Source of the DNA: Actinomycetospora cinnamomea
Lineage (GTDB): Bacteria > Actinomycetota > Actinomycetes > Mycobacteriales > Pseudonocardiaceae
Assembly: GCF_003096675.1 (NCBI RefSeq)
Contig: NZ_QEKW01000008.1
Location: 186,001-250,000 of the forward strand
Direction of reading: 5' to 3'
Length of the DNA stretch: 64,000 nucleotides
A model generated the notes under the pieces. It was not told where the DNA came from. It ran no database searches and was given only the letters and a program-made list of their open reading frames with translations. Shown piece by piece: positions 1 to 64,000 of the stretch; the stretch's first letter is position 1; each line of letters begins with the position of its first letter. Made by a program: the position numbers and the translations under genes.

Positions 1-2
1 CC

Positions 3-50
3 GTCACGCGCCAGCTCGTCGCCGGCCGCAGCGAAGTCGCCGCGGTCTGA
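3..50 (+). CDS. C-terminal end of a gene that begins upstream
   Basis: An open frame entering from the left edge ends at TGA 48-50 and encodes a 15-residue tail ending RSEVAAV. It is too short to assign a family. The following 93 bp hold no gene but do hold a palindrome, and dapE converges on it from the other strand, so a gene end here is plausible. That this frame is coding is inferred from position only. Confidence 0.35.
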   Translation, partial: VTRQLVAGRSEVAAV

Positions 51-71
51 GCCGTTCGGCCGAGCCCTCGA

Positions 72-126
72 TGTCAGCGGTGTGGCACCACGGACACTGA
101 ACGTCTGCGGTGCCACACCGCTGACA
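72..126. repeat. 55-bp palindromic element, copy 1
   Basis: Arms of 18 bp (72-89, TGTCAGCGGTGTGGCACC, and 109-126) are perfect inverted repeats around a 19-nt centre. The element lies between two convergent gene ends and could act as a bidirectional terminator, although it has no T-run. A second copy of identical length and 46/55 identity lies at 59106-59160. Two arm differences between the copies are compensated on the opposite arm, so pairing seems to be what is conserved. A REP-like or miniature mobile element is the alternative reading. Confidence 0.75.
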
Positions 127-143
127 ACTCCAGGCTGCTCCGT

Positions 144-1223
144 TCAGCCGCGGCCGAGGTAGGCGCGCAGGACGTCCGTCGCGGCCGTGACGGCCTCGAC
201 CGGTACCGACTCCTCGCGCGTATGGGCGAGGTTCGGGTCGCCGGGGCCGAAGTTCAGCGCCGGGATCCCGAGGGCCGCGAAGCGGGACACGTCGGTCCAG
301 CCGTACTTGGCCACCGGGGTGGTGCCCGTCGCCGCGACGAAGTCGGCGGCCGCGGGCTCCGCGAGCCCCGGCAGCGCCCCGGGCGCCGCGTCGGTCTCGG
401 TGACGTCGAACCCGTCGAACACCTTGCCCAGGTGCGTGCGGGCATCGTCGAGCGACCGGTCCGGGGCGAAGCGGAAGTTGACCGTCACCTCGCACGTGTC
501 AGGCACGACATTGCCCGCGACGCCGCCCGCGATGCGCACCGCCTGCAGGCCCTCGCGGTAGACGCAACCGTCGATGTCGACCTCGCGGGCGCGGTAGCTC
601 TCCAGCCGCGCCAGCACCGGCGCCGCGGCGTGGATCGCGTTGGCGCCCAGCCACGACCGCGCCGAGTGCGCGCGCCGCCCGGACGTGCGCACCACGACGC
701 GCATCGTGCCCTGGCACCCCGCCTCGACCTGCCCGTTGGTCGGCTCGCCGAGCAGCGCGAGGTCGGCGTCGAGCCAGTCGCGATGCTCGCGCTCGAGGCG
801 CCCGAGCCCGTTGCGCGCGGCCTCGACCTCCTCGCAGTCGTAGAGCACCAGCGTCACGTCGAGGGCGGGCTCGGCGAGTGCGGCGGCGAGGTGGGTCATC
901 ACGGCGACGCCCGACTTCATGTCGCTGGTCCCGCAGCCGTAGAGCGTCGCGCCCTCCCGTCGCGAGGGGACGTTGTCGGCGATCGGGACGGTGTCGAGGT
1001 GCCCGGCCAGCAGCACGCGCCGCGCACGGCCGAGCCGGGTGCGGGCGAGCACCGCGTCCCCGGAGCGCAGCAGCTCCAGGTGCGGGGCCTGCGCCGCGAG
1101 CGCGGACTGCACGGCGTCGGCCAGCGCCGCCTCGTCGCCCGACACGCTCGGCACGTCGACCAGGGCGGCGGTCAACGACACCGGGTCGGCGAGCAGGTCC
1201 AGGGTGACGGGCGGGGCGCTCAC
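144..1223 (-). CDS. dapE: Succinyl-diaminopimelate desuccinylase
   Basis: 359 aa, normal for the family. The enzyme hydrolyses N-succinyl-LL-2,6-diaminopimelate to LL-diaminopimelate and succinate in the cytosolic lysine/peptidoglycan pathway. M20 peptidase features are in order: GHLDTVP with the metal-binding His and Asp, TSDMKSG with the bridging Asp, DCEEVEA with the catalytic Glu pair, the GEPT loop, a dimerisation lid, and a C-terminal LAHTREE with the last metal His. The GTG start at 1223 is 8 nt after a TAGCCT box, suggesting a leaderless message. dapD lies about 0.7 kb away on the other strand and dapC at 22-23 kb, so DAP genes are clustered but not co-transcribed. Confidence 0.95.
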
Positions 1224-1231
1224 GGGGCGGG

Positions 1232-1237
1232 AGGCTA
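1232..1237 (-). promoter_or_regulatory. -10 box of dapE, leaderless type
   Basis: On the minus strand TAGCCT is followed by 8 nt and then the GTG of dapE. In actinobacteria a TANNNT hexamer at this distance puts the transcription start on or beside the start codon. No clear -35 is visible and no Shine-Dalgarno sequence separates the box from the start. Confidence 0.5.
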
Positions 1238-1277
1238 ACGGGGCGTTCGGTCGGTGTGCGTGGTGTGTCGCCCGCCC

Positions 1278-1934
1278 TCACCCGTCGGCGTCGGCGGGCG
1301 GGCGCCCGAGCACGAGCAGCGCGGCGACCACCAGGGCCACGGCGAGCAGGGGCACCGACCATCGCGCCGCCCCGAGCAGCACCGCCGCCACGGCCGCCCC
1401 GAGCACGAGCGCGACGAGCTGGCGCAGCGCCAGGACGCGCCGCGGCGGGCCACCGGTGACCAGCACGGCCACCGCGCCGGTCAGCGTGCCGGTGAGGTAG
1501 GTCGTCGACTCGCCGAGCCGCAGCGCCGTGCTGCTCTGGGCCCCCATCGCGAGCGCGGCGCCCGCCAGCAGGACGAGCAGCACCGTCGGCCCCGGCACGA
1601 CCAGGGGCCAGGCGACCGCGAGCCCGACGAGCACGACGAGCTCGGCCGCCAGCGGCCGGGCGAGCGCCGCGGGTCGGCGGCGTCCGGCGAACGACCACCC
1701 CGCAGCACCGAGGGCGAACCCGAGCACCGCCACCAGCGGCGACACGAGCGCCGTCCCGTCACCGCGCCCGGCCGCGCCGCCGAGGGTGACGAGGTTGCCG
1801 GTCACGACCCCGGCGAACGGCCCGCCGAGGCTCGTCACCGCCCACAGGTCGACCACGCCGGCGGCGGCCGCGAGCAGCGTCGACGCCGTCGCCACCCGGA
1901 CCGGCCCCCGCTGTCCCGCGTGAGGATGCGCCAC
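1278..1934 (-). CDS. DUF1275/YoaK-family membrane protein
   Basis: 218 aa from a GTG at 1934; upstream in-frame sequence overlaps dapD antisense and looks non-coding. About six hydrophobic segments run through the protein. The first (ATASTLLAAAAGVVDLWAVT) leads into a GGPFAGVVTGNLVTLGG motif typical of DUF1275, and TTYLTGTLTG occurs in the second half as an internal repeat of the same kind. The family is small integral membrane proteins of unproven substrate. It is divergent from dapD with only 19 bp between start codons, so the two promoters must overlap. The family call is firm, the function unknown. Confidence 0.75.
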   Translation of the reverse strand: MAHPHAGQRGPVRVATASTLLAAAAGVVDLWAVTSLGGPFAGVVTGNLVTLGGAAGRGDGTALVSPLVAVLGFALGAAGWSFAGRRRPAALARPLAAELVVLVGLAVAWPLVVPGPTVLLVLLAGAALAMGAQSSTALRLGESTTYLTGTLTGAVAVLVTGGPPRRVLALRQLVALVLGAAVAAVLLGAARWSVPLLAVALVVAALLVLGRPPADADG

Positions 1935-1939
1935 CGGGA

Positions 1940-1945
1940 TAGCCT
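1940..1945 (+). promoter_or_regulatory. -10 box of dapD, leaderless type
   Basis: TAGCCT lies 8 nt before the ATG at 1954, with no ribosome-binding site between. The space back to the divergent GTG at 1934 is very short, so the -35 region lies inside the 5' end of the DUF1275 gene. No convincing -35 hexamer is seen. Confidence 0.45.
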
Positions 1946-1953
1946 GACGGGCG

Positions 1954-2967
1954 ATGAGCACCCCCGCCCCGCGCCCCACCCGCGCCCTCGGCGTCGGCCT
2001 GGCCACACTGGCCCTCGACGGCACCGTCCTCGACACCTGGTACCCGCTGCCCGAGCTGACGGAGGCGGGCGGTGACGTCGGCGGGGGCATGGCCGAGGAG
2101 CCGGGCACCGTCGTCGTCCCGGCCGGGGAGCTCGAGCCGTCGCTGGTCGACGCGCTGGGCACCGACCAGGACCGCGGCGTCGAGGTCGTCGCGGTGCGCA
2201 CCGTCGCCGACCTCACCGGCCCGCCCGCCACCGCCTACGACGTCTACCTGCGCCTGCACCTGCTCTCCCACCGGCTGGTGCGCCCGCACGAGGTCGACCT
2301 GTCCGGCATCTTCGGCCACCTCGCCAACGTGGTGTGGACCAACCACGGCCCCTGCCCCGTGCCCGACTTCGAGCGCGTGCGCGCCCGCCTGCGCGGCCGC
2401 GGGCCGGTCACGGTCTACGCGGTCGACAAGTTCCCGCGGATGGTCGACTACGTCATCCCGTCCGGCGTGCGCATCGGCGACGCCGACCGCGTGCGCCTCG
2501 GCGCGCACCTCGCACACGGCACCACCGTCATGCACGAGGGCTTCGTCAACTTCAACGCCGGCACGCTGGGCACCTCGATGGTCGAGGGGCGCATCTCCGG
2601 CGGGGTCGTCGTGGGCGACGGCTCGGACGTCGGCGGCGGCGCGTCGATCATGGGGACGCTCTCGGGCGGCGGCAAGGAGGTCGTCTCGGTGGGCGAGCGC
2701 TGCCTGGTCGGCGCCAACGCCGGGCTGGGCATCTCGCTGGGCGACGACTGCGTCGTCGAGGCCGGCCTCTACGTCACCGCCGGCACCCGGGTCACCCTCT
2801 TTGATGATCAGCACGCCGATACGGGTGCCGTGGTGAAGGCCGTCGAGCTCTCCGGGCGCTCCGGACTGCTCTTCCGCCGCGACTCGGTCAGCGGCGCCGT
2901 CCACGCCCTGCCGCGTACCGAGGGCGCGAAGGTCGAGCTCAACACCGCCCTGCACGCCAACGACTGA
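1954..2967 (+). CDS. dapD: 2,3,4,5-tetrahydropyridine-2,6-dicarboxylate N-succinyltransferase
   Basis: 337 aa, the long actinobacterial DapD. It transfers succinyl from succinyl-CoA to tetrahydrodipicolinate, upstream of DapC and DapE in diaminopimelate synthesis. The N-terminal ~150 residues form the helical substrate domain. The middle holds left-handed beta-helix hexapeptide repeats with many GxxxG and GV/GA turns ([20 protein letters not shown], then [20 protein letters not shown]), followed by [10 protein letters not shown] and a C-terminal cap. The active enzyme is a trimer. The ATG at 1954 was chosen because it follows the -10 box and begins a well-conserved N-terminus. All three DAP-branch genes dapC, dapD and dapE occur in this window. 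Confidence 0.95.
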
Positions 2968-2968
2968 G

Positions 2969-4108
2969 TCAGTCCCGCCAGACCAGGGCGAGGGTCAACC
3001 GGGCCCGGACCTCGGGGTCGTGGAGCGCGTCGCCGTAGAGATCGTGCAGGCGTCCGAGCCGGTAGCGGATCGTCTGCGGGTGGACGTGCAGCTCCTCGGC
3101 CATGGCCCGGCGGTCGCCCATGTGCCACAGCCACGACCGCAGGGTCTCGCGCAGCCGGTCGCGCGAGGAGGGCGGGCAGGCCTCGAGCGGGGCCAGGACC
3201 TGCTCGCCGAGCGCGTCGAGCAGCCGCCGGTCGCGGTGGACGATGATTGCGTCGAGGTGGTCGGCGACGAAGACGGGGTCGTCGCAGAGCAGGTGCTCCT
3301 TCGTCAGCCGCGCGGCGATCTCGGCCAGCTGCAGGCTCTGGGCGAGGCGCTCGGGCGGCACCGGGGCGCCCACGGTCGCGTGCGCGCCCCGCAGCAGTCC
3401 CGCGAGCGCGGCCCGGCCGCCCGCGCGGGAGCGCGCCGGCACGACCGCCCCGACCAGCGGCGGGCGGCGGATCGGCAGGGCGTCCGGGTCGAGCCGGGAG
3501 AGCGCGCGGCGCCCCGTGGCGTCCTCGGGCTCGACGAGGACCACCGCGACCTTCTCCGGCACCGGCCAGTCGGCGCGCCGGGCCGCGGCGCGGACCGCGG
3601 CCGGGTCGGCCGGCTCGGCGAGCATGACGTCGACGAGCTCCTCGCGGTGGCGCTCGCGCAGCGCCCCGGCCTCCTCCTGCTCCAGGACGTAGCCGTGTGC
3701 CGACGCCGACGAGAGCCGGTCGACGAAGAAGAAGACGGTCTCGGCGAGGGCCGCCACGGCGTCCGGCGTGAGCCCCACCTCGAGGGCGGCCGCCGAGACG
3801 TGGTGCCAGAAGACCCGGACCCCGATCTGGTAGACGGCGAGCAGGTCGGGCAGGTCCCGGCCCTCGCGCCACTGCGAGCGGCCGAGCTCCTCGAAGAACT
3901 CCCGCTCCTCCGCGCGCTCGGCCTCCCCGTCCTGGGCCCGCGACAGGACCCGGCCCAGTACCGCGAGGACGCCCGCGGTCACCTCCTGCTCGTGCTCGAC
4001 GAGGAAGCGCGCGTAGTCGGGCACCCGGCACGCGAGCGCCTCGCGGGCCTCGGCCAGGAGCTCGGGCACGCGACGCTCGATCGCGGTGGTCAGGGCCGCG
4101 GAGCTCAC
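2969..4108 (-). CDS. PucR-family helix-turn-helix regulator
   Basis: 379 aa. The N-terminal two thirds form the sensory region of PucR/CdaR-like regulators (RsbT co-antagonist-like helices, then a GGDEF-like fold). The C-terminal ~60 residues hold the HTH_30 domain with the hallmark stretch MAEELHVHPQTIRYRLGRL. Such proteins are one-component transcription factors, often for neighbouring catabolic genes; no catabolic gene is adjacent, so the target is unknown. Two in-frame GTG codons exist (4114 and 4108). AGAGGTGG is nine nt before 4108 and only three before 4114, so 4108 is preferred. Its stop is next to that of dapD on the other strand. Confidence 0.85.
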   Translation of the reverse strand: MSSAALTTAIERRVPELLAEAREALACRVPDYARFLVEHEQEVTAGVLAVLGRVLSRAQDGEAERAEEREFFEELGRSQWREGRDLPDLLAVYQIGVRVFWHHVSAAALEVGLTPDAVAALAETVFFFVDRLSSASAHGYVLEQEEAGALRERHREELVDVMLAEPADPAAVRAAARRADWPVPEKVAVVLVEPEDATGRRALSRLDPDALPIRRPPLVGAVVPARSRAGGRAALAGLLRGAHATVGAPVPPERLAQSLQLAEIAARLTKEHLLCDDPVFVADHLDAIIVHRDRRLLDALGEQVLAPLEACPPSSRDRLRETLRSWLWHMGDRRAMAEELHVHPQTIRYRLGRLHDLYGDALHDPEVRARLTLALVWRD

Positions 4109-4270
4109 GATCACACACCACCTCTGGCGTGGCGGCCGCGCGGTGTCGGCGGCGCGGCCACCCCGGACGACGGTTCCCGGGGTCATTGGTGTCGCGACGA
4201 CAAGAAGCACTAGCCGGATCTGGCCGTCCGGGTCAAGAGTTGTCCTGCCTCCCACACGCAGCATCGGGGC

Positions 4271-5158
4271 GTGCGCCACGACGTCGAGGCCCGCGACGCG
4301 GTGACGTCCGGCGACGACCGGCGGCTGCGCGATGCCGAACGCTCCGAGAACTTCCCCGTCGCCCTCCGCGCGCTCCCGGCCGCGCGCCGGGCGACCCTGC
4401 GGCGCGTCTACGCCGTGGTCCGCACGATCGACGACGTCGGCGACGAGGGCGACGTCCCGCCCGCCGAGCGGCTCGCCGCCCTCGACGAGCTCGACGACGA
4501 CCTCGACGCGGTGTTCGCCGGCCGGCGTCCGCGCTCGCCGGTGGTCGCGGCGCTCGCGCCCGACACGGGCCTGCTGAGCGCGGAGCCGTTCCACGATCTC
4601 GTGACCGCGAACCGCCGCGACCAGACGACGACCCGCTACGCCACACGGGACGACCTGCTCGACTCCTGCCGGCTCTCCGCGGTGCCGATCGGGCGGCTGG
4701 TGCTCGCCGCGTTCGCCGTCGACGTCCCACCGGCCGCCGTCGCGGAGTCCGACCGGATCTGCACGGCGCTGCAGCTGCTGGAGCACCTCCAGGACGTCGC
4801 CGAGGACCGCCGTCGCGGCCGTGTCTACCTGCCCGCCGACGCCCGCGCGGCCGGCGGCGTCGCCGAGGAGGACCTCGACGCCCGAGCCGCCTCCCCCGCC
4901 CTCGCGCGCCTCGTCCGCGCGGAGACGGCCGCGGCGCGGGCGCTGCTGGTCTCCGGGATTCCGCTGGTCGGGCGGCTGCGGGGCGCGGCGCGTCTGGCCG
5001 TCGCCGGTTACGCCGCCGGCGGGCTCGCCGCCGCGGACGCCCTCGACCGCACCGGCGGCGACGTCCTCGCCCACACGGCTCGCCCGCGCCGCCGCGACGT
5101 CGCACGGCACCTGGCCCGGCTCGCGATCCGTCCGCCCGGAGGGAGACCAGCACCGTGA
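4271..5158 (+). CDS. hpnC: Hydroxysqualene synthase HpnC
   Basis: 295 aa. A squalene/phytoene-synthase fold enzyme that converts presqualene diphosphate to hydroxysqualene in the three-gene bacterial route HpnD-HpnC-HpnE. Visible signatures are ENFPVALRALP near residue 25 (diagnostic of HpnC), a first Asp-rich motif RTIDDVGDEGD near residue 55, and the second EHLQDVAEDRRRGRVYLP near residue 175. It is the first gene of the hopanoid operon and starts with GTG at 4271. The downstream gene overlaps its stop by 4 nt (GTGA), so translation is coupled. HpnC rather than HpnD is assigned from the ENFP motif and operon position. Confidence 0.9.
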   Translation: MRHDVEARDAVTSGDDRRLRDAERSENFPVALRALPAARRATLRRVYAVVRTIDDVGDEGDVPPAERLAALDELDDDLDAVFAGRRPRSPVVAALAPDTGLLSAEPFHDLVTANRRDQTTTRYATRDDLLDSCRLSAVPIGRLVLAAFAVDVPPAAVAESDRICTALQLLEHLQDVAEDRRRGRVYLPADARAAGGVAEEDLDARAASPALARLVRAETAAARALLVSGIPLVGRLRGAARLAVAGYAAGGLAAADALDRTGGDVLAHTARPRRRDVARHLARLAIRPPGGRPAP

Positions 5159-6084
5159 CGATGGCCACCACCGACGTCCGGGTGTCCCGGGCCTACGCCA
5201 CCTGCGAGGCCATCACCCGCACCCAGGCCCGCAACTTCCACTACGGCATCCGCCTGCTGCCCCCGGAACGCCGCGCGGCCCTGTGCGCGGTCTACGCGCT
5301 CGCCCGCCGCATCGACGACATCGGCGACGAGCACGGGGAGACCGCGGCGAAGCGCGCCGCGCTCGCGGCGCTGCGCGCGCAGGTGGGCCTGCTGCCGGAC
5401 GGGCCGGGCGGCGTCGGCGACGACCCGGTGCTCCTTGCCGTCGCCGACGCCGCCCGCCGCCACCCGGTCCCGATCGCCGCTTTCGGCGAGCTGGTCGACG
5501 GGGTGGAGGCCGACGTCACCGCGGACGAGACCGCCGCCCGCACCGGTGCCCCCGCGGCGCCGTACGGGAGCTTCGACGACCTGCTCTGGTACTGCCGCTG
5601 CGTCGCGGGCTCGGTCGGGCGGCTCTGCCTCGGGGTCTTCGGCACCCGGACGGACCCCGCCGGAGACGCGGCGCGCCTCGCCGACACCCTCGGGCTCGCC
5701 CTCCAGCAGACCAACATCCTGCGCGACATCCGCGAGGACCTGGTGCACGGGCGGATCTACCTGCCGGCCGACGAGCTCGCCGCAGCCGGCGTCACGCTGC
5801 GCCTGCGCGGCGACGGCGCCCTCGACGACCCCGACGGGGCGCTGGCCGACCTCGTCCGCGACGCCGCCCACCGTGCCCGCGCCTTCTACGCGGAGGGCCT
5901 GGAGCTGGTGCCGCTCCTCGATCGCCGCAGCGCCGCGTGCACCACCGCGATGGCCGGCATCTACCGGCACCTGCTCGACGACATCGCCGCCGACCCCCGT
6001 CGTGTCTACGACCGGCGGCTGAGCCTGTCGGGGCGGCAGAAGGCGCTGGTCGCAGCCCGCGCGCTGACGGGGTGGGGGCGGTGA
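5155..6084 (+). CDS. hpnD: Presqualene diphosphate synthase HpnD
   Basis: 309 aa from GTG 5155, which overlaps the hpnC stop; GGAGG lies 12 nt upstream. The enzyme joins two farnesyl diphosphates head-to-head into presqualene diphosphate. Motifs: TRTQARNFHYGIRLLP at the N-terminus, ARRIDDIGDE as first aspartate motif, and QQTNILRDIREDLVHGRIYLP as second. The substrate-closing region follows in the C-terminal helices. A later in-frame ATG at 5161 would remove only two residues. Product and substrate connect it directly to HpnC and to the operon's own prenyl-diphosphate synthase. Confidence 0.92.
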   Translation: MTMATTDVRVSRAYATCEAITRTQARNFHYGIRLLPPERRAALCAVYALARRIDDIGDEHGETAAKRAALAALRAQVGLLPDGPGGVGDDPVLLAVADAARRHPVPIAAFGELVDGVEADVTADETAARTGAPAAPYGSFDDLLWYCRCVAGSVGRLCLGVFGTRTDPAGDAARLADTLGLALQQTNILRDIREDLVHGRIYLPADELAAAGVTLRLRGDGALDDPDGALADLVRDAAHRARAFYAEGLELVPLLDRRSAACTTAMAGIYRHLLDDIAADPRRVYDRRLSLSGRQKALVAARALTGWGR

Positions 6085-7490
6085 CATTCGTGGGGACATT
6101 CGTGGGGACATTCGTGGGGACACCCGGGGGGACCCCCGTCGGGACATCGGTGGTGGTGCTCGGCGGCGGGCTCGCGGGTCTGGCCGCGGCGCTGCGGTGC
6201 GCCGACGCCGGGCACGAGGTGACGCTGGTCGAGCGCCGGGCGCGTCTGGGCGGGCTGGCGGGCTCGTTCCGCCGCGGCGACGCGACGGTCGACACCGGCC
6301 AGCACGTCTTCCTGCGCTGCTGCACCGCCTACCGCGGGCTGCTCGACCGGCTCGGCGTCGCCGGTTCGGTGACCCTGCAGGACCGGCTCGACGTCACGGT
6401 CCTGCGCCCGGACGCCCGGCCGGCCCGGCTGCGCCGCGACCGGCTGCCCGCGCCGTGGCACCTCGGGCGCGCCCTGCTGCGCTACGACCCGCTGTCCTGG
6501 CGCGACCGCCTCGCCCTGCCCCGCGCCGCGGCCGCCCTGCGCCGGCTCGACCCGGCCGACGTCGCGGTCGACGCGCGGTCGTTCGGCGACTGGCTGCGCG
6601 ACCACGGGCAGGGCCCGGCGGCGGTCCGCGCGCTGTGGGACCTCATCGGCACCCCGACCCTCAACGCGCGCGCCGACGACGCCTCGCTCGCGCTCGCCGC
6701 GACCGTCTTCCGCCTCGGGCTGCTCTCCGACGCCGGCGCCGCCGACATCGGCTGGGCGGCCGTGCCGCTCGGGGCGCTGCACGACACCGCCGCGCGCCGC
6801 GCGCTGGAGGACGCGGGCGTGCGGGTGCGGCTCGGGACGACGGTGCTCGACGTCGGGGCCGACCGGCGGGTGACGGTGGCGGGCCGCGACCGGAGGCGCG
6901 ACGTCCTGCACGCCGACGCCGTGGTGTGCGCGCTGCCGGCCGAGGTCGCCGCGTCCGTGCTGCCCGCCCCGCTCGGGCCGCGGCTCGCGGCGTCGGCCGA
7001 CGCGCTCGGAGCGAGCCCGATCGTCGACGTGCACCTCGTGTGGGACCGCCCGGTGCTGCCGGTGCCGTTCGCCGCCGGGCTGGACACCGAGGTGCAGTGG
7101 GTGTTCGACCGCTCGGCGGCGCACGGCGCGCTGCCCGAGGGCGCGCAGTACCTCGTCGTGTCGCTGTCCGCTGCGGACGCCTACCTGCCGGTGGGTGCGA
7201 CGGCGCTGGTCGAGCGGTTCCGCGCCGAGCTCGCCCGGCTCCTGCCCGGAGCGCGGGAGGCCCGGCTCCTCGACGGCTTCGTCACCCGGGAGCCCCGGGC
7301 GACGTTCCGGCCGGCTCCGGGCACCGCCGCGCGGCGCCCGGTCGCCCGCACCGCGCTGCCGGGCCTGGCGCTCGCCGGCGCGTGGACCGACACCGGCTGG
7401 CCCGCGACGATGGAGGGCGCCGTGCGCAGCGGGGAGGCCGCGGCCGCGGTCGTGTCGCACCACCGGGACCGTGCGGAGGTCGCGGCGTGA
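6081..7490 (+). CDS. hpnE: Hydroxysqualene reductase HpnE (FAD)
   Basis: 469 aa from GTG 6081, again overlapping the previous stop by GTGA. HpnE is an amine-oxidase-type flavoprotein that reduces hydroxysqualene to squalene. The Rossmann motif VVVLGGGLAGLAAALRCADA is followed by an ERRARLGGLAGS loop, and the C-terminus carries the FAD-closing LAGAWTDTGWPATMEGAVRSG. The first ~24 residues are odd: a 12-bp unit repeated three times encodes TFVG-TFVG-TFVG before the conserved region. Every unit contains an in-frame GTG (6090, 6102, 6114) and more GTGs follow at 6150-6158, so the true start is uncertain. Confidence 0.9.
   Translation: MTFVGTFVGTFVGTPGGTPVGTSVVVLGGGLAGLAAALRCADAGHEVTLVERRARLGGLAGSFRRGDATVDTGQHVFLRCCTAYRGLLDRLGVAGSVTLQDRLDVTVLRPDARPARLRRDRLPAPWHLGRALLRYDPLSWRDRLALPRAAAALRRLDPADVAVDARSFGDWLRDHGQGPAAVRALWDLIGTPTLNARADDASLALAATVFRLGLLSDAGAADIGWAAVPLGALHDTAARRALEDAGVRVRLGTTVLDVGADRRVTVAGRDRRRDVLHADAVVCALPAEVAASVLPAPLGPRLAASADALGASPIVDVHLVWDRPVLPVPFAAGLDTEVQWVFDRSAAHGALPEGAQYLVVSLSAADAYLPVGATALVERFRAELARLLPGAREARLLDGFVTREPRATFRPAPGTAARRPVARTALPGLALAGAWTDTGWPATMEGAVRSGEAAAAVVSHHRDRAEVAA
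6083..6118 (+). repeat. Three perfect 12-bp tandem repeats at the hpnE start
   Basis: The unit GACATTCGTGGG occurs at 6083-6094, 6095-6106 and 6107-6118 without a mismatch. It is in frame with hpnE and begins inside the hpnD stop. Each unit adds a TFVG tetrapeptide and a possible GTG start codon. Copy-number change would keep the frame but alter the number of alternative starts and the spacing to the hpnD stop. Confidence 0.9.
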
Positions 7491-8635
7491 CCGCCGTCGT
7501 GGGCCCGACGCGCCGGCCGCCCGGGACCGATCCGGCGCTCGTCGACGTCCCCGCCGTCCTGCGACGCTGCCGGGCGCTCGTCGACCCGGCGCTGCGCGCG
7601 GCGGTGGCCCGGCTCGACCCGACCACCGGCGCGCAGGCCGGCTACCACCTCGGCTGGACCGGCCGGGACGGCGCGCCGGCTCCCGGCGGGGGCGCGGGGG
7701 GCAAGGCACTGCGCCCGGCATTGGCGCTGCTGACCGCGCGCGCGTGCGGCGCCGACGAGCGCGTCGCCGTGCCCGGCGGTGTCGCGGTCGAGCTGGTGCA
7801 CAACTTCTCGCTCCTGCACGACGACCTCATCGACGGTGACACCGAGCGCCGCCACCGGGCCACGGTCTGGGCGCTGTGGGGCGCTCCCTCGGCGATCCTC
7901 ACCGGTGACGCGCTGCTCGCGCTGGCCCAGGAGGTGCTGCTCGACGGAGCAGGGGACGCGGCGGGAGACGGGACCGCGTCGAGCTCGACCCGTCGGGGGA
8001 GCCCGGAGGCGGCGCTGCTGCTGAGCCGCACGGTGCGGGAGCTGGTCGGCGGCCAGGTCGCCGACGTGGCCTTCGCCGACCGCGACGACGTCGGCGTCGA
8101 CGAGTGCCTGGCGATGGCGCACGGCAAGACGGGGACGTTGCTGGGGACGAGCACCGAGATCGGCGCCGTCCTCGCCGCCGCGCCCGCGCCCGCGCGAGCG
8201 GCCCTGCGGACGTTCGGGGCGGAACTGGGCCTCGCGTTCCAGCTGATCGACGACCTGCTCGGCATCTGGGGCGACCCCGCCGTCACCGGCAAACCGGTGC
8301 TCGCCGACCTGCGGGAGCGCAAGAAGTCGCTGCCCGTGACGTGGGCGGTCGTGCACGGCGGCGACGCCGGCCACGAGCTCGCCGCCTGGCTCGCCCGCCC
8401 CGACGACCCCGACACCGGCCCCGACGACGAGCTGGTCCTGCGTCGCGGCGCCGCCCTGGTCGAGGCGGGCGGCGGGCGCGCCTGGGCCGGCGCCGAGGCC
8501 CGCCGCCGGCTCGCCGCGGCCGAGGCCGCGCTGGCGACGCTCGACGAGCACCTGCCCGCCACCGACGCCCCGACCCACCGGGCCCGGGCCGAGCTGGTCG
8601 CGCTCGGTCGCCATCTCGCCGACCGGGAGGCCTGA
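7487..8635 (+). CDS. Polyprenyl (farnesyl/geranylgeranyl-type) diphosphate synthase
   Basis: 382 aa, GTG start overlapping the hpnE stop. A trans-isoprenyl diphosphate synthase that would supply farnesyl diphosphate to HpnD. The chain contains GGKALRPALALL (substrate lysine/arginine), the first Asp-rich motif DDLID at residues 112-116, a GKTGTLL motif, and the second motif LIDDLLGIWGD around residue 255. A Ser/Gly-rich loop near residue 165 (GDGTASSSTRRGS) is not typical of the family. Chain length of the product cannot be decided from sequence; position inside the hopanoid operon argues for C15. Confidence 0.9.
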   Translation: MTAVVGPTRRPPGTDPALVDVPAVLRRCRALVDPALRAAVARLDPTTGAQAGYHLGWTGRDGAPAPGGGAGGKALRPALALLTARACGADERVAVPGGVAVELVHNFSLLHDDLIDGDTERRHRATVWALWGAPSAILTGDALLALAQEVLLDGAGDAAGDGTASSSTRRGSPEAALLLSRTVRELVGGQVADVAFADRDDVGVDECLAMAHGKTGTLLGTSTEIGAVLAAAPAPARAALRTFGAELGLAFQLIDDLLGIWGDPAVTGKPVLADLRERKKSLPVTWAVVHGGDAGHELAAWLARPDDPDTGPDDELVLRRGAALVEAGGGRAWAGAEARRRLAAAEAALATLDEHLPATDAPTHRARAELVALGRHLADREA

Positions 8636-8636
8636 G

Positions 8637-10550
8637 GTGACGCTGTCCCTGCCCACCCCGTCGGGCACGCGCACCGCCGCGGACGCCCTCGCGGCGGCGG
8701 TCGCCCACCTCCGCGGCCGCCAGGACGCCGCCGGCTGGTGGAAGGGCGACCTCGACACCAACGTGACCATGGACGCCGAGGACCTGCTCCTGCGCCACGT
8801 CCTCGGCATCACCGACCCCGACCGCACGGCCGGCGCCGCTCGCTGGATCCGCTCGCAGCAGCGTGCCGACGGCACCTGGGCGACCTTCCCCGGCGGCCCG
8901 GGTGACCTCTCCACCACCGTGGAGGCCTGGGTGGCGCTGCGGCTCGCCGGCGACGACCCCACCGACGGCCACATGGCGCGGGCGGCGTCGTTCGTCCGGG
9001 CCGACGGGGGCGTGGAGGGCACGCGGGTGTTCACCCGCATCTGGTTGGCGCTGGTGGGGCTCTGGAGCTGGGACGACCTGCCCGCGATGCCGCCGGAGCT
9101 GATCGGACTGCCCCGGTGGTTCCCGCTCAACGTGTCGGACTGGGCGTGCTGGGCCCGCCAGACCGTCGTCCCGCTGACCGTGGTCTGCACGCTGCAGCCG
9201 TCCTTCCCCGTGCCGTTCGGGATCGACGAGCTGCACGCCGGCACCCCGGCGCCGCCGAGGGACCCGATCCGGACCTGGTCGGGGTTCTTCCAGCGCCTCG
9301 ACGTCGCCCTGCACGCCTACGCCCGGGTCGCGCGTCGCGGCCCGCTCGCCGTGATCCGCCGCGGCGCGATGCGCAAGGCCGGCGAGTGGATCCTCGCCCG
9401 GCAGGAGGCCGACGGCGGGTGGGGCGGCATCCAGCCGCCGTGGGTCTACTCGGTGATGGCGCTCGTGCTGCTCGGCTACCCGCGCGACCACCCCTCGGTC
9501 GTCGCCGCGATCTCGGGCCTCGAGGGGTTCACGCTCACCACCGGGTCGCCCGACGGCCCCGTGATCCGGCTCGAGGCCTGCCAGTCGCCGGTGTGGGACA
9601 CGTGCCTCGCGGTCAGCGCCCTGCGCGACGGCGGGGTCGCCGCCGACGACCCCGCCGTCGTCGCCGGTGTCCGCTGGCTGCTCGACGAGCAGGTCACCGC
9701 CGACGGCGACTGGCAGGTCCGACGGCCGGACCTGCCCTCCGGCGGCTGGGCCTTCGAGTTCGCCAACGACGTCTACCCCGACACCGACGACACCGCCGAG
9801 GTCGTCCTCGCCCTGCGCCGCGCCGAGCACCCGGGCCTCCCCGACGCCGAGCGGGCACGCCTGCGCCGCGCGGTCGAGCTCGGCCTCGACTGGGCCGCCG
9901 GGATGGCCTCCGCCGACGGCGGCTGGGGCGCGTTCGACGCCGACAACACCCGCGCGCTCGTCACCCGGCTGCCGTTCTGCGACTTCGGCGAGGTCATCGA
10001 CCCGCCCTCGGCCGACGTCACCGCCCACGTCGTGGAGGCCCTGGCCGCGGAGGGGCGCGACTGCGCGCGCGGGGTGCGCTGGCTGCTCGACCACCAGGAA
10101 CCCGACGGGTCGTGGTTCGGTCGCTGGGGGGCCAACCACCTCTACGGCACCGGCGGGGTGGTCCCCGCCCTGGTCGCCGCCGGGGTCGACCCGTCGAGCC
10201 CACCGGTCCGCCGGGCCGTGCGCTGGCTGCACGACCATCAGAACGACGACGGCGGCTGGGGCGAGGACCTGCGCTCCTACCGCGACCCCGCCTGGATCGG
10301 GCGGGGCGTGTCCACCCCCTCGCAGACCGCCTGGGCCCTGCTCGCGCTCGTCGCGGCCGGCGACCGCTCGGCGGCGGCCGAGCGCGGGGTGCGGTGGCTC
10401 GTCGAGCACCAGCGCGCCGACGGCGGCTGGGACGAGGAGCAGTACACCGGCACCGGCTTCCCCGGCGACTTCTACATCGCCTACCACCTCTACCGCGTCG
10501 TCTTCCCGATCTCGGCCCTGGGCCGCTGGGTGCACGGGTGGGACCCGTGA
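8637..10550 (+). CDS. shc: Squalene-hopene cyclase
   Basis: 637 aa, full length for the family. A monotopic membrane enzyme that protonates and cyclises squalene to hopene/diplopterol. The catalytic DXDD motif is DTDD at residues 382-385 within NDVYPDTDDTAEVV. Several QW-type repeats (for example RQDAAGWWKGDLD, QRADGTWATFPGG, QEADGGWGGIQ, QNDDGGWGED, QRADGGWDEEQYTGTGFPGDF) are spread along the chain, giving the double alpha-barrel. GTG start one nt after the prenyl synthase stop. The following gene's GTG overlaps its TGA. Also known as hpnF. Confidence 0.97.
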   Translation: MTLSLPTPSGTRTAADALAAAVAHLRGRQDAAGWWKGDLDTNVTMDAEDLLLRHVLGITDPDRTAGAARWIRSQQRADGTWATFPGGPGDLSTTVEAWVALRLAGDDPTDGHMARAASFVRADGGVEGTRVFTRIWLALVGLWSWDDLPAMPPELIGLPRWFPLNVSDWACWARQTVVPLTVVCTLQPSFPVPFGIDELHAGTPAPPRDPIRTWSGFFQRLDVALHAYARVARRGPLAVIRRGAMRKAGEWILARQEADGGWGGIQPPWVYSVMALVLLGYPRDHPSVVAAISGLEGFTLTTGSPDGPVIRLEACQSPVWDTCLAVSALRDGGVAADDPAVVAGVRWLLDEQVTADGDWQVRRPDLPSGGWAFEFANDVYPDTDDTAEVVLALRRAEHPGLPDAERARLRRAVELGLDWAAGMASADGGWGAFDADNTRALVTRLPFCDFGEVIDPPSADVTAHVVEALAAEGRDCARGVRWLLDHQEPDGSWFGRWGANHLYGTGGVVPALVAAGVDPSSPPVRRAVRWLHDHQNDDGGWGEDLRSYRDPAWIGRGVSTPSQTAWALLALVAAGDRSAAAERGVRWLVEHQRADGGWDEEQYTGTGFPGDFYIAYHLYRVVFPISALGRWVHGWDP

Positions 10551-12043
10551 GGCCCGCCGTCGTGTGCGCCCCGCTGCGGGTCGAGCGGCGCGCGCTGGGG
10601 CGTCACGTGGGCCGGGCGGCCGTCGCGCGCTCCGGCCCGGGCCCCGCCCGGTCCGGCGCCACCGCGCGCCGCCTCGCCGCCGCGGGGCCCCGCCCGGTGC
10701 TCGTGGCCGGCGTGGCGGGCGGCCTCGACGCCGCCCTCGCCCCCGGGGACCTCGTGGTGGCCGACGAGGTGCGCGCCGAGGGCCGCGCGCCCGTCCCGGT
10801 GCCGTCCGCCACCGCGCTCGCCGCCGCACTGCGTGCTCTCGGCCTGACCGTGCACGTCGGCCCGGTCCACTCCGCGCGGCGCCCGGTCGTGGGGGCCCGT
10901 CGTCGGGCCCTGGCCGCGCAGGGCGCGCTCGCGGTCGACACCGAGTCCGCGTGGCTCGCCGCCGGCGCGGCGGGCGGACCGTTCGCCGTGGTCCGCGCGG
11001 TGGTCGACACACCGGCTGCGCCCCTGGTCCACCCGGGCACGGTGCGGCGCGGCGTCGCGGCGCTGCGCGTGCTGCGCCGGTCGGTGCCCGCCCTTGCCAC
11101 GTGGGTGGCGGCCTGCGGCGCCCGCGAGGTGCTGCTCGCCGAGCCCCGCTCGTTCTGTGCGGGCGTGGACCGGGCGATCGCGACCGTCGAGCGGGCCCTC
11201 GAGCGGCACGGTCCCCCGGTGTACGTGCGGCGCCAGATCGTGCACAACGGCCACGTCGTCGCCGACCTCGAGCGCCGGGGTGCAGTGTTCGTGCGCGAGG
11301 TCGACGAGGTGCCGCCGGGCTCGGTGGTCGTCCTCGCCGCCCACGGTGTGGCACCCGCGGTCCGAGCCGCGGCGAGCGCGCGGCGCCTCGCCGTCGTCGA
11401 CGCGACGTGCCCGCTGGTCGCCAAGGTCCACGCCGGGGTGCGCCGGCAGGCCGAGCGCGACGCGACCGTCTTCCTCATCGGCCACGCCGACCACGAGGAG
11501 GTCGAGGGCACCCTCGGTGAGGCGCCGGAGCGGGTGGTCGTCGTCGGCAGCGTCGCCGAGGCGGAGGCCGTCAGCGCGCCCGACCCGCACCGGGTGGCGT
11601 CCGCCGTGCAGACCACGCTGGCGCTCGACGAGGCCGAGTCGATCGCCGCGGTGCTGCGCCGGCGCTTCCCCGCGCTCGTCGAGCCGCGGTCGGCCGACAT
11701 CTGCTACGCCACCACCAACCGGCAGGCCGCGGTGCGCGCCGTCGCCGCCGAGGCCGACCGGCTCGTGGTCGTCGGATCGCCGAACTCCTCGAACTCGGTG
11801 CGGCTGGTCGAGGTCGCCGCGCGCGCCGGCGCCGACGCCCGCCGCGTCGACCACGCGGACGAGCTCGACCTCGCCTGGCTCGCCGGCGCCCCGCGCGTCG
11901 CCGTCACCGCCGGGGCGTCCGCCCCGGACCGCCTGGTCGACGGCGTCGTCGACCTCCTGCGCGGGCTCGGCCCCGTCACCGTGACGCCCCGGTCGGCCAC
12001 GACCGAGGACGTCCGCTTCACCCTCCCCAAGGAAGTGAGCTGA
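10547..12043 (+). CDS. Fusion of HpnG-like nucleosidase/phosphorylase and IspH (HMBPP reductase)
   Basis: 498 aa in one uninterrupted frame. Residues 1 to ~190 resemble the hopanoid-associated phosphorylase HpnG of the purine nucleoside phosphorylase fold: VAGVAGGLD..APGDLVVADEV and the AVDTESAWLA motif with the nucleoside-binding Glu. HpnG removes adenine from adenosylhopane. Residues ~193-498 are a complete IspH: cluster cysteines C204 (SFCAGVDRA), C288 (DATCPLV) and C386 (CYATTNRQ), catalytic EVEGT with its Glu, histidines in VHNGHVV, AAHGV and GHADHEE, and the SSNSVRL loop. The GTG overlaps the shc stop. A second, stand-alone ispH lies at 56171-57154. The fusion joins the last step of isoprenoid precursor supply to side-chain processing. 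Confidence 0.88.
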   Translation: MRPAVVCAPLRVERRALGRHVGRAAVARSGPGPARSGATARRLAAAGPRPVLVAGVAGGLDAALAPGDLVVADEVRAEGRAPVPVPSATALAAALRALGLTVHVGPVHSARRPVVGARRRALAAQGALAVDTESAWLAAGAAGGPFAVVRAVVDTPAAPLVHPGTVRRGVAALRVLRRSVPALATWVAACGAREVLLAEPRSFCAGVDRAIATVERALERHGPPVYVRRQIVHNGHVVADLERRGAVFVREVDEVPPGSVVVLAAHGVAPAVRAAASARRLAVVDATCPLVAKVHAGVRRQAERDATVFLIGHADHEEVEGTLGEAPERVVVVGSVAEAEAVSAPDPHRVASAVQTTLALDEAESIAAVLRRRFPALVEPRSADICYATTNRQAAVRAVAAEADRLVVVGSPNSSNSVRLVEVAARAGADARRVDHADELDLAWLAGAPRVAVTAGASAPDRLVDGVVDLLRGLGPVTVTPRSATTEDVRFTLPKEVS

Positions 12044-12046
12044 GAA

Positions 12047-13060
12047 GTGGGTTTCCCCCTGCGCCAGAGCATCCGCCTCGGCACCTACCTGGCGGCGCAG
12101 AAGCTGCGCGGGAACGAGAGGTTCCCGATCCTGGTCGAGCTCGAGCCGCTGTTCGCCTGCAACCTCAAGTGCGCGGGCTGCGGCAAGATCGCGCAGCCGG
12201 CGGCGCTGCTCAAGCAGCGGATGCCGGTCGAGCAGGCCGTGGGCGCGGTCGAGGAGTCCGGCGCGCCGATGGTGTCGATCGCCGGCGGCGAGCCCCTGAT
12301 GCACCCGCAGATCGACGAGATCACCCGCCGGCTGCTGGACCGCAACAAGATCGTCTTCCTGTGCACGAACGCGCTGCTGCTGCCGAAGCACCTGCACCGG
12401 TTCGCGCCGCACAAGAACTTCGCGTGGATGGTGCACATCGACGGCCTGCGGGAGCGTCACGACGCGTCGGTGCGCAAGGCCGGCGGGTTCGACGCCGCGG
12501 TCGAGGCGATCAGGCAGGCGCAGGCGGCGGGGTTCAGGGTGGCCACGAACACCACGTTCTTCGACACCGACACCCCGCAGGACGTCGTCGACGTCCTGGA
12601 CTACCTCAACGACGACCTCGGCGTCGACTGCATGCAGATCTCCCCGGCCTACGCCTACGAGCGGGCGCCCGACCAGGAGCACTGGCTCGCCGTCGACCAG
12701 ACCCGCGAGCTGTTCCGTGCGGCGTTCGCCGACGGACGGCGGGAGCGCTGGCGGCTGAACCACTCGCCGCTGTTCCTCGACTTCCTCGAGGGCCGCCGCG
12801 ACTTCCAGTGCACCGCGTGGGCCATCCCGTCGTACTCCCTGCTCGGCTGGCAGAAGCCCTGCTACCTGCTCGACGACGGCTACACGGAGACCTACCAGCA
12901 GCTCCTCGACGAGACCGACTGGTCGTCCTACGGCCGGGGCCGCAACCCCAGGTGCGAGAACTGCATGGCCCACTGCGGGTACGAGCCGTCGGCCGTGCTC
13001 GCGACGATGGGCTCGCTGCGGGAGTCGATCCGCGCCGCCAGGGACACGGTGGGGGCGTGA
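12047..13060 (+). CDS. hpnH: Adenosylhopane synthase HpnH (radical SAM)
   Basis: 337 aa. Uses a 5'-deoxyadenosyl radical to attach adenosine to diploptene, giving adenosylhopane. The 4Fe-4S cluster motif CNLKCAGC has its cysteines at residues 38, 42 and 45. Other family features are FPILVELEPLFACN before it, the SAM loop SIAGGEPLMHP, and a C-terminal cysteine group RCENCMAHCGYEPSAVL. It begins with GTG three nt after the fusion gene's stop and ends the coupled hopanoid run. No hpnO aminotransferase or hpnP methylase follows, so further side-chain steps must be encoded elsewhere or be absent. Confidence 0.95.
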   Translation: MGFPLRQSIRLGTYLAAQKLRGNERFPILVELEPLFACNLKCAGCGKIAQPAALLKQRMPVEQAVGAVEESGAPMVSIAGGEPLMHPQIDEITRRLLDRNKIVFLCTNALLLPKHLHRFAPHKNFAWMVHIDGLRERHDASVRKAGGFDAAVEAIRQAQAAGFRVATNTTFFDTDTPQDVVDVLDYLNDDLGVDCMQISPAYAYERAPDQEHWLAVDQTRELFRAAFADGRRERWRLNHSPLFLDFLEGRRDFQCTAWAIPSYSLLGWQKPCYLLDDGYTETYQQLLDETDWSSYGRGRNPRCENCMAHCGYEPSAVLATMGSLRESIRAARDTVGA

Positions 13061-13180
13061 GCGGCCGCGGCCCGGGGTACAGACCCCGTGCCCCCGGGAC
13101 GGCCCGGGAGCCGACGGTCGGCCGCGACCGGAGCCGGTACCGTCGCGGGTGTCCGCTCCCCGGTCGGAAGGCGCACGAAC

Positions 13181-13846
13181 GTGGCCCGACACCACCGCAC
13201 CACGATCCACCTGCCGCACTGGCGGGACACGGCGCGACACGCGGTGGTGCCGCTGTGCGAGTCCACGCTCATCCCGCTCGGGCTCTTCGCGCTCCTGCTG
13301 CACACGGTCGGGTTCGAGGCGGGCCTGTGGGCGGCGCTGTCGTGGTCGGGGCTCGCGGTGGCGGCGCGCCTGCTGCGAGGCCGTGCCCTGCCGGCGATCC
13401 TCGTCATCTCGACGTTGATCCTCCTCGTGCGCACGGCCGTGGGGTTGTGGACCGGCAGCGCGCTCGTGTACTTCCTGCAGCCGTCGGCCCAGAACTTCCT
13501 GTTCGCGGCCGCGCTGCTGGTCACGCTGGCCGGCGGGGGCCGCCCGCTGCTGGCCCGGCTCGCCGACGACTTCGTGCCCATGCCCGAGGCGCTGACCTCG
13601 CGGCCGAACGTGCAGCGGTTCTTCCGGCGCGTGTCGCTGCTGTGGGCCGCCGTGTTCATGATCAACGGCGTGATGACGGTGACGACCCTGGCCGTGGCCA
13701 CCGTCGACGACTACCTCGTCGTGACCACCGCCGGCTCGTACTCCGTGGTGGCGCTGGGCATCGGCATCTCGCTGTGGTGGTTCCGCGCCTCGCTCGCCGG
13801 CGAGGGCGTGCGCCTGCGCTGGGCCCCGCGGCGCGCGCTCGCCTAG
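13181..13846 (+). CDS. Multi-pass membrane protein next to the hopanoid genes
   Basis: 221 aa from GTG 13181; GGAAGG is 9 nt upstream. About six hydrophobic helices are visible (LIPLGLFALLLHTVGF; GLWAALSWSGLAVAARLL; AILVISTLILLVRTAVGL; NFLFAAALLVTLAGG; VSLLWAAVFMINGVMTV; SYSVVALGIGISLWWF). The layout resembles VC0807/DUF3159-like small integral proteins, but I do not recognise it with certainty. It is separated from hpnH by about 120 bp, so it may have its own promoter. Its stop codon TAG shares the palindrome CTAG with the stop of the convergent glycosyltransferase. Function unknown; a role in lipid handling is inference from location only. Confidence 0.65.
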   Translation: MARHHRTTIHLPHWRDTARHAVVPLCESTLIPLGLFALLLHTVGFEAGLWAALSWSGLAVAARLLRGRALPAILVISTLILLVRTAVGLWTGSALVYFLQPSAQNFLFAAALLVTLAGGGRPLLARLADDFVPMPEALTSRPNVQRFFRRVSLLWAAVFMINGVMTVTTLAVATVDDYLVVTTAGSYSVVALGIGISLWWFRASLAGEGVRLRWAPRRALA

Positions 13847-14949
13847 ACGGTCCGGCGCGCGAGCGCCGCCAGCTCACCGTCCAGGTCGCGACCCGAGAAG
13901 CCCCGCGCCGCCGCCGCGAGACCCTCGCGCCGTGCCGGGTCGGCCAGCAGGTCCGCGACGACGCGGGTGGCGTCGGCCGGTCGCGGGCAGACGAGGGCGA
14001 GGCCCGCGGCGGCCAGGGCGGCCGCGCAGGCCCGGCCGTGGCCCCGCACCGGGGTGACGAAGAGCAGCGGCCGGCCCACCGCCAGCGCCTCGCTGGCGAT
14101 CATGCCGCCGCCGGTCGTGACGACGACGTCCGCGGCGGCCATCTCGGCGGGCACGGCGTCGGTCCAGCCCAGCGCCCGCACGCGGGGATCGCGGCGGGCG
14201 GCCAGCGCCTGCCGCAGGGCCTCGTGGCGCCCGCAGAGCACGACCGCCCGCACCCCGTCGCCCGCTGCCAGCACCGCGTCGACGACCGCGTCGAGCCGCC
14301 CGAAGGCCAGCGAGCCGCCGGTGACGAGCACGGTGAGGCCCGGGTGCCCGACCTCGCGCGCGGGCGGCGGCGCCGGGGTGAAGCGCGGGTCGACGGCCGG
14401 GGGGACGACGCGGACCGCGGCGTCCGGAGCCAGCTCGCGCACCGCGTCGGCGGCGGCGTCGAGCATCGTCCAGGTCTCGTCGACGTCGGGCCACACCCAG
14501 AACGGGTGCACGGCGGCGTCGGTGACCACGGCGACCGTCCGCGCGGTGAGCTCGCCGCGTCGCCGCAGCAGGGCGAGCCCGCCCGAGGTCACCGGGTAGG
14601 TGCAGACGACGAGGTCGGGCGCGTGGCGGCGCAGCACCGGGCGCAGCGCGCGGGCGGTCGCGGGGGCGCCGAGGCGTTGGAAGACCGCGGCGACGCGGGG
14701 CCGGCGGCGCAGCACGTCGTAGGCGACGCCGTAGAGCACCGGCGCGCGGCGCATCACGACGCGGTAGGCGACCTCCAGCAGGCGTGTGCGCCGCGGGCTC
14801 CCGGCGACGGTCTCGACCTCGGTGACCTCGGTGTCCGGCCACACCGCGCGCATCCGGGCCGCCATCGCCCGCGCGGCACCGACATGGCCCTCACCCACCG
14901 GCGCGGAGAGCAGGAGGACGCGGCGTGGTGACGGAGCAGGCGCTGTCAC
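13843..14949 (-). CDS. GT28-family glycosyltransferase (MGDG-synthase/diglucosyl-DAG-like)
   Basis: 368 aa. Two Rossmann-like lobes: the N-terminal lobe opens with VLLLSAPVGEGHVGAARAM, the GxGH loop of MGDG synthases and processive diacylglycerol glucosyltransferases. The C-terminal lobe has VLVTGGSLAFG and VVTTGGGMIASEALAVGRPLL, which bind the nucleotide sugar. These enzymes transfer a sugar to a membrane lipid acceptor. A paralogue is encoded divergently, the two 5' ends overlapping by about 25 bp. Start is GTG 14949, and a slightly internal start is possible. Acceptor unknown; the neighbouring hopanoid operon makes a hopanoid or diacylglycerol acceptor plausible. Confidence 0.8.
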   Translation of the reverse strand: MTAPAPSPRRVLLLSAPVGEGHVGAARAMAARMRAVWPDTEVTEVETVAGSPRRTRLLEVAYRVVMRRAPVLYGVAYDVLRRRPRVAAVFQRLGAPATARALRPVLRRHAPDLVVCTYPVTSGGLALLRRRGELTARTVAVVTDAAVHPFWVWPDVDETWTMLDAAADAVRELAPDAAVRVVPPAVDPRFTPAPPPAREVGHPGLTVLVTGGSLAFGRLDAVVDAVLAAGDGVRAVVLCGRHEALRQALAARRDPRVRALGWTDAVPAEMAAADVVVTTGGGMIASEALAVGRPLLFVTPVRGHGRACAAALAAAGLALVCPRPADATRVVADLLADPARREGLAAAARGFSGRDLDGELAALARRTV

Positions 14950-17351
14950 GACGACACGCCGGCGAGCACGCGGATGGCCCGCACCGGGTCCTGCTGCTCA
15001 CCGGCTCGATCGGCGCCGGTCACGACGCCGCCGCGGCCGCCGTCGGCGAGGCGCTCGCCGGACGGTGGCCCGACGCCGAGGTGCTCACGCGCGACGTCCT
15101 GGCGGGCATGGGCCGTGGGGCGCCGCAGGCGTTCTCCGGTGTGTACGCCGCCTGCGTGCGGACGCTGCCGTGGCTCTACGGGTCGTACTACGCGCTGCTC
15201 GTGCACGCCGCGTTCTTCCGCGCCGGCACGCGGGCGGTCGTGGGGCGGTGGACCGCCCGCGCGATCGCCCCCCTGCTCGCCGAGCACCGCCCCGACCTCG
15301 TCGTCGCCACCGTGCCCGAGGGTGTCCAGGGGCTCGCGCACCTGCGCCGGGCGGGGCGTCTGCCGGCCCGCGCCGTCGTGGTGCTCTCCGACCCCGCCCC
15401 CCAGCCGCTGTGGTGCGACGCCGACCTCGACGTCCACCTCGTGACCACCGACGAGGCTGCCCGCCGCGTACGCCGCGCCGCCCCCGGTGCCGAGGTCCGC
15501 GTCGTCCGCTGGCCCGTGGTCTCCGCCTTCCACCCACCCCATGTGAGCGATGTTCCCGGTGATGGCCGGGAACATCGCTCACACGGGGTGCTGGTGGCCG
15601 GCGGGTCGCTGGGGTTCGGGGACCTGCCGGCGCTCGCCCGCGCCGTGCTCGCCGCGGGGTGGGACGCGGTGGTGGCGGCGCCCGACCCCCGGGTCCGGGC
15701 CCGCCTGGACACCCTCGCCGCCGCCCACCCCGGCCGGCTCGAGGTCCGCCGGCGCATCGACGACCCCGCCGCGGTCACCCGCGCCGTCGACGCCGTCGTC
15801 ACCACCGGCGGCGGGGCCAGCGCGTTCGAGGCCCTCGCGTGCACACGGCCGCTGCTGGTCGCCGACCCGATCCCCGGCCACGGCCGGGACGGCGCCCGGC
15901 TGCTGGCCCGCGCCGGCCTCGCCGAGCTCTGCCCCCGGCCCGCCGACCTGACCGCCGCGCTGCGCCGCCTCGCCGACCCCGCCGTCCACGCCGCACGCGT
16001 CGCCGCGCTGCGCGACCGCCCGCCCGGCGAGGACCTCGCGTCCGCCCTCACCGGACCGGCCGGTGTGACCCGGGTGCGGCCCGAGGACGCCCTGTTCTGG
16101 CACGCGTCCACCGCCCGCGTGCCCCAGGTGCTCGGCGCCCGGATCGTGCTCGCCACACCCGCCGACGACACCACCGACTGGCCCGCCCTCGTCGCCGGCC
16201 GCGTCCGCGAGCGGGCCGGCGGCATCGAGGTGCTCGCCCGCCGCCTCGACGACACCGGTCCGCTGCGCTGGGTGCCGACCGTCCCCGACCCCGCCCGCCA
16301 CGTCGACCCCGCCCTGCGCGAGGCGTCCGACCCGGATGCCGCGACGACGGCGGCGGTGGTCGGCGCCCCGCTCGACCCTCGCGACGTCGGCTGGCGACTG
16401 ACCGTCGTGCGCACCGGGCCCCGCGAGGTGTCCGTGCTCGCCGCGGCGCACCACGTCCTGGGGGACGGTCTGGCCGTCACCGACGCGCTGACCCGCCTGC
16501 TCACCGACGAGGGCACGGGGACCCCGGTCGCCACGCGGACGAACGGGGGCACGCCGGCGGACCGCGTCCCGATCGGGCGCCGGCTCGCCGGGATCGCCGG
16601 GATCGCCGCGCTCGCACGGCGAGGCGTCGCACGGCGCGGGGCGCTCGGCGATCCCACCCGCGGGGGCGCGGCCACCACCCGCCTCGTCACCCGCGTCCGG
16701 GACGCCGCCGAGGTCCGGGCCGCGGCGCGCACGCACGGGACGGGCACGACGGTGCTCGTGCTCGCGGTCGTGGCCGAGGCGCTCGCCGGCCCGGGCACCC
16801 GGCCGGTCCGTGCCATGGTGCCGCTGACGACCCGGCTCACGACCGGGCCGGGCGCCGGCTCGAGGGCGGCCGGCAACCGCACCGCGGCCGTCGCCGTCGA
16901 CCTGCCCGTCGGCCCGCAGGACGTCGACGCGCGGGTGGCCGCCGTGCACGCCGCCGTCGAGCGCGCGCGGGCCTCCGGGCAGGCAGACGGGGCGGCGGCG
17001 GTGCTCGCGGCGCTGGGGTGGGCGCCGGGGGCCGTGTCGCGGGCCTTCGCGCGGCTCACCTACCGCGCGCGCTTCTTCCACCTGATCGTCTCGGTCATGC
17101 CGGGGCTGGGCCGCCCCGTGCACGTCGGAGGCGCCCTGGTCCGCGAGGTGGTGCCCGTGCTGCCGCTGGCCGAGGGGGTCGGGCTGGCCGTGGGCGCGAT
17201 CCGCTGGAACCGCACGCTCGGGATCGGGATCACGCTCGACGACGAGGTCCTCGGGGACGAGGGCCTCCCCGCGCGGGTGGACGAGGCGTGGGACGCCGTC
17301 GTGCGGGGAGCGCGCCCGGCGCGGGCACGGCAGGATGGGCACCGAAGGTAG
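14925..17351 (+). CDS. Fusion of GT28 glycosyltransferase and WS/DGAT-type acyltransferase
   Basis: 808 aa. Residues ~20-370 are a GT28 enzyme like the divergent neighbour: VLLLTGSIGAGHDAAA, then VLVAGGSLGFGDL and VVTTGGGASAFEALACTRPLL. Residues ~380-800 resemble wax-ester synthase/diacylglycerol acyltransferases. The catalytic HHxxxDG motif is HHVLGDG at residues 509-515, and the C-terminus (RPVHVGGALVREVVPVLPLAEGVGLAVG) fits the DUF1298 end of that family. The combination predicts sugar transfer and acylation by one polypeptide. A 52-bp palindrome at 15537-15588 lies in frame between the two glycosyltransferase lobes. Starts GTG 14925; GTG 14928 is equally possible. Confidence 0.78.
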   Translation: MVTEQALSRRHAGEHADGPHRVLLLTGSIGAGHDAAAAAVGEALAGRWPDAEVLTRDVLAGMGRGAPQAFSGVYAACVRTLPWLYGSYYALLVHAAFFRAGTRAVVGRWTARAIAPLLAEHRPDLVVATVPEGVQGLAHLRRAGRLPARAVVVLSDPAPQPLWCDADLDVHLVTTDEAARRVRRAAPGAEVRVVRWPVVSAFHPPHVSDVPGDGREHRSHGVLVAGGSLGFGDLPALARAVLAAGWDAVVAAPDPRVRARLDTLAAAHPGRLEVRRRIDDPAAVTRAVDAVVTTGGGASAFEALACTRPLLVADPIPGHGRDGARLLARAGLAELCPRPADLTAALRRLADPAVHAARVAALRDRPPGEDLASALTGPAGVTRVRPEDALFWHASTARVPQVLGARIVLATPADDTTDWPALVAGRVRERAGGIEVLARRLDDTGPLRWVPTVPDPARHVDPALREASDPDAATTAAVVGAPLDPRDVGWRLTVVRTGPREVSVLAAAHHVLGDGLAVTDALTRLLTDEGTGTPVATRTNGGTPADRVPIGRRLAGIAGIAALARRGVARRGALGDPTRGGAATTRLVTRVRDAAEVRAAARTHGTGTTVLVLAVVAEALAGPGTRPVRAMVPLTTRLTTGPGAGSRAAGNRTAAVAVDLPVGPQDVDARVAAVHAAVERARASGQADGAAAVLAALGWAPGAVSRAFARLTYRARFFHLIVSVMPGLGRPVHVGGALVREVVPVLPLAEGVGLAVGAIRWNRTLGIGITLDDEVLGDEGLPARVDEAWDAVVRGARPARARQDGHRR
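15537..15588. repeat. 52-bp palindrome inside the glycosyltransferase-acyltransferase gene
   Basis: Arms 15537-15559 and 15566-15588 pair at 22 of 23 positions around the hexanucleotide TGATGG. It is read in frame and adds about 17 residues (HVSDVPGDGREHRSHG region) to the linker between glycosyltransferase lobes. The arm contains TGTGAGCGATG, close to the TGTCAGCGGTG arm ends of the elements at 72-126 and 59106-59160, so it may belong to the same wider family. Insertion of a small palindromic element that kept the frame is the simplest reading. Confidence 0.75.
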
Positions 17352-17405
17352 GGCTCGACACGGCCCCCACCGCCCGGTGGGTCCGCCCGTCGGAGGCGCA
17401 TCGCG

Positions 17406-18368
17406 ATGACCGGAGCCGTCTCGCTGATCGTGGCCGTCCCCGCTGCCGTCGTGGGGGCGGCGGGTTTCGGGCTGGCCAGTGCCGCTCAGCAACGGGCCAC
17501 CCACGAGGTCCCGATGACGGCGACGCTGAACCCCCGGCTCCTGGTCGACCTCGTCCGCCACCGGTGGTGGCTGATCGGGTTGGTCGCGACCGTGCTCGCG
17601 CTGGCGATGCAGCTCGTCGCGCTCGCGTTCGGCCCGCTGGCCGTCGTGCAGCCCCTGCTGGTCACGGGCGTGGTCTTCGCCGGCGTCTTCGCCGCGCTCC
17701 TGCACCGCCGCGCCCCCGACCGCTGGGTCGTCCTCGGCGGCCTGGTCACCGCCGCAGGCCTCGCCGCGTTCCTGCTCCTCGCCCGCCCCTCGACCCCCGC
17801 GCAGGGCGGGCGCCTCGACGTCACCGCCTCCCCCGCCTTCCTCGTCGTCCTGGTCGTGGTGGTCGTGGGGTGCCTGGTCTACGCCAGCCTGACGTCGCAC
17901 TCGACGCGCGTGCTCGCCCTCGCCCTCACCACGGGGGTGCTCTTCGGCATCACGGCCGCGCTCATGAAGTCCGTGACATCGGCGGTGCGCGCCGGGCTCG
18001 GCGAGCTGGCGACCTCCCCCGCGCTCTACGCCGCCTGCGTCGTCGGGCCCGTGGGCTTCCTCCTGAGCCAGAACACGTTCCAGCAGGGCCGGCTCGTCTC
18101 GCCGTCCGTCGCGATCATCACCTCCGCCGACCCGGTGGTCAGCGTGTTCGCCGGCATCGCGTGGCTGGGCGAGGACCTCGAGACCTCGGGCCCGGCGATC
18201 GCCGGCCAGGTGGTCGCCGGCCTCGTCGTCCTCGCCGGCATCGCCGCGGTGACCCTGCGCGGCGAGGTGCTCCTGCGGCGCGGCGACGCCCCGGAGGACG
18301 CGGCGGTCTGGGAGAAGCCGTCGTCCGCCGACCCGGGCACGCGGCCGCCCACGGATCGCGGTCGATGA
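17406..18368 (+). CDS. DMT-superfamily (EamA-like) transporter
   Basis: 320 aa, about nine or ten hydrophobic helices arranged as two EamA-type halves, with an internal GGRLDVTASPAF linker near residue 140. It belongs to the actinobacterial DMT proteins annotated as drug/metabolite transporters. GGAGG lies 9 nt before ATG 17406. The stop overlaps the ATG of the next gene (ATGA), so the two are co-translated. The C-terminal ~25 residues are hydrophilic. Substrate and direction cannot be told from sequence. Confidence 0.8.
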   Translation: MTGAVSLIVAVPAAVVGAAGFGLASAAQQRATHEVPMTATLNPRLLVDLVRHRWWLIGLVATVLALAMQLVALAFGPLAVVQPLLVTGVVFAGVFAALLHRRAPDRWVVLGGLVTAAGLAAFLLLARPSTPAQGGRLDVTASPAFLVVLVVVVVGCLVYASLTSHSTRVLALALTTGVLFGITAALMKSVTSAVRAGLGELATSPALYAACVVGPVGFLLSQNTFQQGRLVSPSVAIITSADPVVSVFAGIAWLGEDLETSGPAIAGQVVAGLVVLAGIAAVTLRGEVLLRRGDAPEDAAVWEKPSSADPGTRPPTDRGR

Positions 18369-19096
18369 GGCCCGACGGCGCGCCCGCGCTCGTCACCGGC
18401 GCGTCCTCGGGCATCGGTGAGGCCATCGCCCGCCGGCTGGCCGGCCGCGCCCGCCCCCTCGTCCTGACCGGGCGCGACCGGACCCGCCTCGACGTCGTCG
18501 CGGCGGCGACCGGCGGGCGCGCCGTCGTCGCCGACCTCACCGACCCCGCCGGCCGGGCCGCGGTGACCGATGCCGTCGGCGTCGAGGTCGGCCTCGTCGT
18601 CCACGCCGCCGGGGCCGGCGTCGCCGCGCCGCTCGACGGCACCTCCGCGGCCGACGTCGACACCGTCCTCGCCACCGACCTCGCCGCGCCCGTGCAGCTC
18701 ACCCGCGCGCTGTGGCCGGCGCTGCGCGCTGCCCGCGGTCACGTCGTCGTCGTCTCCTCGATCGCGGCGCTCGGCGTCGCCGACGAGGCCGCGTACTCCG
18801 CGGCGAAGGCGGGCCTGCGCGCGTTCGCCGACGCCCTGCGCCTCGAGGACGGCGCGGTCGGGGTGACCACCGTCCTGCCCGGCGCCGTCGACACCCCGTT
18901 CCTCGCCCGCCGTGGCTACGCCCGTGCCGTCCCGCGCCCGGTGCCGCCCGGCCGGGTCGCGGAGGCCACGCTGCGCGCGGTGGAGCGCGGCCGGGCCGAG
19001 GTCTTCGTCCCCCGCTGGCTGCGCGCCGCGTCCGTCGTCCACGGCATCGCGCCCGGTGCCTTCACCGCGCTGTCCCGCCGCTTCGGCGGCGCGTGA
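18365..19096 (+). CDS. Short-chain dehydrogenase/reductase
   Basis: 243 aa, classical SDR length. The NAD(P) motif is TGASSGIGEAIARRLAG at the N-terminus. The HAAGAG motif appears in place of NNAG, the catalytic Ser is in VVVSSIAALG, and the active-site YSAAK pair (Tyr-x3-Lys) follows. GAVDTPF completes the cofactor-side signature. No membrane segment. The ATG overlaps the DMT transporter stop, so a shared role is possible. Substrate unknown; the C-terminal basic tail (VPRWLRAASVVHGIAP) is like SDRs acting on lipophilic substrates, which is only a weak hint. Confidence 0.9.
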   Translation: MRPDGAPALVTGASSGIGEAIARRLAGRARPLVLTGRDRTRLDVVAAATGGRAVVADLTDPAGRAAVTDAVGVEVGLVVHAAGAGVAAPLDGTSAADVDTVLATDLAAPVQLTRALWPALRAARGHVVVVSSIAALGVADEAAYSAAKAGLRAFADALRLEDGAVGVTTVLPGAVDTPFLARRGYARAVPRPVPPGRVAEATLRAVERGRAEVFVPRWLRAASVVHGIAPGAFTALSRRFGGA

Positions 19097-19191
19097 CGGG
19101 TCGCTCCACGGGGCGGGGACGTGCCCGGCCCCGGGGCGGCACCCCCCGTGCGTGGGCCTCCCCGCGGGCCGTGGACGCGCGCACCGGGTCG

Positions 19192-19197
19192 TAGGCT
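19192..19197 (+). promoter_or_regulatory. -10 box of the TrkA-C gene, leaderless type
   Basis: TAGGCT is followed by 6 nt and the in-frame GTG at 19204. No Shine-Dalgarno sequence is present in the gap, so the transcript probably starts at or next to the GTG. Confidence 0.5.
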
Positions 19198-19203
19198 GGT
19201 CAT

Positions 19204-19686
19204 GTGGACGTCGAGGTCACCCGGCTGCCGGGGATCGGCACCAAGCAGGAGTTCACCACCGCGTCCGGGCGGCGCCTCGGGGTGTTGACCCACCGCGACG
19301 GTCACCGCGAGCTGCTCGTCTCGGGTCGGGACGACCCGGACGCGTGCAGCGCCTCGGTCGGGCTCACCGATGCCGAGGGCCAGGCGCTGGGCACGCTGCT
19401 CGGCGCGCCCAACCTCGTCGCGCAGCTGCAGGACCAGCAGCGCGAGGTCGAGGGCGTCTCGACCGCGCAGTTCCCGATCGGCGCGGGCTCGCCCTACGAC
19501 GGGCGCACCCTCGGCGAGACCGCCATGCGCACGCGCACCGGCACGTCGATCGTGGCCGTCGTGCGCGACCACGTGGTCTCCCCGTCGCCGGGACCGGATT
19601 TCGTGTTCCGGGCGGGCGACCTCGTCGTGGTCGTCGGCACCGGCGAGGGTCTCGGCCAGGCCGCGACGATCCTCGAGGACGGCTGA
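19204..19686 (+). CDS. TrkA-C domain regulatory subunit (KhtT/CpaA-regulator type)
   Basis: 160 aa, cytoplasmic. The N-terminal half (VTRLPGIGTKQEFTTASGRRLGVLTHRDG) matches the KhtT N-terminal domain. The C-terminal half is an RCK-C fold with YDGRTLGETAMRTRTGTSIVAVVRD and VFRAGDLVVVVGTGEGL. KhtT controls the KhtU potassium/proton antiporter in Bacillus. The antiporter gene starts 7 nt downstream, so the pair is a two-subunit cation antiporter. GTG at 19204 was chosen by the adjacent -10 box and by the VDVEVTRLPG start typical of the family. Confidence 0.85.
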   Translation: MDVEVTRLPGIGTKQEFTTASGRRLGVLTHRDGHRELLVSGRDDPDACSASVGLTDAEGQALGTLLGAPNLVAQLQDQQREVEGVSTAQFPIGAGSPYDGRTLGETAMRTRTGTSIVAVVRDHVVSPSPGPDFVFRAGDLVVVVGTGEGLGQAATILEDG

Positions 19687-19693
19687 CCGTCCC

Positions 19694-20872
19694 GTGCACT
19701 CGGTCGCCCTCTCGCTGATCGAGCTGGGCGCGCTGTTCTTCGGGCTCGGGCTCCTCGGGCGGCTGGCGGACCGGCTCGGCATCTCCCCGGTGCCGCTCTA
19801 CCTGCTCGGGGGCCTCGCGTTCGGTACCGGGGGACTGCTGCCGCTGGAGGGCATCGAGCCGTTCACGACCGTGGCCAGCGAGGTCGGCGTCGTCCTCCTG
19901 CTCCTGCTGCTGGGACTCGAGTACTCGGCGTCGGAGCTCGTCGGCGGCCTGCGGCGGTCGTGGGCGGCCGGGGTCGTCGACATGGTGCTCAACGCCGCGC
20001 CCGGCGCGATCGCGGCGCTGGTGCTGGGCTGGGGTCCCCTGGGCGCGCTGGCCATGGCGGGGGTCACCTGGGTGTCGTCCTCGGGGATCGTCGCCAAGGT
20101 GCTCGCCGACCTGGGACGGCTCGGCAACCGCGAGACCCCCGCGGTGCTCTCGGTGCTCGTCATGGAGGACCTCGCGATGGCCCTCTACCTCCCGATCACC
20201 ACCGCGGCCCTCGCGGCGCTCGGGTGGGTGGCGGGCCTGCGGACCGTGGCCATCGCCGTGCTGCTCCTGGTCGTGGTGCTCGTGGTGGCGCTGAGGTTCG
20301 GCCGGGCGGTGTCGGCGATCGTCGAGTCGCCGACCACCGAGGTGTTCCTGCTGCGGATGTTCGGCATCGCCCTGCTCGTCGCGGGCGTCGCGTCGCAGCT
20401 GCAGGTCTCGGCCGGCGTCGGCGCCTTCCTGCTGGGCATCGCGATCGCCGAGGACACCGCCGAGAACGCCGTGCGGGTGCTCGCCCCGCTGCGGGACCTG
20501 TTCGCCGCCGTCTTCTTCGTGGTGTTCGGCCTCAACACCGACCCGTCGCAGGTGCCCGCCGTCCTGCCCGTGGCCGTCGTGCTGGCCGTGGTGTCGACCG
20601 CCACGAAGCTCGCGGCGGGCTGGTTCGCCGCGCACCAGATCGGGGTCGGCCCGCCGGGACGCTGGCGTGCCGGGGCGGCGTTGGTGGCGCGCGGCGAGTT
20701 CTCGATCGTCATCGCCGGCCTGGCCCTCACCACCGGCGCGGTCGACCCGGGCCTGGCGCCGCTGGCCACCACCTACGTGCTGCTGATGGCGGTCCTCGGT
20801 CCCGTGGCGGCCCGGGTCGTCGAGCCCGTGCACGGGGCGCTCACCCGCCGCCTGCGGTCCACGCCGGCCTGA
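19694..20872 (+). CDS. CPA2-family cation/proton antiporter (KhtU-like)
   Basis: 392 aa from GTG 19694. A membrane protein with about twelve hydrophobic helices and no RCK domain of its own. Family features include LGLEYSASELVGGLRR, the SSSGIVAKVLADLG motif, and FFVVFGLNTDPSQVP with the acidic discontinuous helix. It exchanges K+ or Na+ for protons across the cell membrane, with gating by the TrkA-C protein encoded just upstream. The gene converges on an MFS exporter, and a perfect 19-bp inverted repeat follows 21 nt after the stop. Confidence 0.88.
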   Translation: MHSVALSLIELGALFFGLGLLGRLADRLGISPVPLYLLGGLAFGTGGLLPLEGIEPFTTVASEVGVVLLLLLLGLEYSASELVGGLRRSWAAGVVDMVLNAAPGAIAALVLGWGPLGALAMAGVTWVSSSGIVAKVLADLGRLGNRETPAVLSVLVMEDLAMALYLPITTAALAALGWVAGLRTVAIAVLLLVVVLVVALRFGRAVSAIVESPTTEVFLLRMFGIALLVAGVASQLQVSAGVGAFLLGIAIAEDTAENAVRVLAPLRDLFAAVFFVVFGLNTDPSQVPAVLPVAVVLAVVSTATKLAAGWFAAHQIGVGPPGRWRAGAALVARGEFSIVIAGLALTTGAVDPGLAPLATTYVLLMAVLGPVAARVVEPVHGALTRRLRSTPA

Positions 20873-20886
20873 GCGCCGCCGGGGCC

Positions 20887-22197
20887 TCAGGAACGGCGCG
20901 TCACGTGGGAGGCCGCCTCGCCCTCCCACGTGACGCGCCGCGGGCCCAGTCGCACCACCGACACGCCCTGCACCACCACGCCCACCGCGACGACGACGAG
21001 CGCGGCGCGGAAGCCGGCGAGGTCGATGAGCACGCCCATCGCCGGCGGGGCGAGCGCGGCGACGACGTAGGCCGCGCCCAGGGTCAGCGCCGAGACCGAC
21101 GCCGAGGTCGCGCCGTCCGGGGTGCGCCAGGCGACGACGGCCAGGCCCAGCGGGAAGCCGGCTCCCACCCCGATCGCGGTGGCCACCACCCAGGGCCACG
21201 GTCCCAGCCCGGGCAGGACCGGCGCGGCCAGCATCCCGCCGACGCCGACCCCGCCGGCGACCACGCACAGTGCGGCCCACGGGCCCCAGGCGCGGCGGCG
21301 CTCGGCCAGCGCCGGGACGAGCAGGGCCGCGGGGATCTGCACGACGTTCCACATGCTCAGCACCACCGCCGCCGCCGCGGGCGAGAACCCCTGCGCCTCG
21401 TAGAACGGCGCCAGCCACGTCAACCAGGCGTAGAACTGCACCGACGACATCGCCTGGAACGCGAGCGCCAGGCGGGCGAAGCGGCTGCGCCACGGCAGGG
21501 CCACGGGCGTCACGGGCACGGCGGAGGTGTCGTGCAGCCGCCGCGTCACGGGCCACCACACGACGAGCGCCAGCACCGCGGGCAGCGCCCACGCCGCCAG
21601 CGCCCACCACCAGCCGCCGAGCACGTCGCGCAGGGGCAGCGCGGTCAGCGACGCGACGGTGGCACCGCCCATCATCGCGACGGTGTAGAGGCCGGTGGCC
21701 ACGCCCGCGCGCTCGGGCAGGTGGTCGCGGACCACGCCGGTGATCGCGACGCCGGTGACCCCGATGCCGAGCCCGATCACCAGGCTGCCGCCGATGAGCG
21801 TGACGGCGGCCGGGAGCCCGCGGGCGAGGTTGCCGAGCGCGACCGCGGCCACGCCGATCGCCGCGGCCCGCTCGCGGTCGACCCGGCGCGCGAGCGCGGG
21901 CGCGGCGAACGAGCCGGCGCCCATCATCAGCACCGTGCCGGCCTGCACGACCCCGGCGAGGCCCGCGGAGAGCCCGAGGTCGGCGCGGACCGTCTCGAGC
22001 AGCGGCGGGTACACCGAGAGCGCGGCCCGCAGGTTGATCCCGAGCGCCAGCACCGCGAGCAGCACCACGGCCGGCCGGACGGGCCGGTCGGCGGCCCTCA
22101 CGCGGCACCCCGGCTGCAGCGCCCGCCCGATCGGCGTGCTCCCCTTCTTGCTGCGTCGATGCGCGCGAGCCCCCCGTTCGCGAGCCCCGGAGGTCAC
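20887..22197 (-). CDS. MFS transporter, CynX/NimT-like
   Basis: 436 aa with twelve predicted helices. LGINLRAALSVYPPLLETVRADLGLS is characteristic of the CynX/NimT branch (cyanate, 2-nitroimidazole and similar exporters). The first ~40 residues are hydrophilic and basic, so the GTG start at 22197 may be too early; a start near the helix at residue 42 is possible. The last 15 codons lie in a perfect inverted repeat, so the C-terminal HVTRRS is encoded by palindrome sequence. It is just downstream of dapC and may share its transcript. Substrate unknown. Confidence 0.82.
   Translation of the reverse strand: MTSGARERGARAHRRSKKGSTPIGRALQPGCRVRAADRPVRPAVVLLAVLALGINLRAALSVYPPLLETVRADLGLSAGLAGVVQAGTVLMMGAGSFAAPALARRVDRERAAAIGVAAVALGNLARGLPAAVTLIGGSLVIGLGIGVTGVAITGVVRDHLPERAGVATGLYTVAMMGGATVASLTALPLRDVLGGWWWALAAWALPAVLALVVWWPVTRRLHDTSAVPVTPVALPWRSRFARLALAFQAMSSVQFYAWLTWLAPFYEAQGFSPAAAAVVLSMWNVVQIPAALLVPALAERRRAWGPWAALCVVAGGVGVGGMLAAPVLPGLGPWPWVVATAIGVGAGFPLGLAVVAWRTPDGATSASVSALTLGAAYVVAALAPPAMGVLIDLAGFRAALVVVAVGVVVQGVSVVRLGPRRVTWEGEAASHVTRRS
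20894..20940. terminator. Perfect 19-bp inverted repeat between convergent genes
   Basis: Arms 20894-20912 and 20922-20940 (CGGCGCGTCACGTGGGAGG and its exact complement) flank a 9-nt loop. It overlaps the last codons of the MFS gene and lies 21 bp after the KhtU-like gene ends. A stem of this GC content fits a bidirectional terminator without T-run, as is common in actinobacteria. The length and perfection also fit the set of palindromic elements seen elsewhere in the window. Confidence 0.65.
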
Positions 22198-22204
22198 GGG
22201 GCGG

Positions 22205-23329
22205 TCACTCGGCCAGACGGGTCGCGGCCGCGGCGACGCGCTCGTCGGACGCGGTGAGCGCGACGCGGACGTGCGAGGCCCCCGCGGGCCCGTAGAACTC
22301 GCCGGGCGCGACGAGGATGCCGCGCGCGGCGAGACGGTCGACGGTGGCGCGGCACGGTTCGCCCGCGGTGGCCCACAGGTAGAGCCCGGCCTCGGAGTGC
22401 TCGACGTGCAGCCCCGCGGCCTCGAGTGCCGGGCGCAGCACGGCCCGCCGGGCGTCGTAGCGGGCGCGGGTGGCCGCGACGTGCTCGTCGTCGCCCAGCG
22501 CGACCGTCATGGCCTCCTGCACCGGGCGCGGCACGATCATCCCGGCGTGCTTGCGCACGGCCAGCAGGTCGGCGACCAGCGCGGGGTCGCCGAGCACGAG
22601 GCCCGCGCGGTACCCGGCGAGGTTCGACGTCTTCGACAGCGAGTGCACGGCGAGCAGGCCGGTGAGGTCACCGCCGTGGACGGCGGGGTCGAGCACCGAG
22701 GTCGTGAGGACGCCGGGGCCGGGCAGGGCGAGGTAGCACTCGTCGGAGGCGACGACCGCGCCGAGCGCGCGCGCCTCGGCGACCCTGGCCGTCAACGCGG
22801 GCGCGTCGAGGACCCGGCCGGTGGGGTTCGACGGCGAGTTCAGCCAGACCAGGCGCGTCCCCGCGGGCAGCGGCTCGTCGTCACCGACGGCCGCCGTGCC
22901 GGCGCCGGCGAGCCGCGCCCCGACCTCGTAGGTCGGGTAGGCGAGGTGCGGGAACGCGACGACGTCGTCGGCACCCAGCCCGAGCAGGGTGGGCAGCCAG
23001 GCGACCAGCTCCTTGGAGCCGATGGTGGGCAGCACCGCGTCCGGGTCCAGGCCCTCGGTGTCCGAGAGCCCGGCCCGGTGGCGACGGGCCAGCGCGCCGA
23101 CGGCGGCCTCCCGCAACGCCGGGGTGCCCCACGTCTGCGGGTAGCCCGGCGAGTCCCACGCCGCGCGCAGGGCCTCGCCGACCGCATCCGGCACCGGGTC
23201 GACGGGGGTGCCGACCGACAGGTCGACCACCCCGCCGTGGTGCGACCGGGCGACGGCGGCAGCGCCGGCCAGGCTGTCCCAGGGGAAGTCCGGCAGCGCC
23301 CGCCGCGTCCCGGTCGAGCTGCTGGTCAC
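22205..23329 (-). CDS. dapC: Succinyldiaminopimelate transaminase
   Basis: 374 aa, the actinobacterial DapC of the fold-type I aminotransferases. It converts N-succinyl-2-amino-6-oxopimelate to N-succinyl-diaminopimelate with glutamate as donor. The PLP lysine is in [13 protein letters not shown], the substrate-arginine end is SHVRVALT, and [10 protein letters not shown] and SDECYLALP bind the cofactor. It overlaps the ferredoxin gene by 4 nt, an arrangement also found in mycobacteria (fdxC-dapC). Together with dapD and dapE it covers the succinylase branch from tetrahydrodipicolinate to LL-DAP. Confidence 0.93.
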
Positions 23330-23646
23330 TCCCCCTGCGGCGGCAGGTCGGGCACGGGGCCCGCGTCACGGTCGACCTTGCCGACCTTGGAGGCGCCGCC
23401 CGGGGAGCCCAGCTCGTCGAAGAAGTCGACGTTGGCCTGGGTGTAGACCGACCACTGGTCCGGGACGTCGTCCTCGTAGTAGATGGCCTCCACCGGGCAG
23501 ACCGGCTCGCACGCCCCGCAGTCGACGCACTCGTCGGGGTGGATGTACATCATCCGACCCCCTTCGTAGATGCAGTCGACAGGGCACTCCTCGATGCACG
23601 CCTTGTCGAGCACGTCGACACACGGTTCGGCGATCACGTACGTCAC
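23326..23646 (-). CDS. fdxA: 7Fe-8S ferredoxin
   Basis: 106 aa, usual for actinobacterial FdxA/FdxC. The N-terminal part has [22 protein letters not shown] (3Fe-4S plus one ligand of the second cluster), and [17 protein letters not shown] supplies the 4Fe-4S ligands. The acidic C-terminal half ([21 protein letters not shown]) is the conserved tail. A cytosolic low-potential electron carrier. Start is the GTG at 23646. Its stop overlaps the start of dapC. A GATACT box and a 10-bp inverted repeat lie in the 90 bp upstream. Confidence 0.96.
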
Positions 23647-23675
23647 GTCTGCTCCTGCTCCTCACTCACGTCGTC

Positions 23676-23734
23676 GGCGGACCGGCCCTGGCCGCGGTGG
23701 TGTCACGCGGGCCCGGTCCGCCCCGGCGAGTATC
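23676..23734 (-). promoter_or_regulatory. Candidate fdxA promoter with 5' leader hairpin
   Basis: On the minus strand GATACT (23729-23734) could serve as a -10 box for fdxA. Just downstream, GGCGGACCGG at 23676-23685 and its exact complement at 23713-23722 would form a hairpin at the very 5' end of the transcript. No -35 is evident. Whether the hairpin regulates fdxA or only stabilises the message is unknown. Confidence 0.3.
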
Positions 23735-23815
23735 CCGGTCGCGTCGCCCGAGCGCCCGTGCGGGGGCGCCCCGATCGGCCTCGCGTGCCATGGCGGCCGT
23801 CACACCCGGCCCAGG

Positions 23816-24658
23816 TCAGCGCCTGCGGCCCTGCTCCCGCGCCACCCAGGCGGCCGCCGCGCGGGCCGCCCGCTTGAGCCCCGAGCGCTCGCTGCGGTAG
23901 CTGGCCAGGGCGCCGACCACGGGCAGGTTGGCCAGCACCCGCCAGAACGTGCGGCCCTGCGGGCGCCGGTCGAGCTCCTGCTGCAGGCCCCACAGGGTGC
24001 GACCCATCCGCCACACGGCGCGGGCCAGGGCGGCGAGGCGGCCCCGTTCCTCCTCGTGCTCGCCGGACCCGACACCGCCGCTCAGGTCGCCGGCCTCCCG
24101 CTCGACGTCGGTGCCGTGCGGGTCGCCGTGGCGGGTCGGGTCGACGTCGCGGCCGAACAGCACGGCGGCCAGCAGGCGCACCTGCTCGTCGCGGCCGTCC
24201 ACGCCGTGCTCGCTGGCGATGGCGCACACGACCAGGCCCTGCGCGCCCAGCCCGAGGATGTCCGAGACGGGCAGCCGGCGCGCCAGGGCGCCGCCGATGC
24301 CGGGGATCGAGGCCACCGCGGAGGTGAAGCGCCCGACCCGCGAGACCCACCAGCGGTCGCGCTCCTCCGGGCTCATCGCCTGCCAGCGCGGGGTGCCGGG
24401 CAGCTTGGAGGTGGCCAGGCGGTCGAGCACCCGCGCCCGCGCCGCGCGGAAGGCGCGCCCGATCCTCCCGCGGCGCGTGCTGGGCGCGGGCAGGCGCTCG
24501 GTGTCGCCCGCGCCGTCCTGCACCTCGATCGCGCGCCGCCGGGCCAGGCGCCCGAGCCGGAAGGGGTCGGCGTCGCGCAGTCCGCGCAGCACCGGCCCCG
24601 TGGCGGCCACGAAGGGGCGCAGGACGCGGACGACGTGCTCGTCGGGAATGGCGGGCAT
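23816..24658 (-). CDS. Conserved hypothetical protein
   Basis: 280 aa, start ATG 24658. No signal peptide. The N-terminal ~110 residues are basic (many RRR/ARR). A weakly hydrophobic middle, RFTSAVASIPGIGGALARRLPVSDILGLGAQGLVVCAIA, could lie against or across the membrane. The region WQAMSPEERDRWWVSRVGRF looks conserved and helical. I recognise no catalytic motif. It sits between fdxA and the mshB block on the same strand. The glycine-rich IPGIGG stretch recalls EcsC-type proteins, but this is not secure. Confidence 0.6.
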   Translation of the reverse strand: MPAIPDEHVVRVLRPFVAATGPVLRGLRDADPFRLGRLARRRAIEVQDGAGDTERLPAPSTRRGRIGRAFRAARARVLDRLATSKLPGTPRWQAMSPEERDRWWVSRVGRFTSAVASIPGIGGALARRLPVSDILGLGAQGLVVCAIASEHGVDGRDEQVRLLAAVLFGRDVDPTRHGDPHGTDVEREAGDLSGGVGSGEHEEERGRLAALARAVWRMGRTLWGLQQELDRRPQGRTFWRVLANLPVVGALASYRSERSGLKRAARAAAAWVAREQGRRR

Positions 24659-24701
24659 GGCGCCACGTTTCCCGACGCGGCCGTTCCTCAACCGCGCGCG
24701 C

Positions 24702-25175
24702 TCATCCGGGGGCGCCGTGCACCCGGTGCCGGGCGCCGCGCCACGACAGTGCCAGCGCGCCGGGCACCACCCCGGCCGCGAGCAGCAGGACCGCCCGCCA
24801 GTCCGGCGGCAGCACGCCGGCACCGGCGGGGCTCCACAGGCCGGCGACCAGGACGGTCAGCGTCCAGACCGCGAGCGGCACCAGCGGCGCCCGCGACCCG
24901 GGCAGGACGGCGTCGGCGCCGAGCACCAACACCGGTGTGGTCAGGGCCGCGACCAGCGCCGCGATCGGCAACGGGACGCCCCCGTCGCCGACGCGCAGGG
25001 TCAGCCACGCCATCTCGGTCCACGCGAGCAGCACCGCGTCCACCGCGAGCACGGCGACGGCGATCGCGGCGAGGACCGTGCGGCGGCGGGGGGGCGTCGG
25101 GGAGGAGCGAGGGTCGCCCTCGCTGCTTCCCACGCAGCCAGGGCGTCCCTCGCTCCCCACCTCGGCCCCGTTCAC
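24702..25175 (-). CDS. Small membrane protein downstream of mshB (Rv1171-like position)
   Basis: 157 aa with four hydrophobic helices (TVLAAIAVAVLAVDAVLLAW; IAALVAALTTPVLVLGA; LVPLAVWTLTVLVAGLW; AVLLLAAGVVPGALALSW). The GTG at 25175 overlaps the mshB stop as GTGA, so it is translated with mshB. A similar small membrane gene follows mshB in M. tuberculosis (Rv1171); I infer orthology from position and topology. Residues 5-22 are encoded by a 51-bp inverted repeat that looks inserted. Role unknown. Confidence 0.7.
   Translation of the reverse strand: MNGAEVGSEGRPGCVGSSEGDPRSSPTPPRRRTVLAAIAVAVLAVDAVLLAWTEMAWLTLRVGDGGVPLPIAALVAALTTPVLVLGADAVLPGSRAPLVPLAVWTLTVLVAGLWSPAGAGVLPPDWRAVLLLAAGVVPGALALSWRGARHRVHGAPG
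25105..25155. repeat. 51-bp imperfect palindrome inside the mshB-linked membrane gene
   Basis: Arms 25105-25126 and 25134-25155 pair at 20 of 22 positions, starting GAGCGAGGG on both strands, around a 7-nt loop. It is in frame and encodes the hydrophilic N-terminal stretch SEGRPGCVGSSEGDPRSS before the first membrane helix. Size and design match the other palindromes in the window, but the arm sequence is different. Confidence 0.7.
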
Positions 25176-26032
25176 GTCGACCCGACCAGCGCGTCCAGGC
25201 CGCCTTCGGGGCCACGCAGGTGCACGAAGCTCTCGACGCCCAGCACCGGCTGGGCCAGGCCGTTGGACAGCGCGAACACCGGCGGCTCGTGGCCGTCGTC
25301 GTGGACCTCGATCTGGGTGGCGTGGGCGCGCAGGGCCGCGAGCTTGGCGACGCGGGCGCCCGCGAGCTCGACCCGCGTCGTGATGGTCGCGTCGGGCACG
25401 GTCGGCAGGTCCTCGACCGGCGGCACCGGCCACGGCAGCCCGCCGCGGCGCCGCAGCGCCTCCAGCCCCGCGGCGACCTCGTCGCGGGGCGCGGCGGTGG
25501 CCACCACGGTGATCGTCGCCGCGTCGGGGTCCACCGCGGTGACGGCGGCCATCGTCACCTCGTGGGCCCGCACGTGGTCCGGGTGGCCGTAGCCGCCGTC
25601 CCGGTCGTAGGTGACGACCACGCCCGGTGAGACCTCGCGCAGCACCGCGACCAGCGCCTCGACCTGCGCGTCGGCCGTGCCGGGGGCGGCGAAGGCGTCG
25701 GGGGAGATCGTGACCGGCGCCGCGGCGTGGATGCCCTCGCCGACCCGCACCATGCCCGAGTCGTGCCAGGTCCCCGCGCCGCCGAGCCAGCGCTGGTCGG
25801 TGACCCCGAGCGCGTCGCAGGCCCGGGCGAGCTCGCCCTCGCGGTACCTGCCGAGCGCGTCGCCGGACAGGTGCTGCAGGCCCGGCGGGATCACCTCACC
25901 CTGCTCGCCGCGGTTGCCCGTCACGAGCGTCACCGGCACCCCCGCGGCCGTGGCGAGGGCCATCAGCCCGCCACAGGTGATCGTCTCGTCGTCCGGGTGT
26001 GCGTGGACGAGGAGCAGCGGACCGGGGCTCAC
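25172..26032 (-). CDS. mshB: N-acetyl-1-D-myo-inosityl-2-amino-2-deoxy-glucopyranoside deacetylase
   Basis: 286 aa. The zinc deacetylase of mycothiol synthesis, producing GlcN-inositol for ligation to cysteine. PIG-L family motifs: LLVHAHPDDETITCGG with the metal His/Asp and the catalytic Asp, and GGYGHPDHVRAHEVT with the remaining metal His. Length agrees with mycobacterial MshB. Start is GTG 26032, or GTG 26038 two codons earlier; a TACCGT box on the same strand ends 3 nt before the earlier one, so the mRNA has little or no leader. The small membrane gene overlaps its stop. Presence of mshB marks an actinobacterium. Confidence 0.93.
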   Translation of the reverse strand: MSPGPLLLVHAHPDDETITCGGLMALATAAGVPVTLVTGNRGEQGEVIPPGLQHLSGDALGRYREGELARACDALGVTDQRWLGGAGTWHDSGMVRVGEGIHAAAPVTISPDAFAAPGTADAQVEALVAVLREVSPGVVVTYDRDGGYGHPDHVRAHEVTMAAVTAVDPDAATITVVATAAPRDEVAAGLEALRRRGGLPWPVPPVEDLPTVPDATITTRVELAGARVAKLAALRAHATQIEVHDDGHEPPVFALSNGLAQPVLGVESFVHLRGPEGGLDALVGST

Positions 26033-26090
26033 GAGCACGCAACGGTAGGTGTTCGACGGGTCGGGGCCGCCCACCGGGTACGGGCACGAC

Positions 26091-26657
26091 ATGGACGACC
26101 TGACCTGGTCGGTCTCGTGGGAGACCGAGCTGGACGACGCGGAGCACCCGGCGCTGGCCGGGCTCCTGGCCCGGGCCTACCCGCACGAGGCCCACCGGTT
26201 CGGCGCGGGGTGGACCTGGACCGGCGCGCGACCCGAGCTGCGTGTCGTCGCCCGGCGCACGGGCGTCCCCGTGGCGCACGCGGGGATCATCCGCCGGTTC
26301 CTGCGGGCGCTCCCCGACGAGGGCCCGGCACGCGAGGTCCTGGTCGGCGACGTGGGCCTCGTCGCCGTCGACCCCGACCAGCACGGGCGGGGGCTCGGGC
26401 GGGCGCTGCTGGCTCGGGTGGTCGAGACGCTCGTGGGTCTCGACACCCCCTTCGGCTTCCTGACCTGCGGCCCCGACGTGGAGGGCTTCTACCGCGCGGC
26501 GGGCTGGACGCGCCTCGACGACGTCGCCGTCCGCACGATCACCCTCGACCACCGCGGCGTGACCGACCACGACCCGGCGATGGTGCATGCCGCGGGCCGC
26601 CCCCTCGCCGACTGGCCGGCCGGGCGCACCGTGGCGCGCGACGGGCAGATGCCCTGA
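26091..26657 (+). CDS. GNAT-family N-acetyltransferase (NodA/AAC(2')-like fold)
   Basis: 188 aa. A single acetyltransferase domain. The acyl-CoA pyrophosphate loop is DQHGRGLGRALLARV in the middle, and GDVGLVAVDPDQ forms the preceding strand. The C-terminal strand region CGPDVEGFYRAAGWTRLDD is the usual GNAT end. Overall layout recalls the NodA and AAC(2') branch, in which acyl transfer goes to a sugar amine, but substrate cannot be predicted. Divergent from mshB with about 60 bp between starts; its stop faces oppF 6 bp away. No evidence for a resistance role. Confidence 0.75.
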   Translation: MDDLTWSVSWETELDDAEHPALAGLLARAYPHEAHRFGAGWTWTGARPELRVVARRTGVPVAHAGIIRRFLRALPDEGPAREVLVGDVGLVAVDPDQHGRGLGRALLARVVETLVGLDTPFGFLTCGPDVEGFYRAAGWTRLDDVAVRTITLDHRGVTDHDPAMVHAAGRPLADWPAGRTVARDGQMP

Positions 26658-26663
26658 CGCGCC

Positions 26664-27677
26664 CTACTCGGCCCGCACCAGGCGCGGGGGCTCGGCGAAG
26701 TGGCAGGCCGTGGGGTGGTCGGTGGCGTGCCCGGTGCCCGGGCGGAGCCCGAGGGCCGGGGGCTGCTCGGCGCAGACCTCCTGGGCCTTCGGGCAGCGGG
26801 TGCGGAAGCGGCAGCCCGACGGCGGGTCGGCCGGGCTCGGGACATCGCCCTCGAGGCGTATCCGCGCGCGCCGCACCGTGGGGTCCGGCACCGGCACCGA
26901 CGACAGCAGCGCCTGCGTGTAGGGGTGGCTCGCCCGCGCGTAGATCTCCTCCGCCGTGCCGGTCTCGACGATCGAGCCCAGGTACATCACCGCGACGCGG
27001 TCGCAGAGGTGCCGCACGACGCCCAGGTCGTGGGCGATGAACAGGTAGGCCAGCCCGAACTCGCGCTGCAGGTCGGAGAGCAGGTTCAGCACCTGTGCCT
27101 GGATCGAGACGTCGAGGGCCGACACGGGCTCGTCGCACACGATCACCTTCGGCCGCAGCGCGAGCGCGCGGGCGATGCCGATGCGCTGACGCTGGCCCCC
27201 CGAGAACTGGTGCGGGTAGCGGCGGATGTGCTCGGGGTTGAGCCCGACCACCTCGAGCAGCTCCTGCACCCGCCGACGGCGGTCGCCCTTCGGCGCCACC
27301 TCCGGGTGGATGTCGAAGGGCTCGCCGACGATGTCGCCGACCGTGCGACGCGGGTTCAACGAGGTGTACGGGTCCTGCAGGACGATCTGCATGTCCCGTC
27401 GCCACGCCTTCAGGGCCGCGCCCCGCTTGGCGAAGAGGTCCTCGCCCTCGAACTGCGCCGTGCCGCTGGTCGGGGGGATCAGGCGCATGAGGACCTGGGC
27501 CAGCGTCGACTTCCCGCACCCCGACTCCCCGACCACGCCGAGCGTCTCGCCCGGCGCCAGGTCCAGCGAGACACCGTCGACCGCGCGCACGTGCCCGATC
27601 GTGCGGCGGAACAGCACGCCCCGCGTCACGGGGAAGTGCTTGACGAGGTCCCGGACGGAGAGCACCGGCTCCCTCAT
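26664..27677 (-). CDS. oppF: Peptide ABC transporter ATP-binding protein OppF-like
   Basis: 337 aa, last gene of the five-gene opp operon. Walker A is GESGCGKST, signature is [15 protein letters not shown], Walker B is [13 protein letters not shown], and the switch His is in IAHDLG. The C-terminal oligopeptide/dipeptide extension carries a [14 protein letters not shown] cysteine group, which binds an iron-sulfur cluster in some homologues. Start ATG 27677 overlaps the oppD stop. It powers uptake together with OppD. Peptides are the likely substrate; nickel or other ligands cannot be excluded. Confidence 0.9.
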
Positions 27678-28714
27678 CCCGACACCACATCCTGCGTCGC
27701 GGGACGGTCCGGCCCCTCGGCCACGAACTGCTCGGCGAAGTGGCAGGCGGCCCGGTGATCCGGCGCGCCCACCTCCCGCAGGGGTGGCACCTCGTCGGTG
27801 CACACGTCCTGCGCGTACGCGCACCGCGGGTGGAACGGGCAGCCGTGCGGGATCGCCGACAGGCTCGGCGGCAGCCCGGGGATCGGCCGCAGCACGGCGC
27901 CCGCTCCCCCGACACCCGCGTCGTCCACGCGGGGCACCGAGTCCATCAGCCCGCGGGTGTACGGGTGCCCGGGGCGGGCGTAGAGCGTCGCGGCGTCGGC
28001 GTGCTCGACGATCCGCCCGGCGTACATCACCGCGATCCGGTCGGCGACCTCGGCGACCACGCCGAGGTCGTGGGTGATCAGGACGAGGCCCGTTCCCCGC
28101 TCGCGACGCAGCTCGTCGAGCAGCTCCATGATCTGCGCCTGCACCGTGACGTCGAGCGCGGTGGCGGGCTCGTCGGCGATGAGCAGCTCCGGGTCCAGCG
28201 CGAGCGCCATCGCGATCATGGCGCGCTGCCGCATGCCGCCGGAGAACTGGTGCGGGTACTCCTTCACGCGCTGCTTCGCGTTCGGGATGCGCACCAGGTC
28301 GAGCATCTCGGCGGCCCGGACCATCGCGTCCCGGCGGGACATGCCGCGCCGGAACCGGAACTGCTCGGCGATCTGGAAGCCGACGGAGTAGACGGGGTTC
28401 AGCGCCGACAGCGCGTCCTGGAAGATCATCGCCATCGACTCGCCGCGCAGCAGCCGCCGCCGTTCCTCGTCGGCGCCGAGCAGCTCCTCGCCGCGGAAGC
28501 GCACCGCGCCGCCGGTGATCCGCCCCGGCGGCGTGTCGAGGATTCCCATGATCGTCTGGGCGGTGACGCTCTTGCCCGAGCCGGACTCGCCCAGCACGGC
28601 CAGCGTCTCGCCCTCGTCGACGTGGCAGCTCACGCCGTTGAGCACCGACGCGGTCCCGCGGCCCCGGCCGAACTCGACGCGCAGGTCGTCGACCTCGAGG
28701 AGGTGCTCGTCCAT
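27674..28714 (-). CDS. oppD: Peptide ABC transporter ATP-binding protein OppD-like
   Basis: 346 aa from ATG 28714; a GTG at 28723 overlaps the oppC stop, but AGGGGA is well spaced only for the ATG. Walker [10 protein letters not shown], signature [15 protein letters not shown], Walker [14 protein letters not shown] and switch LITHDLG are intact. The C-terminal oligopeptide domain has [14 protein letters not shown]. It forms the heterodimeric ATPase with OppF. The gene order F-D-C-B-A on the minus strand means transcription runs A to F. Confidence 0.9.
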
Positions 28715-28719
28715 CGCCG

Positions 28720-29664
28720 TCACCGTCCCCTCGGGTCGAAGGCGTCGCGGACGGCGTCGCCGAGCATGACGAACGCGAGCACCGCGACGACCAGGAAGGC
28801 GGCGGGGAAGAACAGCGCCTGCGGGATGTCCGCCACGCGCTCCTGCGCCTCGGAGATCATCACGCCCCAGGAGACGACCGGGTCGCGCAGGCCGATGCCC
28901 AGGAACGACAGCGCGGCCTCGGCGCCGATGAACACGCCGAACTGGATGGTCGCGAAGACCAGCACCGGCGCGAGGGTGTTCGGCAGGATGTGCCGCCCGA
29001 CGATGCGCAGCGGGCCGGCACCGAGGGCGCGGGCGGCCTTCACGTAGTCCTGCTGGCTGATCTCCAGCGCCGCCGCCCGCATGATGCGCATGGCCAGCGG
29101 CCAGGACAGCACGACGATCGTGAGCACCACCTGGGTGACGATGCGGACCTCGCCGACGATCCGGCCGGGCTGGTTGAAGGTCGTGAGGATGACGATGCCG
29201 CCCAGGATGAAGGGCAGCCCGGCGAAGACCTCGCCGACCCGGGAGACCAGGCCGTCGACCCAGCTGCCGCGGTACCCGGCCACGAGACCGGCCATCGCCC
29301 CGACCAGCACCGTGCCCAGGCTGGCGAGCAGCCCCACGGTCAGGGTGGGGGCGGCCCCGTGGATCGCGCGGGCGTAGATGTCGCGCCCCTGCAGGTCCCG
29401 CCCGAGGACGGCGTCCGGCGAGGGGTCGGCCCCGGAGAGGGCGAGGTCGGCGACGCGGGGGTCGACCGAGGTGAACAGCGACGGCCACAGCGCCATCACC
29501 AGCAGCACGAGGATGAGCGTCGACGCGATCCAGAACAGCGGCCGCCGACGCAGCTGCGCCCAGCCGTCGACCCAGAGGCCGCCCCTCCCGGCGGACTCGT
29601 CGACCGCTGCCGCCTCGTCGGGCTCGGCGCCCCGCGCCCGCAGGGCCGGTGCGGTGTCAGTCAT
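28720..29664 (-). CDS. oppC: Peptide ABC transporter permease OppC-like
   Basis: 314 aa. One N-terminal helix ([21 protein letters not shown]) precedes a BPD-transport domain with five helices. The periplasmic-facing stretch [17 protein letters not shown] and the EAA-type coupling loop [24 protein letters not shown] are characteristic of OppC/DppC. It pairs with OppB in the cytoplasmic membrane. Its ATG overlaps the oppB stop by 8 nt, and its stop overlaps the oppD region, so all are translationally coupled. Confidence 0.9.
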
Positions 29665-30583
29665 ATCGGATCCTCGGGTCGAGCACGGCGTAGAGCAGGT
29701 CGACGACCAGGTTGGCGAGCAGGAAGACGATGACGAGCAGGGCGACGATGCCCACCACGGTGGCGATGTCCTGCTGCTGGATGCCGCGGAACACCAGCCC
29801 GCCGATGCCGCGGATGTTGAACACGCCCTCGGTGAGGATCGCCCCGCCCATGAGCGCCCCGACGTCGTAGCCCAGGAAGGTGACGACCGGGATCAGCGAG
29901 TTGCGCAGCATGTGCACCCCGACCACGCGACGCCGGGTCAGGCCCTTGGCGACCGCGGTGCGGACGAAGTCGGCGCGGCGGTTCTCCATGAGGCTCGTGC
30001 GGGTCAGGCGGGCGATGTAGGCCATCGACAGCGCGCCGAGCACGAGTCCCGGGACGAGCAGCTGGCCGATCGTCGGGTCGCCCGGGACCGACGGCCGGAT
30101 CCAGCCGAGCTCCACCCCGAGGACCTGGCGCAGGACCAGGCCGGTCACGAAGACGGGCAGGGCGATGAGCACCAGGGTCGAGACGAGCACGAGGTTGTCG
30201 ACGAACCCGCGCCCGCGCAGGCCGGTGAGCACCCCGGCGGCGATGCCGATGACGGCCTCGATGGCCACGGCGACCAGGGCCAGCTTGATCGTGATCGGGT
30301 ACGCGTCGGCGATCAGCGTCGACACCTCGGTGCCCGAGAACGTCTGCCCGAAGTCGCCCGTGAGCAGGGCGCCCAGGTACTTGAGGTACTGGACGACCAG
30401 GGGGTCGTCGAGGTTGTAGCGCTCGGTCATCTCGGCGATGTACGCCGGCGAGCAGGCCCGCTGGCCGCACTTGCCGGCGAACGGGTCGTCGGAGATCCCC
30501 CAGACCAGGAAGTAGACGAGGAACGTCGTGCCGAGGAAGACGGGAACGAGTTGCAGCAGGCGCCGCGCGGTGTAGCGGCCCAT
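29657..30583 (-). CDS. oppB: Peptide ABC transporter permease OppB-like
   Basis: 308 aa. Starts with the typical OppB/DppB MGRYTARRLLQLVPVFLGTT helix. The EAA loop is DFVRTAVAKGLTRRRVVGVHMLRN, and the C-terminus has GGAILTEGVFNIRGIGGL. The extracytoplasmic loop contains GKCGQRACSP, with two cysteines that could form a disulfide, which is not standard. Located 11 nt after oppA. Confidence 0.9.
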   Translation of the reverse strand: MGRYTARRLLQLVPVFLGTTFLVYFLVWGISDDPFAGKCGQRACSPAYIAEMTERYNLDDPLVVQYLKYLGALLTGDFGQTFSGTEVSTLIADAYPITIKLALVAVAIEAVIGIAAGVLTGLRGRGFVDNLVLVSTLVLIALPVFVTGLVLRQVLGVELGWIRPSVPGDPTIGQLLVPGLVLGALSMAYIARLTRTSLMENRRADFVRTAVAKGLTRRRVVGVHMLRNSLIPVVTFLGYDVGALMGGAILTEGVFNIRGIGGLVFRGIQQQDIATVVGIVALLVIVFLLANLVVDLLYAVLDPRIRYD

Positions 30584-30594
30584 GAGGGGGCGCC

Positions 30595-32193
30595 TCAGTC
30601 CTGCGGCGCGAGCTGGAACGACGTGGTGACCAGGCGGTCGAGCGGGTTGCGCTCACCCGAGACGAGCCGCTGCGAGTCGCCGTAGAGGATCGGGCGGGTG
30701 TAGATCGGGATGACGGGCATGTCCGCCAGGATCATCCGCTCCGCCTGCTGGTAGCCCGCGACCGCGGCCTCCCGGGTCGGGGCCTGGTCGGCCGCCGACA
30801 GCTGGGCGTCCACGGCCGGGTTGGAGTAGCCGCCGTCGTTCGAGGACGCCCCGGTGCGGTAGAGCTGCGTCAGGAACGTCTCCAGGTTCGGGTAGTCCCC
30901 GATCCACCCCGTCCGGAAGAGCCCGGTGAACCCCTGGCTGTTCGCCAGTCGGCGCAGCTCGGAGAACGACGGCACCGGGGTGTAGCGGGCGTCGATGCCG
31001 AGGTTCTGCCGCAGCTGGTTGGTCACCGCCTGCATCCACACGTCGTGCCCGCCGTCGGAGTTGGCGGTCAGCGTCAGCGGCCCCGGGAAGCCGCCCGCCT
31101 CGGCCAGGAGCTGCCGGGCGCGCTGCGGGTCGAACCGGCAGGCCACGCCGCACTGGTCGGGCAGGTAGCCCTCGGCGGCCGAAGTGGCCAGCCCGTCCAT
31201 CGGGTTGTACACCCCGTTGAACAGCTGGTCGACGATCAACCGGCGGTCGATGGCCATGGAGAAGGCCTGACGGATCCGCGGGTCGGCGAAGCGCGGGTCG
31301 TAGAGCGGGAAGGTGAGCGTGGTGGTGCTCAGGCCCTCCTTGAGGTGGGCGCGGTCACCGAGGTCCTGGCGCCACCGGCCGCCGGAGAGGGCCGACGAGG
31401 GGATCGCCTTGACGTGGTCGAGGTTGCCGGACACGAGGTCGTCGTAGGCGGTCTGCAGCTCGCTGTAGACGCGGTACTCGAGCCGGGACACCGTGGGCTT
31501 GATGTCGCCGGCGTACTGGTCGTTGCGGACCAGCGTCAGGTTCTGGTTCGGCGTCCGCGCCTCGAAGCGGTACTCGCCGTTGCCGATGGGCCGCTCCTCC
31601 CAGGCCTGCTGGTTCTGGAAGAACGCGGTCGGCAGCGGGTAGTAGGCCGAGTACCCCAGGGTGGTCGGGAAGATCGTGAAGGGCTGCTCGAGCGTGACGG
31701 TGAAGGTCTGCGGGTCGACGACGCGCAGCCCGCTCATCGTCCGCGCCGTCGGCGCCTCGGTGCTGACCTCGTCGTAGCCCTGGATCTTCTCCATGAACGA
31801 CTGGGCCTGGGCGGCGTTCGGGCCGTACGCCGTCCAGTTCCACGCGTCGACGTAGTTCTGGGCGGTCACCGGGGTGCCGTCGTGGAACGTCCAGCCGGGC
31901 TCGAGCCGGATCGTGAACGTCGTGTTGTCCGTGGTGTCGATCGCCGCCGCGGTCTCCAGCTCGGGGCGCGCCGTGTCGACGTCGTAGCGGACGAGGCCGG
32001 CGAACAGGGCGCCGATGACGTCGCCGCCGTTCTGCTCGGTGGTGTTCCCGGGGACGAGCGGGTTCTCCGGCTCGCCCCAGTCGAGCGTGACGGTCTCGGA
32101 GGACCGGTCGTCCCCTCCCCCGCCACAGGCGCTGGCGACCAGCACCACGGCCAGCAGCGCGGCCACGGTGGTGGCCAGGCGGCGCAGCGACAA
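30595..32193 (-). CDS. oppA: Peptide-binding lipoprotein OppA-like
   Basis: 532 aa. Solute-binding protein of family 5 anchored outside the membrane. Signal with lipobox VLVASAC, cysteine at residue 23, then a GGGGDD linker. The SBP_bac_5 body includes GWTFHDGTPVTAQNYVDAWNW, FPLYDPRFADPRIRQAFSMAIDR and a C-terminal YTRPILYGDSQRL. The best start is the TTG at 32193 because AGGAGG lies 4 nt before it and the signal peptide begins there; no ATG or GTG fits. A promoter with good -35 and -10 lies 90 bp upstream. First gene of the opp operon. Confidence 0.88.
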   Translation of the reverse strand: MSLRRLATTVAALLAVVLVASACGGGGDDRSSETVTLDWGEPENPLVPGNTTEQNGGDVIGALFAGLVRYDVDTARPELETAAAIDTTDNTTFTIRLEPGWTFHDGTPVTAQNYVDAWNWTAYGPNAAQAQSFMEKIQGYDEVSTEAPTARTMSGLRVVDPQTFTVTLEQPFTIFPTTLGYSAYYPLPTAFFQNQQAWEERPIGNGEYRFEARTPNQNLTLVRNDQYAGDIKPTVSRLEYRVYSELQTAYDDLVSGNLDHVKAIPSSALSGGRWRQDLGDRAHLKEGLSTTTLTFPLYDPRFADPRIRQAFSMAIDRRLIVDQLFNGVYNPMDGLATSAAEGYLPDQCGVACRFDPQRARQLLAEAGGFPGPLTLTANSDGGHDVWMQAVTNQLRQNLGIDARYTPVPSFSELRRLANSQGFTGLFRTGWIGDYPNLETFLTQLYRTGASSNDGGYSNPAVDAQLSAADQAPTREAAVAGYQQAERMILADMPVIPIYTRPILYGDSQRLVSGERNPLDRLVTTSFQLAPQD

Positions 32194-32282
32194 CGTTCCT
32201 CCTCGTGGTGTCGGGACTCCGGGTCCCTCGCGGGGGCCACGCTTCGGAGGCACGTGTTCACCGCGTGTGATCCGGCGCGGGA

Positions 32283-32311
32283 AACCTAGGGACAACCTGA
32301 GAAGTCGGCAA
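32283..32311 (-). promoter_or_regulatory. Promoter of the opp operon
   Basis: On the minus strand TTGCCG (32306-32311) and TAGGTT (32283-32288) are separated by exactly 17 nt, a good match to a primary-sigma promoter. Transcription would start about 32276, leaving a leader of roughly 80 nt before the oppA TTG. Confidence 0.6.
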
Positions 32312-32383
32312 GACGTTCGCCCGTTGCCCACAGGACGACCGTCGAAACGTCATCTTCTCGTCAGGTGGAACCGGACGAAGGAG

Positions 32384-34579
32384 TCAGTTGAGGCCGTCGT
32401 CGCCGCGCTGGGTCGGGGGCGGCGGGACCCAGCGGTCGGCGCCGGCGAACGGGCTCGCGGTGAGGGGGCCGACGACGACGTCCGTGCGCTCGGCGGGCCC
32501 CACCAGCACGGACGCGGCCTGGAACAGCGGGACGGTGGGCAGCGCCGACCACAGCACGGGCTCGGCGAGGGCGAGCGCGGTGTCGGTGGAGACGGCGCCG
32601 GCCGAGGCGGCGTCGAGCAGGGACTGCAGTGCCGGGTCGCAGAAGCCGGTCGCGGTCAGGGCCTCCGAGGCCTGGGGGTCGGTGAGCTCCTCGAGGTACT
32701 CGGTGGTCTCCTCGGCGGCGTCCTCGGGGTCGGCCGGGGCGCCGTCGGCCGTCGGCGCGGAGGCGTCGGTCGACGTCGGCGCCGCACCGGTCGCCGAGGC
32801 CGCGGGCGCCGCGCTGGTCGGGGGCGAGGTGCTGGTGGGGGCGGCCGGGGTGCTGGGCGCGGCGGCGGTGGCGCCCGGGGCGGCCGGGGTCGCCGCGGCG
32901 GCCGCGAGGTCGACGGCGGGGTCGTCGCCGGTCTGACCGGAGGTGGACGGCGCGCGCCCACCGGGACAGCCGACCATCGACGCGAGGTCGGTCAGGGGGT
33001 CCTCCCCGATCGGCAGGGCCACGACGGTGATGTCGGCGACCGCGAGGTCCGACGGCGAGTTGGGCGTGGGCGGCACGGTCGTCGAGGTGGTGCTCGACGT
33101 GGTGCTCGACGCCGTGGTGCTGCCCGCCGGGAGGGGCACGCTGGGCGTGGTCGGCGTGGTCGGCGTGGTCGGCGTGGTCGGCGTGGTCGGTGTGGTCGGC
33201 GTCGTCGGGGTGACCGGGCGGGGTCCGGTGGTGGTCGTCGACACGGGCCCCCGTCCGGGCGGGAAGTCGGTGGTCCCGGCGTCGGCGACCACCACCGACG
33301 GGATGCCGGCGGCCCGCAGCTGCGTGCCCAGGGTGGCGACGAGGCGGCCGAACGGCGCCACCTGCGCCGGCGCGGCGAGCCGCAGGACGAGCGGGCGGCC
33401 GTCGCGGGTCCACGTGCCGTCCTCGCCGCGGGTGTAGCCGGCCTCGGTGAGCAGGCGCGCGGCCTCGCCGAGGTCGCGGCCCGCGGCCGGCGAGTCCGCG
33501 GGCAGGGTGGCGCGGTAGCCCGGCTGCGACGGGGCGCGGGAGAAGGCGTCGGCCGGGAGGTCCGCGGCGGGGCCGCCGTCGGTGCCCACCCTGCGCAGCG
33601 CGTCCCGGTCGATCGACGCCGCCACGGCCTGGCGGACCCGCAGGTCGGCCAGCGGTCCGTCGTCACTGCGCAGGGCGAGCTGCACGAGCGCGGGCTCCGG
33701 CAGGGTACGGACGGTCAGCTCGGAGCCGGCCGTGGCCAGGGCGGCGAGGTCGTCGGCGCCGGCGCGGAACTGCGTGGCCACCACGTCGCCGGAGCGCACC
33801 CGGTCGATGAGCGACGTGGCGTCGGCGGCCTGGAAGACGATCTCGTCGGGCACCGCGGGCGTGCCCCAGTAGCGGTCGTTGCGGGCCAGCGTGACCTGCC
33901 CGCGGATGCGGTCGACGACGCGCACCACGAACGGCCCCGCGGAGACCGGGATGCTGTCGGTCAGCGCGCCGCCCCACGAGCCCGGCGCGTCCTTGAGCAG
34001 GTGTGCCGGGAGCAGGTGGTCGAACAGCGTCGGCCACGCCGGGAAGGGACGGTCGAACACCACGTCGACGGCCTTGCCGCCCGCGCGGGAGCGGACGTCG
34101 CTGATCGCGCGGTATCCCGCGGCGCCGACGACGCCGGGCTGGCTGCGCATCTGCTGCCAGAGGTAGACGAAGTCCTCGGCCGCCACCGGGGCGTTGTCCG
34201 ACCAGCTCGCCGCCGGGGCGATCTCGTAGGACACGGTGTACGGGTCGGTGTCGGTGACACGCGCGGAGGTCACCACGGTGGTGTCGAGGCGCGGCTCGCC
34301 GTCGGGTCCGGGGCGGAACGCCGAGGGCAGCACGAGCGAGGCCATCGCGCGGGCGGTCGGGGTGTCGTCGGCGACGCGGTGCGGGTTGAAGCCGACGCCG
34401 AGGTCGTCGACCCCCAGGCGCAGCTCGGTCGGGTCGGGCTCGAGCTGGGGCGTCGGGGCGGGTGCCGGGGTGGGCACCTGACCGACCACGGGCGGCGGGG
34501 CGCCGGAGCAACCCGCCAGGATCGCGAGGGCGAGCAGGAGGGCGGGGAGGACTCCGACGGCGCGCCGGGGACCACTCAC
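32384..34579 (-). CDS. LpqW-like ABC-substrate-binding family lipoprotein with low-complexity insert
   Basis: 731 aa from GTG 34579. Lipobox LAILAGC with cysteine 24. Residues ~50-430 and the last ~120 residues match family 5 solute-binding proteins (FNPHRVADDTPTARAMA; WSDNAPVAAEDFVYLWQQM; LARNDRYWGTPAVPDEIVFQ). A Thr/Pro/Ala/Ser-rich insert of roughly 200 residues interrupts the C-lobe, including seven TTP units. Neighbourhood (mshB, Rv1171-like gene, fdxA-dapC) recalls mycobacterial lpqW, whose product influences the mannolipid branch point rather than transport; I infer the LpqW link from this synteny. It precedes the opp operon on the same strand, so a second peptide-binding subunit is the alternative. 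Confidence 0.7.
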   Translation of the reverse strand: MSGPRRAVGVLPALLLALAILAGCSGAPPPVVGQVPTPAPAPTPQLEPDPTELRLGVDDLGVGFNPHRVADDTPTARAMASLVLPSAFRPGPDGEPRLDTTVVTSARVTDTDPYTVSYEIAPAASWSDNAPVAAEDFVYLWQQMRSQPGVVGAAGYRAISDVRSRAGGKAVDVVFDRPFPAWPTLFDHLLPAHLLKDAPGSWGGALTDSIPVSAGPFVVRVVDRIRGQVTLARNDRYWGTPAVPDEIVFQAADATSLIDRVRSGDVVATQFRAGADDLAALATAGSELTVRTLPEPALVQLALRSDDGPLADLRVRQAVAASIDRDALRRVGTDGGPAADLPADAFSRAPSQPGYRATLPADSPAAGRDLGEAARLLTEAGYTRGEDGTWTRDGRPLVLRLAAPAQVAPFGRLVATLGTQLRAAGIPSVVVADAGTTDFPPGRGPVSTTTTGPRPVTPTTPTTPTTPTTPTTPTTPTTPSVPLPAGSTTASSTTSSTTSTTVPPTPNSPSDLAVADITVVALPIGEDPLTDLASMVGCPGGRAPSTSGQTGDDPAVDLAAAAATPAAPGATAAAPSTPAAPTSTSPPTSAAPAASATGAAPTSTDASAPTADGAPADPEDAAEETTEYLEELTDPQASEALTATGFCDPALQSLLDAASAGAVSTDTALALAEPVLWSALPTVPLFQAASVLVGPAERTDVVVGPLTASPFAGADRWVPPPPTQRGDDGLN
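33144..33206. repeat. Seven 9-bp tandem repeats in the LpqW-like gene
   Basis: The unit GGCGTGGTC is repeated seven times on the plus strand, with single changes only in the last two units. On the coding strand it gives the Thr-Thr-Pro series of the low-complexity insert. The repeat is in frame, so unit gain or loss would be tolerated. Confidence 0.9.
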
Positions 34580-34725
34580 AGCCTTCGTCCGGGCCCTTCT
34601 TCCTCGAGGATCGCCTGGGTCGTCCACGGCCGGGCGCCCCGGGAGGGGACCGCCCGTCCGGCGACCTCATCGTGGCACGGTCGCCGGGCGCACAACGCCG
34701 AGGGGTCTGGTCCCGGAGCGGAGCG

Positions 34726-34744
34726 CGAGGTTAGCCTCACCTTC
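34726..34744 (+). promoter_or_regulatory. Candidate IdeR/DtxR iron box with -10
   Basis: The 19-mer CGAGGTTAGCCTCACCTTC matches 14 of 19 positions of the DtxR/IdeR consensus TTAGGTTAGCCTAACCTAA, including the whole central AGGTTAGCCT. The -10 hexamer TAGCCT (34732-34737) is inside it, 7 nt before the GTG of the Cys-rich gene. Bound repressor would block that promoter. The opposite strand holds TAACCT, so the divergent LpqW-like gene could be affected too. Confidence 0.5.
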
Positions 34745-34987
34745 GTGGGCAGGAAGAAGGACAAGGACTCCGGTGAGCCGAAGGCACCGAAGGTGCCGGG
34801 TCACCTCGCCGCGTACGCCCACGCCGCCCCGCTCACCGGCGCCAAGAAGATCAAGAAGCAGTGCTGCCGGTCCTCGCCCCGCTGCAAGGGCTGCCCCGTC
34901 CTGCTCATGCGCGCGGCACGGCTGGCCGACGCCGGCGTCAGCGGCAAGGACCTCAAGAAGGCGTTGAAGAAGGCCCGGGCTGCCTGA
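34745..34987 (+). CDS. Small Lys/Cys-rich conserved protein
   Basis: 80 aa from GTG 34745, predicted leaderless. Rich in lysine (about one fifth) with a central cysteine cluster KKQCCRSSPRCKGCPVLL (four Cys) followed by a helix ending LKKALKKARAA. No signal peptide or membrane segment. Similar short actinobacterial proteins with CCxSxPRCKxCPV occur, to my recollection, but without assigned function; the cysteines suggest metal or nucleic-acid binding. The promoter overlaps a candidate iron box. Its 3' end overlaps the convergent Nudix gene by 35 bp. Confidence 0.7.
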   Translation: MGRKKDKDSGEPKAPKVPGHLAAYAHAAPLTGAKKIKKQCCRSSPRCKGCPVLLMRAARLADAGVSGKDLKKALKKARAA

Positions 34988-35360
34988 GCAGGTCCCCGAG
35001 GTCGGGCAGGACCGCGCGGTCGGCGTCCAGCCAGTCCAGGCCCTCGAGCTCCTCGGGGGCCACCCACCGCAACGCGTCGTGCTCGAGCGCCGTCGGCTCG
35101 CCGCCGGTGCGGCAGGCCCGGATCCGCAGCACGCGCTCGCCCGGCAGCGCCACCTCCGGACCGACCCGGTCGCCGACCACGACGTCCAGATCCAGCTCCT
35201 CACGCAGCTCGCGGGCCAGGGCGGCCGCCTCGTCCTCGCCGGGCTCGACCGCGCCGCCGGGCAGCTCCCACCGGCCCGCGGCCGCCGCCGGCCGGGTCCG
35301 TCGCGCCGCCAGCACCCGGCCGTCGCGCACGACGGCGGCCCCCACCACGATGCGCGCCAC
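34953..35360 (-). CDS. Nudix hydrolase (MutT-like)
   Basis: 135 aa from GTG 35360. The Nudix box is GGAVEPGEDEAAALARELREELDLDV, with all conserved acidic residues (given here by key residues: G, E, R-E-x-x-E-E). It hydrolyses nucleoside diphosphate-linked substrates; the short length and VVGAAVVRDGRVLAARRTRPAAAAGRWELPGG start fit MutT-type 8-oxo-dGTP cleaning or a housecleaning pyrophosphatase. The C-terminal LDWLDADRAVLPDL is usual for the group. It ends within the last codons of the Cys-rich gene on the other strand. Confidence 0.85.
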   Translation of the reverse strand: MARIVVGAAVVRDGRVLAARRTRPAAAAGRWELPGGAVEPGEDEAAALARELREELDLDVVVGDRVGPEVALPGERVLRIRACRTGGEPTALEHDALRWVAPEELEGLDWLDADRAVLPDLGDLLRQPGPSSTPS

Positions 35361-35405
35361 GTCGATCAGTGTGCGGCCCCCCGAGCCCGTGCCAGGATGC
35401 GGGTC

Positions 35406-35708
35406 ATGGCCGATCTGCTGGACGAGGACGCGATCAGCGAGGCCCTCGGGCGCCTGCCCGGCTGGCAGCGCGAGGACGAGGCGACGATCGTCCGGTTCGC
35501 GAAGCTGCCGAGCTTCCGCGAGGCGATCGCGACGGTGGACGAGGTGGCCGACCTCGCCGAGGAGCACGACCACCACCCGGACATGGACATCCGCTTCAAC
35601 AGCCTGAAGTTCAAGCTGTCGACGCACTCCGAGGGTGGCCTCACGGCGAAGGACACCGACCTCGCGGGGAAGATCTCGGCCGTCCTCGACCGACGCGGCG
35701 CCGACTGA
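35406..35708 (+). CDS. Pterin-4a-carbinolamine dehydratase
   Basis: 100 aa, full length. Family motif EEHDHHPDMDIRFNSLKFKLSTH holds the conserved His-His-Pro and the following strand, and GLTAKDTDLAGKI ends the fold. The enzyme dehydrates 4a-hydroxytetrahydropterin during recycling of the cofactor of aromatic amino-acid hydroxylases, but in actinobacteria a hydroxylase is often absent and the role may differ. ATG 35406. The next gene's possible CTG start overlaps its stop. Confidence 0.92.
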   Translation: MADLLDEDAISEALGRLPGWQREDEATIVRFAKLPSFREAIATVDEVADLAEEHDHHPDMDIRFNSLKFKLSTHSEGGLTAKDTDLAGKISAVLDRRGAD

Positions 35709-36901
35709 GCGCCGCGCCGCCGGAGTCCCTGCGTTCCGGCCCCTTCGTCGCGGTCCTCGCCGCGACCGTCCTCGCCTTCGGCGGCTACGCGCTGATGCTG
35801 CCCGTGGTGCCGCTGCACGCCGCCGCGGGCGGGGCGTCGCCCGCCGCCGCGGGCGCGACCACCGGCGTCTTCATGGCCTCCACGGTCGCCGCGCAGCTCA
35901 CGGTGCCGGCCGTCCTGCGCCGCATCGGACCGCGCGCCGGGCTCGTCGTCGGCGTACTGGCGCTCGGCGCGCCCGCGGTGCTGATGGTGGTCACCGCCGC
36001 CCTGCCGGTGCTCTTCGCGGTGGCGGTCGTGCGCGGGCTCGGGTTCGGCCTGGTGACGGTGACCGGTGCGGCCCTGGTCGCCGACCTCGCCCCGCCCGCG
36101 CGACGCGGGCGCGCCACCGGCCTCTACGGCCTCGCGGTCGGCCTGCCGCAGCTCGCCCTGCTCAGCGGCGGGGTGTGGGCCTACGAGGCGCTCGACGGCG
36201 CCTGGGTGCTGCTTGCGGGCGCGCTGCTGCCGGTGGCCGCGGCGCCGGCGTGCTGGCGCCTCCCGGGGCGCTCCGTGGCGGCGACGGACGGGACGCCGTC
36301 CCGGCGGGCGCTGCCGGCGGATGCGGTGACCGGGCCCTGGACCGCGATGGTGGTGTCGGCCGCCGCGGCCGGCGGGGTGATCACGGTGCTGCCGCTGTGG
36401 ACCCCCGCGCCGGGGACGCCCGGGCTCGCAGGCGGCACGGTCGTCGCCGCCGTCGCCCTCGCCGTCCTCACCGCCGGCCAGCTCCTGGGGCGCGGGATCT
36501 CCGGGGAGATCGCGGACCGCGCGCGGCCCGCGGGTCCGGTGATCACGCTCGTGGGGCTCGGGGTCGTGGCCCTCGGCGCCGCCGTGGTGGGACTGGGCGG
36601 GACGAGCGCCGGCTGGGTCGTCCTCGCCGGTGCGGGGCTCGTCGGGCTGGGGTTCGGCGCGGTGCAGAACGACACCCTGCTCTCCCTGTTCGCCCGTGCC
36701 GGCCCCGAGCGGTCGAGCACCGCGAGCACGTGGTGGAACACCGCCTACGACGCCGGCACCGGCCTCGGTGCCGCCGCCCTCGCCGCGGTGCTCGGCGGCC
36801 TCAGCGGCGCGGCGGCGTTCGTCATCGCCGCCGGCGCGTGCCTCCTCGTCGCGCCCATCGCCGCCCGGCGGCCGCGCAGGGAGGGGACGCGGGCGAGGTG
36901 A
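35705..36901 (+). CDS. MFS transporter without a standard start codon
   Basis: About 398 aa if translation begins at CTG 35705, which overlaps the previous TGA as CTGA. No ATG, GTG or TTG lies in frame until an ATG about 31 codons in, which would cut the first helix (PFVAVLAATVLAFGGYALML). Twelve helices are visible, with the MFS loop AVVRGLGFGLVTVTGAALVADLAPPARRGRATGLYG between helices 4 and 5. Related to small-molecule exporters; substrate unknown. Translational coupling to the pterin dehydratase is the likely way it is expressed. Confidence 0.72.
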   Translation: MSAAPPESLRSGPFVAVLAATVLAFGGYALMLPVVPLHAAAGGASPAAAGATTGVFMASTVAAQLTVPAVLRRIGPRAGLVVGVLALGAPAVLMVVTAALPVLFAVAVVRGLGFGLVTVTGAALVADLAPPARRGRATGLYGLAVGLPQLALLSGGVWAYEALDGAWVLLAGALLPVAAAPACWRLPGRSVAATDGTPSRRALPADAVTGPWTAMVVSAAAAGGVITVLPLWTPAPGTPGLAGGTVVAAVALAVLTAGQLLGRGISGEIADRARPAGPVITLVGLGVVALGAAVVGLGGTSAGWVVLAGAGLVGLGFGAVQNDTLLSLFARAGPERSSTASTWWNTAYDAGTGLGAAALAAVLGGLSGAAAFVIAAGACLLVAPIAARRPRREGTRAR

Positions 36902-37188
36902 CGGTGCTTCGGTGACCGCAGCACCCGTGCATGTGCTCCGGGTGCTCGCGGGGTCTCGTCATCTGGCGCAGACTCGGGGCGCATGGAGGCGGTGGAATCG
37001 AGGAACGCGCTGCGCGGCGCCGTATACCGAGGCGACGGGGCGGTGATCGTCGCCGGGCTGGCGGCGCTCGATCGTTCACCCGGTGGACCTCGACGAGCTC
37101 GCCGGCGTCCTCGAAGGCGACCCAGTTGAGCTCCCGGTGCTGCGGCGGGACCGAGGTGACCTAGGTTCAAGATCGCATCGAGACGGAC
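36902..37188. other. Gene-poor stretch with a short orphan frame
   Basis: After the MFS gene there is no convincing gene for almost 300 bp. An ATG at 36983 opens 48 codons beginning MEAVESRNALRGAVYRGDGAVIVAGLAALD, whose start looks protein-like but which runs into arginine-rich sequence. A different frame then reads VDLDELAGVLEGDPVELPVLRRD. The pattern is that of a decayed gene with frameshifts. No terminator or RNA gene is seen. Confidence 0.4.
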
Positions 37189-37522
37189 ATGGCCTTGTCG
37201 TCATGGCCTCGTCGTCATCGTCTCGTCGTCGCTGGTGGGTGGTCGCCGGCGGCCTCCGCCGGGAAGTTCTTCATGATCCTCGACGGGCTGCCGTGGTTCA
37301 CGCCCCCACCCTGGATCGACCCCGAACGACAACGAAGACCCGGCGGACGACCCCGCATCCCCACCCGATCACGATGACACTGCCGTCCTCACCCGACAGC
37401 GGCGCTACCGGATCACCCGGACGGACGCGAGTGGCACCCACGAGTGGCGGGAGGACACCTACTCGAGTGGTCTCCGCGGGCGTTCGGGCGAGTCCGCGTC
37501 GTCGCTGCTCACGGGCCCAGTG
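37189..37522 (+). pseudogene. Remnant of a DUF222/HNH (13E12-type) protein
   Basis: One frame encodes GKFFMILDGLPWFTPPPWIDP from about 37261 to 37323. This closely resembles the C-terminal end of DUF222-HNH endonuclease family proteins, which typically read DGLPWF.PP.W.DP. In another frame, immediately after, follows an acidic tail NDNEDPADDPASPPDHDDTA then RYRITRTDASGTHEWRED. The body and the HNH motif are missing, and frames shift at least once. These genes are multicopy in actinomycetes, and truncated copies are common. Confidence 0.5.
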
Positions 37523-37583
37523 ACGCTCGCGATGAGCGCGTGCCGGCCCGCGGCGGGTCGGCGTCCCGGTGACGGAGGCGGGC

Positions 37584-38135
37584 GTGCTCAAGAAGGTGCT
37601 GTTCTCGGCGCTGTTCGGCGCGGTGGTGATGATGGGCTCCGCGCAGGCGGGTTACCTCACGCCGTCCACGCTGCCCACGCCGTCGGGACAGGCGCCACCC
37701 CCCGCGCTCTCCGGCGTGGTCACGCCGGTCGTCCCCCCGCCTCTCGCTCCGGGCGCTCCGGCCGCCTCCGCGCCGCTTCCCGCCGGACCGGTGGGCGCGA
37801 CCACGCCGGGCGCGGTCGGCCCGGTGGGCACCGCGGGCGGCACCGACGGGGGCGCGGCAGCATCCCGGTCGGCCGGGCAACCGACGCCCGAGGGCGCGTC
37901 CGGACGCGGCTCGGGCGGATCCGGCGGCTCTCCTGCCGGCTCCGGTGGCTCCGGCGACCCGGGCTCGTCCGGCGGATCGAGCGCGTCGGGCGGGTCCGGC
38001 TCGTCCACGAGCTCGGGTGGCTCCTCGGGCGGGTCGGGCTCGAGCGGCGCCTCGTCGAACGACGACGGCGGCGTGCGCGCCGGGGTGTGCGTCGAATGGC
38101 TGCTCGGGAAGTGCGTGCGCGTCGGGCTGGGGTGA
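37584..38135 (+). CDS. Secreted Gly/Ser-rich protein with C-terminal cysteine pair
   Basis: 183 aa. GTG 37584 is chosen since GGAGG lies 5 nt before it and the signal peptide LKKVLFSALFGAVVMMGSAQA starts there; an earlier GTG at 37569 lacks this. After the signal comes a Pro/Ala-rich segment (residues ~25-95) and then a Gly/Ser-rich low-complexity region (~100-165). The end is GVCVEWLLGKCVRVGLG, where two cysteines eight apart could form a disulfide loop. No recognised domain. Exported and probably extended or wall-associated; function unknown. Confidence 0.65.
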   Translation: MLKKVLFSALFGAVVMMGSAQAGYLTPSTLPTPSGQAPPPALSGVVTPVVPPPLAPGAPAASAPLPAGPVGATTPGAVGPVGTAGGTDGGAAASRSAGQPTPEGASGRGSGGSGGSPAGSGGSGDPGSSGGSSASGGSGSSTSSGGSSGGSGSSGASSNDDGGVRAGVCVEWLLGKCVRVGLG

Positions 38136-38138
38136 GCG

Positions 38139-38744
38139 TCAGGACGTGGTGACGCGCTCCCGCGCCGACGGCGTGGCCGCACGCTCGGCGTCCCGCACCG
38201 CGGCGATCGTGTCGTCGAGCAGGGCGATCAGCATGCGGTCGCGGGCCGCGCTGTCGAGGTCGGCCACGCGGGCGGCCACCAGCAGGTGTGCGCAGGCGTG
38301 ATTGACCGGGCCGACGTGCAGCAGCGTCGCCATCCGTCCGCCGCGCCCGTCCTCGCCGCGTCCGCGACGTCGGGGCCCGGCGGCCGCGCGCCGCTCGAGG
38401 CGGCGCAGCAGACGGGGGAAGAAGCGGTTACCGGGGTCGATGGCCAGGCCGGCGCGCGCGATGGTCTCGAGCACGATCGGCCGCACCTCGACCTCGGTGC
38501 TGCGCCCCAGCCCGATCAACGTCACCGCGCGGGTGGCGAGCTGCTGGCGTGCGGTGGACGAGACGGCGTCGTTGACCTGCCACGCGACGGCGGCGAGGGC
38601 GGGATGGGTGCACCGCGGGCGATCGGTGAACCGTTCGCCGGCGAGCACGGAGACGTACTCCATGAGGCAGCTGCCGGCCTCCGCATCGCGGTGGGCGCCG
38701 GCTTCGAGGACGGGCAGGCCCTCCGGAGGGCGTGTGGACGTCAT
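38139..38744 (-). CDS. Conserved actinobacterial protein of unknown function
   Basis: 201 aa. ATG 38744, with GAAGGGAGC upstream. The N-terminal part GLPVLEAGAHRDAEAGSCLMEYVSVLAGERFTDRPRCTHPALAAVA matches a widespread family (usually xxCxMEyxSxLAGErWsDxPxCTHP) I know only as hypothetical, often encoded near regulators. The C-terminal part is alpha-helical and ends VRDAERAATPSARE. No membrane segment or signal. It ends 4 bp from the secreted protein gene on the opposite strand. Confidence 0.7.
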   Translation of the reverse strand: MTSTRPPEGLPVLEAGAHRDAEAGSCLMEYVSVLAGERFTDRPRCTHPALAAVAWQVNDAVSSTARQQLATRAVTLIGLGRSTEVEVRPIVLETIARAGLAIDPGNRFFPRLLRRLERRAAAGPRRRGRGEDGRGGRMATLLHVGPVNHACAHLLVAARVADLDSAARDRMLIALLDDTIAAVRDAERAATPSARERVTTS

Positions 38745-38858
38745 GGGAAGCTCCCTTCCCGGCCCCGGGCCCTCTCGCCCGGTCGGATGGTCCCACCGTA
38801 GTCCGATTCCGCCGCCATGGCAGGGGGTCCGGACGAGCGAATCGGAGGACGGGCTCGC

Positions 38859-39566
38859 TCAGCGCTCCGAACCGATGACGGTGGTGGCGGTCAGAGCGGC
38901 GAGGACGGCGCCGACCGTCGGCGACACCAGCCGGCGGATGTCCTGGGAGACCCCGAGCGGGACGTGGTGGCCCATCGCGACGGCCCGCGCGCGCTTGGCG
39001 GCCAGGACGGGGTCCGCGGGGCTCAGGGCGCGGACGCGGCGCCCGTGGTGCAGCAGGACGACGAGCATCGCCACCGCCTCGTCGGGCTCCTCGCCGTCGA
39101 GCACGGCGCGGACGGCGGCCCGGTCGTGGTGCAGCGCGTCGACCTCGTGCACCCGCAGGGCGGAGCCGAACACCGGCATCGCGAGGTAGCCGAACACCCG
39201 CCGCGGTTCTCGGCCGGCCAGCCCGCGCTCGACCAGGCGGTCCATCGTCCGCCGGATCATCTGGGCGCCGCGGTTGCCGGTCACCGCGTGCTGCAGGTCG
39301 GACTTCGCGCCGCCGTGCGCGAGCAGGCTGTCGGCGACCCAGGAGAGCAGCGGGTCGTCGATCCCGACCGGCCCGCGGCGGTACGCGGTGCCCGCGTCCA
39401 GCAGGGACGCGTCGAGCAGCAGCTCCACCATCGCCGCGGCCACGAGCAGGCCCGCGGGCTCGGTGAGCGTGGACACGGGGCGGCCGTCGTCGTCGCCGAG
39501 GACCCACGCGACCCGCTCGGGCAGCGTCAGGTCCGCGGTCCGAGGCGACCACCGCTCCGAGCGCAC
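38859..39566 (-). CDS. GPP34 (GOLPH3-like) family protein
   Basis: 235 aa, cytosolic, mainly helical. The start LTLPERVAWVLGDDDGRPVST is diagnostic of the GPP34 family, named for Golgi phosphoprotein 3, followed by AAAMVELLLDASLL and RRVFGYLAMPVFGSALRVHEV. Eukaryotic members bind phosphatidylinositol-4-phosphate; bacterial members, abundant in Streptomyces and Pseudonocardiales, have no proven function. The GTG at 39566 is 6 nt after a TAGGCT box on the same strand, so the transcript is probably leaderless. Confidence 0.85.
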   Translation of the reverse strand: MRSERWSPRTADLTLPERVAWVLGDDDGRPVSTLTEPAGLLVAAAMVELLLDASLLDAGTAYRRGPVGIDDPLLSWVADSLLAHGGAKSDLQHAVTGNRGAQMIRRTMDRLVERGLAGREPRRVFGYLAMPVFGSALRVHEVDALHHDRAAVRAVLDGEEPDEAVAMLVVLLHHGRRVRALSPADPVLAAKRARAVAMGHHVPLGVSQDIRRLVSPTVGAVLAALTATTVIGSER

Positions 39567-39741
39567 GGCGACAGCCTAGGCAGGACCGTCCCCCACCCGA
39601 GCGAGCAGTCCCCGGACGGCAGCACACGGCGTCGAACGGTGCGCCCGGCCGGGTCAGGGATCTACGCCGAGCGGAGCGACCGCCCGTCGCGCCTGGTCAC
39701 CGGCCCCCGTCGTACGCACCGACGGGGCAGACTCGACGCCC

Positions 39742-40788
39742 ATGGACGAGCCCGGCACCACCACGCGCGTCACCTCCGCGGACGGGCCGACCGACGACCT
39801 CGAACGCGCGCGGACCGGCGACCGCGCGGCGTTCGACCGGCTCGTCGCCCCGCTGCGCCGCGAGCTGCACGCGCACTGCTACCGCATGCTCGGCTCGGTC
39901 CACGACGCCGACGACGCGCTGCAGGACGCGCTGCTGCGGGCGTGGCGCGGGATCGGGCGGTTCGAGAGCCGGCCGGGGCGGGGCTCGCTGCGCGCGTGGC
40001 TGCACACGGTGGCCACCAACGCGAGCCTCGACACCGTCGAGCGCCGCGGGCGGCGTGCCCTGCCCATGGACCTCGGGCCTGCGAGCGAGGGACCGACCGA
40101 CGAGCCGCCGCGCACCGAGGTGGCCTGGCTGGGGCCCTACCCCGACGACCCGGACGCCACCGTCGCCGAGCGCGAGTCGGTCGAGCTGGCGTTCGTCGCC
40201 GCGCTCCAGCACCTGCCCGGCAACCAGCGGGCGGCCCTGCTGCTGACCGAGGTCCTCGGGTTCTCGGCGGCCGAGGTCGCGACGACGATGGCCACCACCA
40301 CGGCGTCGGTGAACAGCGCGGTGCAGCGCGCCCGGGCGACGCTCGCCGCGAAGGTCACGGCGCCGAGCCAGCAGCGCACCCTGCGGGCGCTCTCGGACGC
40401 GGCGCTCGCCGCCACGGTCACGCGCTACGCCACCGCGCTCGAGGCGGGCGACGCCGACGCGCTGGTCGCGCTGCTCACCGCGGACGTCACCTGGGCGATG
40501 CCGCCCAGCGCGGCCTGGTTCCGCGGCACGGACGCCGTCACCGCGTTCCTGCGCGACGGGCCGCTGACCGTGCCGTGGCGCCACGTCCCGGCGCGCGCGA
40601 ACGGCCAGCTCGCCGTCGGGTGCTACTCCTGGGACGCCGACGAGGAGGTCTGGCACGGCATGGTGCTCGACGTGCTCGCTCTCGCCCCGGACGGGCGGAT
40701 CGCCGGGGTCACCGCGTTCATCGGCACGGAGCACGTGACGATGGCCGGCCTGCCCGCGACGCTGCCCGCGGGCACACCGCCCACCTGA
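39742..40788 (+). CDS. ECF sigma factor with C-terminal SnoaL-like domain (SigG/SigJ type)
   Basis: 348 aa. Sigma region 2 (AFDRLVAPLRRELHAHCYRMLGSVHDADDALQDALLRAWRG, key part RMLGS..D..D..Q) occupies residues ~30-100 and region 4 (LPGNQRAALLLTEVLGFSAAEVATTM) ~165-215. A 120-residue NTF2/SnoaL-like domain follows, as in ECF sigmas that are controlled by their own C-terminal domain instead of an anti-sigma factor. No anti-sigma gene is adjacent, in agreement. ATG 39742. Confidence 0.88.
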   Translation: MDEPGTTTRVTSADGPTDDLERARTGDRAAFDRLVAPLRRELHAHCYRMLGSVHDADDALQDALLRAWRGIGRFESRPGRGSLRAWLHTVATNASLDTVERRGRRALPMDLGPASEGPTDEPPRTEVAWLGPYPDDPDATVAERESVELAFVAALQHLPGNQRAALLLTEVLGFSAAEVATTMATTTASVNSAVQRARATLAAKVTAPSQQRTLRALSDAALAATVTRYATALEAGDADALVALLTADVTWAMPPSAAWFRGTDAVTAFLRDGPLTVPWRHVPARANGQLAVGCYSWDADEEVWHGMVLDVLALAPDGRIAGVTAFIGTEHVTMAGLPATLPAGTPPT

Positions 40789-40791
40789 TCG

Positions 40792-41685
40792 TCACGGCAG
40801 GCCGGCGTGCGGCACGTCGACGCGGGTCGCGAGCAGCACGGCCTCACGGGCGTCCCGGCGCTCGTGCTCGGCGAACGACGGCGCGGCGCAGGCGTAGAGC
40901 GTGCGCCCGTCCTCGCCGCCGAGCATGCACGCGAACACCCCGATGCCTCCCGTCGAGCGCTCCTCGAGCACCTCGCCGCCCTCGCCCACCCGGAGGAGGC
41001 GCGCGTGCAGGGCGTCGGCGACCCAGATCGCGCCCTCGGCGTCGCCGGCGATCCCGTCGGGCGCGACGGCCAGCCCGCCGAGGGCCTCGTCGACGTCGGC
41101 CGTGGTCGGCGGCGGGGAGAACCGCGCCCAGTCCCGCCGGTGGGCGAGCCCGCCGTCGGCCGCCACGTCGAAGGCGGTGAGCCGGGCGCCGAAGGTCTCG
41201 GCGACCACGAGCACGCCGCCGCGCAGCACCATCCCGTTGGGGAACAGGAGGTCGTCGGCGATGGTCTGCGGGGTGCCGTCGGGGTCGATGTGGACCAGGG
41301 TCGTGGCGGCGATCGGCGCTCCGGCCATCAGGTCGAAGCCGAAGTTGCCGACGTAGGCGCCGCCGCGGTCGTCGACCACCATGTCGTTGAGCAGCGAGCC
41401 GACGAGCCCCGAGAGGTCGGCGTGCTCCACGAGCTCGCCGTCGCGCTCCCGGCGCAGGACGCGGCGCTCGCGCATGGAGACGATCAGCGCGCGCCCGTCG
41501 GGCAGGAACCCCAGGCCGGAGGGCTGGCCGGGGACCTCGGCCATCACCTCGTGGTGGCCCGCGTCGTCGATCGCGACGACCTTCCCGGTGTAGAAGTCCG
41601 AGACCCACAGCCGGCCCTCGTGCCACCGGGGGCACTCCAGGAACGACCACCCGTCCGACACCACGTCGACGTCCCGCTCACCCAC
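40792..41685 (-). CDS. SMP-30/gluconolactonase family protein
   Basis: 297 aa, six-bladed beta-propeller. GTG 41685 follows GAGGAG at 7 nt. Blade motifs include FLECPRWHEGRLWVSDFYTGKV with the first metal Glu, SLLNDMVVDDRGGAYVGNFGF with the substrate/metal Asn-Asp, LFPNGMVL and DGIAGDAEGAIWVAD. Members hydrolyse sugar lactones or similar cyclic esters with a divalent metal. Cytosolic (no signal). It converges on the sigma factor gene. Substrate unknown. Confidence 0.85.
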   Translation of the reverse strand: MGERDVDVVSDGWSFLECPRWHEGRLWVSDFYTGKVVAIDDAGHHEVMAEVPGQPSGLGFLPDGRALIVSMRERRVLRRERDGELVEHADLSGLVGSLLNDMVVDDRGGAYVGNFGFDLMAGAPIAATTLVHIDPDGTPQTIADDLLFPNGMVLRGGVLVVAETFGARLTAFDVAADGGLAHRRDWARFSPPPTTADVDEALGGLAVAPDGIAGDAEGAIWVADALHARLLRVGEGGEVLEERSTGGIGVFACMLGGEDGRTLYACAAPSFAEHERRDAREAVLLATRVDVPHAGLP

Positions 41686-41805
41686 GGCGCTCCTCCTCGA
41701 GCCCACGATCGTCCGCGCACGGTCGACCGCCCCGTCAGTGGGTGTCAAGACGGACCTGCACGGGATCTGCACAGGACGACCCCCGATCCCGACCATGGCC
41801 GCTCC

Positions 41806-41811
41806 TAGTCT
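41806..41811 (+). promoter_or_regulatory. -10 box of the OmpR-type regulator, leaderless type
   Basis: TAGTCT is followed by 8 nt and ATG 41820, with no ribosome-binding site in between. It supports the ATG at 41820 over the longer open frame that begins at 41742. Confidence 0.5.
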
Positions 41812-41819
41812 CGCCGGCC

Positions 41820-42503
41820 ATGGGCACCACCCGCCGCGTCCTCGTCGTCGAGGACGAACCCGTGATTAACGGCGCGGTCACCGACCGGCTCGCCGCCGCG
41901 GGCTACGACGTCGTCCGCGCCTTCGACGGCCCCGGCGCCGTCGCCGAGTTCCGGGCCAGCGAGCCCGACGTCGTCGTCCTCGACGTCATGCTGCCGGGAC
42001 TCGACGGGCACGAGGTGTGCCGGCGCATCCAGGCCGAGCGGCCCGTTCCCGTGCTCATGCTGACCGCGGCCGACGACGAGGCCGACGTCCTCGTCGGGCT
42101 GGCGGTCGGTGCCGACGACTACCTGACCAAGCCCTTCCGCATGCGCGAGCTCGTCGCCCGCGTCGCCGCGCTGCTGCGCCGGGTCGAGCGCGCGACGGAG
42201 CTGGTCGCACCCGGCACGACCGACCTCGGCGGTCTGCGTATCGACGCCGGCGCGCGGCGGGTCTGGGCCGGCGACGACGAGGTGCACCTGACGCCCACCG
42301 AGTTCGACCTGCTGCTCCGCCTCGCCGCGAGCCCCGGCGTCGTCCTGACCCGCGAGCGCCTGCTCAGCGAGGTCTGGGACTGGCCCGGCGCGTCCGGCAC
42401 CCGCACCGTCGACAGCCACGTCAAGGCGCTGCGCGCGAAGATCGGCACCGAGCGCGTGCGGACCGTGCACGGCGTCGGCTACGCGCTGGAGACGGGCCGG
42501 TGA
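41820..42503 (+). CDS. OmpR/PhoB-family response regulator
   Basis: 227 aa. Receiver domain with VLVVEDEP acidic pocket, phospho-acceptor Asp55 in VVVLDVMLPG, Thr in MLTAADDEAD and Lys in YLTKPF. The C-terminal winged helix (LTPTEFDLLLRLAASPGVVLTRERLLSEVW through RTVDSHVKALRAKIG) binds DNA. It overlaps the kinase gene by GTGA, so the two are a coupled two-component system. Target genes are unknown. Confidence 0.95.
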   Translation: MGTTRRVLVVEDEPVINGAVTDRLAAAGYDVVRAFDGPGAVAEFRASEPDVVVLDVMLPGLDGHEVCRRIQAERPVPVLMLTAADDEADVLVGLAVGADDYLTKPFRMRELVARVAALLRRVERATELVAPGTTDLGGLRIDAGARRVWAGDDEVHLTPTEFDLLLRLAASPGVVLTRERLLSEVWDWPGASGTRTVDSHVKALRAKIGTERVRTVHGVGYALETGR

Positions 42504-45079
42504 GCGACACCGCCGGCCTCCGCGCGCTGGACCCGGTCCGATCGGTCAAGGTCAAGCTCGGGCTGCTGGTGGCCGCCAGCGTCGTGCTCGCGTCGGTCAT
42601 CGCGACGATCGGGGCCGCCGGCGGGGTGCCGGTCGTGCTCTCGATCCCGGTGACGGTCGCCGTGGCGCTCGGCGTCACCCAGCTCCTCGCCGTCGGCATG
42701 ACCTCGCCACTGCGCGAGATGACCGCCGCGGCCCGGCGCATGGCCACCGGCGACCACGCGGTGCGCGTCACCGCCACGTCGCGCGACGAGGTCGGCGAGC
42801 TGGCGCGGGCGTTCAACTCGATGGCCGAGGAGCTCGCCGGGGTCGACCGGCAGCGCCGCGAGCTCGTCGCCAACGTCAGCCACGAGCTGCGCACGCCGCT
42901 GGCCGCGCTGTGCGCCGTGCTGGAGAACCTCGCCGACGGCGTCGCCGACCCCGACCCGGCGACCCTGCGCGCCGCGCTGGACCAGGGCGAGCGCATGTCC
43001 GGGCTGGTCGGCGACCTGCTCGACCTCTCCCGCGTCGACGTCGGCAAGGCCCCGCTGGCCCGCCGGCCGGTCGCGGTGCGCCCGCTGCTCGACGCGGCCG
43101 TCGCCGAGGCCCGCGTGGGTGGCCGCGACGTCCGCCACGCCGTCCACGTCGACCCGGACGACCTGACCGTCGAGGGCGACCCCGCGCGGCTGCGCCAGCT
43201 CGTGGCGAACCTGCTCGACAACGCGGCGCGCCACAGCCCGCCGGGCGGCTGCGTCACGGTCGGGGCGCACACCGACGGTGACCGCTGGCACCTCGAGGTC
43301 CTCGACGAGGGCCCGGGCGTGGCTCCCGAGCACCGCGACCGGGCGTTCGAGCGCTTCGGCACGCTGCGCGAGGCCGGCGGCTCCGGGCACGCCGGCACCG
43401 GCCTCGGCCTCGCCATCGCCCGCTGGGTCACCGACCTCCACGACGGGTCGATCGGCTTCACCGACCCCGCGCCCGGCACGCACGGCGCCCGCGTCGTGGC
43501 CGATCTGCCGGTCGTGCCCACCCGAACCCGGCAGGAGGACACCGCCGTGCCCGAGACCCCGGTCGTCACCGCGCAGCCCGACCCGGCGCCCCCCGACACC
43601 GACCACCCGCCCGTCCCCTCCCTGACCGACGCGCTGTTCGGCGCGGCCTGGCCCGACCGCGCTGTCCCCGGCAACGTCCGGGTGCTCGCCGGCGCGCTCG
43701 GGGTGGGGGTGCTCGCCGGGGTGCTGCTGCCGTTCCGGGACCCGGGGCTCGCGACGTTCCTCGTCCTCCTCGCCGCGGCGGGCGTCCTGCTCGCCGCGAG
43801 CCGTCACCGCCGCGACCCGTTCACGCTGACCTGCGCCGGGCTCTCGCTCGCGCTGTCGAGCGTGGTGGTGCTCCGCGACGCCGAGTGGATCGTCGGGCTG
43901 TGCCTCCTCGCGGCCGCCGGGACCGGTGCCGTGGGCCTGGTCCGGGGGCGGCGCGTGCCGTCGTTCCTCGTCGCGGTGGCCGCGTGGCCGCTCGCCGCGC
44001 TGCGGGGCCTGCCGTGGCTCGGGCGCACGGCGCGGGCCCTGACGGGCCTGGGCAACGGGGCGGCGCTCCTGCGCACCGCGGTGTGGTCGATCCTCGGGGT
44101 GACGGTGTTCGCGCTGCTCTTCGCCTCGGCCGACGCGCTGTTCGCGGAATGGGTCGACGCGGTGGTGCCCGACCTCGGCTCGGAGGACGTGGCCGTCCGC
44201 GCGTTCGTCGCCGTGGCCGTCGGTGGGGTCGTGCTGTGCGGCGCCTACCTCGCGCTCAACCCGCCGCCGGCCGGGCAGATCGCCCGCCCCGCGCGCCCGG
44301 TCGCGCACCGCTTCGAGTGGCTCGCCCCGGTGCTCGTCGTCGACGCGGTGTTCGTCCTGTTCCTCGTCGCCCAGGTGACGGCGTTCTTCGGCGGGCACGA
44401 GCACCTCGAGCGCACCACCGGCCTGACCTACGCCGAGTACGTGCACCAGGGCTTCGGCCAGCTCACCCTGGCCACCCTGCTCACCCTGCTGGTCGTGTGG
44501 GCCGCGTCGCGCAAGGCGCCCCGGACGATGCGCGCCGACCGCGTCTGGTTGCGCGTCGCCCTCGGGGTGCTGTGCGCGGCGACGCTGGTCGTCGTCGCCT
44601 CGGCGCTGTACCGGATGTCCCTCTACGAGCAGGCCTACGGCCTGACCCGGGCGCGCCTGCTCGTCGCGGTGCTCGAGAGCTGGCTCGGGCTGCTCGTGCT
44701 CGCGGTGATCGCCGCCGCCCTCGCGCTGCGAGCCCGCTGGCTGCCCCGGTTCGGCCTGGTCAGCGGCGTCGTGCTGCTGCTGGGGCTGGCGATCGCGAAC
44801 CCCGACGCCTGGGTGGCGCGGCAGAACCTCGACCGCTGGGCCGTCACCGGCACGATCGACTGGGAGTACCTGCGCGATCTCTCGGACGACGCCGTCCCCG
44901 CCCTCGACGGGCTGCCGAGGCCGCTGGCGGAGTGCGCGCTGCGGATCGACGAGCGCGAGGTCGACGACGCCCTGGCCTGGAACCTCGGGCGCACCCGTGC
45001 CGACGCCTACGTCGCGGCCCAGGGCGGCGGGGAGTGGCGGACCCGCACCGACTGCCCGGGACCGACGGCGAGCGGGTGA
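42500..45079 (+). CDS. Sensor histidine kinase fused to a DUF4173/DUF4153-like membrane domain
   Basis: 859 aa. Residues ~15-70 hold two membrane helices and a HAMP linker. HisKA has the phospho-His128 in NVSHELRTPLA, and the ATPase has NLLDNAARH, DEGPGV and GTGLGLAIAR. After a Pro-rich linker near residue 350 (PETPVVTAQPDPAPPDTDHPP) comes a second membrane module of ten or more helices covering ~390-800, with FALLFASADALFAEW typical of DUF4173, and a soluble tail with two cysteines. Usually these are separate genes. The kinase part has almost no sensor loop, so the membrane module may provide the signal input or be the controlled output. Confidence 0.85.
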   Translation: MSDTAGLRALDPVRSVKVKLGLLVAASVVLASVIATIGAAGGVPVVLSIPVTVAVALGVTQLLAVGMTSPLREMTAAARRMATGDHAVRVTATSRDEVGELARAFNSMAEELAGVDRQRRELVANVSHELRTPLAALCAVLENLADGVADPDPATLRAALDQGERMSGLVGDLLDLSRVDVGKAPLARRPVAVRPLLDAAVAEARVGGRDVRHAVHVDPDDLTVEGDPARLRQLVANLLDNAARHSPPGGCVTVGAHTDGDRWHLEVLDEGPGVAPEHRDRAFERFGTLREAGGSGHAGTGLGLAIARWVTDLHDGSIGFTDPAPGTHGARVVADLPVVPTRTRQEDTAVPETPVVTAQPDPAPPDTDHPPVPSLTDALFGAAWPDRAVPGNVRVLAGALGVGVLAGVLLPFRDPGLATFLVLLAAAGVLLAASRHRRDPFTLTCAGLSLALSSVVVLRDAEWIVGLCLLAAAGTGAVGLVRGRRVPSFLVAVAAWPLAALRGLPWLGRTARALTGLGNGAALLRTAVWSILGVTVFALLFASADALFAEWVDAVVPDLGSEDVAVRAFVAVAVGGVVLCGAYLALNPPPAGQIARPARPVAHRFEWLAPVLVVDAVFVLFLVAQVTAFFGGHEHLERTTGLTYAEYVHQGFGQLTLATLLTLLVVWAASRKAPRTMRADRVWLRVALGVLCAATLVVVASALYRMSLYEQAYGLTRARLLVAVLESWLGLLVLAVIAAALALRARWLPRFGLVSGVVLLLGLAIANPDAWVARQNLDRWAVTGTIDWEYLRDLSDDAVPALDGLPRPLAECALRIDEREVDDALAWNLGRTRADAYVAAQGGGEWRTRTDCPGPTASG

Positions 45080-45194
45080 GCACGCGGAACACGCATCGAC
45101 CTCGATCCCTCGACCGCCACAGTAGGTGCGGATCACATCACCGAACGCCAGACAGTGTCACTAAGCCTTGCGCTCTTCGAGCGAACAACGGGAT

Positions 45195-45213
45195 CCGCCC
45201 TCTCGGAGGGCGG
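45195..45213. other. GC hairpin in the 45.1-45.25 kb intergenic space
   Basis: CCGCCCTC and its perfect complement GAGGGCGG are separated by TCG. It stands about 115 bp after the kinase gene and 40 bp before the SnoaL-like gene, in a locally AT-richer stretch. It may end the kinase transcript or lie in the leader of the next gene. No T-run follows. Confidence 0.4.
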
Positions 45214-45253
45214 CCACAATCAGCGACAACGATGTCGACGACGGGAAACGACG

Positions 45254-45622
45254 ATGGCTGCCACCGGACCGAACCTGATCGAGGAGTTCGCGAAGTACTT
45301 CAACTCGGGCGACCTGGACGGTCTCGTCTCCCTCTACGAGGGCGGGGCGGCCTTCATCCCGGAACCGGGCACGGTCCTGACCGACGCGGCGGGACTGCGG
45401 GCGGCGCTCCAGGCCTTCCTCGACACGAAGGGGACGGCCTCGATCGTCTCGACGACCGAGACCGTCAACGGTGACCTGGCCCTGACGCACAGCCACTGGC
45501 GCATCGACATCCCCGGCGGCGGGGTGCTCGAACACACCTCGGCCGAGGTGACCCGCCGCCAGGCCGACGGCACGTGGAGGTACGTGATCGACAACCCCTT
45601 CGGCGGCGCCGTCCTCGGGTGA
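45254..45622 (+). CDS. SnoaL/NTF2-like protein
   Basis: 122 aa. A single cone-shaped NTF2-like fold: N-terminal helix NLIEEFAKYFNSGDLDGLVSLYEGGAAFIPEPG, then TLVSTTE-type strands (IVSTTETVNGDLALTHSHWRI) and the C-terminal RRQADGTWRYVIDNPFGG characteristic of DUF4440-like members. Could be an isomerase/hydrolase or a ligand-binding protein. ATG 45254 with GGGAAA upstream. Next to a VOC-fold gene, but not overlapping it. Substrate unknown. Confidence 0.85.
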   Translation: MAATGPNLIEEFAKYFNSGDLDGLVSLYEGGAAFIPEPGTVLTDAAGLRAALQAFLDTKGTASIVSTTETVNGDLALTHSHWRIDIPGGGVLEHTSAEVTRRQADGTWRYVIDNPFGGAVLG

Positions 45623-45713
45623 CTCGTAGGACGATCGGGTGGCTGCCGTCGCGAAGAGCCACCGCGGCTCGTGACACTGGGTGTGCACCGAGAGCCGAAC
45701 GTGGAGATGCGCG

Positions 45714-46157
45714 ATGACGAGTACCGAGACCCGACCCGCCCTGGCCGGGTTCCATCACTTCTCCGCCACCGTCAGCGACGTCGAGGCCAGCGCCGCCTGG
45801 TACGAGCGGGTCTTCGGGATGTCCCGCGTCCCGGCGCCGTTCCCGCACTACGGCGATCCCGACAGCGGCTACGGCGTGATCCTCCTCGACCCGGGCACGG
45901 GCCTCTGCATCGGTCTGCACCACCACCGCGACAACACCGGCGAGCCCGCCGACGAGCGGCGGTGCGGGCTCGACCACGTCGCCTTCCAGGTGCCGTCCCG
46001 CGGGGACCTCGAGGCCTGGGCGTCGTGGCTCGACGCGCTCGGCATCGCCCACTCCGGCGTCAACGACACCGACGACCCGATGCCGTACTCGGCGCTGATC
46101 TTCCGCGATCCCGACAACGTGCAGCTCGAGATCTTCCACATGGACGCACCGGGCTGA
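45714..46157 (+). CDS. VOC-family (glyoxalase/dioxygenase-fold) protein
   Basis: 147 aa with two beta-alpha-beta-beta-beta modules. FHHFSATVSDVEASAAWYERVFGM supplies the first metal His, CIGLHHHRD and GLDHVAFQVPSRGDLEAW the second half, and LIFRDPDNVQLEIFHMD ends with the metal Glu. Metal binding is thus possible. Glyoxalase I, extradiol dioxygenase and antibiotic-binding proteins share this fold, so the activity cannot be named. ATG 45714 follows GGAG. Confidence 0.88.
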   Translation: MTSTETRPALAGFHHFSATVSDVEASAAWYERVFGMSRVPAPFPHYGDPDSGYGVILLDPGTGLCIGLHHHRDNTGEPADERRCGLDHVAFQVPSRGDLEAWASWLDALGIAHSGVNDTDDPMPYSALIFRDPDNVQLEIFHMDAPG

Positions 46158-46203
46158 CCGCGCCGGCCTATCGCCGGCGGGACGGACACCGTCCGCTCGG
46201 CGC

Positions 46204-46434
46204 TCACGCCCCGTCGAGCGCGGCTGCGACGTCCTCATCGGTGACCCCACGCCCGAGGCTGACGACCGGGAACCCGGACCGCTCGTCCACGCCGAACGTC
46301 CCCGGATCGTCGAGCTGCCCGAGTCCTCGCGCCGTCAACTCGGCGATCACAGCTGACAACGGCGGACCGCGCCTCGTCGCGATCTCCTGCGCCCGCCGGT
46401 GCACGGCGGGCGGGAGATCGACGACGGTCCTCAC
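46204..46434 (-). CDS. Orphan VapB-like ribbon-helix-helix antitoxin
   Basis: 76 aa from GTG 46434. The N-terminus VRTVVDLPPAVHRRAQEIATRRGPPLSAVIAELTARGL is a ribbon-helix-helix DNA-binding domain as in VapB antitoxins. The C-terminal tail GFPVVSLGRGVTDEDVAAALDGA resembles the toxin-neutralising part. A PIN-domain toxin would be expected directly downstream, but the VOC gene occupies that space on the opposite strand, and the upstream neighbour is an oxidoreductase. Either the toxin was lost or this is a stand-alone regulator. Confidence 0.75.
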   Translation of the reverse strand: MRTVVDLPPAVHRRAQEIATRRGPPLSAVIAELTARGLGQLDDPGTFGVDERSGFPVVSLGRGVTDEDVAAALDGA

Positions 46435-46541
46435 GTCCTCACCCCTAGGCGCACCAGCACCGGCGGACCGGGGCACCGACACCGCCGTCCCCCGCGCCTC
46501 CTATGCGGAATGCCGGACAGTAGCCGGAGGTTGATTGAACC

Positions 46542-47561
46542 GTGAAGCGCATCGGGTTCCTGTCGTTCGGGCACTGGTCGGCGTCGCCGCACTCGCAGGT
46601 GCGTTCGGCGCAGGACTCGCTCCTGCAGTCGATCGAGCTCGCCGTGGCCGCCGAGGAGCTGGGCGCCGACGGCGCCTACTTCCGGGTGCACCACTTCGCG
46701 CAGCAGCTCGCGTCGCCGTTCCCGCTGCTCGCCGCCGCCGGGGCGCGGACCCGCCGGATCGAGCTCGGCACGGGCGTGATCGACATGCGCTACGAGAACC
46801 CGCTGTACATGGCCGAGGACGCGGGCGCCGCCGACCTCATCTCCGGGGGCCGCCTCCAGCTGGGTATCAGCCGGGGCTCCCCCGAGCAGGTCGTCGACGG
46901 GTTCCGCTACTTCGGCCACGCGCCGGCCGAGGGCTCGACCGACGCCGACATGGCGCGCGAGCACACTCGCGTCCTCCTCGAGGTGCTGAAGGGCGAAGGC
47001 TTCGCCCAGCCCCACCCGCGGCCGATGTTCCCGAACCCACCGGGCCTGCTGCGCATCGAGCCGCACGCGCCCGGGCTGCGCGACCGCATCTGGTGGGGCG
47101 CGGGCAGTCGCGCGACCGCCGAGTGGGCCGGCGAGCAGGGCATGAACCTCATGAGCTCGACCCTGCTCACCGAGGACACCGGGGTGCCGTTCCACCAGCT
47201 GCAGGCCGAGCAGATCCAGCGGTTCCGTGACGCGTGGACGGCGGCCGGGCACGACCGCGAGCCGCGCGTCTCGGTCAGCCGTAGCATCTTCCCGATCGTC
47301 AGCGAGCTCGACCGCCAGCTGTTCTGGCGCGAGCGCCACTCGACCGACCAGGTCGGTCACCTCGACGGCGGCGACGCCCGGTTCGGCAGGACCTACGCGG
47401 GCGAGCCGGACAAGCTGATCGCCGAGCTGGCCGAGGACGAGGCCGTCGCCGCCGCGGACACGTTGCTGCTCACGGTGCCCAACCAGCTGGGCGTCGACTA
47501 CAACGCCCACGTCGTCGAGAGCGTGCTGACCCACCTCGCCCCGGAACTCGGCTGGCGCTGA
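46542..47561 (+). CDS. Luciferase-like (LLM) flavin-dependent oxidoreductase
   Basis: 339 aa, TIM-barrel of the bacterial luciferase superfamily, using FMN or F420. Start VKRIGFLSFGHWS at GTG 46542; GGAGG lies 11 nt upstream. Typical stretches are ELGADGAYFRVHHFAQQLASPFPLLAAAGARTRRIELGTGVID (key HHF and GTGV), DLISGGRLQLGISRGSPE and WGAGSRATAEWAGEQGMNLM. The C-terminal part has DKLIAELAEDE. Because the organism group makes F420, an F420-dependent activity is possible but not shown. Confidence 0.88.
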   Translation: MKRIGFLSFGHWSASPHSQVRSAQDSLLQSIELAVAAEELGADGAYFRVHHFAQQLASPFPLLAAAGARTRRIELGTGVIDMRYENPLYMAEDAGAADLISGGRLQLGISRGSPEQVVDGFRYFGHAPAEGSTDADMAREHTRVLLEVLKGEGFAQPHPRPMFPNPPGLLRIEPHAPGLRDRIWWGAGSRATAEWAGEQGMNLMSSTLLTEDTGVPFHQLQAEQIQRFRDAWTAAGHDREPRVSVSRSIFPIVSELDRQLFWRERHSTDQVGHLDGGDARFGRTYAGEPDKLIAELAEDEAVAAADTLLLTVPNQLGVDYNAHVVESVLTHLAPELGWR

Positions 47562-47573
47562 GCTCGAGAACGG

Positions 47574-47600
47574 GTGTCATCCCCTTCGTTCCGGGGGTAC
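47574..47600 (+). promoter_or_regulatory. Candidate SigB/SigF-type stress promoter of the first GAF-ANTAR gene
   Basis: GTGT (47574-47577) and GGGTAC (47595-47600) are separated by exactly 17 nt, near the actinobacterial SigB/SigF pattern GTTT-N15-17-GGGTA. Transcription would begin just before the ATG at 47611. Confidence 0.35.
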
Positions 47601-47610
47601 GCCCCTTCGC

Positions 47611-48348
47611 ATGACGTCCACGCTGGAACGCGGAGATCGGGACGAGCGCGTCGGAGCCGGGCTGGCGCGGGCGCTCGACGACGCGGCACGCAAGCTGCTC
47701 GAACGCGGCGACGAGGAGACCGTCGAGTACACCCTCGAGCTGATCGTGCGAGGGGCGATCGACACCATCCCGCACGTCGAGCAGGCCGGTGTCTCGCTGG
47801 TGGAGCGCGGCGGACGGGTCGAGTCCCACGCCCCCAGCAGCCGGGTGGTGCGAGAGCTCGACGAGCTCCAGACCCAGTTCGCCGAGGGACCGTGCCTGGA
47901 CGCCATCTGGCACGAGCAGCGGACGCTGGTCGAGGACATGGCCGAGGCCCACGACCGATGGCCCCGTTACGCCCCCGCGGCCCGGGAGCGGTCGATCGGG
48001 TCGCTCTTGTCGTTCCAGCTCTTCGCCAGGAGCGGCAGCGCCGGTGCCCTCAACCTGTACGCGACCGATCCCTACGTCTTCGACGAGGCCACGGCGGACG
48101 TCGGCGCCCTGTTCGCCGCGCAGGCGGCGCTGGCGCTGCACGGGGCACAGCGCGTGCAGGGACTCCACGTCGCCCTGGACAGCCGCGACGTCATCGGACA
48201 GGCCAAGGGCATCCTCATGGAGCGTTTCCACGTCAGCCCGGCGCGGGCGTTCTCGATGCTCGTGGAGTCCTCGCAGCAGACGAACATGAAGCTGGCCGGC
48301 GTGGCGGAGTGGCTCGTCGGCGAAGTGGCCCAGGACGCCGACGCCTGA
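47611..48348 (+). CDS. GAF-ANTAR RNA-binding regulator, copy 1
   Basis: 245 aa. The N-terminal GAF domain spans ~20-165 (ELIVRGAIDTIPHVEQAGVSLVERGGRVES; GPCLDAIWHEQRTLVEDM; GALNLYATDPYVFDE). The C-terminal ANTAR domain (~180-240) has SRDVIGQAKGILMERFHVSPARAFSML, the three-helix RNA-binding unit that acts as a transcription antiterminator. No kinase-receiver domain, so ligand binding or partner contact by GAF is the expected trigger. A paralogue follows 215 bp downstream in the same direction. Confidence 0.9.
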   Translation: MTSTLERGDRDERVGAGLARALDDAARKLLERGDEETVEYTLELIVRGAIDTIPHVEQAGVSLVERGGRVESHAPSSRVVRELDELQTQFAEGPCLDAIWHEQRTLVEDMAEAHDRWPRYAPAARERSIGSLLSFQLFARSGSAGALNLYATDPYVFDEATADVGALFAAQAALALHGAQRVQGLHVALDSRDVIGQAKGILMERFHVSPARAFSMLVESSQQTNMKLAGVAEWLVGEVAQDADA

Positions 48349-48563
48349 CGCGGTAGCGTCGCCGACGGACAACGGCTACGCTCCGCGCCCAGCGCCCTAA
48401 CAGCAGGCCGCGAGTGGTCAACTCCTGATGGCTGCGTCGATCTGCCCGGGAGTGGTCCCGGCCCTCGGCGGGGTCGATCTGATCGGAAATCGTGCTGCGC
48501 GCAGGGTGGGCGCACGAGCCGATCCCGCCACGCGGCCGAACCATCGTCGCCGGGCGGGGATGG

Positions 48564-49313
48564 ATGGTGCCGATGAGCACCGGGTCCGCATCGCCGCGTT
48601 CGCCGGACGGCGCCGAGCGCGTGCAGTACGTCATCGACATCGTCGATGCCGCCGCCCGCGACCTGCTCACCCACCGCGGCGTGGACGACACGCTCGACCT
48701 CGTGGTGAAGGGTGCCCTGCAGGCGGTGCCCGGGGCGGCGCAGGCCGGGGTCTCGCTGGTCAGCCGCAGCGGGGCGGTCACCACCTGCGCCCCGACCGAC
48801 GAGGTCGTGCGCGACCTCGACGAGATGCAGGCGCGGCTGCGCGAAGGGCCCTGCGTCGACGCCATCTTCGAGGAACGCCAGGTGACGGTGCCCGACCTGG
48901 ACGCCGACACGCAACGCTGGCCCCGCTTCGCGGAGACCGCCGTGCAACGCGGGTTCCGGTCGATGGTGGCGTTCCAGTTGTTCTCCGATCCCGGGAGCGC
49001 CGGGGCGCTCAACCTCTACGCGCCCCGACCCGATGCGTTCGACGAGCTCGCCCTGGAGATCGGGGCGCTCTTCGCCTCGCACGCCGCGATCGCCCTGTTC
49101 GGCGCCCAGCACGCCGAGAACATCGGTCAGGCGCTGGCCACACGTGACCTCATCGCGCGGGCCAAGGGCATCGTCATGGCCCGCTACGGCCTCGGCGACG
49201 CCGACGCATTCAGCCTCCTCGTGCGCACGGCCAACGACCGGCGGATCAAGTTGGTCGAGCTGGCCCGCGGTCTCAACGAGGACGTCGCCGCCGGGACCAC
49301 GCCCAGGGTCTGA
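48564..49313 (+). CDS. GAF-ANTAR RNA-binding regulator, copy 2
   Basis: 249 aa from ATG 48564 (ATG 48573 or an earlier ATG are alternatives). GAF domain with LVVKGALQAVPGAAQAGVSLVSRSG, GPCVDAIFEERQVTVPDL and GSAGALNLYAPRPDAF. ANTAR domain with TRDLIARAKGIVMARYGLGDADAFSLLVRTAN. It is clearly homologous over its whole length to the upstream gene (for example shared FQLF..GSAGALNLYA), so the pair arose by tandem duplication. The gene is followed by a 9-bp stem terminator and two structured ~111-bp repeats. Confidence 0.88.
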   Translation: MVPMSTGSASPRSPDGAERVQYVIDIVDAAARDLLTHRGVDDTLDLVVKGALQAVPGAAQAGVSLVSRSGAVTTCAPTDEVVRDLDEMQARLREGPCVDAIFEERQVTVPDLDADTQRWPRFAETAVQRGFRSMVAFQLFSDPGSAGALNLYAPRPDAFDELALEIGALFASHAAIALFGAQHAENIGQALATRDLIARAKGIVMARYGLGDADAFSLLVRTANDRRIKLVELARGLNEDVAAGTTPRV

Positions 49314-49332
49314 GGGACGCCACACAGCACAA

Positions 49333-49356
49333 CCTCCCGGGCTCCACCCCGGGAGG
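49333..49356 (+). terminator. Hairpin 20 nt after the second GAF-ANTAR gene
   Basis: CCTCCCGGG and its exact complement flank the hexanucleotide CTCCAC. A nine-pair all-GC/AT stem so near the stop codon is a likely intrinsic terminator of actinobacterial type, without a T-run. It is also the first hairpin of the tandem repeat that follows. Confidence 0.55.
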
Positions 49357-49556
49357 AGCCGCCGCCGGGGGCGCCAGGATGCTCCCTGCCCCGTCGTCGG
49401 CTCCCAGGCCCTGGCCGGTTGACCCACCAGCCGGTCAGGGCTCCAGCTCCCGGGTCCCCACCCGGGCGGAGCCCGCTGCCTCGGGTCCACGGCCCTGTTC
49501 GCGCGGCGCCGGCTCCACGCCCTGGCCGGTTGACCGAACAGCCGGTCAGGGCTCCA
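49334..49556. repeat. Two structured ~111-bp tandem units downstream of the ANTAR genes
   Basis: Unit 1 (49334-49446) and unit 2 (49447-49556) share the same layout. Each starts with a CCCGGG stem-loop followed by GGAGCC, then about 55 less conserved bases, then a 32-nt stem-loop. The latter, at 49409-49440 and 49520-49551, begins CCCTGGCCGGTTGACC and differs only in the loop (CACC versus GAAC). The space from the GAF-ANTAR stop (49313) to ychF (49758) contains no plausible gene. The tail 49560-49757 shows no further feature. Confidence 0.7.
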
Positions 49557-49757
49557 TCACCGGATGGTTCCCGGACGCACGACGTCCCACACCCGCGTCC
49601 GGGAATCGACGAGCCTGCTGCCGGCCATGCCGCGCAGCAGCGGGCAGCCCCCACGAGCGACGTCGCTCTCCGGCCGTCGCCGGGCGGCTGCCGCCGGTGC
49701 CGGACCGCGCGTCCCCTCCCCCCGGGCCGCGGTCCGGCACCGGTCCGGGGTCCTCGC

Positions 49758-50831
49758 TCAGACGTTGAAGCGGAACTCCACGACGTCGCCGTCGACCATG
49801 ACGTAGTCCTTGCCCTCCATGCGGACCTTGCCCGCCGACCGCGCGGCGGCCATGGAGCCGGCCTCGACGAGGTCGTCGTAGGAGACGACCTCGGCCTTGA
49901 TGAAGCCCTTCTGGAAGTCCGTGTGGATCACGCCCGCGGCCTCGGGGGCGGTGGCGCCCCTGCGGATCGTCCACGCCCGCGACTCCTTGGGGCCCGCGGT
50001 GAGGTAGGTCTGCAGCCCGAGGGTGCGGAACCCGGCACGGGCCAGCGCGTCGAGCCCCGGCTCCGGTTGCCCGATCGACTCCAGCAGCTCCTGGGCGGAC
50101 TCGGCGTCCAGCTCGAGCAGCTCCGCCTCGACCTTCGCGTCGAGGAACACCGCCTCGGCCGGGGCGACGAGCTCGGCGAGCTCCTTGCGGCGCGCGTCGT
50201 CGGTCAGCACCGGCTCGTCGGCGTTGAAGACGTAGAGGAACGGCTTGACCGTCAGCAGGTTCAGCTCGCGCAGCCGCGGCGAGTCGAGGCCCGCCTGGAA
50301 CAGGGTGCGGCCCTCGTTCAGCACGCCCTGCGCGTGCTGGATCTCGTCGACGACGGCCTTGGTCTCCTTCTTGACCCGCGCCTCCTTCTCCAGGCGGGGC
50401 AGGGCCTTCTCGATCGTCTGGAGGTCGGCGAGGACGAGCTCGGTGGCGATCGTCTCGATGTCGGCGGCGGGATCGACACGGCCGTCGACGTGCACGACGT
50501 CGTCGTCGGAGAACACCCGCACGACCTGGCAGATCGCGTCGGCCTCGCGGATGTTGGCCAGGAACTTGTTCCCCAGCCCGGCGCCCTCGCTGGCCCCGGC
50601 GACGATCCCGGCGATGTCGACGAACGACACGGTCGCCGGCACGACCTTCTCCGAGGAGAACATCTCCGCGAGACGGTCGAGGCGCGGGTCGCGCAGCGGC
50701 ACCACGCCGACGTTCGGCTCGATGGTGGCGAAGGGGTAGTTCGCGGCGAGCACGTCGTTGCGGGTCAGGGCGTTGAACATCGTCGACTTGCCGACGTTGG
50801 GCAGGCCGACGATGCCGAGGGTCAAGCTCAC
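49758..50831 (-). CDS. ychF: Ribosome-binding ATPase YchF/OLA1
   Basis: 357 aa, complete. An Obg-family P-loop protein that prefers ATP. G1 GLPNVGKSTMFNALT near the N-terminus, switch I NYPFATIEPNVG, G3 VDIAGIVAGASEGAGLGNKFL, and NADE-type G4 (VFNADEPVL). The coiled-coil insert is followed by a C-terminal TGS domain (YLTAGPKESRAWTIRRGATAPEAAGVIHTDFQKGFIKAEV, ending EFRFNV). Start GTG 50831. It binds the 70S ribosome and acts in stress adaptation. Neighbouring order agrees with the mycobacterial engD region. Confidence 0.96.
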   Translation of the reverse strand: MSLTLGIVGLPNVGKSTMFNALTRNDVLAANYPFATIEPNVGVVPLRDPRLDRLAEMFSSEKVVPATVSFVDIAGIVAGASEGAGLGNKFLANIREADAICQVVRVFSDDDVVHVDGRVDPAADIETIATELVLADLQTIEKALPRLEKEARVKKETKAVVDEIQHAQGVLNEGRTLFQAGLDSPRLRELNLLTVKPFLYVFNADEPVLTDDARRKELAELVAPAEAVFLDAKVEAELLELDAESAQELLESIGQPEPGLDALARAGFRTLGLQTYLTAGPKESRAWTIRRGATAPEAAGVIHTDFQKGFIKAEVVSYDDLVEAGSMAAARSAGKVRMEGKDYVMVDGDVVEFRFNV

Positions 50832-50921
50832 GGGATCCCAGTCTGCCAGCGACGGATCCGGACGGGCCGCGGCGGCGTCCAACCAGGGTGAGAACCCTTC
50901 CACCCGATCCCGGAGGCCCCC

Positions 50922-51470
50922 GTGTCCGCCCTCGCCACCGTCCCCACTCCCCTCGGCCCCTTCACCGCGCTCGTCGACGACGAGGGCGCGGTGCTCGCGT
51001 CGGGCTGGACCGACGACGCCGACGGCCTGGTCGCGCTCGTGCACGCCGACCTGCGACCGGCCGACCCGGGCCGGCGCGCCGACCTCGGCGAGGTGACGGC
51101 GGCGGTCGCGGCGTTCCACGGGGGCGATCCCGCGCCGGCGGCGGCGATCCCGGTGCGCCAGGTCAGCGGGCCGGCGACGACGGCGATCCGGGAGCGCCTG
51201 CGTGCGGTGCCCGCGGGCGAGCCGACGACGTACGGCGAGCTCGCGACGGCGGCCGGCTACCCGCGGGGCCACCGGCTGGCCGCCCGGGCGTGCGTCCACA
51301 ACGCCGCGACGCTCTTCGTCCCGTGCCACCGGGTCCTGCGCCGCGGCGGCGGACTGGGCGGGTACCGGTGGGGGCTGGATCTCAAGGAGCGGTTGCTGGC
51401 GATGGAGGCTTCCTGGTGCGACGCGCCGGAGGGCCACGGCCGCGGTGACGCGTCGTTGTCGGGGGTGTGA
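50922..51470 (+). CDS. ogt: Methylated-DNA-protein cysteine S-methyltransferase
   Basis: 182 aa. Repairs O6-alkylguanine by moving the alkyl group to its own cysteine. The acceptor is Cys135 in LFVPCHRVLRRGGGLGGYRWGLDLKERLL. The upstream helix-turn-helix contains GEPTTYGELATAAGYPRGHRLAARACVHN, with the arginine finger region slightly altered (ARACVHN where AR-VG-A---NP is usual). N-terminal domain short. The C-terminal ~20 residues extend past the family end. GTG 50922; the rmuC gene follows 15 nt later. Confidence 0.9.
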   Translation: MSALATVPTPLGPFTALVDDEGAVLASGWTDDADGLVALVHADLRPADPGRRADLGEVTAAVAAFHGGDPAPAAAIPVRQVSGPATTAIRERLRAVPAGEPTTYGELATAAGYPRGHRLAARACVHNAATLFVPCHRVLRRGGGLGGYRWGLDLKERLLAMEASWCDAPEGHGRGDASLSGV

Positions 51471-51485
51471 TCCATCCTCGGCCTC

Positions 51486-52658
51486 GTGACGGTGGACGGA
51501 GTGCTGGCCGGGTTGCTGCTCGGGCTCGTGCTGGGGGCGGGCGTCGGTGCGTGGGCGGCGCTGCACCTGGCGGCCGCGCGACGCGAGGCCGCGGTGTCCG
51601 AGGCGGTGCGGCGCGCGGGGGCGGAGGTCGCCGCGGCCCGGGCCGAGCTCGACGCCGAGCGGCGCGGAGCCGGCGAGCGGGCGCGCGCCGTCGTTCCGGC
51701 GGCGCGCGCGGCGTCGTCGGAGGCGCTGGATCGCGTGATCGAGCCGGTGGCGGCGGCGCTGCAGCGCATGGAGCAGGAGATGGCCGGGGCCGCGCGCGAA
51801 CGGGAGGCGGCGTTCGCGTCGTTGCGTGAGCACGTCGGGGCGGTCGCGGCCGGCGCGCAGGGCGTCGCGGGTGAGACGCGGGCGCTGGTGGGCGCCCTGC
51901 GCGCCCCGCACGTGCGCGGACGCTGGGGCGAGCTGCAGCTCGAGCGCGTCGTCGACCTCGCCGGCATGGTCGAGCACTGCGACTTCACCCGGCAGGCGCA
52001 CGCCCCCGGCGGGGACGACGACGGCGCCCAGCGCCCCGACCTCGTGGTGCACCTCGCGGGCGGCAAGCAGATCGTGGTCGACGCCAAGGTCCCGTTCGCG
52101 GCGTACCTGGAGTCCACCGAGGCCCGCGACGACACCGCGCGCCGCGAACGGGTCGCCGCGCATGCCAAGCAGGTGCGCGCGCACGTCGACGTGCTCGGGG
52201 CGAAGGCCTATTGGCGGCGCTTCGACCCGACGCCGGAGTTCGTCGTCATGTTCGTGCCCGGCGAGGTGTTCCTCTCCGCCGCGCTGGAGGCCGACCCGAC
52301 GCTGCTCGAGCACGCGTTCGGCGCCGACGTCGTCATCGCCACCCCGACCACGCTGATGGCGCTGCTGCGCACGGTCGCCTACGCGTGGCGCCAGGAGGCC
52401 CTGGCGCGCAACACCGCAGAGGTCCACGCGCTGGGTCGCGAGCTCCACGGCCGGCTCGCCACGCTGTCCGGGCACCTCGCCCGCCTCGGACGCTCGCTCG
52501 ACGGCAGCGTGCGCTCGTTCAACGACACGGTCAGCTCGCTGGAGTCCCGGGTGCTGGTCAGCGCGCGCCGCTTCACCGACCTGTCGGTGACCAGTGGCGA
52601 TCTCGAGGGACCCGACCAGGTCGAGCGGCGGCCGCGCGCCCCGGCCGAGACGGGGTGA
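51486..52658 (+). CDS. rmuC: DNA recombination protein RmuC
   Basis: 390 aa. One N-terminal membrane helix (VLAGLLLGLVLGAGVGAWAALHL), a long Ala/Arg/Glu-rich coiled coil (~25-130), then the conserved RmuC domain: RGRWGELQLERVVDLAGMVEHCDF, PDLVVHLAGGKQIVVDAKVPFAAYL with the PD-(D/E)xK-like acidic and lysine residues, and FMP-type FVPGEVFLSAALEADPTLLEHAF. The protein limits DNA inversions and has a predicted nuclease fold. GTG 51486, likely co-transcribed with ogt. Confidence 0.92.
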   Translation: MTVDGVLAGLLLGLVLGAGVGAWAALHLAAARREAAVSEAVRRAGAEVAAARAELDAERRGAGERARAVVPAARAASSEALDRVIEPVAAALQRMEQEMAGAAREREAAFASLREHVGAVAAGAQGVAGETRALVGALRAPHVRGRWGELQLERVVDLAGMVEHCDFTRQAHAPGGDDDGAQRPDLVVHLAGGKQIVVDAKVPFAAYLESTEARDDTARRERVAAHAKQVRAHVDVLGAKAYWRRFDPTPEFVVMFVPGEVFLSAALEADPTLLEHAFGADVVIATPTTLMALLRTVAYAWRQEALARNTAEVHALGRELHGRLATLSGHLARLGRSLDGSVRSFNDTVSSLESRVLVSARRFTDLSVTSGDLEGPDQVERRPRAPAETG

Positions 52659-52737
52659 CGTGCCCCGTCCCGGTGGTACACGTCACGCCACGCGCCGCAC
52701 CTCGTGGCGGGCGAACGGCGGGCAACTGAACGACCGC

Positions 52738-52743
52738 TAGCGT
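52738..52743 (+). promoter_or_regulatory. -10 box of the DUF6542-like gene, leaderless type
   Basis: TAGCGT stands 7 nt before ATG 52751. The intervening TGGGAGC contains a weak GGGAG that is too close to be a good ribosome-binding site, so a leaderless start is likely. Confidence 0.45.
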
Positions 52744-52750
52744 TGGGAGC

Positions 52751-53653
52751 ATGACCAGCGCGCGGGAGGACACCGCCACCGGGGCGGTGGGCCCCGGCGA
52801 GCGATCCGTGGTGCGCTCGCTGCGCGGGTTGCACTGGTGGTCGGCGGTCGCGCTCGCCGCGGTCCTCTCCGTCGCCGGGGTCGCGGTCGATCTGATGGCG
52901 TCCGGCGAGCTGAACGTGGTGTTCACCGCGTGCTTCGCGGGCGGCTGCATCCTCGCGACCGCCTGGGCCCGCCGCGACTCGCTGTTCGTCCCCCTCGTGC
53001 AGCCGCCGCTGCTGCTCGCCGCCGCGGTGCCCGCGGTGGTCGTCGCGTCGGGGTCGCTGCCCCGCTCGGGGGGGACGACCGCCGCGCTGCTCGCGATCGG
53101 CGGCCCGCTGGTGAACGGCTTCCCCACGCTGGCGGTCACCACGGCGATCTGCCTGGCGCTGGGGTTCGTCCGGACGCGCCTCGAGCCCTACGCGCGCCCG
53201 GAGGACGACCTCGACCCCGACGCCCGCCCGGTCCGCGACCCCCGCGACAGGGACCCCCGCGACAGGGACCCCCGCGACCGGGACCCCCGCGACCGGGACC
53301 CCCGCGACCGGGACCCCCGTGACAGGGACCCCCGCGACCGGGACCCCCGTGACAGGGATCCCGGCGACCGCGATCGTCGGCGCGACCCGCGGGACCGCGG
53401 TGGGCGCGACCCCCGCGACCGCGACCCGCGTGACCGCAAGGACCCCCGCGACCGGGACCGCGACCGGGACCGGGACCCCCGCGACCGCCCGCGCAAGCCC
53501 ATCCAGATGCGACCGGTGCGCGACGACCGCCGCCGGCCCTCGGGCGGCGACCCGCGACGGCGCCCGGTGCGTCCCGAGGACCCCGACGACGAGTTCGGGC
53601 CGGGCGTGCGCCGCGTGCCGCGCCGCGTCGAAGGACCGGACGACCGGCGCTGA
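52751..53653 (+). CDS. DUF6542-like membrane protein with DPRDR repeat tail
   Basis: 300 aa. The first ~150 residues carry four membrane helices (ALAAVLSVAGVAVDLMA; VVFTACFAGGCILATAWA; LLLAAAVPAVVVASG; ALLAIGGPLVNGFPTLAVTTAICLALGF) and match the DUF6542 proteins found between ychF and ispH in mycobacteria (Rv1111c position). The rest is a highly charged, disordered tail with about nine DPRDR units and more degenerate copies, ending RRVEGPDDRR. Such alternating Arg/Asp tails can drive condensation or bind nucleic acids, which is inference. Function unknown. Confidence 0.8.
   Translation: MTSAREDTATGAVGPGERSVVRSLRGLHWWSAVALAAVLSVAGVAVDLMASGELNVVFTACFAGGCILATAWARRDSLFVPLVQPPLLLAAAVPAVVVASGSLPRSGGTTAALLAIGGPLVNGFPTLAVTTAICLALGFVRTRLEPYARPEDDLDPDARPVRDPRDRDPRDRDPRDRDPRDRDPRDRDPRDRDPRDRDPRDRDPGDRDRRRDPRDRGGRDPRDRDPRDRKDPRDRDRDRDRDPRDRPRKPIQMRPVRDDRRRPSGGDPRRRPVRPEDPDDEFGPGVRRVPRRVEGPDDRR
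53237..53371 (+). repeat. Nine 15-bp tandem repeats encoding DPRDR
   Basis: The unit GACCCCCGCGACNGG is repeated nine times in frame, with variation mostly at two positions (C/T in the third codon, A/C in the fifth) and a diverged last unit. Degenerate copies continue to about 53490. Copy number may vary between strains. Confidence 0.92.
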
Positions 53654-53686
53654 CCCCGCGTCTCCACTGATCGACGGGGACTTCGC

Positions 53687-53744
53687 GCGCGTGGACGCAG
53701 CGAATCGAGGGGAGCACGCCGAGAGGGTTCGCTGCGTCCCGCGC
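53687..53744. terminator. Long inverted repeat between convergent genes
   Basis: The arms 53687-53704 and 53728-53744 pair over 17 bp with a single bulged T; the core GGACGCAGCGAA is perfect. A 23-nt loop separates them. It lies between the DUF6542-like gene and the convergent membrane protein gene, fitting a bidirectional terminator. No gene is seen in 53654-53768. Confidence 0.55.
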
Positions 53745-53768
53745 CGCCTGCTGCGTCGCCGCGCCGCC

Positions 53769-54212
53769 TCAGTGGGCGTACTCGTCGCGGCGCAGGAGCA
53801 TGGCGCCGAGCATGGTCAGGAACATGAGCACGTGGCCGGCGGCCATCACGGTGCCGCCGGAGACCAGGCCCAGCCCGTAGGGCGCGAGCAGGAGCACGAA
53901 CGGCGCGCACATCGCGGCCGACATCTCCGTGATCTGCCGGGCGGAGTGGCGCCGGACGGCCATCCACAGCGCCATGCCGAACGTCATGGTCGCGGCCATG
54001 ACCAGCGCGTGCACGGCCGGCATGGCCACCCACGCCGCCGGTGTCAGCGGCATGAGCAGCGCCATCCCGACGAACATCGCGATCACCATCTCGACGTAGT
54101 GGAGGGCGAAGCGCAGCACGCGCCGGGACCGGGGGCGCACGGCGGTGGCGGTGGTGGCGGTGGTGGCGGTGGTGGCGGTGGTGGCGGCGGGGGTGGTGGG
54201 CAGGGTGGTCAT
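53769..54212 (-). CDS. Small Met-rich membrane protein downstream of a NarL-type system
   Basis: 147 aa. After a repetitive N-terminus (Ala-Thr-Thr units) come about four helices: ALHYVEMVIAMFVGMALLMPL, MPAVHALVMAATMTFGMALWMAV, MSAAMCAPFVLLLAPYGLGLV and GGTVMAAGHVLMFLTMLGAMLL. Unusually rich in methionine and containing several His, which may mean metal contact, but no motif is certain. It lies 114 bp after the response regulator gene on the same strand and is a natural candidate for its regulation. Start ATG 54212; a shorter form starting after the repeat is possible. Confidence 0.65.
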   Translation of the reverse strand: MTTLPTTPAATTATTATTATTATAVRPRSRRVLRFALHYVEMVIAMFVGMALLMPLTPAAWVAMPAVHALVMAATMTFGMALWMAVRRHSARQITEMSAAMCAPFVLLLAPYGLGLVSGGTVMAAGHVLMFLTMLGAMLLRRDEYAH

Positions 54213-54326
54213 GGCGGGTCCTTCCGCGGGTGCCGGACGACGACGCGGACGAGCTTCGCGACCGGCGGCCCGCGGGAGACGTGCCGGAGGTCATGACCCG
54301 GGGTCACGACGGGGCATGACCCCGCC

Positions 54327-55022
54327 TCAGAGCAGGTCGAGGGCGCGGGCGCGCAGGGCGGCCTGGGTTCGGTCGCGCGCGCCGAGCTTGCCGAGGACGT
54401 TGGTCACATGGTTCTTCACCGTGCCCTCGGCGAGGTGCAGCGTCCGCGCGATCTCCCGGTTGCTGCGGCCGTCGGCGAGCAGGCGCAGGACGTCGACCTC
54501 CCGCTCGGAGAGCGGCACCACGAGCGGCTGCGGACGGCGGGCGGGCTCGTCGGCGGGCAGCCGCGCGACGCGGGCGACGACCTTCGCGGCGACCGAGGGC
54601 TCCAGCACCGAGCCCCCGCCGGCCGCGGTCAGCACCGCGTCGACCAGACGCGCCGACGACACGTCCTTGAGCAGGTAGCCGACGGCCCCGGCCCGCAGCG
54701 CGGCGAAGACGTCCTCGTCGTCGTCGAACGTGGTCAGCGCGATGACGCGGACCTCCGGGTGCTCGACGCGCAGCCGGCGGGTCGCGGCGACGCCGTCGAG
54801 CACGGGCATCCGCAGGTCCATGAGCACGACCTCGGGCGCGAGCTCGGCGACCCGGCGCAGGGCCTCCTCGCCGTCGCCGGCCTCGCCGACCACGACGACG
54901 TCGTCGCGCACCCCGAGCAGCGTGGCCAGCGCCTCGCGGAACAGGGCCTGGTCGTCGACGAGCAAGAGCCGCACGGGGGACGTGGCGCGGCCCGGATCGA
55001 CCCGTGGTCCCGGTGCCCTCAC
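54327..55022 (-). CDS. NarL/LuxR-family response regulator
   Basis: 231 aa. Receiver domain VRLLLVDDQALFREAL with phospho-acceptor Asp69 in VVLMDLRMPVLDG and Lys in YLLKDVS. The C-terminal LuxR helix-turn-helix is LSEREVDVLRLLADGRSNREIARTLHLAEGTVKNHVTNVLGKLGARDRTQA. GTG 55022 overlaps the kinase stop (GTGA); a GTG near residue 17 would match the normal family start more closely. Partner of the kinase encoded just upstream on the strand. Confidence 0.93.
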   Translation of the reverse strand: MRAPGPRVDPGRATSPVRLLLVDDQALFREALATLLGVRDDVVVVGEAGDGEEALRRVAELAPEVVLMDLRMPVLDGVAATRRLRVEHPEVRVIALTTFDDDEDVFAALRAGAVGYLLKDVSSARLVDAVLTAAGGGSVLEPSVAAKVVARVARLPADEPARRPQPLVVPLSEREVDVLRLLADGRSNREIARTLHLAEGTVKNHVTNVLGKLGARDRTQAALRARALDLL

Positions 55023-56125
55023 GCCGGTACCTCGACGGTCAGCGCGCAACCGCCACCCGGCGCCGCGGCGAGCTCGAGGCGCCCGCCGAGGTCCTCGGCG
55101 CGCTCGCGCAGGCCGAGGAGGCCGACCCCGGTGTCGTCGGGGTCGGGCGTGCCGGCGCCCCGCCCGTCGTCGCGGACCTCGACCCGCACGGCCGCCGCGG
55201 CGTAGTCGAGCACCAGCTCCGCGCGGCTCGCGGCGGCGTGCTTGCGCACGTTGGTCAGGCCTTCCTGCGCGGTCCGGAACAGGGCCTCGTGCACGGTCTC
55301 GCTGACCGGGCGCTCGTCGCCGACCACGGTCAGCGCGGTCGGCAGGCCCGCGGCGGAGCTCTCGGCGGCGAGGTCGCGCAGCACCTCCGGCAGCGGCGGG
55401 ACCACCCGCGGCTCGCGCAGCACCCGCACCGACCGCCGCACCTCGGCAAGGGCGGACTGTGACTGGTGCTGGGCCTTGGCCAGCACGCCGTCGACGGGTC
55501 CGTGCTCGTCGGACCCGTGGGCCAGCAGCGCGCGAGCCGCCTGCAGCTGCATCGCGACGACCGTGAGCGAGTGCCCGAGCCCGTCGTGGATGTCGCGCGC
55601 CAGCCGGTTGCGCTCCTGGGCGGCGGCAAGGCGCTCGACCTCCGCCGTCCGGTCCCGCAGCTGCTGGTGGGCCGTGGCGAGCTCGCGACGCATCGCCTGC
55701 TCACGGCGCAGCAGCTCGGTGACCACGGCCGCGAACACGACGGCGACGAGCGTTCCCAGCCCCTCGCGCACGCCCTCGATCAGCGGCATCCCGGCGTGCA
55801 CCATCGGCACCATCGCGATGACGACGGCGGTCACCGGCAGCGGGAGCAGCAGCACGCACTGGCTGACCAGCACGACGAGGAAGAGCGTCGCGCCCACGCC
55901 GGGGGCGAGCGCGAAGACGATCGACGCGAGCACGAGCCCGACGAGGACGTACGCGCCGGACCACCACCGCCGGTCCCGGCGCTGGACCCACCGGAAACCC
56001 AGGGTCGCGAGCAGCGCGTACGCGACGCCGAGCGGCAGGACGGCGACGGGGTCGCCCCCACCGAGCACCCCGAGCACGAGGGTGAGCAGCGCACCCCCGG
56101 TCAGCAGGGTCAGGGCCAGCAGCAC
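55019..56125 (-). CDS. NarL-type sensor histidine kinase (HisKA_3)
   Basis: 368 aa. Four to five N-terminal membrane helices (to residue ~135) without a large extracellular loop, then a dimerisation helix with phospho-His180 in RLARDIHDGLGHSLTVVAMQL and a HATPase domain (EGLTNVRKHAAASRAELVL; VRDDGRGAG; GVGLLGLRERAEDLGGRLEL). This intramembrane-sensing layout is as in DesK/LiaS-like kinases that detect membrane or envelope state. GTG start at 56125. Co-translated with the response regulator. Confidence 0.92.
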   Translation of the reverse strand: MLLALTLLTGGALLTLVLGVLGGGDPVAVLPLGVAYALLATLGFRWVQRRDRRWWSGAYVLVGLVLASIVFALAPGVGATLFLVVLVSQCVLLLPLPVTAVVIAMVPMVHAGMPLIEGVREGLGTLVAVVFAAVVTELLRREQAMRRELATAHQQLRDRTAEVERLAAAQERNRLARDIHDGLGHSLTVVAMQLQAARALLAHGSDEHGPVDGVLAKAQHQSQSALAEVRRSVRVLREPRVVPPLPEVLRDLAAESSAAGLPTALTVVGDERPVSETVHEALFRTAQEGLTNVRKHAAASRAELVLDYAAAAVRVEVRDDGRGAGTPDPDDTGVGLLGLRERAEDLGGRLELAAAPGGGCALTVEVPA

Positions 56126-56170
56126 GGGGACACTCTGCGGTGCCCCGCCGCCGACTTCAACGCCGCGTGG

Positions 56171-57154
56171 TCAGCGCACCGCCTGGGGCTTCATGTCGCG
56201 CTTGAGCTCGCGCGGCAGCGAGAAGGTCAGCTTCTCGTTGGCGGTGGTGATCTCCTCGACGTCGGCCCAGCCGCGGTCGGCCAGCCAGTGCAGCACCTCG
56301 CCGACGAGGATCTCCGGGACCGAAGCGCCGCTGGTGACGCCGACGGTCGTGACGCCCTCGAGCCACGACGCGTCGATCTCGCCCGCATGGTCGACCAGGT
56401 ACGCCGCCGACGCGCCGGCCTGCAGGGCGACCTCGACGAGGCGCACCGAGTTCGAGGAGTTGCGCGAGCCGACGACCAGCACGAGGTCGCACTCGGGTGC
56501 CATCTGCTTCACCGCGACCTGGCGGTTCTGCGTCGCGTAGCAGATGTCGTCGGACGGCGGGTCGGCCAGCGACGGGAAGCGCTCGCGCAGCGCGCGGACG
56601 GTCTCGAGCGTCTCGTCCACCGACAGCGTCGTCTGCGAGAGCCAGATGACCTTCTCGGGGTCGCGCACGGTGACCTGGTCGACCGCGCCGGGCCCGTCGA
56701 CGAGCTGCACGTGCTCGGGCGCCTCGCCCGCCGTGCCCTCGACCTCCTCGTGGCCCTCGTGGCCGATGAGCAGGATGTCGTAGTCGTCGCGGGCGAAGCG
56801 CTTGGCCTCCTGGTGGACCTTGGTCACCAGCGGGCAGGTCGCGTCGACGGTGCGCAGCTCGCGGGAGGCGGCCTGGGCGTGCACGGCCGGGGAGACGCCG
56901 TGGGCGGAGAAGACGACGGTGGCGCCCTCGGGCACCTCGTCGGTCTCCTCGACGAACACCGCGCCGCGCTCGGCCAGCGTCTTCACGACGTGGCGGTTGT
57001 GCACGATCTCCTTGCGGACGTACACCGGGGCGCCGTAGGTCTCCAACGCCTTCTCGACCGCCACCACGGCCCGGTCGACACCCGCGCAGTAGCCGCGGGG
57101 CTTCGCGAGCAGCACCCGCGGGGTGGGCTCGCCTGCCTCGTGCTCACCGGTCAT
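56171..57154 (-). CDS. ispH: 4-hydroxy-3-methylbut-2-enyl diphosphate reductase (stand-alone)
   Basis: 327 aa, final enzyme of the MEP pathway giving IPP and DMAPP. Cluster cysteines in [12 protein letters not shown] (Cys23), [11 protein letters not shown] and CYATQNRQ; catalytic EVEGT and the histidines in [13 protein letters not shown] and GHEGHEE are all present. [14 protein letters not shown] binds the diphosphate. ATG 57154, immediately after a -10 box and with GGGAGG too close to act as ribosome-binding site, so leaderless. This is the chromosomal housekeeping copy in the usual order with the lipid-droplet gene, xseA and xseB; the second IspH domain is in the hopanoid operon fusion. Confidence 0.96.
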
Positions 57155-57161
57155 ACCTCCC

Positions 57162-57167
57162 AGCGTA
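57162..57167 (-). promoter_or_regulatory. -10 box of ispH, leaderless type
   Basis: On the minus strand TACGCT is followed by 7 nt and the ATG of ispH. This decides the start at 57154 against the longer open frame reaching 57223. Confidence 0.5.
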
Positions 57168-57252
57168 CGGGCGATCCACATCACCGATCGGCCGTCGGCG
57201 GCCGTGGGTGGTCGTGCGCACATCGAGCGCCGGCTGGTGGCACCCTGTGCAC

Positions 57253-57813
57253 ATGAGTTCCCTGCCGTTCCCGGTGCGGGTCGCCGCCGGTCTGGTCGTC
57301 ACGGCCGTCGAGGAGGCGCGGGATCTCCCGCGCACCGTCGCAGGCCTGCCCATCACGGCGGTCAGCCGGGTGCTGCAGCTCGGGATGCGCGCCCAGCAGG
57401 TCGTCACCGAGCTGGCCATCAAGGGCGACACCGCGCTGGACGGGATGCGCCCGGTCGAGGAGGCCCCCTCGTGGGCCCGGTTCGACGACGACCTGCCCGA
57501 GGCGCTGCCCACCGGCTACGACTCCTACTCGGTGGACGACGAGCCGGACCTCCCCGGCCCCCCGCCGCGCGTCAACGGTCACGCGCCGGCGCTGGGTGTC
57601 GTGGGTGAGGCCGGCGTGACGCCGTCGGTCACCCCGGACGCGCTGCCCGGCTACGAGACCATGACCATCGCGCAGCTGCGGGGGAAGCTGCGCGCGCTGA
57701 GCGTCGAGCAGGTCGACGAGCTGCTCGAGTGGGAGCAGGCGCACGCCAACCGCCCGCCGTTCGTCACCATGTTGAGCAACCGCATCGCCACGCTGAAGGC
57801 CCAGCAGTCCTGA
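57253..57813 (+). CDS. Lipid droplet-associated protein (Rv1109c-like)
   Basis: 186 aa. The N-terminal ~75 residues form amphipathic helices ([55 protein letters not shown]). An acidic middle [28 protein letters not shown] follows, then the C-terminal [51 protein letters not shown], a helical motif found in several actinobacterial proteins. Homologues between ispH and xseA are annotated as lipid droplet-associated in mycobacteria and relatives. No enzyme motif. ATG 57253. Confidence 0.85.
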
Positions 57814-57824
57814 GCGGTGCCGAC

Positions 57825-59096
57825 GTGAACGGCCCGCCGGCGGCGACGACCCCCGCGCCGCCCACGAGTGCCGAGGAGCCCTGGCCGGTCCGCACGGTCG
57901 CGCGCAAGATCGCCGCCTGGATCGACCGGCTCGGCGCGGTGTGGGTGGAGGGCCAGCTCACCCAGGTCACCGCGCGGCCGGGCTCGTCGACCGCGTTCCT
58001 CGTGCTGCGCGACCCGGCGGCGGACGTCTCGCTGGGGCTGACCGCGCCGACGTCGATGGTGCGCGGCGCGGCGCCGCCGCTGGCCGAGGGCGCACGGGTG
58101 GTCGTGCACGGCAAGCCGTCGTACTTCTTCGGGCGCGGCACGCTGTCCCTGCGCGTCGACGAGATCCGCCCCGTCGGGGTCGGCGAGCTGCTCGCGCGCA
58201 TCGAGCGCCTGCGCGCCCTGCTCGCCGCCGAGGGCCTGTTCGATCCAGCCCGCAAGCGCCGCCCGCCGCGGCTGCCGCGCTGCGTCGGGCTCATCACCTC
58301 GCGGGCCAGTGCCGCCGAGCACGACGTCGTCACGGTCGCCACGGGGCGCTGGCCGGCGGTGCGGTTCCGCACGTGCAACACGCCGACCCAGGGCGCGCAG
58401 GCCGTCCCGGAGATCCTCGACGCACTGAGCGCGCTGGACCGCGACCCCGACGTCGAGGTGATCGTGCTGGCCCGGGGGGGCGGGAGCGTCGAGGACCTGC
58501 TGCCGTTCTCCGACGAGGCGCTCTGCCGGGGCGTGGCGGCGTGCCGCACGCCGGTGGTGTCCGCGATCGGTCACGAGCCCGACACCCCGCTGGTCGACCA
58601 CGTCGCCGACGTGCGCGCGGCGACCCCCACCGACGCGGCGAAGCGGATCGTGCCCGACCTGGCCGAGGAGACCGCGCACCTCGCCCAGCTGCGCCGCCGG
58701 GCCCACCGTGCCCTGCACGCGTGGGTCGAGCGCGAGGACGCGGCGCTCGCCGCACTGCGCCGCCGGGCCGTGCTGGCCGACCCGCTGGGCCCGATCGCGG
58801 CGCGCGAGGACGCCGTCGCGGCGCTCCGGGCCCGCGCCCGCCATGTGGTCGACGCGGGGCTCACCGCCCGCGACGCCGACCTGCGCCACCTGCGCGCGTC
58901 GCTCACCGCGCTCGGGCCCGCGGCGACGCTGGCCCGCGGCTACGCGATCGTCCAGCACGGGGCCGATGGGCGTCCTCCTGGCGTCGACGCGCCGGTCCTG
59001 CGGTCGGCCGGGGCGCCCGCGGCCGGCGACCACCTGCGCGTGCGCCTCGCCGACGGCGCCGTCCACGCCATCGTCACGGACCGCGACGACTCGTGA
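57825..59096 (+). CDS. xseA: Exodeoxyribonuclease VII large subunit
   Basis: 423 aa from GTG 57825 (CTG 57810 overlapping the previous stop is an alternative). N-terminal OB-fold ([24 protein letters not shown]), then the catalytic core with [35 protein letters not shown] and [30 protein letters not shown] coiled coil ends with LARGYAIVQ. The enzyme degrades single-stranded DNA in both directions together with XseB. A 55-bp palindromic element separates it from xseB. Confidence 0.95.
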
Positions 59097-59105
59097 TCAT
59101 GTCTC

Positions 59106-59160
59106 TGTCAGCGGTGGGGCATCACGGACACTGGGTGTCAGCGATGGCCCACCGCTGACA
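59106..59160. repeat. 55-bp palindromic element, copy 2, between xseA and xseB
   Basis: Same length and layout as the element at 72-126, with 46 of 55 bases identical. Left arm TGTCAGCGGTGGGGCATC at 59106-59123, right arm at 59143-59160, 17 of 18 pairs. The centre holds a further small palindrome, GACAC-TGG-GTGTC. It occupies almost the whole gap between xseA (stop 59096) and xseB (start 59170), so it would form a hairpin inside the shared transcript and may lower xseB expression. Confidence 0.75.
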
Positions 59161-59169
59161 CGAGGGACG

Positions 59170-59409
59170 ATGGCGGGCATGACGGAGAGCGACGACGAGC
59201 CGGGGTACGAGCAGGCGCGGGAGGAGCTCGCGCAGGTGGTCGCGCGGCTCGAGGCGGGCGGGCTGAGCCTGGAGGACTCGCTGGCGCTGTGGGAGCGGGG
59301 CGAGGCGCTGGCGCGGGTGTGCGAGCGCCACCTCGCCGGGGCACGGGAGCGGGTCGAGACGGTGCTGCACGAGGCCGGCGCGGACGAGGAGGGCACGGCG
59401 CGCGGGTGA
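59170..59409 (+). CDS. xseB: Exodeoxyribonuclease VII small subunit
   Basis: 79 aa from ATG 59170 (ATG 59179 equally possible). A helical protein with the family pattern GYEQAREELAQVVARLEAGGLSLEDSLALWERGEALARVCERHLAGARERVE. Several copies wrap the coiled coil of XseA. The acidic C-terminus is short. GAGGGA lies just before the first ATG. It directly follows the palindromic element. Confidence 0.93.
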   Translation: MAGMTESDDEPGYEQAREELAQVVARLEAGGLSLEDSLALWERGEALARVCERHLAGARERVETVLHEAGADEEGTARG

Positions 59410-59452
59410 TGCGCCCCCGATCCGGGTCGGTCATGCCTCAGACTCGACGACC

Positions 59453-60496
59453 ATGAGCAGTCCGCACGGCGCTCCCGGCAGCGACCGGGACCTCGACCGC
59501 GCGGTGTCCGGCGCGCACGCCGACTACCACCGCGAGATCCAGCAGCACGCGGAGCCCGACGGCCTGGTCGACGACGTCGTCACCTACCGGATGCTCGCGC
59601 CGCACCTGATGCGCACGCTGCTCTTCCTCGTCGCGCCGACGGTGCTGCTGCTCGTCAAGGTCGTCATCGACTACCTGGCGTCCATGTCCACGCCCGACGG
59701 GTTCACCGACGCGGTGTCGGCGCTGCTCGGGGTGCTGATCGTCGTGCTCTACCTCGCGGGCATCGCCTCGTTCTTCGCGCCCGCCAAGGAGCCGATCGCC
59801 GAGCACGCCCGCCTCCTGGAGAACCGGGGCGACGCCGCCGCGAGCGCCTACGAGCACGTGCGCGCCGCCGCGGCCGCGCGTCGCAGCCCCGCCGAGGTCT
59901 CGCCGTCGACCGTGGCCGGCGTGCCGGTGCTGCTGTTCCGCCAGTATAGCGAGCGCGCGATGCTGCTCGTCCAGCCCTACGGCCGCGACCTCTACGTCGG
60001 CTGGACCATGTGGCGTTCGCGCTCGACCGCGACCCTGCTGCTGCACTTCCTGCGCGACACCTTCGGCCGCTTCGCCCCGGCGCCGCGCTTCTCCGCGGAG
60101 CTGCGGGCCGCCGCGACCCGGGCGCTGCGCGAGAGCGTGCACTCCCTGTCCCGCGAGGGTGTCGCGGTCGCGCTGCAGGGGCCGGCGCCGCAACCCGCCG
60201 GACCCGGGCCGGCCACCGGCGCCTGGTCGGCGCCTCGCGAGGAGCCACCGACGAGCTGGGGGGACGGCCGGGACAACCGGGACAACCGGCACGAGGTCCG
60301 GGAGCCGGGCCGGGCCGCCGCCCACCAGGGCGCCGGGCACCCCGCCGACCCCCCTCCCTCGGGCGCCCTCCCGACCGCCGGCCCGGCGGTCGACACCCAC
60401 GGCGCCTGGACCGGCGAGGGCCGCGACGCGCCACAGGTCGGGGTGCCGGCCGACACCGACGAGGGTTGGGGCCCGCCGCCGCGCGACCGCTGGTGA
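59453..60496 (+). CDS. Two-helix membrane protein with disordered C-terminus
   Basis: 347 aa. Helices at ~53-73 ([23 protein letters not shown]) and ~85-108 ([23 protein letters not shown]). A conserved-looking soluble part follows ([46 protein letters not shown], with an aromatic core), and the last ~100 residues are Pro/Gly-rich and disordered. It holds the place where mycobacteria have Rv1100 (DUF4245), but I see no likeness to that family. The stretch up to glpX (60497-60614) has no feature. Function unknown. Confidence 0.65.
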
Positions 60497-60614
60497 CGTC
60501 GCGAACAGGCGCCCGGGGTGGCGCGGTCTGCGAGGATGGCGGCCCGGCGCGGGCCCGCCCGTCCGGGCCGCACGGATGCCGCACGCCCCGCAGACCCGCA
60601 CGGAGGTGCCCCCG

Positions 60615-61688
60615 GTGAGCCCGCAGGATTCCGCCGCCGACGCCCGGACCCACGAGCCCCCCGACCGCAACCTGGCCATGGAGCTCGTCCGGGTCACCGA
60701 GGCCGCCGCCATGGCCGCCGGGCGCTTCGTGGGCCGCGGGGACAAGAACGGCGGCGACGGCGCCGCGGTCGACGCGATGCGCAAGCTGATCGGCTCGGTG
60801 TCGATGCGCGGCACGGTGGTCATCGGGGAGGGCGAGAAGGACGAGGCCCCGATGCTCTACAACGGCGAGGAGGTCGGCAACGGCGACGGGCCGGACTGCG
60901 ACGTCGCCGTCGACCCCGTGGACGGCACGACCCTGATGGCCAAGGGCATGCCGAACGCGCTCGCCGTCCTCGCGGTCGCCGAGCGGGGCGCCATGTTCGA
61001 CCCGTCCGCGGTGTTCTACATGGAGAAGCTGGCCGTCGGCCCCGAGTGCGCCGACGTCGTCGACATCGAGCGGCCCGTCCGCGACAACCTCCGGGCGGTC
61101 GCACGGGCCAAGGGCGTCAACGTCTCCGACGTGTCCGTCGTCGTGCTCGACCGGCCCCGTCACGAGCAGCTCGTGCAGGACATCCGCGACGCGGGTGCCC
61201 GCATCCGGTTCATCTCCGACGGCGACGTCGCCGGCGCCATCGCCGCGGCCCGTCCGGAGAGCGGCGTCGACGTGCTGCTCGGGATCGGCGGCACGCCGGA
61301 GGGGATCATCACGGCGGCCGCGCTGGCGTGCATGGGCGGGGTGCTGCAGGCCAAGCTCTGGCCGAAGGACGACGAGGAGCGTGAGAAGGCGGTGGGCGCG
61401 GGCCACGACCTCGACCGTGTCCTGTCCACCCGCGACCTCGTCCACGGCGAGAACATCTTCTTCTGCGCCACCGGGATCACCAACGGCGACCTCCTGCGTG
61501 GCGTGCACTACCGCGCCGGTGGGGCGTCGACCCAGTCGCTGGTGATGCGCTCGAAGTCGGGGACGGTGCGGATGATCGACGCGTGGCACCGGCTGCACAA
61601 GCTGCGCGAGTACTCGAACGTCGACTTCGGCCCCGGCGTGCGCGAGGAGGACGTGCCCGTCTGGGGACCCGAGCACTCGACCCTGTAA
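60615..61688 (+). CDS. glpX: Class II fructose-1,6-bisphosphatase
   Basis: 357 aa from GTG 60615, with GGAGG 8 nt before it. Gluconeogenic enzyme removing the 1-phosphate. Lithium-sensitive phosphatase motifs: [35 protein letters not shown] (metal-binding DPxDGT) and [15 protein letters not shown]. Orthologue of mycobacterial Rv1099c, and the next-but-one gene is fumC as there. A 15-residue hydrophilic N-terminal extension precedes the conserved [20 protein letters not shown]. Confidence 0.95.
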
Positions 61689-61816
61689 CGCGGGGCACGC
61701 GCCCGTCGAACGGCGTGGTGGTCGGCACCGTGGCGGTCACGGTGGGGATGATGGCCGCCTCTGGGGGGTCGTCGTTGCGACCAACGCCCGGTCCAGTCCG
61801 GTCCACGGAGGTCCTC

Positions 61817-62425
61817 GTGTCACCCCTGCGCCCGCCCTCGGAGAAGACGCTGGTGACGATGCTCGTCGCCCTGCTCGGCGTGCTCGGGGTGCTGGCGGTC
61901 GGGACGGGCGGCCCCGCCCCGGCGCCGGCCGCTCCCGCCCCCGTCGCCGCGCCGCCGGTCGAGCCCGCCGCGGTCACGGCGCCGGCCGGCGCACCCGCTC
62001 CCGCCGCCGCACCCGCTCCCGCCGCCGAGCCGTCGCCGGCCCCCGCTGCTCCCGCCGCCCAGGCGCTCGCCACGGGGACCCCGTGCTCGAGCACGGCCGA
62101 CGCCTGCGTCGACCTCTCCTCGCAGCAGGCATGGCTGCTCGACGGCGCCGGCAACGTCACCTACGGCCCGGTCGGCGCGCTCGGCGGCACCCGCAGGGAC
62201 CCCACGCCGACCGGCACGTTCTCGGTCGACTACAAGGACCGGGAGCACCGCAGCAACCTCTACGACGCCGACATGCCGAACTCGGTGTTCTTCGCACCGG
62301 CGATCGCGTTCCACCAGGGCAGCCTGTCCGAGCGCTCGCACGGCTGCATCCACCTCGGGCGCACCGCCTCGCAACGGTTCTTCGCGAACCTCTCGCCGGG
62401 TGACACCGTGCAGGTGGTGCGGTGA
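61817..62425 (+). CDS. Exported L,D-transpeptidase (YkuD)
   Basis: 202 aa. GTG 61817 chosen because GGAGG lies 5 nt upstream and the signal anchor [21 protein letters not shown] starts soon after. An Ala/Pro linker of ~60 residues follows. The YkuD domain (~95-200) has [41 protein letters not shown] and the catalytic SHGCIHLG with Cys177; the usual Arg/Asn after the Cys-x is replaced by His179. It would make 3-3 cross-links in peptidoglycan outside the membrane. Its DAP substrate comes from the dap genes in this window. Confidence 0.88.
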
Positions 62426-62447
62426 GAGCGGTGCGAGACTTCCCGGT

Positions 62448-63851
62448 ATGACCGAGGAGCAGGAGTACCGGACCGAGCGCGACACGATGGGCGAGGTCCG
62501 GGTGCCGGCCGCCGCGCTGTGGGCCGCGCAGACCCAGCGGGCCGTGGAGAACTTCCCGATCTCCGGACGCCCCATCGAGCCGGCCCAGATCCGGGCGCTC
62601 GGACTGGTCAAGGGCGCGTGCGCCCGGGTCAACAAGGACCTCGGGGTGCTCGACGCCGAGATCGCCGACGCCGTCGCCGCGGCGGCCGACGAGGTGGCCT
62701 CCGGGGCGCACGACCGCGAGTTCCCGATCGACGTCTTCCAGACCGGCTCGGGCACCAGCTCGAACATGAACGCCAACGAGGTCATCGCCACGCTGGCCTC
62801 GCGGGTGAGCGGGCGCGACGTCCACCCGAACGACCACGTCAACGCCTCGCAGAGCTCCAACGACGTCTTCCCGACCACCATCCACCTCGCCGCGAGCGAG
62901 GCGATCGTGCGCGACGTCGTGCCGGCGCTGGACCACCTCGGCGCGGTGCTCAACCGCAAGGCGCAGGACTGGAAGCACGTCGTCAAGGCCGGGCGCACCC
63001 ACCTCATGGACGCGGTGCCGATCACCCTCGGCCAGGAGGCCGGCGGGTGGGCCACCCAGTGCAGCCACGGCACCGAGCGCCTGCGCGCCGTCCTGCCCCG
63101 CCTCGGCGAGCTGCCGATCGGCGGCACCGCGGTGGGCACCGGCATCAACACCCCGGAGGGCTTCGGCGGCAAGGTCGTCGAGCGGCTGCGCCAGGCCACG
63201 GAGATCCCCGAGCTGACCGAGGCCCGCGATCACATCGAGGCCCAGGGCGCCCGCGACGGTCTCGTCGAGGCGTCCGGGGCGCTGCGCACGGTGGCCGTCA
63301 GCCTCTACAAGATCGCCAACGACGTCCGCTGGATGTCGTCGGGCCCGTCCACCGGCCTCGCCGAGATCCGCATCCCCGACCTGCAGCCCGGCTCGTCGAT
63401 CATGCCCGGCAAGGTCAACCCGGTGATCTGCGAGGCGACGATGATGGTCGCCGCCCAGGTCATGGGCAACGACGCGACCGTCGCGTTCTCGGGCAGCCAG
63501 GGCAACCTCGAGCTCAACGTCATGATGCCGGTGATGGGCTACAACGTCCTCGAGTCGGCGCGCCTGCTCTCCGCGGCCGCGCGCCTGCTGGCCGACCGCG
63601 TGCTCGAGGGCACCGAGCCCGACGAGGAGGCGTGCCGCCGGTACGCCGAGTCGTCGTCGGCGATCGTCACGCCGCTCAACCGCCTCATCGGCTACGAGGA
63701 GGCCGCGAAGATCGCCAAGCAGGCGATGAAGGAGCGCAAGACGATCCGCGAGGTCATCGAGGACGAGGGCTACGTCTCCAGCGGCCGGATCACCCAGGAG
63801 CAGCTCGACGACGCCCTCGACGTGCTGGCGATGACGCGGGTCGACCAGTGA
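62448..63851 (+). CDS. fumC: Fumarate hydratase class II
   Basis: 467 aa, complete. TCA-cycle enzyme hydrating fumarate to malate; homotetramer. [18 protein letters not shown] near residue 105, [36 protein letters not shown] with the active-site His, and the superfamily signature [12 protein letters not shown] with the catalytic loop serine at about residues 316-327. ATG 62448. Order glpX..fumC matches mycobacteria, with the L,D-transpeptidase inserted between. Confidence 0.97.
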
Positions 63852-63864
63852 CCCCCGCACGCCG

Positions 63865-64000
63865 GTGACCCTGCTGGGCGAGGTCGTCGCCGCCTCGGGC
63901 GAGGTGGCGGCGACCCGCTCGCGCAAGGCCAAGACCGCGACGCTCTCGGCGCTGCTCGCCCGCCTCGAGCCGGCGGAGATCCGGCCGGCGACGGCGTGGC
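63865..64000 (+). CDS. N-terminus of an ATP-dependent DNA ligase (truncated by window end)
   Basis: The first 45 codons from GTG 63865 read VTLLGEVVAASGEVAATRSRKAKTATLSALLARLEPAEIRP, very like the N-terminus of actinobacterial ATP-dependent ligases (LigB type: LADVV.TS..VAATRSR..K...LA.LLR.L.P.E). The catalytic lysine lies beyond the window. The gene begins 13 nt after fumC. Confidence 0.75.
   Translation, partial: MTLLGEVVAASGEVAATRSRKAKTATLSALLARLEPAEIRPATAW

Follow-up and report, generated by a model that had tools for sequence, protein, structure and literature searches.

In Actinomycetospora cinnamomea, a single gene between the squalene-hopene cyclase gene and hpnH joins an HpnG-like nucleosidase/phosphorylase domain to a complete IspH, the enzyme that makes the building blocks of hopanoids. 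The fusion is a real, in-frame gene, it recurs in many relatives, and it exists beside a second, stand-alone IspH. Its product is probably one bifunctional protein of the hopanoid operon, in which the IspH half would be a pathway-dedicated paralogue that boosts isoprenoid supply.

The fusion gene and its two halves

Within the 64,000-nucleotide stretch that was analyzed (the window), the fusion gene occupies positions 10547..12043 of the forward strand and encodes 498 amino acids in one frame. Residues 1-190 (10547..11116) constitute the HpnG-like half, and residues 191-498 (11117..12043) the complete IspH half. The 3' end of the squalene-hopene cyclase gene (8637..10550; TIGR01507, 708 bits) overlaps the start of the fusion by 4 bases, and hpnH, which encodes the adenosyl-hopene transferase (12047..13060; TIGR03470, 500.2 bits), lies on its other side. 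Further upstream on the same strand are a polyprenyl diphosphate synthase gene (7550..8635; PF00348, 169.7 bits), hpnE, encoding hydroxysqualene dehydroxylase (6150..7490; TIGR03467, 415.3 bits), and an hpnD-like presqualene diphosphate synthase gene (5215..6084), for which TIGR03465 is the best family at 262.5 bits, below its cut-off of 278.6. The starts of these three genes are estimates from the family matches, within open frames that open at 6197, 4821, and 4129, respectively. The initial annotation had read a nucleosidase-type domain and an IspH in one frame, a reading upheld here with both domains complete. Both halves are under purifying selection, with dN/dS values of 0.13-0.45 for the HpnG half and 0.07-0.23 for the IspH half (8 pairs tried).

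The HpnG half has the nucleosidase/phosphorylase (MTAN/PNP) fold, with residues of the E12, E174, and D197 type of E. coli MTAN, of which E12 and D197 are named in PDB titles. Its catalytic-type residues, E13, D131, E133, and D154, are conserved among the relatives, with exceptions: E13 is absent from L059 and L111, where the first-half matches begin late, and L114 carries E in place of D154. Apart from IspH models, the HpnG model TIGR03468 is the best curated family for the protein, which scores 81.5 bits as a whole and 85.8 bits as the half alone, short of the cut-off of 187.1; it is therefore named HpnG-like rather than HpnG, and its function rests on context and fold. Six unfused relatives from Streptomyces, Actinacidiphila, Saccharopolyspora, and Myxococcota, scored from the match start with the start codon unchecked, also fall below this cut-off (57.3-89.7 bits). 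The only other match to the HpnG model in the genome is fitted best by AMP nucleosidase. Given its place in a hopanoid operon and adjoining hpnH, the half is the operon's HpnG candidate, which would strip adenine from HpnH's product, adenosylhopane.

The IspH half scores 288.6 bits against TIGR00216 (cut-off 187.85; model positions 2-280 of 282) and 291.9 bits against PF02401 (cut-off 24.5; positions 1-266 of 267), while the fused protein, at 407.9 bits, does not reach the 444-bit cut-off of NF002189. Its cluster cysteines are C204, C288, and C386, and the further site residues are H233, N234, H266, H316, E318, Q355, T356, T357, S414, S415, N416, and S458; the HMBPP-binding residues were assigned by the E. 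coli IspH numbering, of which E126 and T167 also appear in PDB titles. Across the 15 cluster and substrate positions checked, 57 fused IspHs and 22 housekeeping ones agree in their commonest letter without exception, and the fused sequences show no variation at 11 of them. Seven positions (203, 211, 305, 352, 359, 455, and 459) distinguish most fused from most housekeeping IspHs. The half is predicted to be a working [4Fe-4S] HMBPP reductase beside the housekeeping enzyme. The altered role for the iron-sulfur domain raised in the initial annotation, and with it a neofunctionalized IspH half, finds no support, since the 15 cluster and substrate positions carry the housekeeping letters.

A second IspH and the spread of the fusion

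The genome also encodes a stand-alone canonical (housekeeping-type) IspH on the reverse strand (56171..57223; NF002189, 590.9 bits, cut-off 444), which is 54-55% identical to the fused half. This gene lies inside the window and had been overlooked in the initial annotation. At least two IspH places were found in 38 of 41 fused genomes and a second IspH in 32 of the 32 near-complete ones, which rules out the fused copy as the cell's only IspH; the three genomes with a single match are 79-86% complete. The 41 comprise the 38 fused genomes of the order sample minus G089, whose match covers residues 5-366 only and which is excluded from the IspH, IspG, and DXS counts, plus four sisters of the same genus. 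Since a separate ordinary IspH is retained, the fused copy looks dedicated to hopanoids.

Both trees described here (IspH and HpnG) were inferred by quick IQ-TREE runs without bootstrap, drawn with midpoint rooting, and contain many weak branches. The IspH tree (n = 90) included 57 of 94 fused and 33 of 47 solo IspHs after removal of near-copies. The 22 housekeeping IspHs lie on a branch of length 0.55 with an SH-aLRT of 98, opposite the 57 fused and 10 solo sequences; one divergent solo IspH (L084) groups with the housekeeping ones. The fused label needs 3 changes, and thus the tree does not establish the fused IspHs as a single clade on their own. One sequence labelled Melainabacteria (L120) is placed among actinobacterial ones, which may reflect mis-binning or transfer. 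Three of the 10 solo IspHs on the fused side, whose neighbors were partly scanned, adjoin other terpenoid or MEP genes; the L178 row reads terpene cyclase, P450, polyprenyl synthase, solo IspH, DXS, and IspG. The best reading is that the fused IspH belongs to a second IspH class distinct from the housekeeping enzyme, which points to a terpenoid-linked class in Actinomycetota that is mostly locked to the hopanoid pathway through fusion.

The best 80 of 380 confirmed relatives, found with an alignment of fused HpnG halves, comprise 59 loci fused in frame, 20 unfused, and one (L124) that is undecidable because its frame runs off the contig; this tally is corrected, L124 having been scored as unfused in the original count and in the HpnG tree. 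The 59 include L048 (Pseudonocardia sp. CNS-139), whose frame is broken later, inside the IspH half. Recurrence in 59 loci rules out a frameshift or assembly artefact, although it is no estimate of prevalence, since the 80 are the best relatives of a fused-half alignment. Of 298 genomes sampled from the order, at least 37 contain a full-length fusion match; the 36 intact full-length fusions, together with the partial one of G089, all fall within the 51 hpnH-bearing genomes. The same 5 of 18 genomes of the genus carry both the fusion and hpnH. The degraded fusion G080/L186, with H at D154, an IspH match that stops at 288 of 308, and a long branch, belongs to a genome without an hpnH match. The fusion, whose extent the initial annotation had left as a question, is thus widespread; its description as unexpected has to be qualified, as the fused IspH is one of two paralogues and many actinobacteria with hpnH share the architecture.

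Among the 51 hpnH-bearing genomes, 14 have no fusion among the matches listed, one of which (G110) has hpnH at a contig edge, and in the Streptomyces and Saccharopolyspora loci HpnG is unfused and the locus DNA examined lacks an IspH; the fusion is therefore dispensable for the pathway. On the HpnG tree, built from 67 of 94 fused and 20 of 21 unfused halves after removal of near-copies, the distribution of fused and unfused forms requires 6 changes, 3 of them forced by starred branches; repeated loss or gain of the trait is therefore probable.

Isoprenoid supply and alternative explanations

In 14 of the 41 fused genomes, the fusion has a second DXS no more than ~7 kb away. For the other 27, among them A. 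cinnamomea and the four sister genomes, the matches listed include none nearby. IspG has one match each in 39 of the 41, is doubled in none of those 39, and in none of them shares a contig with the fusion at a distance of 30 kb or less, and it was thus rejected as a third cluster-borne MEP gene. With 27 genomes lacking a listed nearby DXS and IspG never doubled, the supply argument is incomplete. In Streptomyces hopanoid clusters, ispG and dxs might be expected; in S. lavendulae (L112), a scan of four open frames that lie downstream from hpnH gave an aminotransferase, a peptidase, and two without a match at 1e-10. In Frankia alni, FRAAL1433, annotated as IspH, and the cyclase FRAAL1432 were 5.12-fold and 4.23-fold more abundant, respectively, on propionate than on fumarate, according to Table 2b of PMC10252897. 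FRAAL1433 is numbered directly after the cyclase. Frankia loci, L055 and L068 among them, make it likely that FRAAL1433 is fused as well.

In the proposed mechanism, the fused copy would raise the last MEP step during hopanoid production, while the second DXS, found near the fusion in a third of fused relatives, would raise the first. The fusion would fix the co-expression and stoichiometry of both halves, and the linkage may hold the supply enzyme close to the hopanoid enzymes. Co-localization or shared regulation, among the meanings first suggested for the fusion, is still the likeliest.

It is also conceivable, albeit unlikely, that the fusion is neutral, the stop between adjacent operon genes having been lost with the function of each half unchanged and no gain from linkage beyond co-transcription. 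Operon neighbors that overlap or almost abut, the sufficiency of unfused HpnG in Streptomyces and Saccharopolyspora, and the repeated label changes on the HpnG tree are all consistent with this. However, were linkage neutral, the two halves would be expected to come apart again often, and an unfused HpnG plus an IspH in the locus DNA is seen in none of the 80 named loci; moreover, the junction residues W186, A198, and P200 are conserved in 34 of 34 sequences. Less probable still is a built-in coupling device, in which adenosylhopane, ribosylhopane, or adenine bound to the HpnG half would alter how active the IspH half is or where it sits at the membrane; if true, the far end of hopanoid synthesis would directly tune the last step of isoprenoid supply.

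The junction bears equally on whether one frame gives two proteins, the full-length product and a separate IspH arising by internal initiation. Among 83 distinct junctions from the 94 fused loci (the others being duplicates or without the placing motif), 60 have a potential start codon (ATG, GTG, or TTG) in frame at residues ~176-200, 18 of them with a match to the Shine-Dalgarno consensus at 4 or more bases. Nevertheless, 23 junctions contain no such codon, and reinitiation is therefore not the general rule; the start codons occupy no fixed position, and the three junction residues are conserved as protein. For GTG187 of the window, where reinitiation would by the initial annotation have spoken against a single fused product, no Shine-Dalgarno-like match was found. 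Two proteins from one frame are thus very unlikely.

The reduction of ribosylhopane to bacteriohopanetetrol is, by established knowledge, chemistry foreign to IspH. That the IspH half has turned to such side-chain chemistry is scarcely credible: it would suit linkage to a ribosylhopane-making enzyme, and a passage of PMC12583986 describes the enzyme for this step as not established, but the 15 site positions share the commonest letters of housekeeping IspH, some genomes have hpnG and hpnH without a fused IspH, and solo IspHs on the fused side of the tree adjoin other terpenoid genes.

Implications and comparison with known systems

A bifunctional protein with a dedicated IspH, the preferred reading, would have two practical consequences. 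Proteins annotated only as IspH in these bacteria may conceal a hopanoid HpnG, and since the curated HpnG model is not passed by the relatives tested, hpnG-based surveys of side-chain hopanoids could miss them. In addition, IspH is, according to passages of PMC13001223, sensitive to oxygen and a bottleneck of the MEP pathway, and thus a natural dedicated extra copy could be useful for terpenoid engineering. In full-text searches of the open-licence literature on the fusion and on encapsulin terpene clusters, no title, abstract opening, or passage inspected described an HpnG-IspH fusion, and the passages retrieved from PMC5462960, PMC12583986, PMC10663253, PMC13001223, PMC8951365, PMC4447401, PMC8346489, PMC9686282, and PMC10252897 contain none.

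The fused half shares the fold, cluster cysteines, and substrate residues of canonical IspH (TIGR00216/PF02401) and lies above the curated cut-offs; it differs in being the C-terminal half of a hopanoid-operon protein and a second genome copy, in a protein below the NF002189 cut-off that the stand-alone copy exceeds, and in its separate position on the tree. With HpnG (TIGR03468), the fused protein has in common the MTAN/PNP fold and the same shc-hpnH slot as the unfused Streptomyces and Saccharopolyspora HpnG, whereas it falls below the curated cut-off and bears an IspH half. The bifunctional IspH-30S ribosomal protein S1 (PRK00087, NF000907) also contains IspH within a longer chain, and its model positions 1-278 match the fused IspH half; however, partner, order, and context differ, and the fused protein reaches 200.8 bits against a cut-off of 624. 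Terpenoid gene clusters such as L178 likewise place extra MEP genes alongside a terpenoid pathway, but their IspH is unjoined to a tailoring enzyme. The IspDF fusion, as described in a passage of PMC13001223, similarly joins one MEP enzyme to another at non-consecutive steps; both of its partners belong to the MEP pathway, whereas the partners here stand near opposite ends of hopanoid synthesis.

Distribution of the fusion and its junction

The gene joining an HpnG-like half to an IspH half (window 10547-12043, forward strand) is not a local accident. It occurs in 5 of the 18 genomes of the genus, and a full-length match is present in at least 37 of 298 genomes sampled evenly from the order, with one further genome (G089) whose match is limited to residues 5-366; the 34 distinct fusion proteins extracted are each encoded in a single frame. 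An alignment made from fused HpnG halves served as query against named genomes; of 380 relatives confirmed, the best 80 were classified, a sample biased to fused loci by the design of this query. In it, 59 loci have the two halves fused in frame, 20 have them unfused, and one runs off a contig end (L124, reclassified). Examples of fused loci are those of Pseudonocardia, Amycolatopsis, Nocardia, Frankia, Plantactinospora, Modestobacter, Kribbella, Thermomonospora, Actinomadura, Microtetraspora, and Thermoleophilia/Solirubrobacterales bins, while Streptomyces, Kitasatospora, Actinacidiphila, Saccharopolyspora, Catenulispora, and two Myxococcota bins are among the unfused. The frame is broken within the IspH half in the draft assembly of Pseudonocardia sp. 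CNS-139 (L048:7266-7269), by error or in reality.

Reinitiation at a GTG near residue 187, which would yield two proteins, had been named as an alternative to a single product. At least one in-frame ATG, GTG, or TTG is found at residues ~176-200 in 60 of 83 distinct junctions, 18 of them with a Shine-Dalgarno consensus match of at least four bases. However, such codons are absent in the other 23, their positions differ between junctions, and no consensus match of four or more bases accompanies GTG187 of the window; internal initiation is thus not the general rule, although it may occur in single species.

Five genomes of the genus each carry the palindromic interspersed repeat TGTCAGCGGTGnnnCACCGCTGACA (up to two mismatches) at 13-44 places, compared with none in a backward-read control, and its copies are often 30 bp apart (window 72-96, 102-126, and 59136-59160; L004:2632-2721). 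Three 30-bp copies lie in frame within the HpnG half of the fusion in genome G013, and one lies within the fusion gene of G002; the repeat is a palindromic element tolerated within coding sequence. A different in-frame duplication, of 57 bases spaced 75 bases apart and containing an inner palindrome, is found in the HpnG half of G009 (L003:1391-1522), in the loop that follows ~residue 119, the same place as the G013 repeats.

Identity and conservation of the two halves

Besides IspH, the best curated family for the fused protein, in its N-terminal half, is HpnG; the only other HpnG-model match in the genome has AMP nucleosidase as its best family. Since this half scores 81.5-85.8 bits with the HpnG model TIGR03468, below the cut-off of 187.1, and six unfused relatives (two Streptomyces, one Actinacidiphila, one Saccharopolyspora, and two Myxococcota) also fall under it at 57.3-89.7 bits, the half is named HpnG-like, and its predicted function is taken from operon context and fold. 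Eight HpnG-like proteins adjoining hopanoid genes (loci L112, L107, L106, L080, L066, L056, L061, and L050) score 57-90 bits, and therefore annotation by the TIGR03468 cut-off would miss them.

Among 89 distinct fused HpnG halves, D131 and E133 are kept in all, and E13 and D154 in 87 each. D131, E133, and D154, which we take to be catalytic-type residues of the MTA/SAH nucleosidase fold, align with the corresponding stretch of that family. The three cluster cysteines initially noted in the IspH half are kept in 57/57 representative fused sequences. Among 15 positions of the cluster and substrate sites, these sequences show no variation at 11, while each of the remaining four is kept in 54-56 of them, and the commonest letters at all 15 are identical between the 57 fused and 22 housekeeping IspHs. 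Over the eight pairs tried, dN/dS ranges from 0.13 to 0.45 in the HpnG half and from 0.07 to 0.23 in the IspH half; in the two pairs that include the window protein, the HpnG half changes faster, with 60-65% identity versus 85% for the IspH half. Judged by their sequences, both halves look alive.

IspH copies and their gene company

A stand-alone IspH lies in the window at 56171-57223 on the reverse strand, scoring 590.9 bits with NF002189 (cut-off 444), compared with 407.9 bits for the fused protein. At least two IspH places are present in 38 of 41 fused genomes, including all 32 near-complete ones; the remaining three are 79-86% complete. In a quick tree of 90 IspHs, the 22 housekeeping sequences are set off by a branch of length 0.55 (SH-aLRT 98), and the 57 fused sequences group on the opposite side with ten solo IspHs, i.e., those not joined to HpnG (L174-L181, L192, and L193). 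By this position the fused half belongs to a second kind of IspH, most members of which are fused, though some stand alone. The housekeeping IspHs are joined on the tree by a solo IspH from a Thermoleophilia bin that is very divergent (L084:9641-10543; branch length 1.73) and whose gene lies ~2 kb downstream from a fused one.

The fusion is carried by 37 of 51 hpnH-bearing genomes of the order sample (36 full-length plus G089), with none among the matches listed for the other 14; G080 is the sole fused genome there that lacks an hpnH match, and its fusion copy is degraded. Within the genus, the 5 of 18 genomes with the fusion are also those with hpnH. At least 14 of the 41 fused genomes have a second DXS no more than ~7 kb away from the fusion, at ~1 kb in seven and at ~6 kb in seven others; in G096, one of these genomes, it is a fragment at a contig end. 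For the window's genus, no DXS close to the fusion is among the matches listed. IspG gives one match each in 39 of the 41, and was not found near the fusion in these 39. Neighbourhoods were scanned in part for three of the ten solo IspHs: that of L178 stands in a row with a terpene cyclase, P450, polyprenyl synthase, DXS, and IspG; that of L180 is preceded by two family 2B encapsulin shell genes and a polyprenyl synthase; and that of L181 is directly followed by DXS. Because of this company, namely hpnH, nearby DXS, and the terpenoid or MEP neighbours of solo members, the second kind looks like a terpenoid-dedicated IspH, joined to HpnG in hopanoid operons.

Along one open frame, the DXS of the genus (G000:C1:105559-107496) aligns with its model as two separate pieces, 4-471 and 496-615, which suggests that a few dozen residues are inserted; in the four sister genomes as well, the end of the first piece is at 471-472.

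Expression and proposed function

According to Table 2b of PMC10252897, a proteome of nitrogen-fixing Frankia alni, FRAAL1433 (annotated IspH) is 5.12-fold and the squalene-hopene cyclase FRAAL1432, adjacent in numbering, 4.23-fold up in propionate- versus fumarate-fed cells; PMC8951365 assigns FRAAL1427-1435 to the squalene lipid cluster. At two loci of Frankia, L055 and L068, the cyclase match is followed by the fusion; FRAAL1433, identified here by its annotation and numbering, is presumably fused as well, judging from such loci.

In the pathway as excerpted from PMC12583986, HpnH would place the adenosyl group onto hopene, after which the HpnG half would take off adenine. The IspH half may provide extra capacity at the last MEP step, matched to hopanoid demand, and the second DXS may likewise raise the first step in a third of relatives. 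We infer both the enzyme activities and the gain from covalent linkage; the linkage itself is suggested to be dispensable for the side-chain pathway, since Streptomyces and Saccharopolyspora loci are unfused. Foldseek with a model of window 10547-12043 returned as top match PDB 9ql0, titled as E. coli IspH crystallized with adenosine hemisulfate; nucleoside binding by IspH, if true, would bear on coupling to an adenine-releasing partner.

No description of an HpnG-IspH fusion was found in the excerpts returned by full-text searches of open-licence literature. Both enzymes probably keep their known jobs, which is the ordinary side of the finding; its interest lies in a fusion that reaches across the pathway and is widely distributed. 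Each domain is known, and what is new is that they are joined, together with an IspH of a second kind that has ties to hopanoids and terpenes.
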